NCBI GenBank assembly: GCA_944390115.1
Contig: CALXOW010000019.1
Coordinates: 1 to 47,929, forward strand
Direction: 5' to 3'
Length of the DNA: 47,929 nt
Source: an uncultured Anaerobiospirillum sp.
Lineage (GTDB): Bacteria > Pseudomonadota > Gammaproteobacteria > Enterobacterales > Succinivibrionaceae
Part shown: piece after piece, positions 1 through 47,929 of the stretch
How the letters are laid out: every line of letters begins with the position of its first letter
Position numbering within the stretch: the first letter of the stretch is position 1
Notes under the pieces: model-generated
What the model was told of the DNA's origin: nothing
Database searches by the model: none
What the model saw: the letters and a program-made list of their open reading frames with translations, nothing else
Position numbers and translations under genes: made by a program

Positions 1-76
1 GATAGAAAAATTGATAAAAGCTAACTGTCAAGAGCTGAACTCAATTAGGGCATTTCACCACTAATCACAAAGAACC
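1..76 (-). mobile_element. Terminus of an insertion-sequence-like repeat (left window edge)
   Basis: Read on the minus strand, this segment begins GGTTCTTTGTGATTAGTGG at 76 and runs out of the window. The same start, identical over the first 29 bases and similar for about 75, appears on the plus strand at 47855. The two copies differ at roughly ten positions after the identical block, so they are two elements, or the two ends of one type of element, not one sequence read twice. The GG(C/T)TCTTTGT start resembles ISL3-family termini from memory, which is tentative. No transposase is in the window. The repeat begins exactly where the neighbouring ATPase gene loses its family sequence. Confidence 0.7.
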
Positions 77-688
77 TCCGGTAAAGAAGACACAGCGGAA
101 TTTATCTGGGTTTCTTTTGATCGTGCTAAATAAACCCCGCATCAGCAATTTGCAGGCATGAAGCTCTTGCTCGTTATCGTAGTGGTATAGCAGCGGTGCA
201 TCGAACTCATCGATCAGCAGTACGAGGGACTGGTATGGCAGCTGTTCGAGCAGAGCTTTCAATCTTTTTCTAAAGGAGCTCTTATCGGGTATGGTGATTT
301 TATTGCCTGTGCAGAAGTCAGTAATTTCCTCCATTAAGCTCTGTTCAAATTCAGCAATTGTGTCACAGTCCGAGTTGAGCTCATGAAAATCAAGGTGTAG
401 TACTAGATACTGGCCATCATCCTGCCACAGCTGCTCAATGGCTAGTCCCTTAAAGTAGGAATCATGCCCGTCATAAGGCTTAACTCCATGCCGAAACAGC
501 TCCTCTAGGGTCGTAAGCAGCGTACTTTTGCCGAAACGGCGCGGACGGGTCAGAATTTGCGGTATCGTCGTGTTCGCAAGTTTGTACACAAAATCGGTCT
601 TGTCAACGTAGATATGGCCTGCTTGGCGCAGCCCCAAAAACGATTGATTCGCGATAGGCAGTTTGTTTCTTAACGCATCAAAATCCAT
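65..688 (-). pseudogene. AAA-ATPase-like protein (PF09820 type), 3' truncated
   Basis: This is the N-terminal part of the AAA-ATPase-like family that normally carries a C-terminal PD-(D/E)XK-like domain (DUF1703). The family-typical nucleotide loop RPRRFGKSTLLTTL is near residue 48 and the Walker B stretch LVLLIDEFDAPL near 155. The product ends after 207 residues at FFTGGSL, where intact members continue for about 300 more. The last codons and the stop lie inside the terminal repeat (1-76), so the gene was cut by its insertion. The start at 688 is supported by GGGAGG about 8 bases upstream. Members are usually multicopy and of unknown function. I expect this copy to be inactive. Confidence 0.8.
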
Positions 689-1443
689 CCTGACCTCCCG
701 ACCTTAAAGCATCACAGATAGAACCGAGTAAGAGCTATTTCTTTACAATTTTACCATGTTCTGGCAGTGTTACGCCCATTGGAGTTCATTCTAGATGAGC
801 GTATAAACAAGATAAAATGGCGATTTTGCCCTGGTATCAGCTCAGCGCTGAATCGCAAAACTCAAGCTGCACAAACGGCCAAGAACCAAGCATGACGCGG
901 GGTAAAATTAGTGGCGTGCTGCTTGATCTTCTTCAAGCATTTACCTTAACTTCCAGAAATCGTTACACTCAAATGAGCAAACCACGATATTTAAGCCAAT
1001 TCTGACATGTTTTGACAGGTTAACAAGTTGCACTAATATCTGATGGGTTTAAAGTCCGTCTTGTGCCTTGCAAACCGCATAAACATGGTAATTGTAAAAT
1101 CAGCATTTGCTTTTAGTGTAACGATTTCTGGAAGTTAAGGCATTTAGTTCAGCGTCGCAGTCATCCTTGCGCTTTATCGTCTAAAGGGGCTTGCCGGAGC
1201 TCTCAAATTGATAAAGAAGCCTGCGCTGTGGTGGAGTGAGCTCTTGAGACCAGGGTTGCGGTTGTGCGTTGGGCCTGCGTGCTGGGGCTGATTTTGCGGC
1301 AGAGGTCAGATGATGAGGCTGCCCAAGCTTTTGCTGAAAGTCGTTAGACAAAGTGAGGCGGCGCAAGTAAGATAGGGCGCTAGAAGCGCTGTGTGAAGAG
1401 CGCTTTGGCGCTTGGTTTTGGTGGTGCTGGCTAAGGAGTGGAT
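689..1443. other. Intergenic region holding a MITE, no convincing gene
   Basis: Apart from the inverted-repeat element at 944-1140, I see no supported gene here. Short open frames on both strands lack ribosome sites and family-like sequence. The last bases carry the ribosome site AAGGAG (1433-1438) of the following gene. Confidence 0.5.
944..1140. mobile_element. MITE-like element A with 26-bp perfect terminal inverted repeats
   Basis: Bases 944-969 (starting CCTTAACTTCCAGAAATCG) are the exact reverse complement of 1115-1140. The element is flanked by the direct repeat CATTTA (938-943 and 1141-1146), which fits a 6-bp target-site duplication. The 197-bp element has no room for a transposase, so it would be mobilised in trans. 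Its ends share the start CCTTAACTT with the larger element at 47509-47812, although the rest of the two terminal repeats differs. Confidence 0.85.
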
Positions 1444-2136
1444 ATGACCCCGCAAGGCGTGATTTTGCTCGGCTTAGAGCCCAAGGTGGGTAAGACTTAC
1501 TGCTCGATTTTGCTCATTAAGGCCTTACAGCAGGCACGACTTAATCCCGGTTTCTTTAAGCTGGTGGATACGGGTAAGGCTGATCTTAATAAATCTGATG
1601 CCGCGCGTGTTGCACGCGCCTGTCGCTTGCAGCAAGATCCCAGCGAAATGTGCCCCTATGTGCTCAAGCATCCCGGACCTGCTTACTTAGCCGCGCGTAA
1701 AAGCAAGATGCTGATTGCCACCCAAACGCTCTCAGAGCGCTATGGCTGGAACTTTGCGACCCACAGTCATATGGTGGTCGAAGGCTCAGGTGAGGTCATC
1801 ACGCCGCTCATGTTTGAGCCTAACCAAATCCTGCTGCAAGAAGACGTTATCACCCGCCTCAAGCTCTCGGTGATCTTAGTGGTTAAGCTCACCACGGCGG
1901 CTGTGAATATCGCCTCGCTGTCCGTGCACTACCTCAAGACCAACGGCATTAACCCAGTTGGCATCATCGTCAATGGCTATAACGCCCGTTCAGCGGACCA
2001 TCGCGATACTTTAGGCATGATTGAGCGCTTCACCCAAACTAAGATCATCGCTACCGTCGCCCAAGGACAGCAAGCCTTAAACAGCCGGATCCCGCTGCCA
2101 CAGCTTTTTGTGCGCCCAGATCCTCTGGCTTACTAG
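1444..2136 (+). CDS. Divergent dethiobiotin synthetase (BioD) paralog
   Basis: A 230-residue cytoplasmic P-loop protein of the BioD family, which carboxylates 7,8-diaminopelargonate to dethiobiotin using ATP and CO2. By comparison with E. coli BioD, the Walker lysine K17 is in GLEPKVGKT, the catalytic lysine K39 in FKLVDTG, D52 in KSDAAR and E113 in VVEGSG. Two family signatures are altered: GTDTEVGKT has become GLEPKVGKT, and the KLGCINH stretch reads KLTTAAVNI. A second, canonical BioD lies at 17067-17960, so this copy may have changed substrate or partner. The ATG at 1444 is chosen over a GTG at 1438 because AAGGAG lies 5 bases upstream. It converges on the bioBA fusion gene. Confidence 0.8.
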   Translation: MTPQGVILLGLEPKVGKTYCSILLIKALQQARLNPGFFKLVDTGKADLNKSDAARVARACRLQQDPSEMCPYVLKHPGPAYLAARKSKMLIATQTLSERYGWNFATHSHMVVEGSGEVITPLMFEPNQILLQEDVITRLKLSVILVVKLTTAAVNIASLSVHYLKTNGINPVGIIVNGYNARSADHRDTLGMIERFTQTKIIATVAQGQQALNSRIPLPQLFVRPDPLAY

Positions 2137-2242
2137 GCCTCGCCTTTTTCTTGGCTCTGCGTGTTACCAATGCGCTTTAAGCCCATTGCGGCGGTCATGC
2201 TGCGTCAGCCTGCCTGTTCTCTTGGGTGGGCTTACAGCAAGG

Positions 2243-2268
2243 CGCCCCAGTTCTGAGGAGCTGGGGCG
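2243..2268. terminator. Hairpin between convergent bioD paralog and bioBA
   Basis: CGCCCCAG (2243-2250) pairs with CTGGGGCG (2261-2268) across a 10-base loop, between two convergent genes. On the plus strand it is followed by TCTTGGCTTT. The T-tract is weak on both strands, so termination is inferred from position. Confidence 0.55.
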
Positions 2269-2302
2269 TCTTGGCTTTAGGGTTTAGCTGCGTTTTGCTC
2301 GG

Positions 2303-5038
2303 CTAGACCGCGCTGTCAAAAGGACTGCGCTGGTGGGCGTTAAGCTGCGGCAGCTCACCTGTGGTTAGGCGCAAGGCGATATTGCTCAGAGCCTCGGTGA
2401 GCCACTTGAGCTCAGGTTCTGGCATGGTGAGCGCAGGCATGGTGTAGAGCAAATTGCCCATTGGGCGCAGCCAGACGCGCTCTTGGTAGCACAGATACTC
2501 CACGGTCTCGACCGGTACCTTGTGCTCAAACTCAACTACGCCAATTGCACCAAATGCTCTAATGCTCTTAATCGGGTTGGCTAAAGTTTGTTCACCTTGG
2601 GCTAGAGCTTGGTAGCGCTGAGCTAAGTTGCCTAAAGCGTCCTTGAGGCCTTGGGCGACTGTGCTGACATGAGCTAAGACCTGATGCGTCTCAAGGTAAT
2701 CAACCGCTGCGCAAGCGACGGCGCATGCGAGCGGATTGGCCATAAAGGTCGGGCCATGCATAAAGACGTTCGGGCCATAGGCACTGGTACTAATGGCTTG
2801 CGCCACGTGCTTGGTGCACAGCACGGCCGATAAGGTCATGTAACCACCAGTTAAGCCCTTGCCTAAGAGCATGAGGTCTGGGGTGAGCTGGGCGTGCTCG
2901 CAGGCGAACATCTTGCCGGTGCGCCCAAAGCCGGTGGCAATCTCATCGCAGATCAGCAGAATATCGTGCTTACGGCAGAGCGCGGCGACCGCTGTGAGGA
3001 CTTCAGGGGCGTAGAAGTTCATACCACCCGCGCCTTGCACGATCGGCTCTAGGATGACCGCTGCCAGCTGGTCCTTAAGTGCGTCGATTTGGGCGGTGAA
3101 CTCAGGAATGAGCGGCGCGGGAGCCGGGGCTTGCTTGATTAAGAGCTCAGTTTCTGGGAAGCGGGGCAAGTGGTCAGCGGCAAAGTAGCGCTGGTACTTG
3201 CTCGCGTGGAAGAGCTCGTGCATGCCACTTGGGTCACTGACCGACATTGCGTTCCAAGTATCGCCGTGGTAGCCGCCGGTAAAGGTCAAGAAGCTGTTGC
3301 GCTCTGGCCTGCCTTGGGCGACTTGGTATTGCAGCGCCATCTTGAGCGCCACTTCGGTGGCCACGGAACCCGAGTCAGCGTAGAAGATATGCTCCATACC
3401 AGGAAGCAAGTTAAGGAGCTTCTGGCCGAGGTTGATCGCCGGGTCATGGGTAAAGCCCGCAAACATGACATGCGCCAGCTGTTGCACCTGGTCGGTGAGG
3501 GCTTGGTTAAGCTCAGGGAGGTTGTAGCCTAAATTGCAGCACCACCACGATGACATGCCATCGATGAGGTCGGTGCCGTCCTCCAGCTTTAAGGTCACCC
3601 CTTGGGCTGACTTCACCTTAAGTGCTGGAAGTGGGGCTTGGGCCGAGGTGTACGGGTGCCACAGATGCTTGCGGTCAAATTCCGGGCACAGGCGCTCCTT
3701 GATATGGTGCCAGGCCGCACCTTCCGGGCTTTCGGCCGAGCTCTCGTCCGTGTTCTCTGGGGTAGAGTCAACACTGGTTTCCTGAGATGCTGTCACCTGG
3801 GCGGGCGCTGCGTCACTCAAGGACGCACTGGCCGAGTGAGCAATCGGCTGGTCTTTGAGGCGCGTAAACTCAGGCTCAGGTGGAAGCTCGTAGTTTTGGG
3901 CAAATAAGGCGCGGTCTTGGGCGATGGTGCTTCCTGTGGTCGTGAGCAGGTCTCCAGTGATCGCGGCATTCATCGCGGCCGCAGTCGTTTGGGCAATCAG
4001 CTCTTGGGATAAGAGGATACGACCTCCGGCCCAGCGCAGATATGCGATAGGGTTGAGTAGGCGCATCAGATAAATGGTGCGCTTGACCTCGTCCTCACTG
4101 AGCTGGGCTTGGTGCTCGAGCGGAGTGCCGGGAATTGGGTGCAGGAAGTTAAGCGGAATGGACTTGATGCCCAGCTGCCGTAAGGTCTTGGCCAGCTCCA
4201 AGCGCTGCTCCATGCTCTCGCCCATATTGAATAGGGCACCCGAGCAGACCTCTAAGCCTAACTCGTGGGCATGCTGTAAGACCGCTAATTTGTCGGCAAA
4301 GCTGTGAGTGGTGCAAACTTGCGCAAAGTAGCTCGGGGCTGTCTCCAGATTGCAGTGATAGCGCACCACGCCGTGCTCTTTGAGCGCGCTGAGCTGCTCC
4401 TTAGTCACTAAACCTAAGGAGACGCAGAGCTTGATGGGGCAGCTTGCTTTGATGGTATCGATGATGGTCAGAATCTGCGCAAACTCTTTGGAGCTTGGGG
4501 CACGGCCACTGGCTACTAAAGAATAGAACTCCACCCCGTGGGCGTAATAGTCCTGGGCCTCCTGTAAACACTCTTGCGGGCTTTTGAGCTCGTAGGCGCT
4601 GACTTTAGTGTCGTAGTGCTTGGATTGCGCGCACCACTTGCAGTCCTCGCTGCATTTGCCGGACTTGACGTTGGTGATCGAGCACAGGCTTGCCTGGCGC
4701 GGTGCGCACTCAACCGAGATAATTTGGGCGGCTGCCTCAAGCTCGGCGAGGTCGCCTTGTAACAGCCAGGCTTTGAGGGCGGGATCTTCTAAGATGAGGT
4801 CAAGGTCTTGAGCCGGGGCGCTGATGAGCGTCGGGATAAATTGTGCGCCTGCACCTAAGACGGGCGCCTGGTGCTCAATACGGGCTTTGAGCTCTTGCCA
4901 GTAAGCTTGTTGCTCTAAGGTCAGGGCGCTTAAGTTGAGCTGCTGCGCGTTTTGGGCCTCACGCCATGGGTGGCACCGGTCTTCAGGCTGGCACTTACCT
5001 TCAGTTGCGGGCAAGGAGAAATGAGTTGGTGTGGTCAT
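2303..5038 (-). CDS. bioBA: Biotin synthase-DAPA aminotransferase fusion (BioB-BioA)
   Basis: One uninterrupted 911-residue reading frame joins two normally separate enzymes. Residues about 1-385 are biotin synthase: the radical-SAM cluster motif CSEDCKWC gives cysteines 129, 133 and 136, followed by the typical VASGR, CNLET and LNFLHPIPGTPLE stretches. An Ala/Ser/Glu-rich linker (about 390-445) follows. Residues about 450-911 are PLP-dependent adenosylmethionine-8-amino-7-oxononanoate aminotransferase: WHPYTS, DGMSSWW, GGYHGDTW, CDEIATGFGRTG and the Schiff-base lysine K727 in LLGKGLTGG. The fused order is the last step before the third-last, with BioD acting between them. AAAGGAGG six bases upstream sets the start at 5038; 22 further in-frame codons upstream lack a ribosome site. 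Transcribed divergently from bioF. Confidence 0.93.
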   Translation of the reverse strand: MTTPTHFSLPATEGKCQPEDRCHPWREAQNAQQLNLSALTLEQQAYWQELKARIEHQAPVLGAGAQFIPTLISAPAQDLDLILEDPALKAWLLQGDLAELEAAAQIISVECAPRQASLCSITNVKSGKCSEDCKWCAQSKHYDTKVSAYELKSPQECLQEAQDYYAHGVEFYSLVASGRAPSSKEFAQILTIIDTIKASCPIKLCVSLGLVTKEQLSALKEHGVVRYHCNLETAPSYFAQVCTTHSFADKLAVLQHAHELGLEVCSGALFNMGESMEQRLELAKTLRQLGIKSIPLNFLHPIPGTPLEHQAQLSEDEVKRTIYLMRLLNPIAYLRWAGGRILLSQELIAQTTAAAMNAAITGDLLTTTGSTIAQDRALFAQNYELPPEPEFTRLKDQPIAHSASASLSDAAPAQVTASQETSVDSTPENTDESSAESPEGAAWHHIKERLCPEFDRKHLWHPYTSAQAPLPALKVKSAQGVTLKLEDGTDLIDGMSSWWCCNLGYNLPELNQALTDQVQQLAHVMFAGFTHDPAINLGQKLLNLLPGMEHIFYADSGSVATEVALKMALQYQVAQGRPERNSFLTFTGGYHGDTWNAMSVSDPSGMHELFHASKYQRYFAADHLPRFPETELLIKQAPAPAPLIPEFTAQIDALKDQLAAVILEPIVQGAGGMNFYAPEVLTAVAALCRKHDILLICDEIATGFGRTGKMFACEHAQLTPDLMLLGKGLTGGYMTLSAVLCTKHVAQAISTSAYGPNVFMHGPTFMANPLACAVACAAVDYLETHQVLAHVSTVAQGLKDALGNLAQRYQALAQGEQTLANPIKSIRAFGAIGVVEFEHKVPVETVEYLCYQERVWLRPMGNLLYTMPALTMPEPELKWLTEALSNIALRLTTGELPQLNAHQRSPFDSAV

Positions 5039-5130
5039 GGGCCCTCCTTTCATAAGTTGAAGAAATCCGTATCTTAGCACGCAGAGAAAGCGCCCCAGTG
5101 GCAACTGCGCAAATGGCGCAAGCTCGCCCC

Positions 5131-5190
5131 TGTGCGCCAGGTCATTCTTATGGCGTAAGCAGTGCGCCAGGACACTTTCATGGCGTAAGG
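5131..5190. promoter_or_regulatory. Tandem palindromic repeats in the divergent bioBA/bioF promoter region
   Basis: Two adjacent 30-bp blocks (5131-5160 and 5161-5190) share the 28-mer beginning GTGCGCCAGG and ending ATGGCGTAAG, with 4 differences. Each block is itself an imperfect palindrome, TGCGCCA-N11-TGGCGTA. A related half-site, ATGGCGCAAG, lies just upstream at 5113-5122. The differences fall in the spacer, as expected for a protein-binding site. The sequence does not resemble the BirA operator (TTGTAAACC type) or the BioR and BioQ sites. It may be the operator that coordinates both biotin operons. Confidence 0.55.
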
Positions 5191-5243
5191 TCGCTCCAGC
5201 AGGGGCGGGCGGCTGATTTAGCGTGGAGCGGCGTGCGGTCGGC

Positions 5244-5249
5244 TATAAT
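5244..5249 (+). promoter_or_regulatory. Candidate -10 element for bioF
   Basis: A perfect TATAAT lies 36 bases upstream of the bioF start. No good -35 box is found at 16-18 bases, which would fit an activated or operator-controlled promoter. Confidence 0.5.
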
Positions 5250-5284
5250 GGAATTAGCGTTTTCATTTTTGGTCGGGAGCGGTC

Positions 5285-6685
5285 ATGTCCTTATATCAGC
5301 GTCTTGAGCAAGCACTTGCCGCGCGCGAGCGCGACGGCACTTTGCGCGAATTACCACTGGTGTCCTATAGTGATAATCGCATTGTGCTCGATGCCCAGTC
5401 GTATCTTGATCTCTCCAGTAATGATTACTTGGGCGTGGCACGCGACCCTAAGTACATCAGGACCTTCCTTAACACTATGCTCGACACTGAGCGCAGTGGC
5501 AGTGAGTTCGCGGGCCGTTTCTTGATGAGCGGAATCAGAGCCGGATCTACCGGTTCGCGCCTTCTAACCGGCAACCACTCATTTTTCTTCTACGTCGAAG
5601 AGCTCATCGCCTCGCTCTATAACCGCGACCAGCCGGAGGCTGAGTCTAGTCCTGTCGGTGCTGCTGACTTAGGCACGAAGGCCTCTGATTTAGGGGAGCG
5701 TACCTCTGATTTTGGGACCGCAGATTTAGGGGCGGGCGCGGTCAGGGCGGCGCCGTCAACTGGTATCGAGATGTCTGCTGCTAAGGATGCTGAGGCAGCT
5801 GAGCCGTGGGTCAGCCTGTATTTAAGCTCGGGTTTTGAGGCCAATGTGGGTATCTTGTCGACCTTATTTGGCAAGCACGACTTGCTCTTGGTTGATAAGC
5901 TGGCGCATGCCTCGATTATCGACGGCATGTTAAAGAGCGAGGCTAAGGCGCTGCGCTATCGCCACAACGATATGGAGCATTTGGCGGCGCTCTTGGAGGC
6001 GCATGCGGGCTCGTATGAGAACGTCTGCATCGTGACCGAGTCGGTCTTTAGCATGGATGGCGACCAAGCAAAGCTCTCTGAGATGGTGGCGCTTAAGCAG
6101 CGCTACCCTAATGTGCTGCTCTACGTCGATGAAGCTCATAGCTTTGGCCTCTTTGGGGATAGCGGCTTGGGGCTATGTGAGGAGCAGGGACTATTGTCCT
6201 CAGTTGATTTTCTCATGTGCACCTTAAGTAAGGCTATTGGCTCATATGGGGCGTTCTTACTGTGCAAGCCCGTGGTCAAGAACTACTTGGTGAACTTCAT
6301 GCGGCCCTTGATCTACAGTACAGCGCTGCCTGCGGTTAATATCTCGTTTTCGCTCTATATCTTGGGTTTGCTCCACTCGTCGTCCTTGCAGGCCAAGCGC
6401 CTTTATCTGCGCAAGATCACCGCCTATTTACACAGCAATCTGCGCGAAATTGGCCTGACCCCATCGCACAGCCAGATTCAGCCCCTGATCACCGGAGATA
6501 ACGATAAGGCGGCCTTGGCCTATAGTGCTTTTAAGCGCGCAGGCATGCTCGCCATGCCAATTCGCTATCCTACTGTGCCTAAAGGTCAGGCGCGTCTGCG
6601 CTTAGCCTTGAGCTCGTGCCTGTTAATTGATGATATCGACCGCATCACGCGCGTCATCGCGCACTGCCGCCACCTTTTTGTTTAA
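5285..6685 (+). CDS. bioF: 8-amino-7-oxononanoate synthase (BioF) with internal insertion
   Basis: A PLP-dependent alpha-oxoamine synthase that condenses pimeloyl-ACP with L-alanine, the first step of biotin ring assembly. Signatures are LDLSSNDYLG (41-50), STGSRLLTGNH, the VDEAHSFGLFG stretch (281-291) and the PLP lysine K316 in LSKAIGSYG. At 466 residues it is about 80 longer than E. coli BioF. Most of the excess is a low-complexity insert at about residues 115-174 with repeated DLG/DFG units, placed between the N-terminal helix region and the LYLSSGFEAN core. It is followed at 99 bases by the first bioG and heads the bioF-bioG-bioG2-bioC series. The start is supported by GGGAG upstream. 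Confidence 0.93.
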   Translation: MSLYQRLEQALAARERDGTLRELPLVSYSDNRIVLDAQSYLDLSSNDYLGVARDPKYIRTFLNTMLDTERSGSEFAGRFLMSGIRAGSTGSRLLTGNHSFFFYVEELIASLYNRDQPEAESSPVGAADLGTKASDLGERTSDFGTADLGAGAVRAAPSTGIEMSAAKDAEAAEPWVSLYLSSGFEANVGILSTLFGKHDLLLVDKLAHASIIDGMLKSEAKALRYRHNDMEHLAALLEAHAGSYENVCIVTESVFSMDGDQAKLSEMVALKQRYPNVLLYVDEAHSFGLFGDSGLGLCEEQGLLSSVDFLMCTLSKAIGSYGAFLLCKPVVKNYLVNFMRPLIYSTALPAVNISFSLYILGLLHSSSLQAKRLYLRKITAYLHSNLREIGLTPSHSQIQPLITGDNDKAALAYSAFKRAGMLAMPIRYPTVPKGQARLRLALSSCLLIDDIDRITRVIAHCRHLFV

Positions 6686-6784
6686 GCCATCTGTTCATTT
6701 AGGCCACCCGTTCGTTGCGCGCCAGGGCCTATGGCGCCGCTAGCTGTGGCGCCCATTACGCCACTACTTTGAGAGAAGCTTGCC

Positions 6785-7900
6785 ATGTACTTGGAGTACG
6801 TCACTGAGAAAAAAGTCGACAAAAGTCGAGAAACGATTGTGCCGGCGTTTAAGCCTAAGGCACGTATCTTTGTGTGCGGCTTTGGCCAAACACGCCAGAG
6901 CTGGGCTGAAGCCTTGCGCTCGTGGCGCAAAAAGCTCAAGGGTAAAGCTTTTGACGGTGACCTCTACGTTGCAGCTGGCTTTGGCGAGGATATCCTCGAG
7001 TCGCGCGATGAAACCTTCTGCGATTATCCGCACAACTATTACAGCGGCGATGCTGAAATCTACGATTTTGAAGAAGAGACGCTGGCCGATGCTCTGTGTG
7101 ACTCTTATCGGGAGTGGTTGGCGCACTACGACACGATTGAGATTGTGGCCCATAGCTTTGGCGTGCGCCTGGCGGCCTATATCATCAACTCTTTCCCTGA
7201 GGAGTGGTTGAAAACTAAGACCATTCGCGGTATTGCCCTAGCCGGTACCGTGACGGCGGTCGGTGATGGCGTGGGCGTACCTGAGGAGAATTGGGGGCGA
7301 ACGCTCGATGGCTTGAGTGTGGCGACGATGGAGCAGTTCTATTTGAATTTGTTTAATACCCCAGAGAGCTACTTCAACCTGCGTGGCTTTCCGGGCTCGG
7401 TGTACAGTGCGCGCAAGCGTCAGAACCCATTTCGGACTCAAACGGAGTTTAAAGAACGGCTGCTCGCGTGTACTCTGACCAATTTAGATATCAAGTACGC
7501 TGATCTGGCCACTGACGTGTGCTATAAATCAGCCCGCAGTTACCTCTTCTATCGCCCAAGCTCGGTGATGCGCGATATGACAGGCTGGTCTTATTGCAGC
7601 CAAAAAGAGCAGCGCATGATGCTCTTGAGCGCGGAAATGTGCTTCCCGCGTGTGGCTCCCCTGGGAGCCTTAGGTCGCAGCCGCTTTGATCAGTGCTTTA
7701 AGCTCCACTATGCCTATAGTGATGACTTGATTTGCCCCGCTGAAGCGATTCAAGGCGATTTAACTCAGGCCGGAGTTACGGGCTCTGAAGTGCGTGAGCT
7801 CAAGTGCCCGCACCTCAATGTGGGGCAGATATGTGAGCTCCTGTTAGAGCCAAATCATCCTGATTGGGAGCACGTCGGTGCCCTGATCGCCGCAGCATAG
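6785..7900 (+). CDS. bioG: BioG-like pimeloyl-ACP methyl ester esterase (catalytically intact)
   Basis: An alpha/beta-hydrolase of the BioG family (DUF452), which removes the methyl group that BioC adds, releasing pimeloyl-ACP for BioF. The oxyanion-side motif FVCGFGQTRQSW (29-40) matches the FAGWGT region of BioG. The nucleophile elbow IVAHSFGVR gives Ser124. Candidate acid residues are Asp313/314 in YSDDLICP and the histidine is His343 in CPHLN. The segment IALAGTVTAV-GVP matches the VNGTGLPCDD-GIP region. At 371 residues it is clearly longer than typical BioG (about 215-260), with extra sequence around residues 195-300. Twelve bases separate it from a paralog. Assignment rests on motifs plus the bio operon context. 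Confidence 0.82.
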   Translation: MYLEYVTEKKVDKSRETIVPAFKPKARIFVCGFGQTRQSWAEALRSWRKKLKGKAFDGDLYVAAGFGEDILESRDETFCDYPHNYYSGDAEIYDFEEETLADALCDSYREWLAHYDTIEIVAHSFGVRLAAYIINSFPEEWLKTKTIRGIALAGTVTAVGDGVGVPEENWGRTLDGLSVATMEQFYLNLFNTPESYFNLRGFPGSVYSARKRQNPFRTQTEFKERLLACTLTNLDIKYADLATDVCYKSARSYLFYRPSSVMRDMTGWSYCSQKEQRMMLLSAEMCFPRVAPLGALGRSRFDQCFKLHYAYSDDLICPAEAIQGDLTQAGVTGSEVRELKCPHLNVGQICELLLEPNHPDWEHVGALIAAA

Positions 7901-7912
7901 TAGGAGATTGTT

Positions 7913-8989
7913 ATGATTTTAGGCACCTTCGTTAATCCTAAGCATGAAGGCCGTGAGACGGCGGCTAAATCCGTCCGCATCTTAGTGTGCGACTTTGGTC
8001 ACACCCCCGAGGGCTGGGCTTATGGCTTAGAGAGCTTGTGCAAGAAGAGCAAGAGCGCGCTCTATGATGGCGACATTATGATCATCGGCGGCGTGGGCGA
8101 AGACATGGTCTATTTGGAGTCCGGCGCCTTTCCGCTGTGTTTCATCAAATTCTCCAGCAGGTCGTCGTTGCGGTTTGGTCTTAATGACCGCAAGACTTTA
8201 CAAGCCTTGGTGCCGCGCAATTTGCAAGTGCTCGCCGACTATGAGCGTATCGAGATTGTAGCCATGGGCCTGGGTGTACGTTATGCGGCTTTCATGCTCA
8301 ATCACTTCCCCGAGGAGTGGTTTAAAACCAAGAGCATTCGCGGTATTGCCTTAGGTGGTACCGTGACGGCGGTTGATGACGAGCGCGGTATGCCTCGGGC
8401 GCTGTGGACCACGACCTTAGACAAGATGACAGTGGGCTCGCTGGAGCAGTACTACCTCAATCTCTTCAATAGCTCCAAATACTACTTTAACCTGCGCTTT
8501 GCCCCAATCAATATCGCGGACAAAGAGCCGCGTAAGAATCAGTCGGAGCTGCCAAAGCTCACCGACTTTAAGAAGCGCCTTGAGGAAGTGGCGACCTTCC
8601 ATTTGGGGAAAGATTACGCCAAAGTAGCAGCCAATATCTGCTATCAGTCAGCTCGTCCGCGCATGTTTCAAAAGCCTAAGGGCATGGCCAAAAGCTTCAT
8701 GAGCATGAGCAGCAAGCTGACCACCCCCGGCATGATGGCCATCAGTGGCGATCTGTGCTTCGCGCCCGCGATTCCTTTAGGCGAGCTGGGGCGCAGCCGC
8801 TTTGACCAGTACTTCAAGCTCCACTACGCTTACACCAAGGACATTCTGTGCCCGGCCGCCGCGATCCCCGCTGATTTAGCGGCCGCAGACAGTAAGGCCG
8901 AGGTACGCGAGCTTGAGAGCCCACACTTTAACTGCGAGCAGGTATGCCAGCTCTTATTGCAGCCAACTCATCCTGATTGGGAGGCGTAA
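7913..8989 (+). CDS. BioG-like paralog lacking the nucleophile serine
   Basis: A 358-residue tandem paralog of the preceding esterase, collinear over nearly its whole length: ILVCDFGHTPEGW, FPEEWFKTKSIRGIALGGT, YLNLFN, GRSRFDQYFKLHYAYTKD, ELESPHFN and the shared ending HPDWE. The nucleophile elbow reads IVAMGLGVR where the first copy has IVAHSFGVR, so Ser is Gly119 and the preceding His is Met. Asp310 and His338 remain. It therefore cannot use the usual serine mechanism and is probably a pseudoenzyme, for example a partner or scaffold of BioG or an ACP-binding protein. The frame is intact and translation is supported by AGGAGA six bases before the ATG, so it is not simply decaying. Confidence 0.8.
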   Translation: MILGTFVNPKHEGRETAAKSVRILVCDFGHTPEGWAYGLESLCKKSKSALYDGDIMIIGGVGEDMVYLESGAFPLCFIKFSSRSSLRFGLNDRKTLQALVPRNLQVLADYERIEIVAMGLGVRYAAFMLNHFPEEWFKTKSIRGIALGGTVTAVDDERGMPRALWTTTLDKMTVGSLEQYYLNLFNSSKYYFNLRFAPINIADKEPRKNQSELPKLTDFKKRLEEVATFHLGKDYAKVAANICYQSARPRMFQKPKGMAKSFMSMSSKLTTPGMMAISGDLCFAPAIPLGELGRSRFDQYFKLHYAYTKDILCPAAAIPADLAAADSKAEVRELESPHFNCEQVCQLLLQPTHPDWEA

Positions 8990-9155
8990 GCTTGGCCTTA
9001 AGGCGCTTGCTTAATTCCCAGCCGAGCTCTAGGTGAGCGTGGTCTTGGTACCAAGCATGGGGCCTTTTCTTCATGCCGTCACGACGAGGGAGCAAATCGC
9101 TGTTCAGAAAAGACATCCTGGCTTGTTATTTGGCTGCGTTAACTGAGGAGGTGCT

Positions 9156-9974
9156 ATGGCCGAAGCCGAGTTTGACCTGATTGCCCGCAATTTTGAAAAG
9201 GCGGCGGCGACCTATGAGCGCGCGGCCTTAGTCCAAAACGCTATGGGTGCCGAGCTCATGGCGGTGCTGGGGCGCACTCTAAAAGAGTACGACCTGGCTC
9301 CTAGCTGGCAGCAGGCCTTAGAGATCGGCTGTGGCCCAGGCAATTTCACCGAGCTCTTACTAGAGAGCCTGCTTAGCCTCAAGCGTCTCACCTTAAACGA
9401 CTTAAGCCCGGCCTTGGTTGCGGCTGCGTGCGCGCGCGCCAGGGGGCGCTGTGACGCGGACGACTGCCGGGCGGACAGCTGTCAGGTGGACAGTGTGGTC
9501 GGCGACTTAACCCAGGGGACTGCGCTTGAGGCCCGCTACGACCTTGTAGTGAGCAATGCTACCTTCCAGTGGTTTGCCGATTTAGACAAGGCTCTAATCA
9601 AGCTCAAAGCTCTTGCAGATCCCGGCGGATTTTTGGTGTACTCCTCCTTTCTTGAGGGTACGATGCGCGAGCTCTCAGAGCTGTTAGGCCGGGGCCTTAA
9701 TTACCTCACCGCAGATCAAGCGCGCACGGTACTGGAGCGGCACTGTGAGGTACTACATTTTTGTACTAAGACAGTGGTACAGCACTTTGACTCGAGCTTT
9801 CACTTGCTGCGGCACTTTAAGGACACCGGGGTCAACAGCCTCGGGGACAAGCCCTTAACCCCCAGTGAGCTCAGACGCTTTATGCTGCGCTATGAGCAGC
9901 GCTACAGCGATGAGTCAGGCGCCATTGCTCTAACTTGGCAGCCGTACTTTGTGGTAGCGCGCTGGCGCAGTTAA
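9156..9974 (+). CDS. bioC: Malonyl-ACP O-methyltransferase (BioC)
   Basis: A class I SAM-dependent methyltransferase that caps the malonyl carboxyl group so fatty-acid enzymes can build the pimeloyl chain. SAM motif I is LEIGCGPGNF (55-64); the family stretches NDLSPALV, YDLVVSNATFQWF and GGFLVYSSF follow. The N-terminus, ARNFEKAAATYERAA, is the usual BioC opening (FSRAAxxYdxxA). Length 272 is slightly above E. coli BioC (251). Part of the excess is a Cys/Asp-rich stretch at about residues 98-114 encoded by short GC-rich repeats near 9450-9500. GAGGAGG lies 5 bases before the ATG. The gene sits 166 bases after the second bioG and is the last gene of the series. Confidence 0.92.
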   Translation: MAEAEFDLIARNFEKAAATYERAALVQNAMGAELMAVLGRTLKEYDLAPSWQQALEIGCGPGNFTELLLESLLSLKRLTLNDLSPALVAAACARARGRCDADDCRADSCQVDSVVGDLTQGTALEARYDLVVSNATFQWFADLDKALIKLKALADPGGFLVYSSFLEGTMRELSELLGRGLNYLTADQARTVLERHCEVLHFCTKTVVQHFDSSFHLLRHFKDTGVNSLGDKPLTPSELRRFMLRYEQRYSDESGAIALTWQPYFVVARWRS

Positions 9975-10094
9975 CACCGTGATGTTAACGTCCTAACTGC
10001 GAGCGGTAGTGGCTTGCCTTGAGGGAGTAGGGCGCTCAGCAATTATTGTTGGGTAGCTACCCAAATTTTGCATTGGCGGCGTACAGGAAAAATT

Positions 10095-10122
10095 AAGGCC
10101 GGTACCTTACGGCATCGGCCTT
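10095..10122 (-). terminator. Rho-independent terminator of ilvIH
   Basis: AAGGCCG (10095-10101) pairs with CGGCCTT (10116-10122). On the minus strand the stem is followed by AATTTTTCC, which places termination just after ilvH. It may also stop bioC transcripts arriving from the other side. Confidence 0.7.
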
Positions 10123-10171
10123 GAGTCTTAGTTCAGAAATGTGGGGCCAGCAGCCCGCTGAAGTAGCTTGC

Positions 10172-10714
10172 TTAGTGCTCTTCTGGAGCAGCCTTGTCGC
10201 TCTTGACCTTGCTGCCTAAAGCCTTAGGGCCACGCGAGATCGCTACAATACCGGAGCGAACCGTCTCTAAGATCTCGCCTTGCTCTTCATAGGCCTTCAT
10301 CAGGCGGTTGATCTTATTGCGACCGGCGCTTAAGCATACGGTGTAGGTCTCGGCGCTGACGTCGACGATGCGGGCATCAAAGATGTCAGCTAAGCGCTTG
10401 ATGTTATCGCGCTGGACATTGGTGGTAGCACGGAGCTTTAAGAAGATCAGCTCGAGCTCAATCGTGCCCTCGGACTTGCCGTCCTCTAAGGACGATACCG
10501 TCAAGACATTGATGAGCTTGTGGATCTGCTTCTTGATCTGCTCGAGGTCGATATCCTCACCTACAGTCGAGATGGTGATACGCGACATGTGAGGATTTTC
10601 GGTTGGAGCTACGGTTAAGGTCTCGATGTTGTAGCCACGCTGGGAGAAAAGGCCCACCACGCGCGACAATGCACCAGTTTCGTTTTCAAGCAAAATAGAA
10701 ATCAAATGACGCAT
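10172..10714 (-). CDS. ilvH: Acetolactate synthase small (regulatory) subunit
   Basis: The ACT-domain regulatory subunit of acetohydroxyacid synthase, which raises activity of the large subunit and mediates valine feedback. MRHLISILLENETGALSRVVGLFSQRGYNIETLTV is the near-invariant N-terminal ACT segment; the C-terminal half (about 80-165) matches the second regulatory domain. With the start at 10714 the product is 180 residues, close to E. coli IlvH (163). That start is preferred over an ATG 7 codons upstream because AAGGA lies about 9 bases before it. The last 15 residues are a charged extension. It follows ilvI after 135 bases on the same strand. Confidence 0.95.
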   Translation of the reverse strand: MRHLISILLENETGALSRVVGLFSQRGYNIETLTVAPTENPHMSRITISTVGEDIDLEQIKKQIHKLINVLTVSSLEDGKSEGTIELELIFLKLRATTNVQRDNIKRLADIFDARIVDVSAETYTVCLSAGRNKINRLMKAYEEQGEILETVRSGIVAISRGPKALGSKVKSDKAAPEEH

Positions 10715-10849
10715 AGCGATTTTCCTTGTAAGCACCGGCTGTCTTCAGCACTTACTGCAACCTGCTTGCTGGAAGCCTGCGTTAACCGAGATCAGTTGGG
10801 TGCAGGCTCTTGTAGCCGAGGTGACAACCGGGCAGCGGATGGGTGGGGT

Positions 10850-12595
10850 TTACTTGCTGGCCGAGTTCTCAGCGCAAGGCAGCATCATCTCGTCCATAGC
10901 ACCTGCGGTCTTTTGCATTGGCAGGACTAAGGATGCGGTGTTGCACATGACATCAACGATGACCAGCTTGTCCTTGAGAGCTAAGGCCTTCTCAATCGTG
11001 GTGTCTAACTCGTCTGGCTTGCCGACGATAAAGCCTTCGTGGCCATAGGCCTGAGCAACCTTAACAAAGTCAGGGTTGTAGTTTAAGTTGGTCGAAGTGA
11101 TGTGGCCTTGGTAGAAGAGCTCTTGCCATTGACGAACCATGCCTAAGGTGTGGTTGTCGACAATGAAGATCTTAACTGGAACGTTGTACTCCAAGCAGGT
11201 CGAGAGCTCTTGGATGTTCATCTGGAACGAGCCGTCGCCGGTGATTAAGATCACTTCCTTCTCTGGGTTGGCAATCTTAGCGCCAATGGCAGCTGGGAAG
11301 CCAAAGCCCATGGTGCCTAAACCGCCGGAGGTAACAAAGGTACGTGGACGGTCAATTGGGTAGTACAGGGCGGCAAACATCTGGTGCTGACCGACATCGG
11401 TGCAGATGATGGCATCGTGGTCCTTGGAGGCCTTGTAAATTGCCTCAATGACCTGAGCTGGGTGGCAAACATCATGATAGGTGTCGTAGCGTAAGCCGTC
11501 GAACTTCTTGAGCTCGTTTAATTGCTCCCACCAAGGATCTAAGTGCGAGGCGTCGTACTTGCTCTCGGTGTTCATCTCATCGGCCATATCTAAGATTTGG
11601 CCTAAGATGGTCTTGGCATCACCCACGATTGGTAAGTCGGCCTCAATGATCTTGGAGATCGCCGAAGGGTCGATATCGATGTGGATGACCTTGGCGTGAG
11701 GGCAGAACTTAGCAACGTTGTTGGTGACACGGTCATCAAAACGGACGCCGATGGCAAAGATCAAGTCAGACTCGGCAATGGCCTTATTGGCTTGATAGGT
11801 ACCGTGCATACCTAACATGCCCATGAATTGTGGGTCGGTCGATGGGTAAGCACCAAGGCCCATAAGCGAGCAGGTAACAGGCAGTCTAAAGCGCTTTACG
11901 ACCTTAGCTAAATTCTCACAGGCATCACCAACGATGGCACCACCACCAACTAAGACGATTGGACGCTCAGCGCGCATTAACTGCTTAACGGCGCGGCGGA
12001 TCTGACCCTTATGGCCTTCGGTGGTTGGGTTGTAGGTAACGAGCTTTAAGTCGTCTTCGGTTAAGACTGGGAAGTCGGTACCAGCCGAGGCAAAGCCTAC
12101 GCAGTCCTTAGGCAGGTCAACAACGACTGGACCTGGCTTGCCAGTCGAGGCAATGTAGAAAGCCTGACGGATGTACTTCGGTACATCAAGTGGGCTCTTG
12201 CACAAGAAGGAGTGCTTGACCACTGGACGGGTGATACCCATGGTATCAACTTCTTGGAAGGCGTCGGTACCGATAAGGTTGGTGGCGACCTGGCCGGTTA
12301 AGACCACCAATGGAATCGAATCCATATAAGCGGTGGCAATAGCGGTTACGGCATTGGTAGCACCAGGACCGGAGGTTACTAAGGCACAGCCGACCTTACC
12401 GGTGGTACGGGCATAGCCGTCAGCCATATGGACGGCACCTTGCTCGTGGCGGGCTAGCACGTGCTTGATCTTCTCGGAGTGGGAGAGGGCATCGTAAATA
12501 TCGATAACCGCACCACCCGGATAGCCGAATAAGTACTCAACACCTAATTCTTCTAAGGTGCGAACTAACTTTTGAGCGCCGGTCATTTTAGCCAT
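10850..12595 (-). CDS. ilvI: Acetolactate synthase large (catalytic) subunit
   Basis: A ThDP-dependent enzyme that condenses two pyruvates, or pyruvate with 2-oxobutyrate, in valine, leucine and isoleucine synthesis. YLFGYPGGAVIDIYDAL near the N-terminus includes the ThDP-activating glutamate region (HEQGAVHMADGYAR). GDGSFQMNIQEL followed by the VDNHTLG stretch is the ThDP/Mg binding motif in the C-terminal third. Length 581 matches E. coli IlvI (574). AGGAG lies 6 bases before the ATG at 12595; the frame extends 19 codons further upstream without a ribosome site. It precedes ilvH on the same strand and has its own leader after ilvC. Confidence 0.96.
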   Translation of the reverse strand: MAKMTGAQKLVRTLEELGVEYLFGYPGGAVIDIYDALSHSEKIKHVLARHEQGAVHMADGYARTTGKVGCALVTSGPGATNAVTAIATAYMDSIPLVVLTGQVATNLIGTDAFQEVDTMGITRPVVKHSFLCKSPLDVPKYIRQAFYIASTGKPGPVVVDLPKDCVGFASAGTDFPVLTEDDLKLVTYNPTTEGHKGQIRRAVKQLMRAERPIVLVGGGAIVGDACENLAKVVKRFRLPVTCSLMGLGAYPSTDPQFMGMLGMHGTYQANKAIAESDLIFAIGVRFDDRVTNNVAKFCPHAKVIHIDIDPSAISKIIEADLPIVGDAKTILGQILDMADEMNTESKYDASHLDPWWEQLNELKKFDGLRYDTYHDVCHPAQVIEAIYKASKDHDAIICTDVGQHQMFAALYYPIDRPRTFVTSGGLGTMGFGFPAAIGAKIANPEKEVILITGDGSFQMNIQELSTCLEYNVPVKIFIVDNHTLGMVRQWQELFYQGHITSTNLNYNPDFVKVAQAYGHEGFIVGKPDELDTTIEKALALKDKLVIVDVMCNTASLVLPMQKTAGAMDEMMLPCAENSASK

Positions 12596-12654
12596 GGCAT
12601 GCTCCTGCAAAAATCTAATCCTGCTTGCGCCCTTGGGGTAGGGTCCTGACAAGG

Positions 12655-12708
12655 GGGTAACGCTGACCTTGAGGGTAAGGCTGACCTTGGGGGTAATGCT
12701 GATCTTCA
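12655..12708. repeat. Three 18-bp tandem repeats in the ilvI leader
   Basis: Three adjacent 18-bp units (12655-12672, 12673-12690, 12691-12708) follow the pattern GGGTAANGCTGAYCTTNR. They lie 60-114 bases upstream of the ilvI start. The unit GTCAG/CTGAC recurs just beyond. They could be binding sites or part of a structured leader. Confidence 0.7.
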
Positions 12709-12846
12709 GGTCAGTCAGCTGTCAGGTCAGACCCCAGTGGGGGTCTTGATAAGACCCAACTCAGAGCGCGAAGGCATAAGCTTTAAGAGGCGATAATTCA
12801 GGTGAGGTCAGACTCAACCAATGAGCCTGCCTCACGGCAAAAACAA

Positions 12847-12930
12847 CAAGACCCAAGAACTTTTATGTCGTGGTCTCGGGTCTTGGTAACCCAAGCTGGG
12901 CTCGGGTTTAAAGCCCAACTTTACTTGGGC
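12847..12930 (-). terminator. Hairpin cluster between ilvC and ilvIH (terminator and possible attenuator)
   Basis: Read on the minus strand, directly after ilvC, a hairpin forms from 12930-12925 with 12918-12913 (GCCCAA/TTGGGC). Next comes a second from 12885-12878 with 12854-12847 (CAAGACCC/GGGTCTTG), followed by TTGTTTTTG. The second is a good intrinsic terminator for ilvC. Because ilvI is transcribed onward from here, part of the structure could also regulate ilvIH. I found no leader peptide rich in Ile, Leu or Val codons. Confidence 0.65.
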
Positions 12931-12947
12931 GCGGCACGAAGAGGTAA

Positions 12948-14429
12948 TTACTTATTACCTACCGAGATTTCCTTCATGCCGGTCATGTAGGCGCGCAGCT
13001 TGCGGCCGACCACCTCGATTGGGTGGTTGTAGATGGACTCATTGGCCTTGATTAAAGCCAGATTGTCCACACAGTTGTCACCTTCTAAGCCCTTGCCCAT
13101 GACGTCTAAATCAAGGCTGTTGATATAGTCGCGTAATAATGGGATAGCGGTGTTGGCAAAGAGGTAGTTACCATACTCGGCGGTGTCGGAAATAACGACG
13201 TTCATCTCATACAGACGGCGACGAGCGATGGTGTTAGCGATTAATGGGAGCTCGTGGAGCGACTCGTAGTAAGCCGACTCAGGGTAGATGCCCGACTTGG
13301 TCATGGTCTCGAAGGCAAGCTCGATACCGGCCTTGCAGAAGGCAACTAATAAGATACCCTTATCAAAGAACTCTTGCTCGGTGATTGGGGTCGAGCACTC
13401 TGGAGCGGTCTCAAAGCCCGACTTAGCGTAGTTGTCACGCCAGGTGTGGAGGTTGACGTCGTTGTTGGCCCAATCTTCCATCATAACGCGCGAGAACTCG
13501 CCCGACTCGATGTCGTCCATGTGCTTTAAGTACAGGTCGTGTAAGCGGGTCTTGAGCTCATCGGCGATAGCGCAGGCACGCAGCTTAGCTGGGTTGCTCA
13601 GGCGGTTCATCATATTGGTGATACCACCTTGCTTCAAGGCTTCGCAAATCGTTTCCCAGCCGTATTGGATCAGCTTGCAAGCGTAGGCATTATCGACACC
13701 CTTAGAGGTCATCATGTCGAAAGCTAAGATCGAAGCAGCCTGCAAGACACCGCATAAGATGGTCTGCTCGCCCATGAGGTCAGACTTAACCTCGGCGACG
13801 AAGGAAGAGCGTAAGCAGCCTGCGCGGTCACCACCGGTACCAGCAGCCCAAGCCTTAGCGATATCCCAGCCCTTGCCCTCTGGGTCATTCTCTGGGTGAA
13901 CGGCTAATAAGGTTGGAACGCCGAAGCCACGCTTGTACTCCTCACGAACCTCAGTGCCTGGGGACTTAGGAGCGACCATCACAACGGTGATGTCCTTACG
14001 GATTTGCTGGCCGACTTCAACGATGTTAAAGCCGTGGGAGTAGCCTAAAGCAGCGCCTTGCTTCATTAAAGGCATAACGGCCTCGACTACTGGGGAGTGC
14101 TGCTTATCTGGAGTTAAGTTGATAACTAAGTCAGCAGTTGGAATCAGCTCCTCGTAGGTACCGACCTTAAAGCCATTGGTGGTAGCGCGCACGTAGGACT
14201 GACGCTTCTCAGCGATAGCTTCAGGACGTAAGGCATAAGCCACGTTCAGGCCGGAGTCACGCAGGTTTAAACCTTGGTTTAAGCCCTGAGCACCGCAACC
14301 GATAATGACGATTTGCTTGCCCTTTAAGCACGAGCAGCCGGAGGCAAACTCGCTACGGTCCATCAGCTCGCAGCAGCCTAACTGTGCTAACTTCTCACGC
14401 AAATTAAGAGTATTAAAGTAATTGGCCAT
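12948..14429 (-). CDS. ilvC: Ketol-acid reductoisomerase, class II
   Basis: The Mg- and NADPH-dependent enzyme that isomerises and reduces acetohydroxyacids, the step after IlvIH. The Rossmann motif is [21 protein letters not shown] (about 40-60), followed by the [10 protein letters not shown] and [14 protein letters not shown] segments. The metal-binding helical domain is duplicated (for example [19 protein letters not shown] and [21 protein letters not shown]), which defines the long class II form. Length 493 equals the E. coli enzyme (491). AAGG upstream supports the ATG at 14429. It is separated from ilvI by hairpins, so the two probably have separate promoters. Confidence 0.97.
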
Positions 14430-15115
14430 TTTCGTACCTTAGATGAGCTAACGCTCAATGTTGAGCTTGCGCTCGACTAAACCATTTCCAGCCTTGTGAA
14501 CACTTCGATCGGCGCATGAGCTGTCATGCCTACCTGCCTCAAGCCTCGCGGTGACTCGATGTTAAGACCTAATAAAAAGCAAAAGTACTGAGCACTTGTT
14601 AAAGCCTAGGTCTTGGCTTGGGACAAATAATTATCCCGTCGCATGCCCTTGCACACAACGTAACTAAACGGGGGCAAGGTCAAGGCAAAAACGGGTAGCC
14701 CTGAAGTGGTGTACTAACGCATCAGATGCGGGTAAGCACCTCAATTGGCGCAAAGGCAGAAGGTAAACTGTCTTTGGCTGCTAGTACTACAGATAACAAG
14801 GGGTAGGGAAGAAAACATCAATTCCCGAAAATCTTGTTGAGCTCATCATAGCGACCCCAACCAAGCCCCCGCACCATCTGCCCAATGACGGCGCACAGAT
14901 CTAGTGCTTTGCTCTCAATTGGGACGCAAAACCGCCCCTTTTAACCCATGATGGTGCGTTAAGCGCCGCAAGCTGCGCAATCTTGCGCTATCTAGCCCCT
15001 GCCCTGCGCCTCCAGTACACCCACCGCTATGCCATTAAGACGATCGCCCCAAGAGCGGCTACTGGACCTTGGAAGTAACTTTGCAAATCTTGCACTGAAA
15101 GTACATAGATAAAAA
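14430..15115. other. Gene-free region upstream of ilvC with a long inverted repeat
   Basis: No gene is visible. On the ilvC sense strand, AAGACCTA and TAGGTCTT (plus-strand 14564-14571 and 14607-14614) bracket a small AAGTG/TACTT hairpin followed by TTGCTTTTT. This looks like a terminator with a competing outer stem, about 135 bases before ilvC, and may be a leader regulator. The rest shows no clear feature, and there is no ilvY-like gene. Confidence 0.35.
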
Positions 15116-15143
15116 GCCCCGAACCAATGGTACGGTTCGGGGC
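15116..15143 (-). terminator. Rho-independent terminator of the GmrSD-like gene
   Basis: A perfect 10-bp stem (15116-15125 with 15134-15143, GCCCCGAACC/GGTTCGGGGC) with an 8-base loop. On the minus strand it is followed by TTTTTATC. Confidence 0.9.
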
Positions 15144-15196
15144 AGGATCATATTGCTTGCATTGCAAGCGGATTATTCGGGCTTAGTGCAGCGATA

Positions 15197-16924
15197 CTAA
15201 GCCGGATAAGGCCAGATCTTTAAGGCCTTCTCGGACAGCTCTGTGGCGCGCTGTTTAAGATCTTCTTCATTCCAGTGTTCATGAGCAGCAATGGATTTCG
15301 TAAGGCGTAGGATGCTGTCCTTATAGCCATTTGGCATATCGCGCTTTTCGGTAAATGAGCGGTTGCCAAGTGAGCTATTATGGGCAGTCAAGGTAAGGTT
15401 AGCTAAACGATCTTTCCACAGCTCATGTAGCTCTTCGGCGTTAGGTCCCAATTCGGTACACCATTCTTTAGTGAGAGTTTGTGGCATGACATGCTCAATG
15501 GTGTAGGCCTTATTATTCTTGTCAAGGTCATCCATGATGTGTACTTGCTCACGCTGCTCGAAATTTTCCAAGCGATCGAAGGTGTAGTTGAGCAATTTGG
15601 CGTTGGAGTAGTAAAACTCGTTGTTTTCAATGCATTGCTTAAACCATGTATCGCTTGGTAATCTTGCACGATCTGTGCGTAGGACGAACTTGAGCTTGCT
15701 GATGAAGTCTCCAGCATCTGTATCGTTTACATAACCGATTTCTGCGTGCAAGGTTGCAAAGAAGCGGCTTAATGTGTTGGTTGGTACACCGCAGGCCCAG
15801 CGACGGAAGTAGAAGATCTCAATGAGTTTTAAGGTCTCTAACAGCTCGGCCGCTGTAATCTTATGCTGGAGGTGCAACCACATAGTTTGCATCACAAACG
15901 GAATGTGGCGTTCGTATGGGAAGTAAGATAGGCGCTTGAGTTGCAGCACAATTGCGGCTTGCATTGACTGCCGTTCGGCTTCACTGAGGTTGGTGTCCCA
16001 GGTTGGGTACAGCTCATAAGAGCAAGTTTTAATGCGACGGAACAGCTCAGAGTACTTGTTCATGGTTTCCATCAGTGCGACTTTATCGGAGGCGTGATGG
16101 AATGACTTGAACTCAGCATAGAGGTTACCAAACTCCGGTAGCTCGTTGCGCTCAATTGCAAGGAAGTAGTAGATGAAGTTATCAAGCCCCCAGTCGCCTT
16201 GAGCCTGCTTGCAGTTGAGCTCCATTGGGTACCATTGTGTGGCGTAGCTCTCCTGAGCTTGTTCGGGAGCAATACCCATCAAGACGAAGTTCTTGACCTT
16301 TTCACCATGGCTTAAGGTCAGACCTTTGGAGTTGAGTGACTCGAAAATCACTTGAGCGTCATCTTCTTCGTCATCCAACTCGATTTTTACCATGCTAAGG
16401 CGGATAGTGAGGTCGAATATGTCGACCAAAGAAAGCTGATTTTCAGCGGTTAGGCGATTGTAAAAGTAATAATAGTTCTGGGTGAGATGGGAGTCACGGA
16501 TGTATTCGTCTTCGTTACCGGCGAAGAGTTTATCCATGGCAAGCTGATCCTCTTTTGAGGATAAGGTGAAACGGTGTTTACCCTTTAAGCTATTGAGCAG
16601 GGTGCTCTGAATTAATTGGCTAAGAGTGTTATCGCCTACATTTGGCTGTTGTGCAGCGCGCGACAATGCAAGATAGAATAGATACATTGTAATCACGCGT
16701 TGCTGGCCATCAATCAGATAGATTCCTGGATTTTGTGTAGAGCCTTTAGCATAGACCACACTGCCAACAAAATGGCTGCGATTACTATTTTTCAGACCGT
16801 ATAGGTCTTCGTAAATAGTTGCGCACTGAGCTTGCCCCCAAGAATAGTCGCGCTGGTAGATTGGAACGATGTAATGCCTTTTTTCAACCATGAAATCATG
16901 AATGTTGGTATCTGAGCCTTTCAT
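15197..16924 (-). CDS. Single-chain GmrSD-like restriction protein (DUF262-DUF1524)
   Basis: A 575-residue protein with the domain order of fused GmrS and GmrD. The N-terminal DUF262 (ParB/Srx-like) region has VPIYQRDYSW (about 16-25) and the nucleotide-linked motif IDGQQRVITMYLF (about 71-83). The C-terminal DUF1524 region has the HNH-type nuclease signature YTIEHVMPQTLT and the NLTLTAHNSSLGNRSF stretch (about 475-530). Family members act as type IV, modification-dependent restriction enzymes on DNA with glucosylated hydroxymethylcytosine, or as related anti-phage nucleases. The gene stands alone between ilvC and bioD, with its own terminator, and looks visibly more A/T-rich than its neighbours, which suggests acquisition. 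The actual target of this protein is unknown. Confidence 0.85.
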   Translation of the reverse strand: MKGSDTNIHDFMVEKRHYIVPIYQRDYSWGQAQCATIYEDLYGLKNSNRSHFVGSVVYAKGSTQNPGIYLIDGQQRVITMYLFYLALSRAAQQPNVGDNTLSQLIQSTLLNSLKGKHRFTLSSKEDQLAMDKLFAGNEDEYIRDSHLTQNYYYFYNRLTAENQLSLVDIFDLTIRLSMVKIELDDEEDDAQVIFESLNSKGLTLSHGEKVKNFVLMGIAPEQAQESYATQWYPMELNCKQAQGDWGLDNFIYYFLAIERNELPEFGNLYAEFKSFHHASDKVALMETMNKYSELFRRIKTCSYELYPTWDTNLSEAERQSMQAAIVLQLKRLSYFPYERHIPFVMQTMWLHLQHKITAAELLETLKLIEIFYFRRWACGVPTNTLSRFFATLHAEIGYVNDTDAGDFISKLKFVLRTDRARLPSDTWFKQCIENNEFYYSNAKLLNYTFDRLENFEQREQVHIMDDLDKNNKAYTIEHVMPQTLTKEWCTELGPNAEELHELWKDRLANLTLTAHNSSLGNRSFTEKRDMPNGYKDSILRLTKSIAAHEHWNEEDLKQRATELSEKALKIWPYPA

Positions 16925-17066
16925 GATAAGTTCCCTATTTTGTTTTGTTGTGACTATCCCCCATAGTCACGGCATGAACTATAATGCTAAAAACATGCCA
17001 AAAGTATATGATTTGTTTTGGCTCATAAGATCAAGACAATAAAGTTGGGATGATGAGGGGTATTCA

Positions 17067-17960
17067 ATGATTAAAGAGTACTTAGAGCCGGTATTTGTCA
17101 CGGGTACGGGCACGGACGTGGGCAAGACTTACGTTACAGCTTTGTTATGCCGGGCGCTCAACGATTGGCTTAAGGCCGGTTCGCGTGGCGTTGTGCGCTA
17201 CTATAAGGCTGCTATCAGTGGCTCGGCTAACTTTTTTGACTCCGATGCCGGTTTTGTCATCAAGAACGCAGGCTTAGACCAAGACATTGCAACAGCCACC
17301 TCTTATCTCTATCGCGAGCCGGTCTCGCCCCATCTTGCTTACTGCAATGAGGTAGCTGCCGGAAATATGCCACTGAAGCCTTCTATGGCTGAGGCTTTTG
17401 CTGCCTGTGCTCATGTGCATGATAGCTGCGCTTTGACTGTGCTCGAGGGCAGTGGCGGCATTTATTGCCCGCTGTGGAGTTCACCTAAGTACCTGTCAGC
17501 GGCAGTTGCGGCCAACGCTTATCCATCAGCTGATGCGGGCGCTAGCGTGTTGCAGCGCGCCGAACTTGATGATTGCTGCACGATCTGTGATTTTATGCAC
17601 GTGCTGACTAAGTTCTACAGGGGTCTTAAGATCGTGGTAGTGGCCGATGCTAAGTTGGGCTGCATCAACGAAGTCCTGACCACGCTCCAGAGCTTGAAGC
17701 ACGAGGGCTTTGACTTAAATCGTGTGGCCATTATCCTTAACCACTACGAACCCAGCTCCCTGATGCAGCGCAACAACGTCGGCATGATTGAGTCCCTCAC
17801 CAAGGTCCCCGTAGTCGCTACTGTTGGTACTGGTCAAACAAGCCTCGAGCTTTCGTCAGAGCTCCGTCAGTTCTTTAGTAGCTCGGACCCTCTGCCTGAA
17901 GACTCCCGTCGTGCCTTATTCCAAATCTCCCAAGGCCTGAAGTGGTGGCCGCAGAAGTAA
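17067..17960 (+). CDS. bioD: Dethiobiotin synthetase (canonical BioD)
   Basis: A 297-residue BioD with canonical motifs: Walker A VTGTGTDVGKTYV (12-24), the catalytic-lysine region YYKAAISGS, LEGSGGIYCPL for the Mg-binding glutamate, and VVADAKLGCINEV, which the paralog at 1444 lacks. Typical BioD has about 225-240 residues. The excess includes a Ser/Ala/Cys-containing insert of about 40 residues between CPL and KIVVVADAKLG (about 145-185) and a C-terminal tail. It forms dethiobiotin, the substrate of the BioB half of the fusion 12 kb away. GAGGGG precedes the ATG. It is divergent from the GmrSD-like gene and is not in an operon with other bio genes. Confidence 0.93.
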   Translation: MIKEYLEPVFVTGTGTDVGKTYVTALLCRALNDWLKAGSRGVVRYYKAAISGSANFFDSDAGFVIKNAGLDQDIATATSYLYREPVSPHLAYCNEVAAGNMPLKPSMAEAFAACAHVHDSCALTVLEGSGGIYCPLWSSPKYLSAAVAANAYPSADAGASVLQRAELDDCCTICDFMHVLTKFYRGLKIVVVADAKLGCINEVLTTLQSLKHEGFDLNRVAIILNHYEPSSLMQRNNVGMIESLTKVPVVATVGTGQTSLELSSELRQFFSSSDPLPEDSRRALFQISQGLKWWPQK

Positions 17961-18243
17961 GATTGTCGACATAAGCTTGAGCCAGTGGCCAGAGGTGCAA
18001 GATAGACCAGAGCTCTAGATGCAAGATTGCCCTTGCTCGGCATAAGCTTGAGCGGAGGTTGCAGGGGAAGTTCGCGCTGATGGCCTTGGCGTGCTTTTGT
18101 GCTTAATTGAGGTTATGTCACGGGCAATTGAGCCTTGCTTCAGCTTTTGGTACACAATGGCTTAAATATCGGCGTTGTGTCCTTGTTTCAGGTGCTGAGA
18201 GGGCGAATATGGCTGAGAGCGGGCGCTTTTATGCAAAAAGGTG
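17961..18243. other. Intergenic region with short direct repeats
   Basis: No gene seen. The 13-mer CATAAGCTTGAGC occurs twice (near 17970 and 18042), and GATGCAAGAT-like and GGTGCAAGAT-like units sit between the copies, giving an imperfect duplication of about 70 bases. Function unknown. Confidence 0.4.
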
Positions 18244-18272
18244 TTGCAAGTTGCAACGCTCCTCCCTATAAT
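18244..18272 (+). promoter_or_regulatory. Strong sigma-70 promoter of the first tRNA-Pro
   Basis: TTGCAA (18244-18249), a 17-base spacer and TATAAT (18267-18272), ending nine bases before the tRNA. Confidence 0.85.
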
Positions 18273-18281
18273 GTGCGCCGT

Positions 18282-18358
18282 CGGTGATTAGCGCAGTCCG
18301 GTAGCGCAACTGGTTTGGGACCAGTGGGTCGGGGGTTCGAATCCCTCATCACCGACCA
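18282..18358 (+). tRNA. proM: tRNA-Pro (anticodon TGG)
   Basis: A 77-base cloverleaf with encoded CCA: acceptor arms CGGTGAT/ATCACCG, anticodon stem ACTGG/CCAGT around loop TTTGGGA (anticodon 18316-18318, TGG), and T loop TTCGAAT. It closely matches E. coli proM. It reads all proline codons through modified U34. Confidence 0.97.
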
Positions 18359-18369
18359 GAAGAAAAATG

Positions 18370-18389
18370 GCACCGTAAGGTGCTTTTTT
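18370..18389 (+). terminator. Terminator of the first tRNA-Pro
   Basis: GCACC (18370-18374) pairs with GGTGC (18379-18383), followed by TTTTTT. Confidence 0.9.
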
Positions 18390-18477
18390 CATATCCGGTG
18401 GCCATGAGTGCGCGCGCACAAATTTTGTAGCGCCGGTCATGCCTCTGAGGCTGCAAAACTTTGTATAATAGCCTTGT

Positions 18478-18554
18478 CGGTGATTAGCGCAGTCAGGTAG
18501 CGCAACTGGTTAGGGACTAGTGGGTCGGGGGTTCGAATCCCTCATCACCGACCA
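18478..18554 (+). tRNA. tRNA-Pro with rare anticodon AGG
   Basis: A near copy of the preceding tRNA, differing at only three bases: one in the D loop, the first anticodon base (T to A, giving AGG at 18512-18514) and one in the anticodon stem (C to T, giving a G-U pair). The acceptor, D and T arms and encoded CCA are intact. It has its own TATAAT at 18464-18469, though no clear -35 box, and its own terminator. Bacteria normally avoid A34 outside tRNA-Arg(ACG), because it needs conversion to inosine or reads poorly. This one would read CCU, or CCU/CCC/CCA if deaminated. Confidence 0.9.
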
Positions 18555-18564
18555 AAGAATCAAG

Positions 18565-18587
18565 AGCACCATAGGGTGCTTTTTTTG
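18565..18587 (+). terminator. Terminator of the second tRNA-Pro
   Basis: AGCACC (18565-18570) pairs with GGTGCT (18575-18580), followed by a run of T. Confidence 0.9.
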
Positions 18588-18638
18588 TATCTGGCGCTTG
18601 AGCGTGCACGTGCACGCAGTTTGCGACGGCCATGAAAA

Positions 18639-18703
18639 AGGCAGGCCTTGCGGGACCTGCCTCGGGCGGTAAGCCGCCCAAGTGCGGACTTGGTGGGCTT
18701 ACC
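18639..18703 (-). terminator. Flagellin terminator with a second large hairpin
   Basis: On the minus strand after flagellin, 18703-18668 forms a long hairpin (GGTAAGCC/GGCTTACC plus an inner CCAAGT/ACTTGG). Then 18662-18639 forms AGGCAGG/CCTGCCT followed by TTTTTC. The second is the intrinsic terminator. The GC-rich perfect palindrome GCGTGCACGTGCACGC lies beyond it at 18602-18617. Confidence 0.75.
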
Positions 18704-18804
18704 GTTAGCTTTCTATGTTGTGGCACTGCTTCTCAGCAGGCCTTTGTTCAGGCAGTAGTGATGTCTGCCTAAGATGACCTGTAATCGTTAGAGAGAGTAA
18801 TCTA

Positions 18805-19725
18805 CTACGAACCGAGCAGGCTTAAAGCGATGGTAGGACGCTGGTTAGCCTGAGCCAGTACGGTCTGCGAAGCCTGCTGAATGATGTTGTTCTGAGTCAG
18901 AGCAGCGGTCTCAGAGGCGAAGTCTGTGTCGCGGATACGCGAGCGAGCATCGGACTCGTTCTCAGAGATGTTGGCCTGGTTACGGATGGTGGCTTCCATA
19001 CGGTTCTGGATCGCACCTAAGTCCGCACGCTGGCCGTCAACCCATTGGATGAACTTATCAATATTGCCAATAACGGCTTCAGATGTACTTTGATTGCGAA
19101 CATCCCAAGTTAAGATATCTACACCATCAATATTGTTGGTAAATAAGCCAATAGTACCTGGGTTAACACCGGCCATCGAGCCAATGCCAGACATCTTGAA
19201 GTTACTGGACCAGTGTAAAGAGATCGTGTCGTCTTGATTGGAACCAACATGGAATCTCATGATGCCAGTTGATGCGATCAGGCTGACACCCGTACCATTG
19301 TCAGCGCCATCAAGGATCTTCTTGCCGGCAAAGGTGGTGTCTTCGGCAATACGGTTGATTTCTGCGCACAGTTGTGAAACTTCACGTTGAATTGCAGCAC
19401 GATCTTCTTGGCTATTGGTACCGTTGGCCGATTGGACGGCTAAGGTACGAATGCGTTGCAGCATGTTGGTGGTTTCGTCGAGCGCACCTTCAATGGTCTG
19501 GGCAAGAGCGATACCATCGTTGGCGTTGCGGTTACCTTGATTTAAACCATTGATTTGCGAGGTCAGGCGGTCCGAAATCATGAGACCGGCAGCATCGTCT
19601 TTTGCCGAATTAATGCGGAAGCCCGAAGCTAAGCGCTGGTAGCTAACATTCAAGGAATTGGTAGCATTGGTCAGCTTACGTTGGGCGTTGATCGACGATA
19701 CGTTAGTATTGACGTATAAGGCCAT
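18805..19725 (-). CDS. fliC: Flagellin
   Basis: A 306-residue flagellar filament subunit, exported through the flagellar type III system. The conserved N-terminal D0/D1 segment is MALYVNTNVSSINAQRKL with RLASGFRINSAKDDAAG (about 30-48) and NDGIALAQTIEGAL. The C-terminal D1/D0 segment has ENESDARSRIRDTDFA, LTQNNIIQQASQTVLAQAN and the ending ALSLLGS. The variable central domain (about 145-225) is short. No strong Shine-Dalgarno precedes the ATG; GAGAGA is the nearest. The upstream region carries five hairpins with a common loop and a weak candidate sigma-28 promoter, suggesting a long structured leader. No other flagellar genes are in the window. Confidence 0.97.
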   Translation of the reverse strand: MALYVNTNVSSINAQRKLTNATNSLNVSYQRLASGFRINSAKDDAAGLMISDRLTSQINGLNQGNRNANDGIALAQTIEGALDETTNMLQRIRTLAVQSANGTNSQEDRAAIQREVSQLCAEINRIAEDTTFAGKKILDGADNGTGVSLIASTGIMRFHVGSNQDDTISLHWSSNFKMSGIGSMAGVNPGTIGLFTNNIDGVDILTWDVRNQSTSEAVIGNIDKFIQWVDGQRADLGAIQNRMEATIRNQANISENESDARSRIRDTDFASETAALTQNNIIQQASQTVLAQANQRPTIALSLLGS

Positions 19726-19850
19726 CGTAGTTTCTCTCTCGCGATGCCTGATTTAGGCTGGAGAGGCGTCGATCTGTGAGGTGGGAATGCGGCGGCTGAT
19801 CGTGCTTAAGCTTTTGCTTAGATGCACTGATCCTGTGCCACTCCTTGCCT

Positions 19851-20020
19851 GAGCCAAAATAGGGGGGGCTCGTGCAAGGACGCAAACTTTAAGACGCATA
19901 GGGGGCGTCTATTTCACATTGTTTTGCCGTGCTGCTAAATAGGGGTGCAGCGCGCCTCAATCATCAAAATAGGGGGCGATGATTGTGGCTCAAGACCAAG
20001 TCGATATAGGGGGTGACTTG
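19851..20020. promoter_or_regulatory. Array of five hairpins with a shared TAGGGG loop upstream of flagellin
   Basis: Five consecutive inverted repeats each place the same sequence in the loop: stems 19851-19855/19867-19871, 19892-19897/19905-19910, 19928-19935/19947-19954, 19958-19965/19978-19985 and 19997-20002/20015-20020. The plus-strand loops are AAAATAGGGGG, ATAGGGG, TAAATAGGGGT, AAAATAGGGGGC and GATATAGGGGGT. The stems have unrelated sequences but all pair, which is covariation-like evidence for RNA structure within one locus. As flagellin leader RNA (minus strand) the loops would read CCCCUAU; if transcribed rightward, AUAGGGG. A long structured 5' leader or a separate small RNA are both possible. 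Confidence 0.8.
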
Positions 20021-20672
20021 CTCTTACGACGATCTAAACCTAACCAGTTAATCAGGCTAGTTGCAAACTTATGTCCTACCCTCAGCACGAATCGGGCCAA
20101 CTTTCCCTCACCACCTTTTTCCTCTTAACACACAAGGCCGCTCTGCCCGCTCTCTTGTGACCGCTTGTTTGCGCCTAAAACCTTTTATTTATCAGCTTTT
20201 TGCCTCTGAAAATTTTGCCGCTCTCTCTCTTCGTAAACTTCCTGACGCTGAGTTCGGAGTGGATTGGAGTTTAGGTCCTGGAGGAAAGCGTGTGGCAAGA
20301 GGCGGCAAAAATTGGCCACTGTTTAGATCGGCCTATTGCGCGGCCAACTGTGCGCTCTATTTCACGGTCGATTGCGTGGTCGGCTAATCGGTAGTTTGCC
20401 GTGTGTAGGGCTTTGGTTTCTATTTAGAGGCAAGATCGCGCAACTGTCCATACGATGGCCCGGCGCTGTGGTCAAGTCTGGTACAAACTGGTCACTTTTG
20501 GTAAGTTGTCTCTTTCTGCGTTGGTTTTGTCGCCATCGCTTGAGCGTTGCATCTTAGTGCTATCAGCTCCTTTCGGGGGCAGGTGCTGAGCGAGTTTGAT
20601 TGTTTTGGGTAGAAGTCGCGCTGGGGCGTGACGCAGCTTGCTCTTTGGTCGCGGGTTCCGTCGAGGTTTGTC
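20021..20672. other. Region between the hairpin array and the JetD-like gene
   Basis: No convincing gene. On the minus strand, AAAATTTT (20216-20209), 12 bases and GCTGATAA (20196-20189) weakly resemble a sigma-28 flagellar promoter. If used, it would give flagellin a leader of about 450 bases containing all five hairpins. An open frame at 20061-20387 has no ribosome site or family-like sequence. Confidence 0.35.
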
Positions 20673-23093
20673 TTGATCCGATATAAAGATTTGGTGACGC
20701 AGCTGCGTCGCAACTACGAGCGTGATAATGGCTTTTTGCTGCTGTCACGCCCTGAATCCTATCCGTACAAGGTGTCGGTGCGAGCACCGAACTTTGACTA
20801 CATGATTAACCATCTCTCGGAGGTACGCGCCTGGCAAGAAGAGTACGAGAAAAGCGACTTAGCCCCGTTCTTAGTCTATGAAAAGCGCCGGGGCAAGAAC
20901 GGCTTTGGCCAGCATCGCATGCTCGCTAAGGTCTGCTTTGCGTCGCGCTACGATTTTGAGCATTGGATTGCCCCTGAAAAGTGCCCGATCAAGCACCGCC
21001 ATGACTATATCCTGATTGAAAAGGCCCATCAGGTCGCTGACTATGTACGCAACAAACCACAAGTGCAGACCTTGGCCGAAAAGCTGCGCACCAATCGCGC
21101 CGCTATGACCGAGTCCGAGCTCTATGCAGTGCGTACCGAGCCTCTGTTTATCAATATGCATACGGTACCGGTTGAGGGCGCTGATTCTTCGGTGCGTGGC
21201 ACCGTGATCTTGGCGGGCATCGATCGCCTCTTGCACGGTCATGAGGGCGAGTATCTCACGGCCGATATCGTCAATGAGCGATATATCGAATGCCGTCAGG
21301 CCCAAGTCACCGCTTTTAGGTATGCTTTAGCTGAAGCTGAAGGGGTCGACTGCTTAGATCGGGTGCGCCCTGCCACTGCGCTGGTCGGAGGCCAAGTTAA
21401 GATTATGCCCGCAGTTGCGGCAGCGCCTAAGGATGCACTCTACTGCTATGACATCAAGCCCGATAAGCTTATGGCAGCGGCGCGCCGGGCCTATGCCCAA
21501 GGCAATACCGTAGTACCACCTCCTGAATTTGCTATGTTTGGCCTAGCGACGGCCAAGGTCCACTATGTGGTCAACCACCATAAGGTCAGCCCGACCTTGT
21601 TTGCCCCTCCGGCAGGTGCGGCGCTGCGCGAGCAAGATCAATGGGATGTCTACAGTGCCTCCAATCTTAAGGCCGGAGTGCGCGCGGACGATCCTGACTA
21701 CGGCACGTCAGTTGATCCTGACATGTTCATGACCGACGAGGAGTGGACGGCCTATAACTTAGGCACTGATCGCTTTGCCTTTGAGGCGGTACCAGGTTCC
21801 TTTGAGGCCTTAGATGAAATCAAATTCCGCATTAAAAAGTCGTTCTATCCGGAGCTGGCGCCCGATTCGCCTGAGTTTGCGCGGCGCAGTGCTGGGCTTG
21901 AGGCTTTTATGCTGGAGCATCCGCGTAAAGCGGCGGAAATGGCGCGCGACTTCTTGCTCGCGGTACAGTTAGTCGACTATATGGCGGCGCTCAAGCGCCC
22001 GTTAGAGCTGTATTGCCGTCAGCTCGCCTTGCCGCATATGGACTCCAAATTCATCGAGCGCAATTATGCCGTGCTCGATGAGCTCTTCTCCTTGTGCTTG
22101 GGTGATCTCTATCCTGTCCCCGAAGATGTCTTTGAGCTACCTAATTTACCGGATTCGGTGTTGCCGCTGCCGCCGCGCTCGGAGTTGGTCGCTGTGGTGC
22201 CAAAGCCAGGTCAGCACTTTGATTTGTTGGCACAGCTTGAGCCGGGGATACCTCAAGTTGAGCCGGGCATATCCCAAGTTGAGCCGCAGGTGCTTAAGGT
22301 TGGCGGTCCTGGTGAAAGTGGCTCTTGCGGGAGCGGGCGCTTGCGGGCGCTAAAGATCGATCCTGAGTTGCAGGCGGCAATTCGGATGCCTAAGCGTGGT
22401 TTTCGCGGCTTCTTGCAGCGCTGGACCTTTAAAGATAAGCCCGATATGGTGCGGGTGCGCTTACTCGATCCGAACTTGCTCTCTGGCTTTTTTATGCCCG
22501 GCTATGACCGCCCGATTGAGCTCTCGCTTGAGCTTTCGGCCTTAAAGGAGCTCGATGGCCCGTTCAAGCACGTCATCATTTGCGAAAACGAAGTGTCCTG
22601 CTTGGCTTTGCCGCGTATCTCCAACACCATCGCCTTATTTGGTTCGGGCTATGTGGCGCTGATGCTGGCCTTTGTGCCCTTTATGCACACGCGTGACGTT
22701 ATTTACTGGGGTGATATCGACACCCACGGCTTTGACATCCTAAACCGCTTACGTCAGTCCATGTTCGAGGTGCGCCGAGAGCTCACCTTGCAGCGCTACG
22801 GCAGCTATCATCCTGATTTTTCCTGTAAAAATTTGAACGTGCGCTCCATGTTCATGGACCAACTCACGCTCTTGAGCTATCAGGATAATTGGGTCACTGA
22901 AGAAAAGACAGTGGTGCAGCCGATGCCCGCTTTGCGCCGCGCGGAGCTGGAGTGTTATGAGGATTTAATCTCTAACAAGCACGGACGCAATCTGCGCTTA
23001 GAGCAAGAGTACATCCCCTTTGCGCAGGTCTTAGCCAAGCTCCACGAGCTCTTGCCTGAGGAGACTATCATCGCCCCTGAGCATTTCCAGTGA
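20673..23093 (+). CDS. Orphan JetD-like protein (DUF3322-DUF2220, Wadjet TOPRIM nuclease subunit), enlarged
   Basis: The C-terminal part (about 605-821, counted from a GTG at 20628) is DUF2220, the TOPRIM nuclease domain of JetD: HVIICENEVSCLALP with Glu653, IALFGSGY, and the acidic signature YWGDIDTHGFDILNRLR (693-709). DUF3322 is visible as an N-terminal segment (about 15-115) and as YCRQLALPHMDSKFIERNYAVLDELF (462-487). JetD normally has about 400 residues; here about 290 extra residues (roughly 145-430) and a Gly/Pro-rich linker (535-570) are inserted. In Wadjet, JetD cuts plasmids recognised by the SMC-like JetABC complex, but no jetA, jetB or jetC is in the window. The start is uncertain: TTG at 20673 has GAGG upstream; GTG at 20628 has no spaced site. 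Confidence 0.82.
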   Translation: MIRYKDLVTQLRRNYERDNGFLLLSRPESYPYKVSVRAPNFDYMINHLSEVRAWQEEYEKSDLAPFLVYEKRRGKNGFGQHRMLAKVCFASRYDFEHWIAPEKCPIKHRHDYILIEKAHQVADYVRNKPQVQTLAEKLRTNRAAMTESELYAVRTEPLFINMHTVPVEGADSSVRGTVILAGIDRLLHGHEGEYLTADIVNERYIECRQAQVTAFRYALAEAEGVDCLDRVRPATALVGGQVKIMPAVAAAPKDALYCYDIKPDKLMAAARRAYAQGNTVVPPPEFAMFGLATAKVHYVVNHHKVSPTLFAPPAGAALREQDQWDVYSASNLKAGVRADDPDYGTSVDPDMFMTDEEWTAYNLGTDRFAFEAVPGSFEALDEIKFRIKKSFYPELAPDSPEFARRSAGLEAFMLEHPRKAAEMARDFLLAVQLVDYMAALKRPLELYCRQLALPHMDSKFIERNYAVLDELFSLCLGDLYPVPEDVFELPNLPDSVLPLPPRSELVAVVPKPGQHFDLLAQLEPGIPQVEPGISQVEPQVLKVGGPGESGSCGSGRLRALKIDPELQAAIRMPKRGFRGFLQRWTFKDKPDMVRVRLLDPNLLSGFFMPGYDRPIELSLELSALKELDGPFKHVIICENEVSCLALPRISNTIALFGSGYVALMLAFVPFMHTRDVIYWGDIDTHGFDILNRLRQSMFEVRRELTLQRYGSYHPDFSCKNLNVRSMFMDQLTLLSYQDNWVTEEKTVVQPMPALRRAELECYEDLISNKHGRNLRLEQEYIPFAQVLAKLHELLPEETIIAPEHFQ

Positions 23094-23176
23094 TGCTGCT
23101 TTTGGATGGGGCGGGCGCTGGTGAGTAGGGGCGTGAAGGTTGGGGCTGGTTGTTGAGTGCTGGGCCTCAAAGAAAC

Positions 23177-23204
23177 AACCCAAGCTCCGACTGGGGCTTG
23201 GGTT
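23177..23204 (-). terminator. Terminator of lpxK
   Basis: A 9-bp stem, AACCCAAGC (23177-23185) with GCTTGGGTT (23196-23204). On the minus strand it is followed by GTTTCTTT. It sits between convergent genes and may work for both. Confidence 0.75.
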
Positions 23205-23213
23205 GGGGCAGAG

Positions 23214-24743
23214 CTAGCTTGGCTCTGAGGTTGTGCGCTTGCGCTTGAGTTCACGCGGCAGCTGCGATGGGTCGTGACTGCGCTGCTTCTTGAGCGCAAA
23301 AATGTCGTGCCCATCATCACTCTCGCTGTCGGTAGAACCGGCGCTGTCGGAGGCGGCATCCTTGCGGCTCTTCTTGAGCGATTTGCTGCGTTTAGCGCGA
23401 GTTGGCTTGGCCTCTTCATCCTCACTTGGCGCTTCCGTGCTATCCGCGCTTACCTCAGCTGGAGCCTCAGTGCTCTCGGCCGCTTCTGGAGCAGTCTCCT
23501 CAGAGGTTACTTCTGCTGCGAGCTGGTCGTCCTCAGGGATAGGCGAGGTCGAGGTCGTCTGCGCCACGCTGACGTCGGCGGCCGCCCCGGCGGGTGCGGC
23601 GGCTGCTACGGGGGGGCTTACGGGCTCAGCGCTTACCGGAGCGGTCGGCTCGCTTGCTGCAATTGGCTCAATGATATCGATCGGCTCGATCGGCGTTAAG
23701 GTGTAGCCCTTGGCCTCACGCTGCTTGCGGCGCTGCGCAACCTTGTAGTTGGCCTGCTTGATCTTGTTGACCACATCGTCGTAGAACTGCTTGCTCAGCT
23801 GGGCAGTGATGTTCAAGACGAAGATGTTGTTGAGGTTGTCGTCCTTGGCCTCAGCTTGGTACTTGATCGCATCCTTGGCCGTCATGATCACCGGCTTGGT
23901 TTGGGCCAGCTTCTTGAGCTTGTCCATACTGATGCGGCCGTGATCGCCTAACTCAACCTTTTGGGCGACGACATAGCCGCAGTCCTCTAAGGTCTTAAAG
24001 AAGCGATCGGGATTACCAATGCCAGCCAGCGCGCAGACCTTACTGAGCGGCTCTAACACCTCATGGCTCTCTTCGTTGAGCGGAGTGATCGAAGTCTGCT
24101 TGTAGCGCATTGGATAGTGGCCTAAGTGCGCGACCGCACCTGAAACCACAATGCAATCTACCGTCTTTAAGCGCCACTTGGCCTCACGTAATGGGCCTGC
24201 TGGGAGCAGGTGGCCATTGCCTAGCATGCGGGCACCGTCGAGCACGCAGATCTCAACATCGCGATCTAAGGCGTAATGCTGCAAGCCATCATCGGTGATG
24301 ATGACGTCCACGCCCAGACCTGCTAAGTAGTCGGCGCCCCGGCTGCGCTTAGGGTCAATCACCACTGGTACCTTGGTGGCACGGCGCATCAGGCACGGCT
24401 CATCGCCGTAAACCTCAGGAGTACCGCTTAACGGCACCTGGCATGGGAAGCTTGGGCAGTTGGACTTATAACCACGGGTTAAGATACCTGGGTTAAAGCC
24501 CCGGCTGCGCAGCTCTTGGGCCAGCGCAATGCAAATCGGAGTTTTGCCCGTGCCGCCTACGGTCAGACCGCCTACGACTACTACCGGAACCACCGGTCCG
24601 GTTTTATGGCATAAGCCATTGGCGTAAAACGAGCGGCGGGCAGCGGCGATCACCGCAAAAATGCCCGAAAAAGGCAACAATGGCAATTGCAGTAAGTAAG
24701 AAGACAGCGTCTTGCCATACCAAAGATTATTGAGAAAGGACAC
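23214..24743 (-). CDS. lpxK: Tetraacyldisaccharide 4'-kinase with long disordered tail
   Basis: An inner-membrane-associated P-loop kinase that phosphorylates the lipid A disaccharide to lipid IVA. The core (about 1-330) has an N-terminal membrane-associated segment, the Walker A in VVVGGLTVGGTGKTP (about 56-70), the RGYKS stretch, YGDEP, ITDDGLQHYALDRD and LLPAGPLRE. Family members have about 330 residues; this one has 509. The extra about 175 C-terminal residues are Ala/Pro/Glu/Ser-rich and then Lys/Arg-rich, with no recognisable domain. It starts with GTG at 24743, supported by GGAGG seven bases upstream. It is not next to msbA, its usual partner; kdsB is 8 kb away. Confidence 0.94.
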   Translation of the reverse strand: MSFLNNLWYGKTLSSYLLQLPLLPFSGIFAVIAAARRSFYANGLCHKTGPVVPVVVVGGLTVGGTGKTPICIALAQELRSRGFNPGILTRGYKSNCPSFPCQVPLSGTPEVYGDEPCLMRRATKVPVVIDPKRSRGADYLAGLGVDVIITDDGLQHYALDRDVEICVLDGARMLGNGHLLPAGPLREAKWRLKTVDCIVVSGAVAHLGHYPMRYKQTSITPLNEESHEVLEPLSKVCALAGIGNPDRFFKTLEDCGYVVAQKVELGDHGRISMDKLKKLAQTKPVIMTAKDAIKYQAEAKDDNLNNIFVLNITAQLSKQFYDDVVNKIKQANYKVAQRRKQREAKGYTLTPIEPIDIIEPIAASEPTAPVSAEPVSPPVAAAAPAGAAADVSVAQTTSTSPIPEDDQLAAEVTSEETAPEAAESTEAPAEVSADSTEAPSEDEEAKPTRAKRSKSLKKSRKDAASDSAGSTDSESDDGHDIFALKKQRSHDPSQLPRELKRKRTTSEPS

Positions 24744-25412
24744 GGGATTCCTCCCCGATTGAAAAACGCACCAGTCACCATAGTTAGTGGCAACCGAGCT
24801 CTTGGCTCATCCTAAGCCTTAAGCCCCACACACCGTCCACAGTTAGCATCTACTTTACTGCAAGTCATTGGCACTTGCGTGCCTTAAGTATTTACTTGCC
24901 ATGAAGCACCTGCTTACCATGGGCTTGTGAATTGTATCACAAAATGACAAACCAATAAAATTTAGACTCGGCATGCAAAAGCGCAGTGCTATGCCGTTTT
25001 TCGTAGTTACAACATGGACGCGCTGCTTTGGGAGCTACCTGCTGACATCATCTCTGCTTTCTGGGGAGCTTTTGGCCTTAATGGAGCGTAAGATCAATTG
25101 ACACGAGGCCCGTGGGCGGTTAGCATGGCGCATCGGTCCGGTGCGTGCACGCAACTGTGTACCGCCGACAAAGTGCAGGCCGCACGTAGTCCTAATAATT
25201 TCTTCACCGGCTGCCCTTTAAATTTTGACCTGCCGCCCCCACCTTAACAGAAAATGTTCTGAGCCAAGCTGCGCTCAATTTACTGTGAGTTGCTGCTGGG
25301 TGATAGTGGGTTGCGGCCCGATATAGCGCTTTGGCGCTTTAGTTTAGCTTTCTGTGCACACGGTCGTTAGATCGCGTCAACCTTGTCATTTTTGATCCAG
25401 CGTTAGTTTGGC
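24744..25412. other. Gene-free divergent region between lpxK and the repeat protein gene
   Basis: I see no gene, RNA or strong repeat. A small palindrome, CAGAA-AATG-TTCTG, lies near 25250. The region presumably holds the two divergent promoters, but no element is clear enough to call. Confidence 0.4.
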
Positions 25413-27677
25413 ATGACAGCAAATTCTTCTTCTCCTCGTAATGGTAATCGTGGTCGCCGCGATAGCGCCGCGACCGCAAGTCATCGTGCCGCCTCCGGTA
25501 CGTCCCGTCCATCTTCTCGCTCCGGCAGCGCCCGCTCCAGTAGCTCCCGCGCTCCAAGTAGTCCGCGTGCTCCTAGTGCGCGCTCTTCAAGTAGCCGCGC
25601 GGGCTCACGCCCGGCAAGTAGCCGTTCGAGCGCCCGGCGTTCGGCCATGCCGAGCACCGAAATTATTATGGGCTCAGCTACCGGGCGCGTCCGTATGGTG
25701 CAAGACCATAAAGGTTCGATTTATCAAGAGCGCCCGCACCGCAAGCCAGTAAAGGCGCGCACCTCCGAGCGCACCGATGGTCGGCCAGTCCGTGAGGGCA
25801 AAGCCCCAACCCGTAGTGCTAAGGCGCCAGTGGGGCGTCGTGAGACCTCCAATCATGGTCTGCCCCCGAAGCGCTCAGGCACTAAGCCTAGTGCGGTTAA
25901 GCACCCAGGGCGCAAGAGTGAAGTACGTACTGAGCGTGGTCGCAGCAATGCGCGCCCGCAAAATCCACGCGCTCCTAAGGCTATGCCGGTTAAGTCGCGT
26001 GAGGAAGAAGCCGCAATCTTGCAGCGCTTTAAGACCCTCATGTCGCAGGGCTCTGAGCCAACCGGGGTCGTGACCCAAAGCACCCCGCTCTACAATCCGT
26101 ACGATGTCGACGAGATGGGCATTCAGATGCATGCCCGTGGCGCCAATCGTCCTAAGGCCGAGGTCAAGGTCACGGTGCGCCGCAAGCGCTTAAGCGCCAA
26201 GCAGATTGCCCAAGCGCAAGATGCTGTCGCCGCCGCGCCAATTCAGGAGCCTACCCTTGAGGAGGCCGCTCCTCTGGAGGCGCCGGAAAGTGCCGCTCCT
26301 ACCCCTGAAAACACGGTATCCACCCCAGAGAGCTCCCTTGAGGCACTGCAGCGTGCGGCTGCCTTGATTTACCCTGAGGGTGAGACCGTCCCAGCCACCA
26401 AGCCAGTTAGAGGCAAGGCCAAGAAAGCTGCTGTAGTGGTCGAAGACGACACTGATTCGGTGGCCGCCGCTGTCGCTGCTGCCGCCTTAAAGGCGACCAA
26501 GGCTAAGTCGGCTGCCTCCAAGAAAAAGAAGCTAGCTGCGAGCGCGCCCGCCCCTGAGGCTCAGCCCCCAGTTGCCGTTCAGCCTAAGCCTGCGACCAAG
26601 GACGCCGTCCCAACAGGTGCTGTAGTAGCAGCTGCGGCGGTTGCTCCAGCCGTAGTTGCAACTGTTGCCTCGGCTGTGGCTCAGGCTGTTGCTGAGACTG
26701 AGGCTAACTCAACTGAGCCAGAAGTTACCGCTGCCCCTAAGACCAAGCGTCGTAGCACTAAGGCTGCTGCTCCCGTAACTGAGACGGTGGAGCCGACCAC
26801 CGCTGAGAGCGTAGCTGCCCCAACTGAGCCTGAAGTTGCTTCTCCTAAGACTAAGCGTCGTAGCACTAAGGCTGCCGCTCCGGTAACCGAGACGGTTGAG
26901 CCGACCACCGCTGAGAGCGTAGCTACCCCAACTGAGCCAGAAGCTGCTGCCCCTAAGGCTAAGCGTCGTACGACTAAGAGTGCCGCAGCTAATGAGTCTG
27001 AGCACTCTGAGGCTGTAGTTGGGGCTAAGCCAAAGCGTGCTACTAAGGCCAAGGCTGAGGATAGCGCTGAAGCGCCAAAGGCCCCAGCTAAGCGCCGTGC
27101 TACTAAGGCCGCTGCGGACACTGAGACTGAAGTTGAGGCTAAGCCAAAGTGTGCGGCTAAGGCTGAGGATAGCGCTGAGGCGCCAAAGGCTCCAGCTAAG
27201 CGCCGTGCTACTAAGGCTGCTGCGGACACTGAGACCGAAGTTGAGGCTAAGCCAAAGCGTGCGGCTAAGGCTGAGGATAGCGCTGAGGCGCCAAAGGCTT
27301 CAGTTAAGCGCCGTGCTACTAAGGCCGCTGAGGACACTGAGACTGAAGTTGAGGCTAAGCCAAAGCGTGCCACCAAGGCTAAGGCTGAGGATAGCGCTGA
27401 GACCCCAAAGGCTCCAGCAAAGCGCCGTGCTACTAAGGCTACTGAGGACGCTGAGCCGGTAGCTGAGACCAAGCCAAAGCGCGCGACCAAGGCCAAGGCT
27501 GATGCTGAGGCGAGCGCTGAAGCTCCAAAGGCCTCGGCTAAGCGCCGTGCGGCTAAGACTGCTCAGGACGCTGAGTCTGCTGAGGCTAAGCCGAAGCGTA
27601 AAGCTCCGGCGCGTAAGCCTAAAGCCACAGCGACAGCTACAGCCGCAGCTGAGGGTGAGCCTGCACCTGAGGCTTAG
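25413..27677 (+). CDS. Unrecognised Lys/Ala-rich low-complexity repeat protein
   Basis: I do not recognise this 754-residue protein. Residues 1-75 are Ser/Arg/Ala-rich. Two less biased islands follow: about 78-110 (STEIIMGSATGRVRMVQDHK) and about 185-265 (EEEAAILQRFKTLMSQGSEP, NPYDVDEMGIQMHARG, VRRKRLSAKQIAQAQDA). The remainder is Ala/Glu/Pro-rich and then, from residue about 440, tandem repeats with KTKRRSTKAAAP and PAKRRATKAA motifs that resemble histone H1-like tails. The islands are the likely functional parts; the tail suggests nucleic-acid or polyanion binding, which is inference. The long open frame on the opposite strand (26681-27496) is a composition artefact. The gene lies 131 bases upstream of lon in the same orientation. 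Confidence 0.75.
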   Translation: MTANSSSPRNGNRGRRDSAATASHRAASGTSRPSSRSGSARSSSSRAPSSPRAPSARSSSSRAGSRPASSRSSARRSAMPSTEIIMGSATGRVRMVQDHKGSIYQERPHRKPVKARTSERTDGRPVREGKAPTRSAKAPVGRRETSNHGLPPKRSGTKPSAVKHPGRKSEVRTERGRSNARPQNPRAPKAMPVKSREEEAAILQRFKTLMSQGSEPTGVVTQSTPLYNPYDVDEMGIQMHARGANRPKAEVKVTVRRKRLSAKQIAQAQDAVAAAPIQEPTLEEAAPLEAPESAAPTPENTVSTPESSLEALQRAAALIYPEGETVPATKPVRGKAKKAAVVVEDDTDSVAAAVAAAALKATKAKSAASKKKKLAASAPAPEAQPPVAVQPKPATKDAVPTGAVVAAAAVAPAVVATVASAVAQAVAETEANSTEPEVTAAPKTKRRSTKAAAPVTETVEPTTAESVAAPTEPEVASPKTKRRSTKAAAPVTETVEPTTAESVATPTEPEAAAPKAKRRTTKSAAANESEHSEAVVGAKPKRATKAKAEDSAEAPKAPAKRRATKAAADTETEVEAKPKCAAKAEDSAEAPKAPAKRRATKAAADTETEVEAKPKRAAKAEDSAEAPKASVKRRATKAAEDTETEVEAKPKRATKAKAEDSAETPKAPAKRRATKATEDAEPVAETKPKRATKAKADAEASAEAPKASAKRRAAKTAQDAESAEAKPKRKAPARKPKATATATAAAEGEPAPEA
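26736..26951 (+). repeat. Two 108-bp in-frame tandem repeats, plus a partial third
   Basis: Units of 36 codons begin at 26736, 26844 and (partial) 26952, each starting PK(T/A)KRR(S/T)TK. The first two are nearly identical at the protein level. They lie inside the Lys/Ala-rich gene. Confidence 0.9.
27024..27584 (+). repeat. Five in-frame tandem repeats of 36-39 codons
   Basis: Five units of 38, 36, 36, 38 and 39 codons, each beginning (A/T)KPK and containing a KRRA(T/A)K core followed by an acidic stretch. One unit has Cys in place of the usual Arg (AKPKCAAK). Unit length changes by whole codons, so the frame is kept. Confidence 0.9.
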
Positions 27678-27808
27678 CTTTTAGATTCGGGCTGGGGGCG
27701 GCGCAGTGCTAATTTATTGCGACTGTTGCCGCCCCTAAGTCTTGGGATCTATGCTGTAACAGGTTTAATTTTTTGTTCACACCACGCAATGCGTGTTAAA
27801 GGATAGTT

Positions 27809-30800
27809 ATGGCCAATCTTAATGACGTCAAAACGATGTTGGTCTCGCTTTTAAAGGCAGGGAGCCCTAAGGCTACCGCCCCAGAAGAGGCAAGCAAGGA
27901 CGCCGGTCACTCCGTTGCAGACGGCTTTGACCCAGATAACCTCTTGGCTCATACCGACCTTTATCGTGATGAGCAAGGTAATCTCTTACCATCAAAATTA
28001 CTGGTGATCCCGCTGATGGGCCACCCGGTGCTACCGGCGCAACTGACGACGGTGCAGCTTGGTATCAACTGGCTTGATATCATCACCGAGGTGATCTCCT
28101 CGTCGCACCACACCTTTGCCTTATTCAATGTCCCTGAAAGCGCCGCCGGTAAGAAGCTGCTGAGCGTCGAGGACATGCCGAAGGTGGGCACAGTCGTGCG
28201 CTTGATGTCGGCCCGCTCCTCAGGCGAGGACATTGATCTGATCGTCGAGGGCGTACGCCGTGTCAGCATTATTGAGCACAATCCTGCCACCAATTGGGCG
28301 ACGGTACGCTACCCTGAGATTGAGTATCGCCTGGCCAACCCGACGATCAAGGACAAGCTCTTTGCTAATACCCAAGCCCTGCGTGACAGCTTAACCCGCT
28401 CGGTTGAGTTTGAGCAAAAGATTGCCGCGCTGCGCCAAGAGCGCCGCGACTATGCGCGCTCGATCGGCATTGAGCTGGAGCCGCTGGCGCCAGCCCCATC
28501 AGGTGAGGGCCCGCATTTAGCCCAATGGCGCTACGTCTTAACTCATGATGACAAGCGTATCGGCTGCCTGTCCAAGGCCAAGCTCAATACCCTCTTTGAC
28601 TTCCTCGGTTTAGGTCACTTAGACGCTAAGACCAAGGAGCGTATTGCCATTAATCTGGCGCGCCCAAGCCAAGTGGAGCTTGATAAGCTCAACGAGTACA
28701 ACCGCGAAATCAACGATTTACTGGTCGAGCGCAGCGCGCAGTTGCGCCACGACTGGGAGGTCTTAGCCCCGAAGTCGCGTGAGCTGGCGGCCAATTTATT
28801 GAGCCCAACTGAGCGCGAGCTTACCGTAGTGCGCGCCGCCCTCACCCCGCCAACCGAGTCCAAGGACGCTCAAAGCGCTGCGGAAACCAAGGCTGAGCCT
28901 AAGACTGAGACCGCCTCCGAGCCTGCTGCCGCAGCCAGTGCTGAGCCGGTTGAGGCTACGACTGAGCCTACGGGTGCAGCCCCAGCTGAGGCAAGTTCTG
29001 AGGATAAGTCCGCCGAGCAGCCGCTCAGTGCCCTGACGGCCGATTTCCTCAAGCTGATCAAGGCCGAGCGCGTGCACCCAGCATTGGTCGATGAGGGGGA
29101 GTTCTTAGTGGCCGATAGCATGGGCCATAACGTCAAGCCTGCAACTGGCGACAGCGAGGACGCTGACTACAACTACAAGTTCTTGGCGGCAATGTCGGCC
29201 TTGCTCGAGGGCAAGGAGAGCCCAGATCTGTCCGCACTCAGTGCCGATGAGCCTGATGCTAACTTATTAAGCCGCCGCGATGAGCTCTTTGACCTCATTG
29301 CTAAGGTCGGGCGCCAAGAAGAAAAAGAAACCCAGCAGGCAGTTAAGGACTTTACCTCCAAGGCTGTGGCGGGCGTGCTGGCGCAGACCCCCAAGGATGA
29401 TAATGACGAGGCTCCGGTCACCGGCCCTAATATCGGTTTTATCAATGACGATACGGCTGTGGTCACCTTTATGCCAGGTCGTGAGTCCTCTGAGGACTTG
29501 CTCCTGCGCTTAACTGAGATCCAAAAGGAGCAAGAGGCCCAGCTGCGCCGTGATGCCGCTGCCTCCAAGTTGATCGCACAGGTCGACGAGGACAGTGGCG
29601 CGGGCGTGGACTCAGACTTCGGCGATGAGGCTGAGGCTAGCTTTGGCATTATCGGCGATCAAACCAACGAAGATGGCTCGACCGAGACGCGCATTGTCAT
29701 CGACGGCGATAAACCGATGCCTGATGACTTAAAGGAGCTCTTGAGCTATTTGATGCAAGGTAAGGACTTAGCCGAGATCGCACAAGCTGAGCGCGAAAAG
29801 GCCGAGAGCTCAGATCAAGCCGAGCTCGATGACGCAGCCTACAAGGAAGACGAGGGCTCAGGCAAGTCTGCCGCCAAGCCATTGGGCTTAGGGCGTGATG
29901 ACAAGTGGGGCGCGCTGCAGCGTGCCGCCATGATCCGCTCTAAGCTTGCGACCTTGCTCGGCGGTAAGGTGATCTTTGGGGTAAGCCCAGTCGATGAGAA
30001 CCAGGACGGAGCGCAGCGTGCCTTAGAGCTTAGAGCTTACACCTTGGGCATCACCATGGCGCTGCAAGAGCTGGTACCGAACAATCCGACCATCACCGAG
30101 GAGATTCGCCAGTACTTAGCGCACATCAATATGTCCGACCCTTCGGTCTTGGCCGATTGCGGTGCTTCCTTGACCAGCGCCTCCAACGAGGAGCTGCAGC
30201 AGATCCTCGACACGGTGCCGATTTTGCCGCGTGCCAAACTCAGCTTTGAGCTCATTACGCGCGACTTAGCTGCGGTCAAGCTCCAAGATAAGATCCGCAC
30301 TTCGGTGGTCGACAATATCCAAAAGCGCCAAAAGGATTACTTCCTGCGCGAGCAACTTAACGAGATCAAGAAGGAACTTGGTCTTACCGCCGACGAAAAG
30401 GATCTCGATATTGAGAAGTTCAAGGAGCGCATGGCCAAGCTCGATCCGCCAGCGCACATCAAGGAGCGCTTTGACGACGAAATCGAGAAGCTCGCGCTTT
30501 TGGAGACGGCCAGCCCCGAGTACGGTGTCACCCGCAATTACATCGACATTCTGACCACTATTCCATGGGGTCAGAAAGCCAAGGACTTAATCGCCAAGCA
30601 AGAAGCCGAGGCAAAGGCCAAGTCCGAAGATAAGTCCACCGACGGCAAGGCTGAGGATAAGACCTCTGACGCTAAGTCTGAGGACAAGACCTCTGATCAG
30701 TCCGCTGACAAGGAGGACAAGTCCGAGGACTCGAAGTCTGAGGACAAGGACGCTAAATCTGAGGCTAAGGCCGAGAAAGTTGAGGGCAAGGAGTCCTTTA

Positions 30801-32458
30801 ACTTGGAGCGTGCGCGCGAGATCCTCGATGAGGATCACGAGGGCCTGCAAGATGTTAAGGATCGCATCATTGAGTTCTTGGCGGTCGGTGCCTTAAAGGG
30901 CGAGACCTCAGGTCAGATCATGCTCTTTGTCGGACCTCCAGGTGTCGGTAAGACCTCGATCGGTAAGTCGATCGCGCGCGCCTTGGGCCGTCCGTTCTAT
31001 CGCCTGTCGTTAGGCGGTATCGACGACGTTTCCGAGATTAAGGGCCACCGCAAGACCTATGTCGGTGCGATGCCGGGCAAGATCGTGGCGGCGCTGCGTG
31101 AGACCAAGGTCATGAACCCGGTCATTATGCTCGACGAAATCGATAAGCTCGGTAAGTCCTACCATGGTGACCCGGATTCGGCTCTTTTGGAGACCTTGGA
31201 CCCAGAGCAAAACAAGAACTTCCTTGACGTCTATCTGGACGAGAAGCTGGATCTGTCGGGCTGCTTGTTTATCTGCACCGCCAACGGCACCGAGACCATC
31301 TCGCCACCGCTGTTGGACCGTATGGACCCAATTCGCTTGTCCGGCTATATCGCCAAGGAAAAGTTTGCGATTGCCCAAAAGCATCTGATTCCACGCGCTT
31401 ATGAGGCCGCCGGTATTAAGCCTGCAAGCCGCATCAAGATCCCTGATGAGACTATCACCAGCTTAATTGAGGGCTATGCCCGTGAAAGCGGCGTGCGTAG
31501 CCTCGAGCGTGCCATCGCCAAGCTCATTCGCAAGGCGGCGGTCAAGTTAGTGGAGGGCAAGTCGCGCATCACGATTAAGCCGGATGACTTAGAGACCTAT
31601 CTGGGCACGGCGCCATTCCGCCGTGAGAAGATGCTCAAGGGCGTGGGCATTATGACCGGTCTTGCTTGGACCTCGGTGGGCGGCGCGACCTTGCCGGTCG
31701 AGTCGATTGTCACGAGCGATGAGGCCGCTGGCTTTAAGCTCACCGGCTCCTTGGGCGACGTGATGAAGGAATCGGCTTCCATTGCCTACAGCTTCTTACA
31801 GTCGCACTTGGGCTGGTATGCCGATCTCAAGGCGCTCGCCGTGCGCGACGCCGCTGAGCGCGAGGCTCTGTACGGTCCCGAGGAAGAGGAGACCGATGAG
31901 TCCGGCAAGAAGAAAGAGCGTAAGTCCTTGAACTTCTTTGCGCACAAGACGGTGCACTTGCACGTGCCGGAGGGCGCGATCCCGAAGGATGGCCCATCGG
32001 CCGGTGTCACCATGGCGACCTCGCTCTTGTCGCTGGCCTTAAACGAGGCGCCAAAGGAAGGCTATGCCATGACCGGCGAGCTGACCTTGACCGGTCACGT
32101 GCTGCCGATTGGCGGCCTGCGTGAAAAGGTCATTGCGGCACGCCGTATGGGTATCTTTAACCTCATCATTCCAATTGGCAATGAGGGCGATGTTAAGGAG
32201 CTGCCGGAGCAGGTACGCAGTGGGGTCACCTTTACCTATGCTGACACCTACAACGACGTGGCGTACACCCTCTTTGACGATGTGAAGGCACGCTTAGAGC
32301 AGCGTCCAAACTTCACCGCGCCTAAGAGCGAGTACTTCAAGGTCAAGGCTGAGTCCGACGCTAAGCCTAAGGCCAAGAAGGCCAAGTCTGAAAAGGCGGG
32401 TAAGGCTGACAAAGCCGAACACGCCGACAAAAAGGACAAGAAGAAGTCCAAGAAGTAA
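27809..32458 (+). CDS. lon: Giant ATP-dependent Lon protease (1549 residues)
   Basis: A Lon protease about twice the usual length (E. coli 784). The LON N-terminal domain starts with LLVIPLMGHPVLPAQ (about 65) and the VGTVVRLM/IVEGVRRV stretch. The AAA module has Walker A GPPGVGKT (1042-1049), MLDEIDKL and LLDRMDPIRLSGY. The protease domain has the catalytic dyad Ser1397 in KDGPSAGVT and Lys1440 in GLREKVIAARR, 43 residues apart as in E. coli. Extra sequence lies in acidic, low-complexity blocks: about 350-410, several hundred residues before the ELI.RDLAAVKLQ-like coil region, a Lys/Asp/Ser-rich linker (about 930-1005) directly after NYIDILTTIPWG, and a Lys-rich tail. All catalytic elements are intact, so it should be active. 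AAGGA precedes the ATG. Confidence 0.95.
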   Translation: MANLNDVKTMLVSLLKAGSPKATAPEEASKDAGHSVADGFDPDNLLAHTDLYRDEQGNLLPSKLLVIPLMGHPVLPAQLTTVQLGINWLDIITEVISSSHHTFALFNVPESAAGKKLLSVEDMPKVGTVVRLMSARSSGEDIDLIVEGVRRVSIIEHNPATNWATVRYPEIEYRLANPTIKDKLFANTQALRDSLTRSVEFEQKIAALRQERRDYARSIGIELEPLAPAPSGEGPHLAQWRYVLTHDDKRIGCLSKAKLNTLFDFLGLGHLDAKTKERIAINLARPSQVELDKLNEYNREINDLLVERSAQLRHDWEVLAPKSRELAANLLSPTERELTVVRAALTPPTESKDAQSAAETKAEPKTETASEPAAAASAEPVEATTEPTGAAPAEASSEDKSAEQPLSALTADFLKLIKAERVHPALVDEGEFLVADSMGHNVKPATGDSEDADYNYKFLAAMSALLEGKESPDLSALSADEPDANLLSRRDELFDLIAKVGRQEEKETQQAVKDFTSKAVAGVLAQTPKDDNDEAPVTGPNIGFINDDTAVVTFMPGRESSEDLLLRLTEIQKEQEAQLRRDAAASKLIAQVDEDSGAGVDSDFGDEAEASFGIIGDQTNEDGSTETRIVIDGDKPMPDDLKELLSYLMQGKDLAEIAQAEREKAESSDQAELDDAAYKEDEGSGKSAAKPLGLGRDDKWGALQRAAMIRSKLATLLGGKVIFGVSPVDENQDGAQRALELRAYTLGITMALQELVPNNPTITEEIRQYLAHINMSDPSVLADCGASLTSASNEELQQILDTVPILPRAKLSFELITRDLAAVKLQDKIRTSVVDNIQKRQKDYFLREQLNEIKKELGLTADEKDLDIEKFKERMAKLDPPAHIKERFDDEIEKLALLETASPEYGVTRNYIDILTTIPWGQKAKDLIAKQEAEAKAKSEDKSTDGKAEDKTSDAKSEDKTSDQSADKEDKSEDSKSEDKDAKSEAKAEKVEGKESFNLERAREILDEDHEGLQDVKDRIIEFLAVGALKGETSGQIMLFVGPPGVGKTSIGKSIARALGRPFYRLSLGGIDDVSEIKGHRKTYVGAMPGKIVAALRETKVMNPVIMLDEIDKLGKSYHGDPDSALLETLDPEQNKNFLDVYLDEKLDLSGCLFICTANGTETISPPLLDRMDPIRLSGYIAKEKFAIAQKHLIPRAYEAAGIKPASRIKIPDETITSLIEGYARESGVRSLERAIAKLIRKAAVKLVEGKSRITIKPDDLETYLGTAPFRREKMLKGVGIMTGLAWTSVGGATLPVESIVTSDEAAGFKLTGSLGDVMKESASIAYSFLQSHLGWYADLKALAVRDAAEREALYGPEEEETDESGKKKERKSLNFFAHKTVHLHVPEGAIPKDGPSAGVTMATSLLSLALNEAPKEGYAMTGELTLTGHVLPIGGLREKVIAARRMGIFNLIIPIGNEGDVKELPEQVRSGVTFTYADTYNDVAYTLFDDVKARLEQRPNFTAPKSEYFKVKAESDAKPKAKKAKSEKAGKADKAEHADKKDKKKSKK

Positions 32459-32461
32459 GCT

Positions 32462-32511
32462 CCAAAGAGCCTAGGCTCTTTGGACCAAAGTAGGGGCGCC
32501 TTAAGGCGCCC
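32462..32511 (+). terminator. Two perfect palindromic hairpins after lon
   Basis: 32462-32483 is a 22-bp perfect palindrome (CCAAAGAGCCT and its complement). 32494-32511 is an 18-bp perfect palindrome (GGGCGCCTT and its complement) followed by TTGTTGTT. Together they look like the lon terminator. Confidence 0.7.
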
Positions 32512-32636
32512 TTGTTGTTAGGAGCTGCCTTATAATTGAAGGGCTGGCGTGCGCGCCAAAATTACTTTTGTTTATAAATAGACTCACGCCTGAGGGGCTC
32601 CTTCTTGGTGCGTGGGGCCGTAAATAGGGGATGGTT

Positions 32637-33413
32637 ATGAGTGACTACATTGTAGCGATTCCGGCGCGTTATGCTTCCACGCGTTTGGCCGGTAAGCCGT
32701 TAGCGTCGGTGGGCGGTGAGCCGATGATTTGCCAAGTGTGCAAAAAGGCGCTGGCCTCACAGGCTCAGGCCGTGATCGCTTGTATCGACCATGAGGCGGT
32801 CGCTCAGGCGCTGGAGCCTTTGGCGGCGGCTAATCCCCGCTTAAAGGTCTGCATGACCTCCGATAAGCCGCGCTCGGGCACCGAGCGTATCGCCGAGATG
32901 CTGCGCAATGAGCACTATCCTGAAGACACCATTGTGGTCAATGTCCAGGGCGATGAGCCGCTCATCACCCCTGAGCATATCGATGAAGTCGCATCATTGA
33001 TTGCCACGAAGCATGCTGACATGTCGACCCTGTGCAGCCCGATTACCGAGGTGGCCGATGTCTTTGACCCAAATTGCGTCAAGGTGGTCTTCAACCAAGA
33101 CCAAATGGCCCTGTACTTTAGCCGCGCCCCAATTCCTTACGAGCGCGACAACTTTATGAAGGGCTCGGTGCAGCATCTGGAGTTTACCCACTACCACCAC
33201 ATCGGTATCTACGGCTATCGCGTCGGCACCATTCTCGATTACTTACAGCGTGCTCCGGCTGCTATTGAGCAGGCCGAGAGCTTAGAGCAGCTGCGTTTAC
33301 TGCACTACGGCATGTCGATCGCAGTGGCGATCACCGATCGCCCACCAGAGTGTGGCGTTGACACTGCCGCTGACTTAGAGCGCGTCAACAAGATTTTGGC
33401 CGCGCAAAAGTAG
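32637..33413 (+). CDS. kdsB: 3-deoxy-manno-octulosonate cytidylyltransferase
   Basis: Activates KDO with CTP to CMP-KDO for lipopolysaccharide core synthesis, in the cytoplasm. Family motifs are IPARYASTRLAGKPLA at the N-terminus, GTERIAE, VVNVQGDEPLI and the YFSRAPIPY and HHIGIYGYR stretches. At 258 residues it matches the usual length. The ATG at 32637 is preferred over one two codons upstream because AGGGG is spaced 6-7 bases from it. It follows lon after hairpins and probably has its own promoter. Confidence 0.96.
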   Translation: MSDYIVAIPARYASTRLAGKPLASVGGEPMICQVCKKALASQAQAVIACIDHEAVAQALEPLAAANPRLKVCMTSDKPRSGTERIAEMLRNEHYPEDTIVVNVQGDEPLITPEHIDEVASLIATKHADMSTLCSPITEVADVFDPNCVKVVFNQDQMALYFSRAPIPYERDNFMKGSVQHLEFTHYHHIGIYGYRVGTILDYLQRAPAAIEQAESLEQLRLLHYGMSIAVAITDRPPECGVDTAADLERVNKILAAQK

Positions 33414-33485
33414 GGTAGGGGCTGCTTGAGCTTTTGAGGGGCTGGGGTCACGAGTGGGCGCCAGCCCTGTTTGTTTTTCTGTGCG

Positions 33486-35567
33486 CTACTCGGTTGGAGC
33501 GGGACTTTGCTCGCTGTGCGGGGCTAGGTCCTTGAGCTTGCGCCATAAGGTGACGCGGTTGATGCCGAGCATGGCGCACACCTCCTTGGCGCTCTTGTGG
33601 CGCAAGAGCTCCTTGAGCACCGCGTACTCGACGTCGCGCAGCGAAAAGCCTGGCTTGAAGCTGAGCTTAAAGGAGGTATTGCCCGCATCGTCGATGCGGC
33701 TGTCATTGCCCTCGGTCCCTAAGGCCGCTTGCATCAGATCGTGGTTATCAAAGCTATGGCTGGTCAGGCCCCCTGGGAGCACGCCTGGGGCCGGGGTAGT
33801 GACGCTCGGGACGGCTGGGGCGGTCAGGCTCATCGGGTTCATGGTGAGCGGCAGCGGGGTGGCGCGCTGCTCATTTAAGCCCATCACGTCGCGGATGGTC
33901 TGCAAGGTAATGTGCGGACCGTAGAGCGTGACGGCTTCAGCGACATTGCGCAGCTCACGAATATTGCCCAGCCATTGATAGGTGTTAAGCAGGGTCACGA
34001 CCTCGGGATCGATCACCAATTGCTGGCCCTTGGCCTTACCTAAGAAGCGCTTGACGTAGGTGGTAAAGAGCTCGAGGATGTCGAGTGGACGCGCTCTTAA
34101 TGGTGGCACCATGAGCGAGAGCACGTTGACGCGATAGTAGAGGTCGAGGCGGAACGTGCCTTGCTGGGCCATTTGCAGCAGGTCGCGGTTGGTGGCGCAA
34201 ATCACGCGTACATCAAGCGGAATGATCTTATCGTCGCCCACGCGCATCACCTCGCGCTCTTGCAGCACACGCAAGAGGCGGCTTTGCACGTCTAACGAGA
34301 GCTCGCCGATTTCATCTAAGAAGATGGTGCCGTGATTGGCCAGCTCAAATAAGCCCTTTTTGCCGTGCTTGCGCGCGCCGGTGAAGGCGCCTTCGGCGTA
34401 GCCAAAGAGCTCACTTTCAATCAAGGAGGCCGGGAGCGACGCGCAGTTTAAGGAGACAAAGGCTTCGCTCTTGCGCGTGGAGTGATTGTGCATCGACTGG
34501 GCGAGCACTTCCTTACCCACGCCGGTCTCGCCGTAGATCAGGACAGTCGAATCGGTACGGGCAAAGAGCTTGGCGCGCTCGACTAGGGCAAACATGCTCG
34601 GGTCTTTGACGATCATGGCATTGAAGGTCGTCTTGGCGATGAGACCCTTGGTGATATTGTGGCGGCGCAAGCTGTGCTCATTGCTCTCGATGGCACTTGC
34701 TTCTTGCAAGACCACGACATAATTGTCAATGTCGGTGTCAGGGAAGATAAAGTGCATTGTGTGCATGAGTAGCTGGCTTTGCCCGATGGCCACCACCGTA
34801 TGGACATTGCGGGTGGACTCAAAGAGCGGCTGGAGCGTTTCGTACCATTGCTCTAGGTTGTAATCTTTGAGGATTTTGTCCGCCAGGGCATTGTGAAACA
34901 CGGTCTCGTGCTTCTTATTGAAGATAATCAGGCCCTCTTGGATATTGTCGATAATGAGATCAAGGCGCGTTAACTGTAAGCGCTTGACCTTCTCTAAGTG
35001 GAGAATGCGGCGTGCAGCATTGATCGCCGTGCTAAAGGCGAGCTCGGAGATCGAAAAGATGCGGCAGCGTAAGTTAGGGTAGCGCTGCTTGATATAGCCT
35101 GCGGCCAAGGCGCCCGTGACGACAGCGTCACACTTACCTAGAATGCCATCACCTAAGACTAGCGGGATTTCGCGATCTTCGTGCACCGGGTAGAGCTTAA
35201 GCTCGATTTCCTGCTGCTCGATCCAGTGCATGCTAAAGGCCTGATATTGGTAGACGATGTTCTCGTGCGCCAGTACCGCGATCTTCTTGGCGCCTTCCTG
35301 GGCTAAGACCAAGACGTCGTTTAAGATCGAGGACAGATCGGGATTGAGCTCGAGCACCGTGACTTCAGGCCAAGTACGGAAACGGGCGGCCAGGGAACCG
35401 GAGGCAATGATCAACTGGTAGCCGGCGTGCCTTAGTTCAGCGCTGATGTTCTCATGGTATTCAAATACCTTGATCTTAAGCTGCTGCTCACCGATGAGCT
35501 TGGTCGCAAGCTGAGCTTGTTCACTGGTGGCGGCGACTAAGGCCGCTAAAGTCGTGGGTTCAACCAT
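33486..35567 (-). CDS. PrpR-type sigma-54-dependent transcriptional activator
   Basis: A 693-residue activator with the architecture of PrpR. Residues about 1-195 form the PrpR N-terminal ligand-sensing domain (for example LIIASGSLAARF, VVTGALAAGYIK). A PAS-like segment covers about 200-300 (LIIDNIQEGLIIFNKKHE). The sigma-54 AAA domain spans about 315-560, with Walker A GETGVGKE (346-353), the sigma-54 contact GAFTGA (393-398) and Walker B TIFLDE. A Fis-type helix-turn-helix lies near the C-terminus (KEVCAMLGINRVTLWRKL). A low-complexity linker (about 580-650) precedes it. It adjoins a sugar-acid-like catabolic cluster with a candidate -24/-12 promoter, so I infer it regulates that cluster in response to a cluster metabolite. 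Confidence 0.9.
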   Translation of the reverse strand: MVEPTTLAALVAATSEQAQLATKLIGEQQLKIKVFEYHENISAELRHAGYQLIIASGSLAARFRTWPEVTVLELNPDLSSILNDVLVLAQEGAKKIAVLAHENIVYQYQAFSMHWIEQQEIELKLYPVHEDREIPLVLGDGILGKCDAVVTGALAAGYIKQRYPNLRCRIFSISELAFSTAINAARRILHLEKVKRLQLTRLDLIIDNIQEGLIIFNKKHETVFHNALADKILKDYNLEQWYETLQPLFESTRNVHTVVAIGQSQLLMHTMHFIFPDTDIDNYVVVLQEASAIESNEHSLRRHNITKGLIAKTTFNAMIVKDPSMFALVERAKLFARTDSTVLIYGETGVGKEVLAQSMHNHSTRKSEAFVSLNCASLPASLIESELFGYAEGAFTGARKHGKKGLFELANHGTIFLDEIGELSLDVQSRLLRVLQEREVMRVGDDKIIPLDVRVICATNRDLLQMAQQGTFRLDLYYRVNVLSLMVPPLRARPLDILELFTTYVKRFLGKAKGQQLVIDPEVVTLLNTYQWLGNIRELRNVAEAVTLYGPHITLQTIRDVMGLNEQRATPLPLTMNPMSLTAPAVPSVTTPAPGVLPGGLTSHSFDNHDLMQAALGTEGNDSRIDDAGNTSFKLSFKPGFSLRDVEYAVLKELLRHKSAKEVCAMLGINRVTLWRKLKDLAPHSEQSPAPTE

Positions 35568-35751
35568 CGCTCCCCTTTCCCTCTACATTTTTTTTTTTCT
35601 GCACGGGGCGCAGCGCTACTTCACCCTGATACTGGCAGCGTTGCTGTGTACTCGACGCAAGCTCGGGGCTTGCACCTCAATGCTTTAAGTGACGCCGTTG
35701 GCACGGCTAAGCCACATATTATGGTTAGAACGCCAATTGCGCAAGCACAGC

Positions 35752-35775
35752 AAGCCCGATTTGATGGGCTTTTTG
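35752..35775 (+). terminator. Orphan plus-strand terminator
   Basis: AAGCCC (35752-35757) pairs with GGGCTT (35766-35771), followed by TTTTGCCTTTTTG. No plus-strand gene lies upstream, since the neighbouring gene is transcribed away. It may end a small RNA from the roughly 180-base space before it. Confidence 0.55.
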
Positions 35776-35862
35776 CCTTTTTGTGAGGACGAACTTATGC
35801 GACTTACGCTTAAACATGCCCGCCACTTACAGGCTTAAATTTATAGCTCAAAAAACGAAAAT

Positions 35863-35890
35863 GGAGAGTACCACTTACGTAGCACCCTCC
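35863..35890 (-). terminator. Possible terminator of the hydroxyacid dehydrogenase gene
   Basis: On the minus strand an imperfect hairpin (GGAG/CTCC outer stem with internal mismatches) is followed by ATTTTCGTTTTTTG. The T-rich run is good; the stem is weak. Confidence 0.4.
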
Positions 35891-35943
35891 TTTAAGCTTG
35901 GGCTTAGGGCTTAACTCTAGTTTGAGCTAGGCTCTAATTGCGC

Positions 35944-36912
35944 TTAGAGCTTGTTGACTGGGCAACGTGGAGCCTGACCTAAGGCACCGCGTACTGCTTC
36001 CTCAGCGCACTTGGTCTTGAGGTCGGAGGCTGCCTCGACAGCGTACCAGGCCATGTGTGGGGTGATGATGATGTTCTCAACCTTGCGTAATGGGCTGTCG
36101 GCGACTAATGGCTCGGTGCAGGTAACGTCGATACCAGCAGCGGTTAAGTGGCCCGAAGCAACGGCCTCAGCTAAATCAGGCTCGTTGACTAAGCCACCAC
36201 GCGAAACGTTGATGAAGAAGGAACCTTGCTTCATCTTGGCGAAGTTGGCCTTGTTCATGAAGTGCTGATTGTCAGCGTTTAAGCCGCAGTGTAAGGAGAT
36301 GACATCGGCACGGCTTAAGACGTCGTCTAAGCTGTCGCACAGCTCGACAAAGCCTAACTCGTGGTCGTGCTTGGCGTGATCGTAGTTGATGTCGTAGGCG
36401 ATAACCTTGCAGCCTAAGGCGTGAACGCGCTTGGCAAAGGCCGAGCCGATGCGGCCGACGCCGATAATGCCGACGGTTAAGGTCGAGATACGGCGTACTG
36501 GGATGTAACGGGCATAATCCCAAATACCGGCACGAACTTCGGCGTTAGCCTTGCCGACCTTGCGGATTAACTCGAGCATTAATGATAAGGCGTGATCAGC
36601 GACCTCAAAGGTGCCGTAGTCTGGGACGTTGCAGACCTGAACGCCATGGCGGGTGGCAGCATCTAAGTCGACATTGTCGACGCCGACGCCGTAACGGACG
36701 ACCATCTTGAGGTTAGGCAGAGCGGCAAAGACCTTCTCGGTGAATGGAGCGTACTGGTTGCACACAGCAGTAGCGTCTTGCAGCTTGGCAATTAAGTCGT
36801 CCTCAGTCTTGCACTGGACTAACTCAAATGGCACCCCGGCCTTCTCAAAGACCGCAGTTTCCTCGTTGATGTTATCGTGATCGCAATCGGTGATGTAAAT
36901 CTTGGCTGACAT
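35944..36912 (-). CDS. D-2-hydroxyacid dehydrogenase
   Basis: A 322-residue NAD-dependent dehydrogenase of the D-isomer-specific 2-hydroxyacid (phosphoglycerate/glyoxylate reductase, CtBP-like) family. The NAD-binding motif is VGIIGVGRIGSAF (147-159). The catalytic set is visible as Arg238 in NVSRGGLVN, Glu267 in CTEPL and His286 in TPHMAW. It presumably reduces a 2-keto acid, or oxidises a 2-hydroxy acid, formed in the neighbouring pathway; the substrate cannot be read from the sequence. GAGGA precedes the ATG. It lies 185 bases downstream of the SDR gene on the same strand. Confidence 0.9.
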   Translation of the reverse strand: MSAKIYITDCDHDNINEETAVFEKAGVPFELVQCKTEDDLIAKLQDATAVCNQYAPFTEKVFAALPNLKMVVRYGVGVDNVDLDAATRHGVQVCNVPDYGTFEVADHALSLMLELIRKVGKANAEVRAGIWDYARYIPVRRISTLTVGIIGVGRIGSAFAKRVHALGCKVIAYDINYDHAKHDHELGFVELCDSLDDVLSRADVISLHCGLNADNQHFMNKANFAKMKQGSFFINVSRGGLVNEPDLAEAVASGHLTAAGIDVTCTEPLVADSPLRKVENIIITPHMAWYAVEAASDLKTKCAEEAVRGALGQAPRCPVNKL

Positions 36913-37097
36913 GGGATGTCCTCAGCAAAAAGGTAAAAACTCTTGTCTCAACGTAGCTCAAGGCTGCGCCAACAGCGCTACTTTGGCAGTGTTGCTGCGA
37001 ATGTGCGCGCACGTTCACGTGCGTGCTGGCCTTGAGCCCGTGAAATTAACTTGAGGCGGGGCGGCGCTCAGTTCGATCGATTGAATCGTCTGATGGC

Positions 37098-37850
37098 TTA
37101 CAGCGAGGCTAGGATGCCGCCGTCCACGGCCAGAACTTGGCCGGTGATGAAATTAGCGCCTGGGGTAGCAAAGAAGAGGGCAGCTGCCGCAACTTCTTCT
37201 GGCTTGCCCCAACGGCCTTGTGGGGTGCGGTCACAGATAAACTTGTTGAACTTCTCGTCCTCGATTAAGGCGGTGTTCATCTCAGTTGCAATGTAACCTG
37301 GGACAATGGCGTTAGCTTGGATGTTGTACTTGGCCCACTCGATAGCGATAGCGCGGGTAAACATCTTGATGCCGCCCTTGGAGGCGGTGTAAGCGGCGAT
37401 CGTTGGGCGGGCGATCTCGCTCATGAGCGAGGCGATATTGACGATCTTGCCGCCCTTGTCCTTCATAAACTCAAAGCAGGCTTGCGTGATGAGGAAGGCA
37501 CCGGTTAAGTTGACATCCATGACCTTATTCCACGACTCCAAGGAGAAGGTCTCTAATGGCTCGCGGATATTGATGCCCGCGCAGTTAACTAAGATATCGA
37601 TCGTTAAGCCCTGAGCCTTGATCTGCTCAAAGGCAGCGGCGATCGAGTCCTTATTGCCGACATCGCAGGCGATCGGATGCACGCGGCCTTGGTGCTCCTT
37701 ATCGATCTGAGCGCAGGCCTCTTTGAGCTTCTGCTCATTGCGCGCCATGATAATCAAGGTGGCGCCTTCCTGATAGTAAAGCTCGCTGATAGCACGGCCA
37801 ATACCACGGCTACCACCAGTGATCAGCGCAGTCTTACCTTCTAACACCAT
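37098..37850 (-). CDS. Short-chain dehydrogenase/reductase, gluconate 5-dehydrogenase-like
   Basis: A 250-residue classical SDR: the cofactor motif TGGSRGIG (11-18), NCAG (89-92), and the catalytic Ser141 or Ser144 with Tyr154 and Lys158 in AAYTASKGG. The C-terminal pattern TPQGRWGKPEEVAAAALF and FITGQVLAVDGG resembles gluconate 5-dehydrogenase (IdnO/Gno) and KduD, which act on sugar acids. The exact substrate is unknown. The start is supported by GAGG upstream. Together with the hydroxyacid dehydrogenase it forms the leftward arm of the cluster. Confidence 0.9.
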   Translation of the reverse strand: MVLEGKTALITGGSRGIGRAISELYYQEGATLIIMARNEQKLKEACAQIDKEHQGRVHPIACDVGNKDSIAAAFEQIKAQGLTIDILVNCAGINIREPLETFSLESWNKVMDVNLTGAFLITQACFEFMKDKGGKIVNIASLMSEIARPTIAAYTASKGGIKMFTRAIAIEWAKYNIQANAIVPGYIATEMNTALIEDEKFNKFICDRTPQGRWGKPEEVAAAALFFATPGANFITGQVLAVDGGILASL

Positions 37851-37923
37851 AAACCAATCCTCAAACTTACTAATGTTCGTGACCTACGGGCGCGCGCAGC
37901 GCACTGCACCGCGCAGGTGCTAA

Positions 37924-38255
37924 GACCTACGATACCGTTAGGTCGCACTCCGTTCTTTTGCTGCAACTCTTTGTTTCGTTATTGCAACAAAAGCGCGGTA
38001 TTTTTCCTTACCCTGAGTATAGAGCACTAAGTGTGCCGACTGGTATCCCAGTGCCCTTCTTATTAAAGCTCAGTACTAAGCCCACTGCTTTAATTTGGTC
38101 TTGCATACTAGTACCACGGCCGTATGCACTTAAATTCCGCCGTTGGCCCATTACTTTAGGCTCACGACTTGGCCAAGTGCTTGCACTCGTAGGTTAAAAA
38201 CAGCATAAGGCTGCAATTTTGTTTCAAACTTGCAACAAGTTGTTACAGGTTTGAA
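37924..38255. promoter_or_regulatory. Divergent promoter region with inverted repeats and a sigma-54-type promoter
   Basis: Between the SDR and the isomerase genes lie inverted repeats 37924-37929/37939-37944 (GACCTA/TAGGTC), 37955-37966/37982-37993 (CTTTTGCTGCAA/TTGCAACAAAAG, one mismatch) and 38223-38229/38249-38255 (TTCAAAC/GTTTGAA). The motif TTGCAAC occurs near both of the last two. On the plus strand TTGGCCAAGTGCTTGCA has GG (38171-38172) and GC (38183-38184) exactly ten bases apart, the -24/-12 spacing of sigma-54 promoters, about 100 bases before the isomerase start. The 37955-37993 repeat, about 180 bases upstream, is a reasonable activator site. Confidence 0.55.
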
Positions 38256-38285
38256 GGAGCGGTTGCACGGTTTAGGAGGTTGGTT

Positions 38286-39116
38286 GTGATCACAATTGGC
38301 GTGCGGGCCCACGATTTTGGTAAAGCCCACCCCGATGAACTCTTTGCTCAGATTGCTGATGCCGGTTTTGAGTGCATTCAGCTGGCAATGCCTAAGGCTA
38401 TTGCCGGTATCTCCAGCTTCGATGAGGTCAATGCCGCGACGGTGCGTGACATTGACCGGGCGTTAAATCGCACCGGGCTCAAGCTGGCGGTCTTAGGCTG
38501 CTACTTTGATTTGAGCACCGCAGATCCCGAGAAGAGCGCCTATATCACGGCGACTACGCGTAAGGTCATGACCATCGCCCAAGACTTGGGCGCCTATTGC
38601 GTGGCCTCCGAGAGCTCTGGCTGCATCGTCCCCAAGGATGACTTAGCCGCCTTTGAGCGCTTGGTCACCCAGGTCAAATCGCATCTTGAGATTGCCCGTG
38701 AGCTGAAAATGCCTTATTGCTTAGAGCCGGTGTACTACCATGCCTTAAACAGCAAGGAGCGCGTTTTAGAGTTAAAGCGCCGCTTAGGGGCTGATTACTT
38801 AGAGCTCATCTACGATCCTACCAATTTGATGGACCCACAGTACCTTGAGACCCAAGAGGAGTACATCGCCTCGTGTCTCACGGCCTTTGAGCCTATGACC
38901 ACGGTTTACCATGTCAAAGACTTCCACGTCGGCCCTGATACCACCCATGGTTATCAGCGCTGCCGCTTAGGTGATGGCAGCCTCAAGACTCAGACGCTCC
39001 ATGACTTCTTTAGCGCCCGCCGTCAGGCCAACCTCTTTGTCATCCGTGAGGAATTAGCACCAGCTGACGCCACCTTTGAGGTCGATTACCTCAAGCGTTT
39101 AGTCGGCCGCGCCTAA
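38286..39116 (+). CDS. Sugar phosphate isomerase/epimerase-like TIM barrel
   Basis: A 276-residue protein of the xylose isomerase-like TIM-barrel (AP endonuclease 2) superfamily, which includes IolE/IolI, OtnI-like and other sugar isomerases and epimerases. Visible metal-site-type segments are YCLEPVYYH, ELIYDPTNLMDP, TVYHVKDFH and the terminal VIREEL. The start is GTG at 38286, set by AGGAGG seven bases upstream; a TTG two codons earlier overlaps the ribosome site. It follows the candidate sigma-54 promoter and belongs to the same cluster as the two dehydrogenases and the RpiB-like gene. The reaction is not predictable. Confidence 0.85.
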   Translation: MITIGVRAHDFGKAHPDELFAQIADAGFECIQLAMPKAIAGISSFDEVNAATVRDIDRALNRTGLKLAVLGCYFDLSTADPEKSAYITATTRKVMTIAQDLGAYCVASESSGCIVPKDDLAAFERLVTQVKSHLEIARELKMPYCLEPVYYHALNSKERVLELKRRLGADYLELIYDPTNLMDPQYLETQEEYIASCLTAFEPMTTVYHVKDFHVGPDTTHGYQRCRLGDGSLKTQTLHDFFSARRQANLFVIREELAPADATFEVDYLKRLVGRA

Positions 39117-39248
39117 CTCACCACTCAAGCTGGGGGGCACCTCACAGGCCTAAACTCTACAGGATTAAACCTTACAGGCTTTACCTGTGAACAGGCTGAC
39201 CCCAGTTCGTGGCATTGTAGCCACAATTAAGTCCGGATTTTGTGACTT

Positions 39249-39375
39249 GAGAAACATTTCAGAAACGTGAAACGCAAGAAATGTTTCTCGAGCAAAATTG
39301 AGCGCGATTTTAGCACAAAGGTGATAAAATCGCAGTTATCAGATTGTATTTGTTTGTTTTGTCAGGAAACGTTTC
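39249..39375. promoter_or_regulatory. Three nested operator-like palindromes upstream of the RpiB-like gene
   Basis: A perfect 12-bp inverted repeat, GAGAAACATTTC (39249-39260) and GAAATGTTTCTC (39278-39289), is followed by a perfect 9-bp one, GCGATTTTA (39304-39312) and TAAAATCGC (39325-39333). The palindrome GAAACGTTTC (39366-39375) abuts the ATG itself. GAAAC half-sites recur within the first repeat. The last palindrome resembles LacI-family operators. Repression at the start codon and activation upstream are both plausible. No LacI-type gene is in the window. Confidence 0.65.
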
Positions 39376-40008
39376 ATGAAGATCGGTTTAATCTTAGAGA
39401 ACTCGCAAGCTGCCAAGAACCCAATCGTCTATGAGGAGTTAAAGCGCGCCGCTGACGCTCACGGTCACGAAGTTATCAACTTCGGCATGTACTCGGCTGA
39501 TGACAAGCGCCGCTTAACCTACGTCATGAACGGTCTGTTAGCCTCCTTAGTCTTAAACTGCAAGGTGGTTGACTTCGTCGTTACTGGTTGCGGTACCGGT
39601 GAGGGTGCTTGCTTAGCTTGCAACGCTTTCCCAGGCGTTCAGTGCGGTCACGTCACCAACCCAGTTGACGCTTACCTCTTCACCCAGGTTAACGGCGGCA
39701 ACGCTATCGCTCTGCCATATGCCCAGAACTATGGCTGGGGCGGCGAGCTCAACTTACGCTACACCTTTGAGAAGCTCTTCGTTGCTCCTTTCGGCGGCGG
39801 CTACCCAGTTGAGCGTCGTGAGGCTGAGCAGGCCAACGCTAAGATCTTGACCCAAGTTAAGACCGTTACCCACCGTCCATTAATCGAGGTCTTAAAGGGC
39901 TTAGACAAGGACTTCGTCAAGACCACTATCGACGATCCAAAGTTTGCTGAGCTCTTCTATCCAAATTGCCAAGACGCTGAAGTTGCTGCTTTCTTAAAGA
40001 GCCTCTAA
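39376..40008 (+). CDS. RpiB/LacA/LacB-family sugar-phosphate isomerase
   Basis: A 210-residue member of the RpiB family, which interconverts aldose and ketose phosphates. The key segment VTGCGTGEGACLACNAFPGVQ (70-90) matches the RpiB active-site loop, with Cys72 at the position of the catalytic cysteine. It is longer than E. coli RpiB (149), with a C-terminal extension from about 150. The short ribosome site AGGA overlaps an operator-like palindrome, so regulator binding could affect initiation. Codon use looks highly biased, as in strongly expressed genes. It is the last gene of the rightward arm of the cluster and ends at a strong terminator. Confidence 0.85.
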   Translation: MKIGLILENSQAAKNPIVYEELKRAADAHGHEVINFGMYSADDKRRLTYVMNGLLASLVLNCKVVDFVVTGCGTGEGACLACNAFPGVQCGHVTNPVDAYLFTQVNGGNAIALPYAQNYGWGGELNLRYTFEKLFVAPFGGGYPVERREAEQANAKILTQVKTVTHRPLIEVLKGLDKDFVKTTIDDPKFAELFYPNCQDAEVAAFLKSL

Positions 40009-40072
40009 GCAGCAAGCGCAGTAAAGCGTATCCTCGCGCCATTATCTCCAGCGCGTGAAAACTTTTAGCTCA

Positions 40073-40107
40073 AACCACCAGGAATCGTGCGTTCTTGGTG
40101 GTTTTTT
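40073..40107 (+). terminator. Terminator of the RpiB-like gene
   Basis: AACCACCAGGAA (40073-40084) pairs with TTCTTGGTGGTT (40092-40103) with one G-U pair, followed by TTTT. Confidence 0.9.
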
Positions 40108-40241
40108 CTTGCCTGATCGGGGCCTGTTATAATGGGGCGGCGCGTGGCATAGGATGTGCTTTGCTGTGCGCTTGCCGCACGGAGGCGGCACGGCTTGCCG
40201 CAAGGGTAAGCGTTGGTTTGGTTAGCTTATGAGGATGCGGC

Positions 40242-42107
40242 ATGACGCTATCACTGGTGGTTGATAACCCCTACCGGGTGTTGGGGGCGGGTACCCAAGT
40301 TAAAAACGCGGTGTTAGCGGCTAACTACAAGACCTTAATGAACCAGGCCTTAAAGGGCAATACGGTCGGGGCGTTAAAGCAGGATATGCCGGGCTTAATT
40401 AAGCCGCCGCTACGTACGCCCCGGCGCCTGGATTTAGCTAAAAGTGAGCTGATGTCCGCGCGCGGCCGCATCTTCCACGGCCTGTTTTGGCTCATGGATG
40501 CCACGCGCGTCGATCACGCCGCGCTATATAACCTTGCCTCCGGTAAGCGGGATCAAGCGGTCAAGCTGTGGCAATCCCAGCCGAGCTTTTCTTCCTACAT
40601 CAACCTAGCGGTCTTAGCCTTAATTGAAGATCGCTTTGATGATGCAGCCACGCTCTATAGCCGCTGCCTGCAAGATGAAGAGCTGACCCAAGGTTTAGTC
40701 CATTGCCTGATTGGCGATAATTTCAAGATCAAGGGTCCCTTTGTCTTAAGCAAGGTGCTCGAGGAGTTAAACCAAGCCAAGGAAGAAAAAGAGCGCGAGG
40801 ACAACATCGACGAGCGCAGCTTGGTCGGTGGGGGCCATGGCATCATGAACCAAGAAGGCCATGCCGAGCGTATGGCCAAGCGCATTCACTTGGTGCCCGA
40901 TGTCCCACGCTTCAATCTGCGCGACAAGCTCCACTTAAAGAAGCAAGCTTCGAGCTTTGATCGCCACCTCAATGAGGAGCTCAACGATCTGCTCGAGCGC
41001 ATTGCGCGCATCAATTCCGAGCATGGCATGGAGGGCGATTTTGTCGAGGTTGAGCTCAATGCCAATCCGGCGGCGCAAATGGCCTTAAGCGAGATTTCGC
41101 GCTTCTTGAGCAACAATAATGCGCTTATGATCACCTTCCGCGAGCGCTGCGTGCAGGCCCGTGAGCGCACCATGTTCCTAGATTACATCTACAACTTGGT
41201 TTCGATCACACACTACGTGTTCCACCTGTACGCCACGGAGCTTGGGCGCGAATACACCCCGGCCTTAGTGCAGCAACTGCGCTCAATGATCGGCAAGCTC
41301 AAGCGCCTGTATCTGCGCCAGCACTCTGACGACATCGACTATCTCATCGGCTCCTTAGGGCGCGTGGTCGATGCCCTGCCTTACTACCATCAGGTGGCGA
41401 GCAGCTTTGAGAAGTTCTATCTGTTAAGCGATGACCAGCAGCTCATCCCGAACTTCTACAGCTTCCATGAGCAGTGCCAGAAGATCTTAAACGACTTCAA
41501 CCACGTCTTTGGCAGTCGGCGCTCTTACGCTGATTGCAGCGTTCACCTGCAAGACATGATCGTGCGCTACAACGTCTCGTTCATGTTGGTCTTGGTTAAC
41601 CTCGCCTTGCAATATCGTCCAAAGCGCTTGCAGCACTTAAACGAAACCACCTCGCGCGCGGTGGAGATGGAGCTGAGGGACGCCGAAAGCCGCATGGCTG
41701 CTGAAGCCAAGATCGCAGCACGCAAGGGCGAGTCGGGGGCCTTAGTGGTTGCCAGCACCCCAGCGCCGGATAATGCCAAGGACGAGGCCAAGGAAGGAGC
41801 TAAGGGCGGTCTTGATAAGGCCGCACGTAAACTCCAAGAGGAAAAGGAGCGCCAAAAGCGGGAAAAGGAGCGGCGCCGGGGCGTTTACTTCAAGCGCAAG
41901 TTGGGCAAAGAGCGCAGCCGCTTCAAGCAGATTTTAGAGTCGTTCCACAGTTACTCGACCAGCTCCAATACCTTAACCTTGGTTGAGGTGACCATGCGCC
42001 AGGTCGACCGTCTGCCGCCACCAGTCAGCATCAAGGGCTTCTTGGTCCTCTTGCTTTTAATCGTGGTCGCTATCGCGGCAGTCTACCTCAACCTCTGGCT
42101 GCGTTAG
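40242..42107 (+). CDS. Tail-anchored protein with a J-like N-terminus, function unknown
   Basis: A 621-residue protein. The N-terminus, NPYRVLGAGTQVKNAVLAANYKTLM (9-33), has the NPY-x-L-x-h opening of DnaJ-like domains, but I see no HPD motif, so it should not stimulate Hsp70 in the usual way. A helical, repeat-like middle follows (about 70-450; the 100-155 stretch looks TPR-like). A Lys/Glu-rich coiled segment is at about 500-550. Near the C-terminus GFLVLLLLIVVAIAAVYLNL (about 597-616) forms one membrane helix followed by WLR, so it is probably tail-anchored with the bulk in the cytoplasm. GAGG precedes the ATG. It has its own terminator and no evident operon partners. Confidence 0.8.
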   Translation: MTLSLVVDNPYRVLGAGTQVKNAVLAANYKTLMNQALKGNTVGALKQDMPGLIKPPLRTPRRLDLAKSELMSARGRIFHGLFWLMDATRVDHAALYNLASGKRDQAVKLWQSQPSFSSYINLAVLALIEDRFDDAATLYSRCLQDEELTQGLVHCLIGDNFKIKGPFVLSKVLEELNQAKEEKEREDNIDERSLVGGGHGIMNQEGHAERMAKRIHLVPDVPRFNLRDKLHLKKQASSFDRHLNEELNDLLERIARINSEHGMEGDFVEVELNANPAAQMALSEISRFLSNNNALMITFRERCVQARERTMFLDYIYNLVSITHYVFHLYATELGREYTPALVQQLRSMIGKLKRLYLRQHSDDIDYLIGSLGRVVDALPYYHQVASSFEKFYLLSDDQQLIPNFYSFHEQCQKILNDFNHVFGSRRSYADCSVHLQDMIVRYNVSFMLVLVNLALQYRPKRLQHLNETTSRAVEMELRDAESRMAAEAKIAARKGESGALVVASTPAPDNAKDEAKEGAKGGLDKAARKLQEEKERQKREKERRRGVYFKRKLGKERSRFKQILESFHSYSTSSNTLTLVEVTMRQVDRLPPPVSIKGFLVLLLLIVVAIAAVYLNLWLR

Positions 42108-42150
42108 CCCAACGTAGCCCAAGCGCCAAGCTCAGGCGTACAGAGCAAAA

Positions 42151-42171
42151 AGCCCGCTCACAGAGCGGGCT
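42151..42171. terminator. Bidirectional terminator
   Basis: AGCCCGCTC (42151-42159) pairs with GAGCGGGCT (42163-42171), with A-rich sequence before and TTTT after. It serves the J-like gene and the convergent chemoreceptor gene. Confidence 0.9.
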
Positions 42172-42225
42172 TTTGGCCTTGCTTCCATGGGGAGGCTCAG
42201 GCCTTGAGGTAGGGGGAGGCGACCA

Positions 42226-43803
42226 TTAGGTGTGGTCGATATTGCTAAAGCGCTTGACCATATCTTGAAGCTCAGTGGAGATCGCACTTAACTCCTTTGT
42301 ATGGCTTAAGTTCTCGTTGGAGCTCTCCAAGGTCGAGGCCGCCATATCGTTGATGTGCTGGACCTTGATCGCCACCTCTTGGGCCGTGCCTGAATGCGCA
42401 TGAACCGTATTTGCGACCGCGTCGGTCAGCTTATGGATATCGTTGATGCTGTTTAACACCTCGTCTAACTTGGCGTTGGTGAGGTGTACTTGCTCGACAC
42501 CGTGGGCGACGCTCTCTTGGCCCTTAGCCGAAAGCTCGACCGTTTCTTGGGCGGTCTTCTTGAAGCGTGCGATCAGATCGTGAATCTGAATAGTGGTTTG
42601 CTCGGTGCGCAGTGAGAGCGAACGAACTTCATCGGCGACCACGGCAAAGCCACGACCGGCCTCACCGGCGCGGGCAGCCTCAATCGAGGCATTGAGCGCT
42701 AACAGATTGGTCTGCGAGGCGATGTCCTTAATCAGAGCAGCGGCCTTTTCGATGTCATCAACGCGACCGGCCAGATCGGTAATGGCTCGTTCGATGTCGT
42801 TGCTCGACTCACGCAGATTATCGATGGCTTGCATCGTTTGATCGGAGACATCCTTACTCTCGCGCACCAGCTGTGCTGCTTCATTTGAGTGCTTGGCGGT
42901 CTCGATTGCGCTTGAGGAGATATCGTCGATCATTTGGTTGACGCTCTGAGCAATCTGGTTCATCTCGCCGGTGAGCTCACGCGTTTGCTTATTGTGCTCG
43001 TTGACTTCAGCCACCGATGATGATTGCTCGCTGAGGTTGGCTTGAATAATACCGTTCAAGCGCTCGGTCGCACCATCGACGCGGGTCAAGATAGAATCGA
43101 CTTCCTTTAAGTTATAGAGGAGGTCATAGATGATCGCGCCCTCTCGTCCGGCCTTACTGGTGTAGATGATAGTGTTCAGGTCATTGCGCTGGACGTTGAA
43201 GTGCTTGGTAATGGTATTGATCAGGTGCTTATGGCGATAGTTGCTATAGGTTAAGACGCCGCAGGTCAAGAGGAAGCAGAGGCCGATATTGAGCGGGGTT
43301 TCATGCCAGACCGCATTGGCAAAGGAGAGCAAGAAGATGAGGTAGCACAGAATGCTCCAGACATCCCAGCGCTTAGAGTAGCCTTGCTTGCCCTCACGCA
43401 TCGCCTTATAGACCTTTTCAGCGCGTGCAACTTTATCCGGTGCGACTTTTGTGCGTACCGACTCATAGCCCACAATCTCGCCATTTTGCAAGATCGGCAT
43501 AATGAAGGCGCTGACCCAATAGAAACCACCATCTTTGCAGCGATTCTTGATGACGCCCATGAAGCACTCACCACGCTGGAGGGTATCCCACAAGATCTTG
43601 AACACCTGGGAAGGCATATCTGGATGGCGCAGGATGTTGTGCGGCTGTCCGATCAACTCCTCGCGGGTGTAACCACACATGTCAATAAAGGTTTGGTTGA
43701 CATCGGTGATAATGCCGCGAGTATCAGTTACCGAGATGATCTTAGCGGACGGATCATCAGGGAAATGATGCTCAACATTGGTCACCGGCTGATTGTTGCG
43801 CAT
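42226..43803 (-). CDS. Aer-like PAS-containing methyl-accepting chemotaxis protein
   Basis: A 525-residue chemoreceptor. An N-terminal PAS domain (about 20-120) contains [33 protein letters not shown], closely like Aer, the FAD-binding redox and oxygen sensor. A hydrophobic hairpin (about 148-186) anchors it in the inner membrane. The signalling domain follows, with the conserved tip [36 protein letters not shown], which contacts CheA and CheW. I see no clear HAMP signature between membrane and signalling domain. GGAG precedes the ATG. With the flagellin it is one of two motility genes here; the ligand or cofactor is inferred from similarity to Aer. Confidence 0.93.
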
Positions 43804-44460
43804 ATGGTCTCCATTCAGTCAGATTTGCTCAAGCTAGCTTGGCATGTAACGCGCGGGCCAACCTCTCTATCTAGGAGCAAGTCAAAAGCAACCTAAGCTC
43901 AGTACAAGACTCCGCGCTGCCATTAGCAAGAAAGCGGAACTTGGCACAAGTTTAGACCTGGCAAGCATCAGGTGATGCTACGTCCGTCGCTATTATCGCA
44001 AAGTCACCATGTTGGTGCCAAATACCAAGCGCGGGAGCAGCTAGGGGATAGCCCACCGCAAGCTCTGGAGCTATTTTAGACCCAAGCTCCTCACCTGCTA
44101 GCTGGGGGCTAATTTGGTGCGTGCTATGCCCTCATGTTCAGCTCAAGTCCACTGACCTAAATCGTGGCCTGCAAGACGAACTTTGAAGCCGTAAGGTGAA
44201 TTGGGGGCTCCAGATGAACTCAGCGCCGATGCTCACTAGCCGAGGCAGTTTTAGCGCTCATTAGGCGAGTCATTGTTCGGTTCAGCGGCAGTTTCTGTGT
44301 CCTTGACCACTTGCTGAGGCGGCACTGTACTCCGTTTGTCCCGTTATTTATTGCCCCTTTCTCTCAATTGCTAGCACAATTCTATCGCGGCCCGATTGGA
44401 GCTCTTTTTGCCACTAAACTAAGACCATCGACAAAAAGTGCCGCATAGGAGCTACGACAT
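43804..44460. other. Gene-free region between chemoreceptor and cupin genes
   Basis: No gene, tRNA or repeat is evident in about 650 bases. The divergent promoters of the flanking genes must lie here. The only clear element is AGGAG before the cupin start. Confidence 0.4.
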
Positions 44461-44967
44461 ATGATTAAGCAGGGATTGTTAGCTGCATCTATCGCACTCA
44501 CCGCTTTGACTGCACAAGCTGCGCAAGGAGATGCAATGGATAAGGTTACCGCTAAAGAGCAAATGACCACTTGGGCTATCGGTCAAGCCAACACCGGATA
44601 CGCAAAGTACTTCATTGGTGACAGCTACCTGAACCCTTATGATGCCAGCCAGCTCGCGATTTCCAATGTTACCTTTGACCCAAGTTGCCGCAATAACTGG
44701 CATATTCACCACAAGGTTGAGCAGACCTTAGTTGTGGTCTCGGGTCTTGGTATCTACCAAGAGTGGGGCAAAGATCCAGTGCTGTTAAAGCCAGGTATGG
44801 TCGTAGCCATTCCACCAGAGGTTAAGCATTACCACGGCGCTATTGCTGACAGCTATATGCAGCACTTGGCAATCACTGTTAAGGGCATTGAGGGCGCATC
44901 CAACGAGTGGCTCGAGCCAGTCGACGACGAAGCTTATAAGAAGGCTCATCAGCAACTCGGCCTGTAG
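44461..44967 (+). CDS. Exported cupin-domain protein
   Basis: A 168-residue protein with a cleavable signal peptide (MIKQGLLAASIALTALTAQA, cut after AQA), so periplasmic. The rest is one cupin barrel. Motif 1 is NWHIHHKVEQTLVVVSGLG (about 79-97), with metal-ligand-type His82 or His83 and Glu/Gln. Motif 2 is KPGMVVAIPPEVKHYHGA with a terminal histidine. The WHIHH, QEWGKDP and KHYHGA arrangement is typical of small cupins found near carboxymuconolactone decarboxylase genes, but no such gene is nearby and the function is unknown. AGGAG precedes the ATG. It is a single-gene unit with its own terminator. Confidence 0.88.
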   Translation: MIKQGLLAASIALTALTAQAAQGDAMDKVTAKEQMTTWAIGQANTGYAKYFIGDSYLNPYDASQLAISNVTFDPSCRNNWHIHHKVEQTLVVVSGLGIYQEWGKDPVLLKPGMVVAIPPEVKHYHGAIADSYMQHLAITVKGIEGASNEWLEPVDDEAYKKAHQQLGL

Positions 44968-44998
44968 TGTCTGAACCGGTTCTCAAAACAAATCCGTT

Positions 44999-45034
44999 AA
45001 TAAGGCGGGGTATTTAGCCTCGCCTTATTTTTTT
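44999..45034 (+). terminator. Terminator of the cupin gene
   Basis: AATAAGGCG (44999-45007) pairs with CGCCTTATT (45021-45029), followed by a run of T. Confidence 0.92.
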
Positions 45035-45037
45035 GCG

Positions 45038-45270
45038 TTAAAATCGTAGCAGGCCAAGTCCGTCCCAAAGCGGTTTGGCCGATACCAAAGGAAACGCAGG
45101 GGCAATCCTTGCGGCAGATGACCTCAAGCTGAGGCTTCATCTGGTTGGCGTGGTGCGACCGCCGGTGTTCCTGGATACCCACCGACGGTTAAGCCACGCT
45201 TTTGCAGCCGTGTCGACCAAATGCTAAGATACAGGCAACAAAGAATAAAGAGGAGCGCAGGCTCCTTTTT
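45038..45270 (+). ncRNA. Candidate structured small RNA between cupin and DnaC-like genes
   Basis: After the cupin terminator a TAAAAT box (about 45039) could start a transcript. It would end at AGGAGC (45251-45256) paired with GCTCCT (45261-45266) and a run of T. Between lie several stems: GGCCAA/TTGGCC (about 45053-45080); a long CAGATGA-CCTCA hairpin with its complement (about 45113-45144); and GCGTGG/CCACGC (about 45149-45200) enclosing CGGT/ACCG. No reading frame in the segment is convincing. It does not match the conserved cores I know for 6S, RNase P, SRP or tmRNA. Alternatively it is the 5' leader of the gene at 45320. Confidence 0.45.
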
Positions 45271-45319
45271 GTGTCTTTAGCGCCCGCTTTGGGTCAAGTT
45301 TTAGCGCAAGGGGATTAAT

Positions 45320-47179
45320 ATGGCTGCCTCCGATTCTACTCACGACAATTCTGTACCCCAGGGGCCATATTCCCGTTCTAATCAAGTAAAGAACTATCAA
45401 CGCAGCGCACCGCAGCGTAGTGCACCGCAACGCAGCGCACAACAGCCACCTAAGTTCGGGGCTAACGCGTCCAATGCACCGCACAGCGGCTCATGGTCGG
45501 GCTATCCGCAACCCAATTATCAGGCTAATTATGGCCCGCACGGGGGCTATTACAGCGCCGCTCAAGTAACGGCTCAAGCGCAAGGTCCATTAGGTCCGGG
45601 TCTTAGCACCTTCGGTATGGCTCCAGTAACGTCCGGCAAGCCTCAGCACTATGTGCCGGGGGCCACAGCCGCGCAAGAGGAGTATCTGAAGCATGCTGGT
45701 CAGCGCCCAGCTCAGCCTGCTTCATCAGAGGAGCTGGCCCGTGAGTTTTCAGCTCAGCTTACTGCGGAGCAACAACGCCATGCTTGGCCGACCGATCCGG
45801 CCGCACGCACTAAGGTCTCAGTGGATGAACTCATTGCCCAGGCTCAAAGCTATAGCGCGCAGCAACGACCACTGGTAACCCCGCCCCATGCAGGCTATGA
45901 ACCTGCAGCGCATGAGCACAGTGTGATGCCTGATGGTGTCAGCAGCGCAAGCAGCAATACCCGCAGCGGGAGCAACAGCGTAGGTCAAGGTGTCTATAAC
46001 ACCGGGCTTAACGTAACTGGGGGCAATGTCTCTGGAGACAATTGGATCGGGGCCGACATGACCGGGATCGACATGACTGGGGCCAGTGTGGCTGCGGCGC
46101 AAGGTTGGTCAGAGCCTGCGGCTATTGCCCAAGAGGTCGGAGTAGCTCCACCGTTAGCGCGTGAAGTAGTGGCACTGACGCCACAACAGCAATTAGAGCA
46201 GAGCATTGCTGAGTGTAATGCCCAAGGCCCAGAGGCACTCATTGATCCCCAGCTACACGGTGGCAGTATTGCGCTGCCTGACTCAGGCAATAAAGAGCAA
46301 GATGAGTTTGCCGGTTTTGAGCAAGCCGCAAAGCTGCGTCGTGAAGATCGTCGTCGCACCCAGCAGGCGGTCTCGGCCTTGGACATGCTGTTAAAGCAAA
46401 TTGAAGAGCGCTCTGGTATCAAGGTGGATGAGGTCGAGGTCGATCCCTTTGAGTACTATGTCATTCGCAAAAACGAAGCGCAGGAAGTAGCCGCCGAGGT
46501 TGCCCAACGCCAAGAGGAGTATTTCCGCAACTTCATGGATAAGCTGCGTGCCGAAGGTAAGATCAATGCGCAGTGCACCTTTGATACGCTCCAACGTGAT
46601 GATCTCAATCGCCCCGCCTTTACCTTAGGTGAGCGTTTTGTGCGAGATATCGCCCAGCAGCTGTCGCGCAAGCTCTTCTTGCTCTTTGGTGACATGGGGA
46701 CAGGCAAGACCATGCTGGTCCATGCCATGGCGAACCTCTTTATGGATCTCAAGGCGCAAGATCCCAAGCTCGTGCAAGAACGCACTAACACCCAGATGCC
46801 TTTGTGCTTAATCGCGACTCTAGATGATCTCAAGCGCAGCTGGTTCTATGTCAGCGATGAAAGCTTTGAGCAGCGCATGGAGCGTGAGCGCAAACTCAAG
46901 CAGTATTACGGGGCCGACCTCTTGGTGGTCGATGGTCTGTGCAGCGACTTTACTGCGCTTACCCCGTACAACCAGCGCAGCTTCAATGATTTGCTGCGCC
47001 ACCGTTCTGAGCATGGTTTGCCGCTCATTGTGACCACGCCGCTGCGCATGGAGGCGCTGCATCGTGCGGTAGGGGATGTGGTTTATGAGGGCTTTAAGAG
47101 CTTTGAGGTGACTCCGACTGCCTTATTAGGCACCAGTCGCCGGGCTCCTATTTCCTTCAACGGCACTGTACTGCCGTAG
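45320..47179 (+). CDS. DnaC-like AAA ATPase with long low-complexity N-terminus
   Basis: A 619-residue protein. Residues 1-about 290 are Gln/Ser/Gly/Ala-rich with short repeats (SAPQRSAPQRSA; TGLNVTGGNVSG; MTGIDMTG). From about 415 it resembles DnaC/IstB-type ATPases: FTLGERFVRDIAQQL, Walker A GDMGTGKT (457-464), TLDDLKRSW, DLLVVDGL as Walker B, and a sensor-like LPLIVTTPLRMEALH. In DnaC the Walker B reads LLVLDE; here the position of the catalytic glutamate is Gly. A helicase-loader role is possible, but IstB-type or unrelated roles are not excluded. AAGGGG precedes the ATG. No replication gene is adjacent. Confidence 0.72.
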   Translation: MAASDSTHDNSVPQGPYSRSNQVKNYQRSAPQRSAPQRSAQQPPKFGANASNAPHSGSWSGYPQPNYQANYGPHGGYYSAAQVTAQAQGPLGPGLSTFGMAPVTSGKPQHYVPGATAAQEEYLKHAGQRPAQPASSEELAREFSAQLTAEQQRHAWPTDPAARTKVSVDELIAQAQSYSAQQRPLVTPPHAGYEPAAHEHSVMPDGVSSASSNTRSGSNSVGQGVYNTGLNVTGGNVSGDNWIGADMTGIDMTGASVAAAQGWSEPAAIAQEVGVAPPLAREVVALTPQQQLEQSIAECNAQGPEALIDPQLHGGSIALPDSGNKEQDEFAGFEQAAKLRREDRRRTQQAVSALDMLLKQIEERSGIKVDEVEVDPFEYYVIRKNEAQEVAAEVAQRQEEYFRNFMDKLRAEGKINAQCTFDTLQRDDLNRPAFTLGERFVRDIAQQLSRKLFLLFGDMGTGKTMLVHAMANLFMDLKAQDPKLVQERTNTQMPLCLIATLDDLKRSWFYVSDESFEQRMERERKLKQYYGADLLVVDGLCSDFTALTPYNQRSFNDLLRHRSEHGLPLIVTTPLRMEALHRAVGDVVYEGFKSFEVTPTALLGTSRRAPISFNGTVLP

Positions 47180-47341
47180 CTCTGCTTTTGCTTAAAGTTC
47201 AGGTATAAGTCATAGAACAAAATTACTTCACAAGAATGCGTATTTTGCATGTTATAAAGTTGGCAAATGCGGTAAAATCAAGGTGTAGTGACTTGTCCTG
47301 CAGAGACAGGCTATGCCCTAGAACCTAGTTTGGAGTTCAAT

Positions 47342-47515
47342 ATGAGCCAATCAGAATCACCAGCAGATAAACTCATGGCTACTACAGCAGTGGCCGCTGG
47401 TGGCGCATCTTTCACAGTATTGTTAAATATTGGAGATTATCTTGGCAGCAATTTTGAAACTATTATGTTAATTGCATCAAATAAAATTCTGTTTAATGAT
47501 GTTTATACACCTTAA
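47342..47515 (+). pseudogene. Small membrane-protein gene interrupted by a MITE and cut by the terminal repeat
   Basis: The frame starts at ATG 47342 (GGAG seven bases upstream) and encodes MSQSESPADKLMATTAVAAG and a mildly hydrophobic stretch. It stops at 47515, inside the MITE that begins at 47509. If the MITE and one ATAC target copy are removed, the frame continues without a stop from 47817: YTVKVLVASVFFIFW, a good membrane helix, until the terminal repeat at 47855. So the gene was broken twice. I do not recognise the family. The upstream AAAGTTCAGGTATA at 47194-47207 repeats the MITE end sequence. Confidence 0.7.
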
Positions 47516-47812
47516 CTTTTCAAATTTAGGCACGTTTGCATCCAAAATTGTATCTAGTTCAAACAAGTAATTTTTGCTGATTTTGCATATTTAAGCTGTT
47601 TTAACTCATGACAAATGACATCAAAAATAGTGATATTTAACCTTTCTTGCCTCGAACAAAAGGCACGTGTTGCTAAAGGTTAAATTATGAAGTTTTTGAC
47701 AGCTACTTTTAACAGCTCAAACGGCTTAAATATCAGCAAAACGCAGAAATTGCTTCATTTGAACTAGTTACAGATTTTGGCTCAGCCGTGCCTAAATTTG
47801 AAAAGTTCAGGT
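47509..47812. mobile_element. MITE-like element B, a near full-length imperfect palindrome
   Basis: The left end (from 47509, ACCTTAACTTTTCAAATTTA) and right end (to 47812) are inverted copies with two mismatches over about 26 bases. Inverted similarity continues inward almost to the centre (about 47660), for example GTTCAAAC.. with ..TTTGAACTAG, TTTAAGCTG with the CGGCTTAAA side, and AACCTTT with AAAGGTT. The flanks carry the direct repeat ATAC (47505-47508 and 47813-47816), a likely target duplication. The element has 304 bp and no coding capacity. Removing it restores an open frame across the site. Confidence 0.85.
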
Positions 47813-47854
47813 ATACAGTGAAAGTTTTGGTTGCGTCTGTCTTTTTTATTTTCT

Positions 47855-47929
47855 GGTTCTTTGTGATTAGTGGTGAAATGCCCCAATTGTGATCAACGCT
47901 TGATAGTTAGCTTTTATCAATTTTGCTGT
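47855..47929 (+). mobile_element. Terminus of an insertion-sequence-like repeat (right window edge)
   Basis: Begins GGTTCTTTGTGATTAGTGG at 47855 and runs out of the window. The first 29 bases are identical to the inverted copy at 76-48, and the conserved GTTAGCTTTTATCAATTTT block follows. It truncates the small membrane-protein gene. Confidence 0.7.

Follow-up and report, generated by a model that had tools for sequence, protein, structure and literature searches.

Sponge RNAs such as CsrB and RsmZ carry many hairpins that repeat one loop motif with a GGA core, and the flg-Rhizobiales RNA motif is linked to flagellar genes. This motif (RF01736) is a computed structured RNA listed for Rhizobiales (PMC2864571). 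Closer in setting is the leader of the C. jejuni flagellin gene flaA, in which two GGA stem-loops bind CsrA and the mRNA also titrates CsrA (PMC4894983). Closer in loop letters is sX13, a small RNA of Xanthomonas that has three stable stems with C-rich apical loops, two of them with CCCC, and is tied to mRNAs with GGGG motifs (PMC3771888).

Here we follow up an earlier note on a hairpin array in an uncultured Anaerobiospirillum sp. Throughout, the window is the whole stretch of DNA that was analysed (47,929 nucleotides). The finding proved larger than first described, with a promoter-like site, a predicted closing helix and a repeated loop brought together in one flagellin leader, and we conclude that this is probably a regulatory leader that acts in cis on a flagellin mRNA whose transcription depends on sigma54.

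Hairpins with a common loop upstream of a flagellin gene

The array spans 19843-20026 and lies directly 5' of a flagellin gene, both on the minus strand. Its five hairpins differ in their stems but share a loop core, which in the flagellin sense is CCCUA, mostly CCCCUAU. The earlier note had described five hairpins with one constant loop upstream of flagellin, and both the hairpins and their placement were confirmed, on flagellin's own strand; the interval it gave, 19851-20020, is slightly short at both ends.

18805-19725, minus strand: flagellin gene, 306 aa, with Pfam Flagellin_N and Flagellin_C
20026-19991, minus strand: hairpin 1, loop ACCCCCTATATC at 20014-20003, CCCTA invariant
19989-19954, minus strand: hairpin 2, loop GCCCCCTATTTT at 19977-19966, CCCTA invariant, both-side changes at two pairs
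19953-19929, minus strand: hairpin 3, loop ACCCCTATTTA at 19946-19936, CCCTA invariant
19910-19892, minus strand: hairpin 4, loop CCCCTAT at 19904-19898, 0 of 5 core motif columns invariant, stem kept in relatives
19879-19843, minus strand: hairpin 5, loop CCCCCTATTTT at 19866-19856, CCCTA invariant
20628-23093, plus strand: JetD-like gene, 821 aa, upstream of the array

The clustering of CCCCTA hairpins at 19843-20026 is beyond chance. Across 0.80 Mb of the window's own genome, 10 of 265 CCCCTA sites score at least 15 as a hairpin loop, and under the same hairpin scoring 0.3 to 4.6% of sites of 11 other permutations of CCCCTA score as hairpin loops. With the settings used for this background, four of the five array sites score at least 15 and the fifth scores 14. 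None of the 15 other CCCCTA sites in the window (10 minus, 5 plus) reaches 15 as a hairpin loop; at a slightly wider setting with a threshold of 13, one extra window site passes, near 5732 on the minus strand.

Several neighbouring genes deserve mention in their own right. The JetD-like gene is also a neighbour in two of the array-bearing genomes described below, G009 (1019 aa) and G010 (996 aa). Further along, 27809-32458 on the plus strand encodes a Lon protease of 1549 aa, in which about 830 residues separate the substrate-binding domain (64-203) from the AAA domain (1038-1176); the upstream neighbour of the Lon gene, 25413-27677 (754 aa), is without a Pfam match.

Occurrence of the leader among relatives

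A DNA search located the leader in 4 of 11 genomes of the genus, namely the window's own genome (G000) and three others (G003, G009 and G010); all 11 matched at E <= 10, and matches with E > 0.04 were disregarded. The covariance-model search of relatives proposed in the earlier note was run with hairpins 1-3 and identified the leader in 4 of 57 family genomes. At E <= 10 the same model matched 13 genomes, consisting of the four known ones and nine at E 2.15 or worse. A core pattern of the 5' arm (defined below) selected the same 4 of 57 family genomes. Across the order, a three-copy CCCCTA pattern had a match in 14 of 395 genomes, the other matches looking by eye, in an overall inspection rather than one by one, like simple repeats or coding sequence.

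In the loci examined, 150 distinct flagellin-type starts were recognised by an N-terminal codon pattern and had at least 300 nt of upstream sequence, of which as much as 400 nt was used to count CCCTA. There were 123 starts with no copy, 21 with one, two with two and four with four or five, and only the four array leaders had more than two. The flagellins behind these leaders were taken as orthologous on their identity (95, 87 and 81%) and common neighbours rather than on a tree. The 400 nt upstream of the four hold 18 CCCTA, matching the 18 hand-delimited hairpin loops that contain it, out of 21 loops over the four genomes. Given the genome searches and the counts at these 150 starts, the array leader belongs to a single flagellin, in 4 of the 11 genomes of the genus, and not to flagellins generally. 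As a separate observation, flagellin copy number is very high in G005, G006 and G007 (e.g. L087-L135), with at least 40 to 42 matches each.

Strand, promoter and conservation of the leader

The array is best read on the minus, flagellin-sense strand. Folded in this sense, leaders of 326 to 352 nt gave z-scores of -6.7 (window), -6.3 (G003), -3.5 (G009) and -4.2 (G010), and 0 of 100 shuffles were as good in each of the four genomes. The corresponding antisense values were -2.4, -1.5, -1.5 and -1.3. Because one of five control upstream regions of the window reached -4.6 and another -2.6, fold z alone is not specific and is supportive rather than decisive. Counts of G-U pairs (10 versus 7) did not separate the strands.

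A promoter-like site on the same strand precedes the array:

20085-20100, minus strand: sigma54-type promoter TTGGCCCGATTCGTGC (GG-N10-GC), with column conservation over 20084-20100

Its sequence, TTGGCCC-N5-GTGC, fits the GG-N10-GC consensus of sigma54, and an RpoN DNA-binding domain is present in all four array-bearing genomes. Transcription would start near 20073 on the minus strand. The hairpins would thereby form part of a 5' leader of about 350 nt, whose presence on the flagellin mRNA and co-transcription with the gene we infer. Between 19700 and 20650 there is no sigma70-like promoter on either strand and no terminator-like site on the sense strand. A sigma28 promoter was rejected by eye, as the spacing does not fit its consensus.

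Near-consensus sigma54-like sites, judged by the same consensus, were also seen at L160:1591 (+), L162:1670 and 3360 (+) and L163:1344 (-). CTAT or CTGT tetranucleotide repeats come directly after them, the sites face away from flagellin paralogs, and the next 600 nt downstream, as far as the sequence examined covers them, hold no ATG start of an ORF longer than 52 aa. These sites, with their repeats, are possibly phase-variable.

Conservation begins sharply at the sigma54-type promoter. In a four-way alignment of the array leaders, which amounts in effect to three independent sequences because two of the four are 96% alike, only 2 of 19 columns upstream of the promoter are invariant, against 13 of 17 in the promoter (20084-20100). 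The counts further on are 6 of 16 in the start region, 28 of 32 in the 5' arm (20036-20067), 84 of 187 over the whole array, 20 of 68 between the array and the 3' arm, and 38 of 46 in the 3' arm with the ribosome site (19726-19771). All 20 bases of the CCCTA cores in hairpins 1, 2, 3 and 5 are invariant, compared with 64 of 162 other positions in the array; counting hairpin 4 too, the figure is 20 of 25 core bases (Fisher P = 0.00017). Hairpin 4 has lost its loop letters in G009 and G010, where its stem still forms, and G010 has an additional CCCCUA-loop hairpin further downstream. Loss of pairing with the loop retained, the outcome that the earlier note held would count against an RNA reading, was not seen, and hairpin 4 presents the opposite case.

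Of the alignment cells in stems, 93.2% pair, compared with 20.7-40.9% in slid controls. This four-genome comparison supports the earlier proposal that stems which differ and all pair, around a fixed loop, reflect selection for both hairpins and loop. Covariation in the stems appears weak to modest in these sequences. Three pairs changed on both sides, a number equalled in 44 of 500 shuffles; a control slid by +1 column had two such pairs and scored 0.120, against 0.141 for the real alignment. The RNAalifold covariation term was slightly unfavourable, and both-side changes in the alignments fell at 4 of 28 pairs antisense versus 2 of 31 sense.

A predicted long-range helix around the array

Two further segments of the leader, one on each side of the array, are complementary to each other:

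20039-20070, minus strand: 5' arm AAGTTTGCAACTAGCCTGATTAACTGGTTAGG, which pairs with the 3' arm or forms a local hairpin
19726-19766, minus strand: 3' arm and ribosome-binding region, CCTCTCCAG-CCTA-AATCAGGC-ATCGC-GAGAGAG-AAACTACG
Complementary arm segments of the closing helix: GCCUGAUU/AAUCAGGC

In the window, the 5' arm contributes GCCTGATT to a pairing with AATCAGGC (19753-19746) and CTGG to one with CCAG. In the consensus fold of the whole leader, GCCUGAUU-nn-CUGG of the 5' arm bridges nearly 300 nt to pair with CCAG-...-AA(A/G)UCAGGC in the 3' arm. When the 5' arm is paired with the leader's last 60 nt, the duplex scores -28.0 to -29.8 kcal/mol, which none of 500 shuffles equalled in any of the four genomes. 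The modelled closing helix, which stands beside the Shine-Dalgarno site and round the array, is new relative to the original observation. Both arms hardly vary, so compensatory changes do not establish that they pair, and conservation of the 5' arm could instead reflect an enhancer site in the DNA.

Whether no coding sequence or 30 nt of it is included, the long-range helix belongs to the minimum-energy fold of all four leaders, where it beats folds without pairs spanning more than 100 nt by 10 to 16 kcal/mol. With 60 nt of coding sequence, and with 5' ends slightly longer in three of the leaders, three of the four folds drop the helix and only G010 keeps it. An upstream CUCUC pairs with GAGAG, the Shine-Dalgarno site, when the window and G003 leaders fold locally. 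The long-range form has the first three GAGAGAG bases paired in all four genomes. The models would thus allow a possible switch between long-range and local forms. Since neither modelled form leaves the Shine-Dalgarno site fully free, the direction of control is not readable from the folds.

Candidate partners and alternative readings

Candidate binding partners were sought among G-rich sequences. No GGGG or [CT]AGGG occurs in the four flagellin coding regions, so a G-rich partner within the flagellin mRNA was not found there. Hairpins with a TAGGGG loop were rejected as partner RNAs, since 14 of 265 such sites score, a rate much like that of CCCCTA (10/265). Two that were inspected by eye are, respectively, a terminator-like hairpin after a gene that looks like accD and a hairpin within a coding-looking stretch. 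As a side observation, 26-base tandem repeats with CCCCTA occur at G000:C100:98514-98571 and G000:C113:23-80, and their sites form no hairpins.

The array might be released from the leader, for instance by cutting of the long-range helix, or be an independent small RNA, its C-rich loops pairing with G-rich mRNA sites as in sX13. The C-rich apical loops do resemble the CCCC loops of sX13, several loops sit on one RNA with a separate sigma54-type promoter, and TAGGGG-N4-9-ATG exceeds the reversed pattern by about 1.5 to 2.6 times over four whole genomes (91 versus 44 in G000, 97 versus 38 in G003, 72 versus 33 in G009 and 81 versus 55 in G010). We nevertheless consider this unlikely: the sense strand is without a terminator-like site from 19700 to 20650, and the comparison of the loops with C-rich anti-Shine-Dalgarno loops, drawn in the earlier note, was not upheld by the candidate targets in the parts of genomes sampled. 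Of about 524 ORFs, 3 carry TAGGGG within the 20 nt upstream; two background stretches gave 2 and 7. The motif was conserved upstream in none of 183 ortholog pairs, but this test has low power, since 12 of 29 other motif permutations scored 0 too. Both tests sampled parts of two genomes, namely 0.85 Mb out of 3.64 Mb for G000 and 1.22 Mb out of about 3.3 Mb for G009. The excess of TAGGGG-N4-9-ATG persists, and its interpretation as target enrichment was borne out neither by the ORF counts nor by the low-power ortholog test. Plain GGGG is conserved upstream in 16 of 183 ortholog pairs, a count without a control. That the leader serves as a sponge, its loops titrating an RNA-binding protein or a G-rich RNA from other motility mRNAs, is quite unlikely. 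Several identical sites in an mRNA assumed to be abundant would suit a sponge, and the C. jejuni flaA mRNA, which titrates CsrA, supplies a precedent (PMC4894983). Against this, no second target class is visible, since no second hairpin array was recognised in G000 and single CCCCTA hairpins occur at a background-like rate. Other CCCCTA/CCCTA clusters in G000 (C1, C100, C102 and C113) were rejected as arrays, as one site in the four scores 18 as a hairpin and the rest 12.5 or less.

An element acting at the DNA level is very unlikely. Its inverted repeats or 5' arm would bind an activator of the sigma54 promoter downstream of the start, as in Vibrio flagellin promoters, whose activator sites lie downstream, and the near-invariant 5' arm (28/32) is indeed close downstream of the promoter. 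A double-stranded site, however, needs no different palindrome round each copy, the fold signal is strand-specific, and the 3' arm is conserved as the complement of the 5' arm. The earlier note had also considered a CsrB-like protein sponge read from the other strand, and such a plus-strand RNA is barely credible here. Its loops would read AUAGGGGG, CsrA has one match in each of 6 genomes searched, and GGA occurs in 3 of 21 antisense loops over four genomes; yet 0 of the 5 window loops on the plus strand hold GGA, agreeing with the earlier remark that this core of CsrA sites is missing, and the antisense fold is weak (z -1.3 to -2.4). A sigma70-like promoter is likewise absent from 19700 to 20650, and conservation stops at the minus-strand promoter. 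With GGA in 0 of 21 sense loops over the four genomes as well, loop content and strand (fold z, promoter search) led us to reject a CsrA sponge. Outside the five hairpins, three of the four genomes retain a ACAGGATCAG-like stretch, with small changes.

Proposed mechanism

We favour a cis-acting leader of the flagellin mRNA. Its computed support comprises a strand-preferring fold, the hairpins, loop conservation, long-range complementarity and conservation of the promoter-like site; the RNA element itself is well supported, and its partner and direction of control are proposals. The 5' end of the roughly 350-nt leader would pair with the segment just before the start codon and close a multi-branched structure bearing four to five hairpins, each presenting the same CCCUA-centred loop as a single strand. 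These loops may be bound together by several copies of one trans factor, which is most likely an RNA-binding protein and less likely a G-rich RNA; a protein is the partner that we prefer for CCCUA loops. Binding would change how often the leader adopts the closed long-range form rather than the local one, where CUCUC covers the GAGAG Shine-Dalgarno site, and flagellin translation or mRNA life would follow the state of the factor.

One bolder extension, which we hold tentatively and as a minority possibility, is that some undescribed bacterial RNA-binding protein reads CCCUA in a loop as its recognition code, with the four or five copies in the flagellin mRNA serving both the control of that mRNA, through the closing helix over the ribosome site, and titration in step with flagellum assembly. 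Flagellin is costly to make, and the RNA-level control with which we compared the leader (CsrA with FliW) does not fit it. The leader looks like an undescribed control element for the flagellum's main protein, and its four or five copies of one loop with a predicted closing helix are a ready bait for a new RNA-binding regulator of motility.

Comparison with known systems

Searched against Rfam 15, the leader matched no family over the gathering threshold: 19700-20120 gave weak matches of 13.9 and 13.2 bits, far below the cut-off, and the only families found in the window were two tRNAs. Among the open PMC papers listed, none describes the array leader by title or abstract. The suggestion that this is an undescribed regulatory RNA for motility accordingly holds in that the element belongs to a flagellin leader and to no known RNA family; that it controls motility we infer.

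CsrB and RsmZ resemble the array in repeating one loop motif over hairpins in organisms that encode CsrA, and differ in that the sense loops here are without GGA. The flg-Rhizobiales motif is likewise a computed structured RNA named for flagellar genes, and the array leader does not match RF01736 (PMC2864571). sX13 is the closest in loop letters, its apical loops being C-rich as are those of the array, where 18 of 21 hold CCCTA. It differs in that the array stands upstream of a coding gene in what would be one transcript and has a loop fixed further, to CCCUA; sX13 also has a link to mRNAs of the GGGG type, whereas in the parts of genomes sampled no such target class was established for the array leader (PMC3771888). 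An sX13-type assignment, which would need a separate RNA and a target class, is unproved. With regard to riboswitches, in which a closing helix would control the ribosome site, the comparison yields the long-range helix predicted beside the Shine-Dalgarno site, lost from three of the four folds once 60 nt of coding sequence are included. The C. jejuni flaA leader is the closest in setting, with leader hairpins of a flagellin gene, which here would be co-transcribed with it. Its stem-loops are bound by a regulator and its mRNA is both coding and regulatory, a role that is predicted here. Unlike flaA, the present leader has four or five CCCUA loops without GGA and a predicted long-range closing helix (PMC4894983), and assignment to the flaA family fails because the hairpin loops here lack GGA. 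Judged from its sequence, the array leader appears to take its place among structured flagellin leaders.
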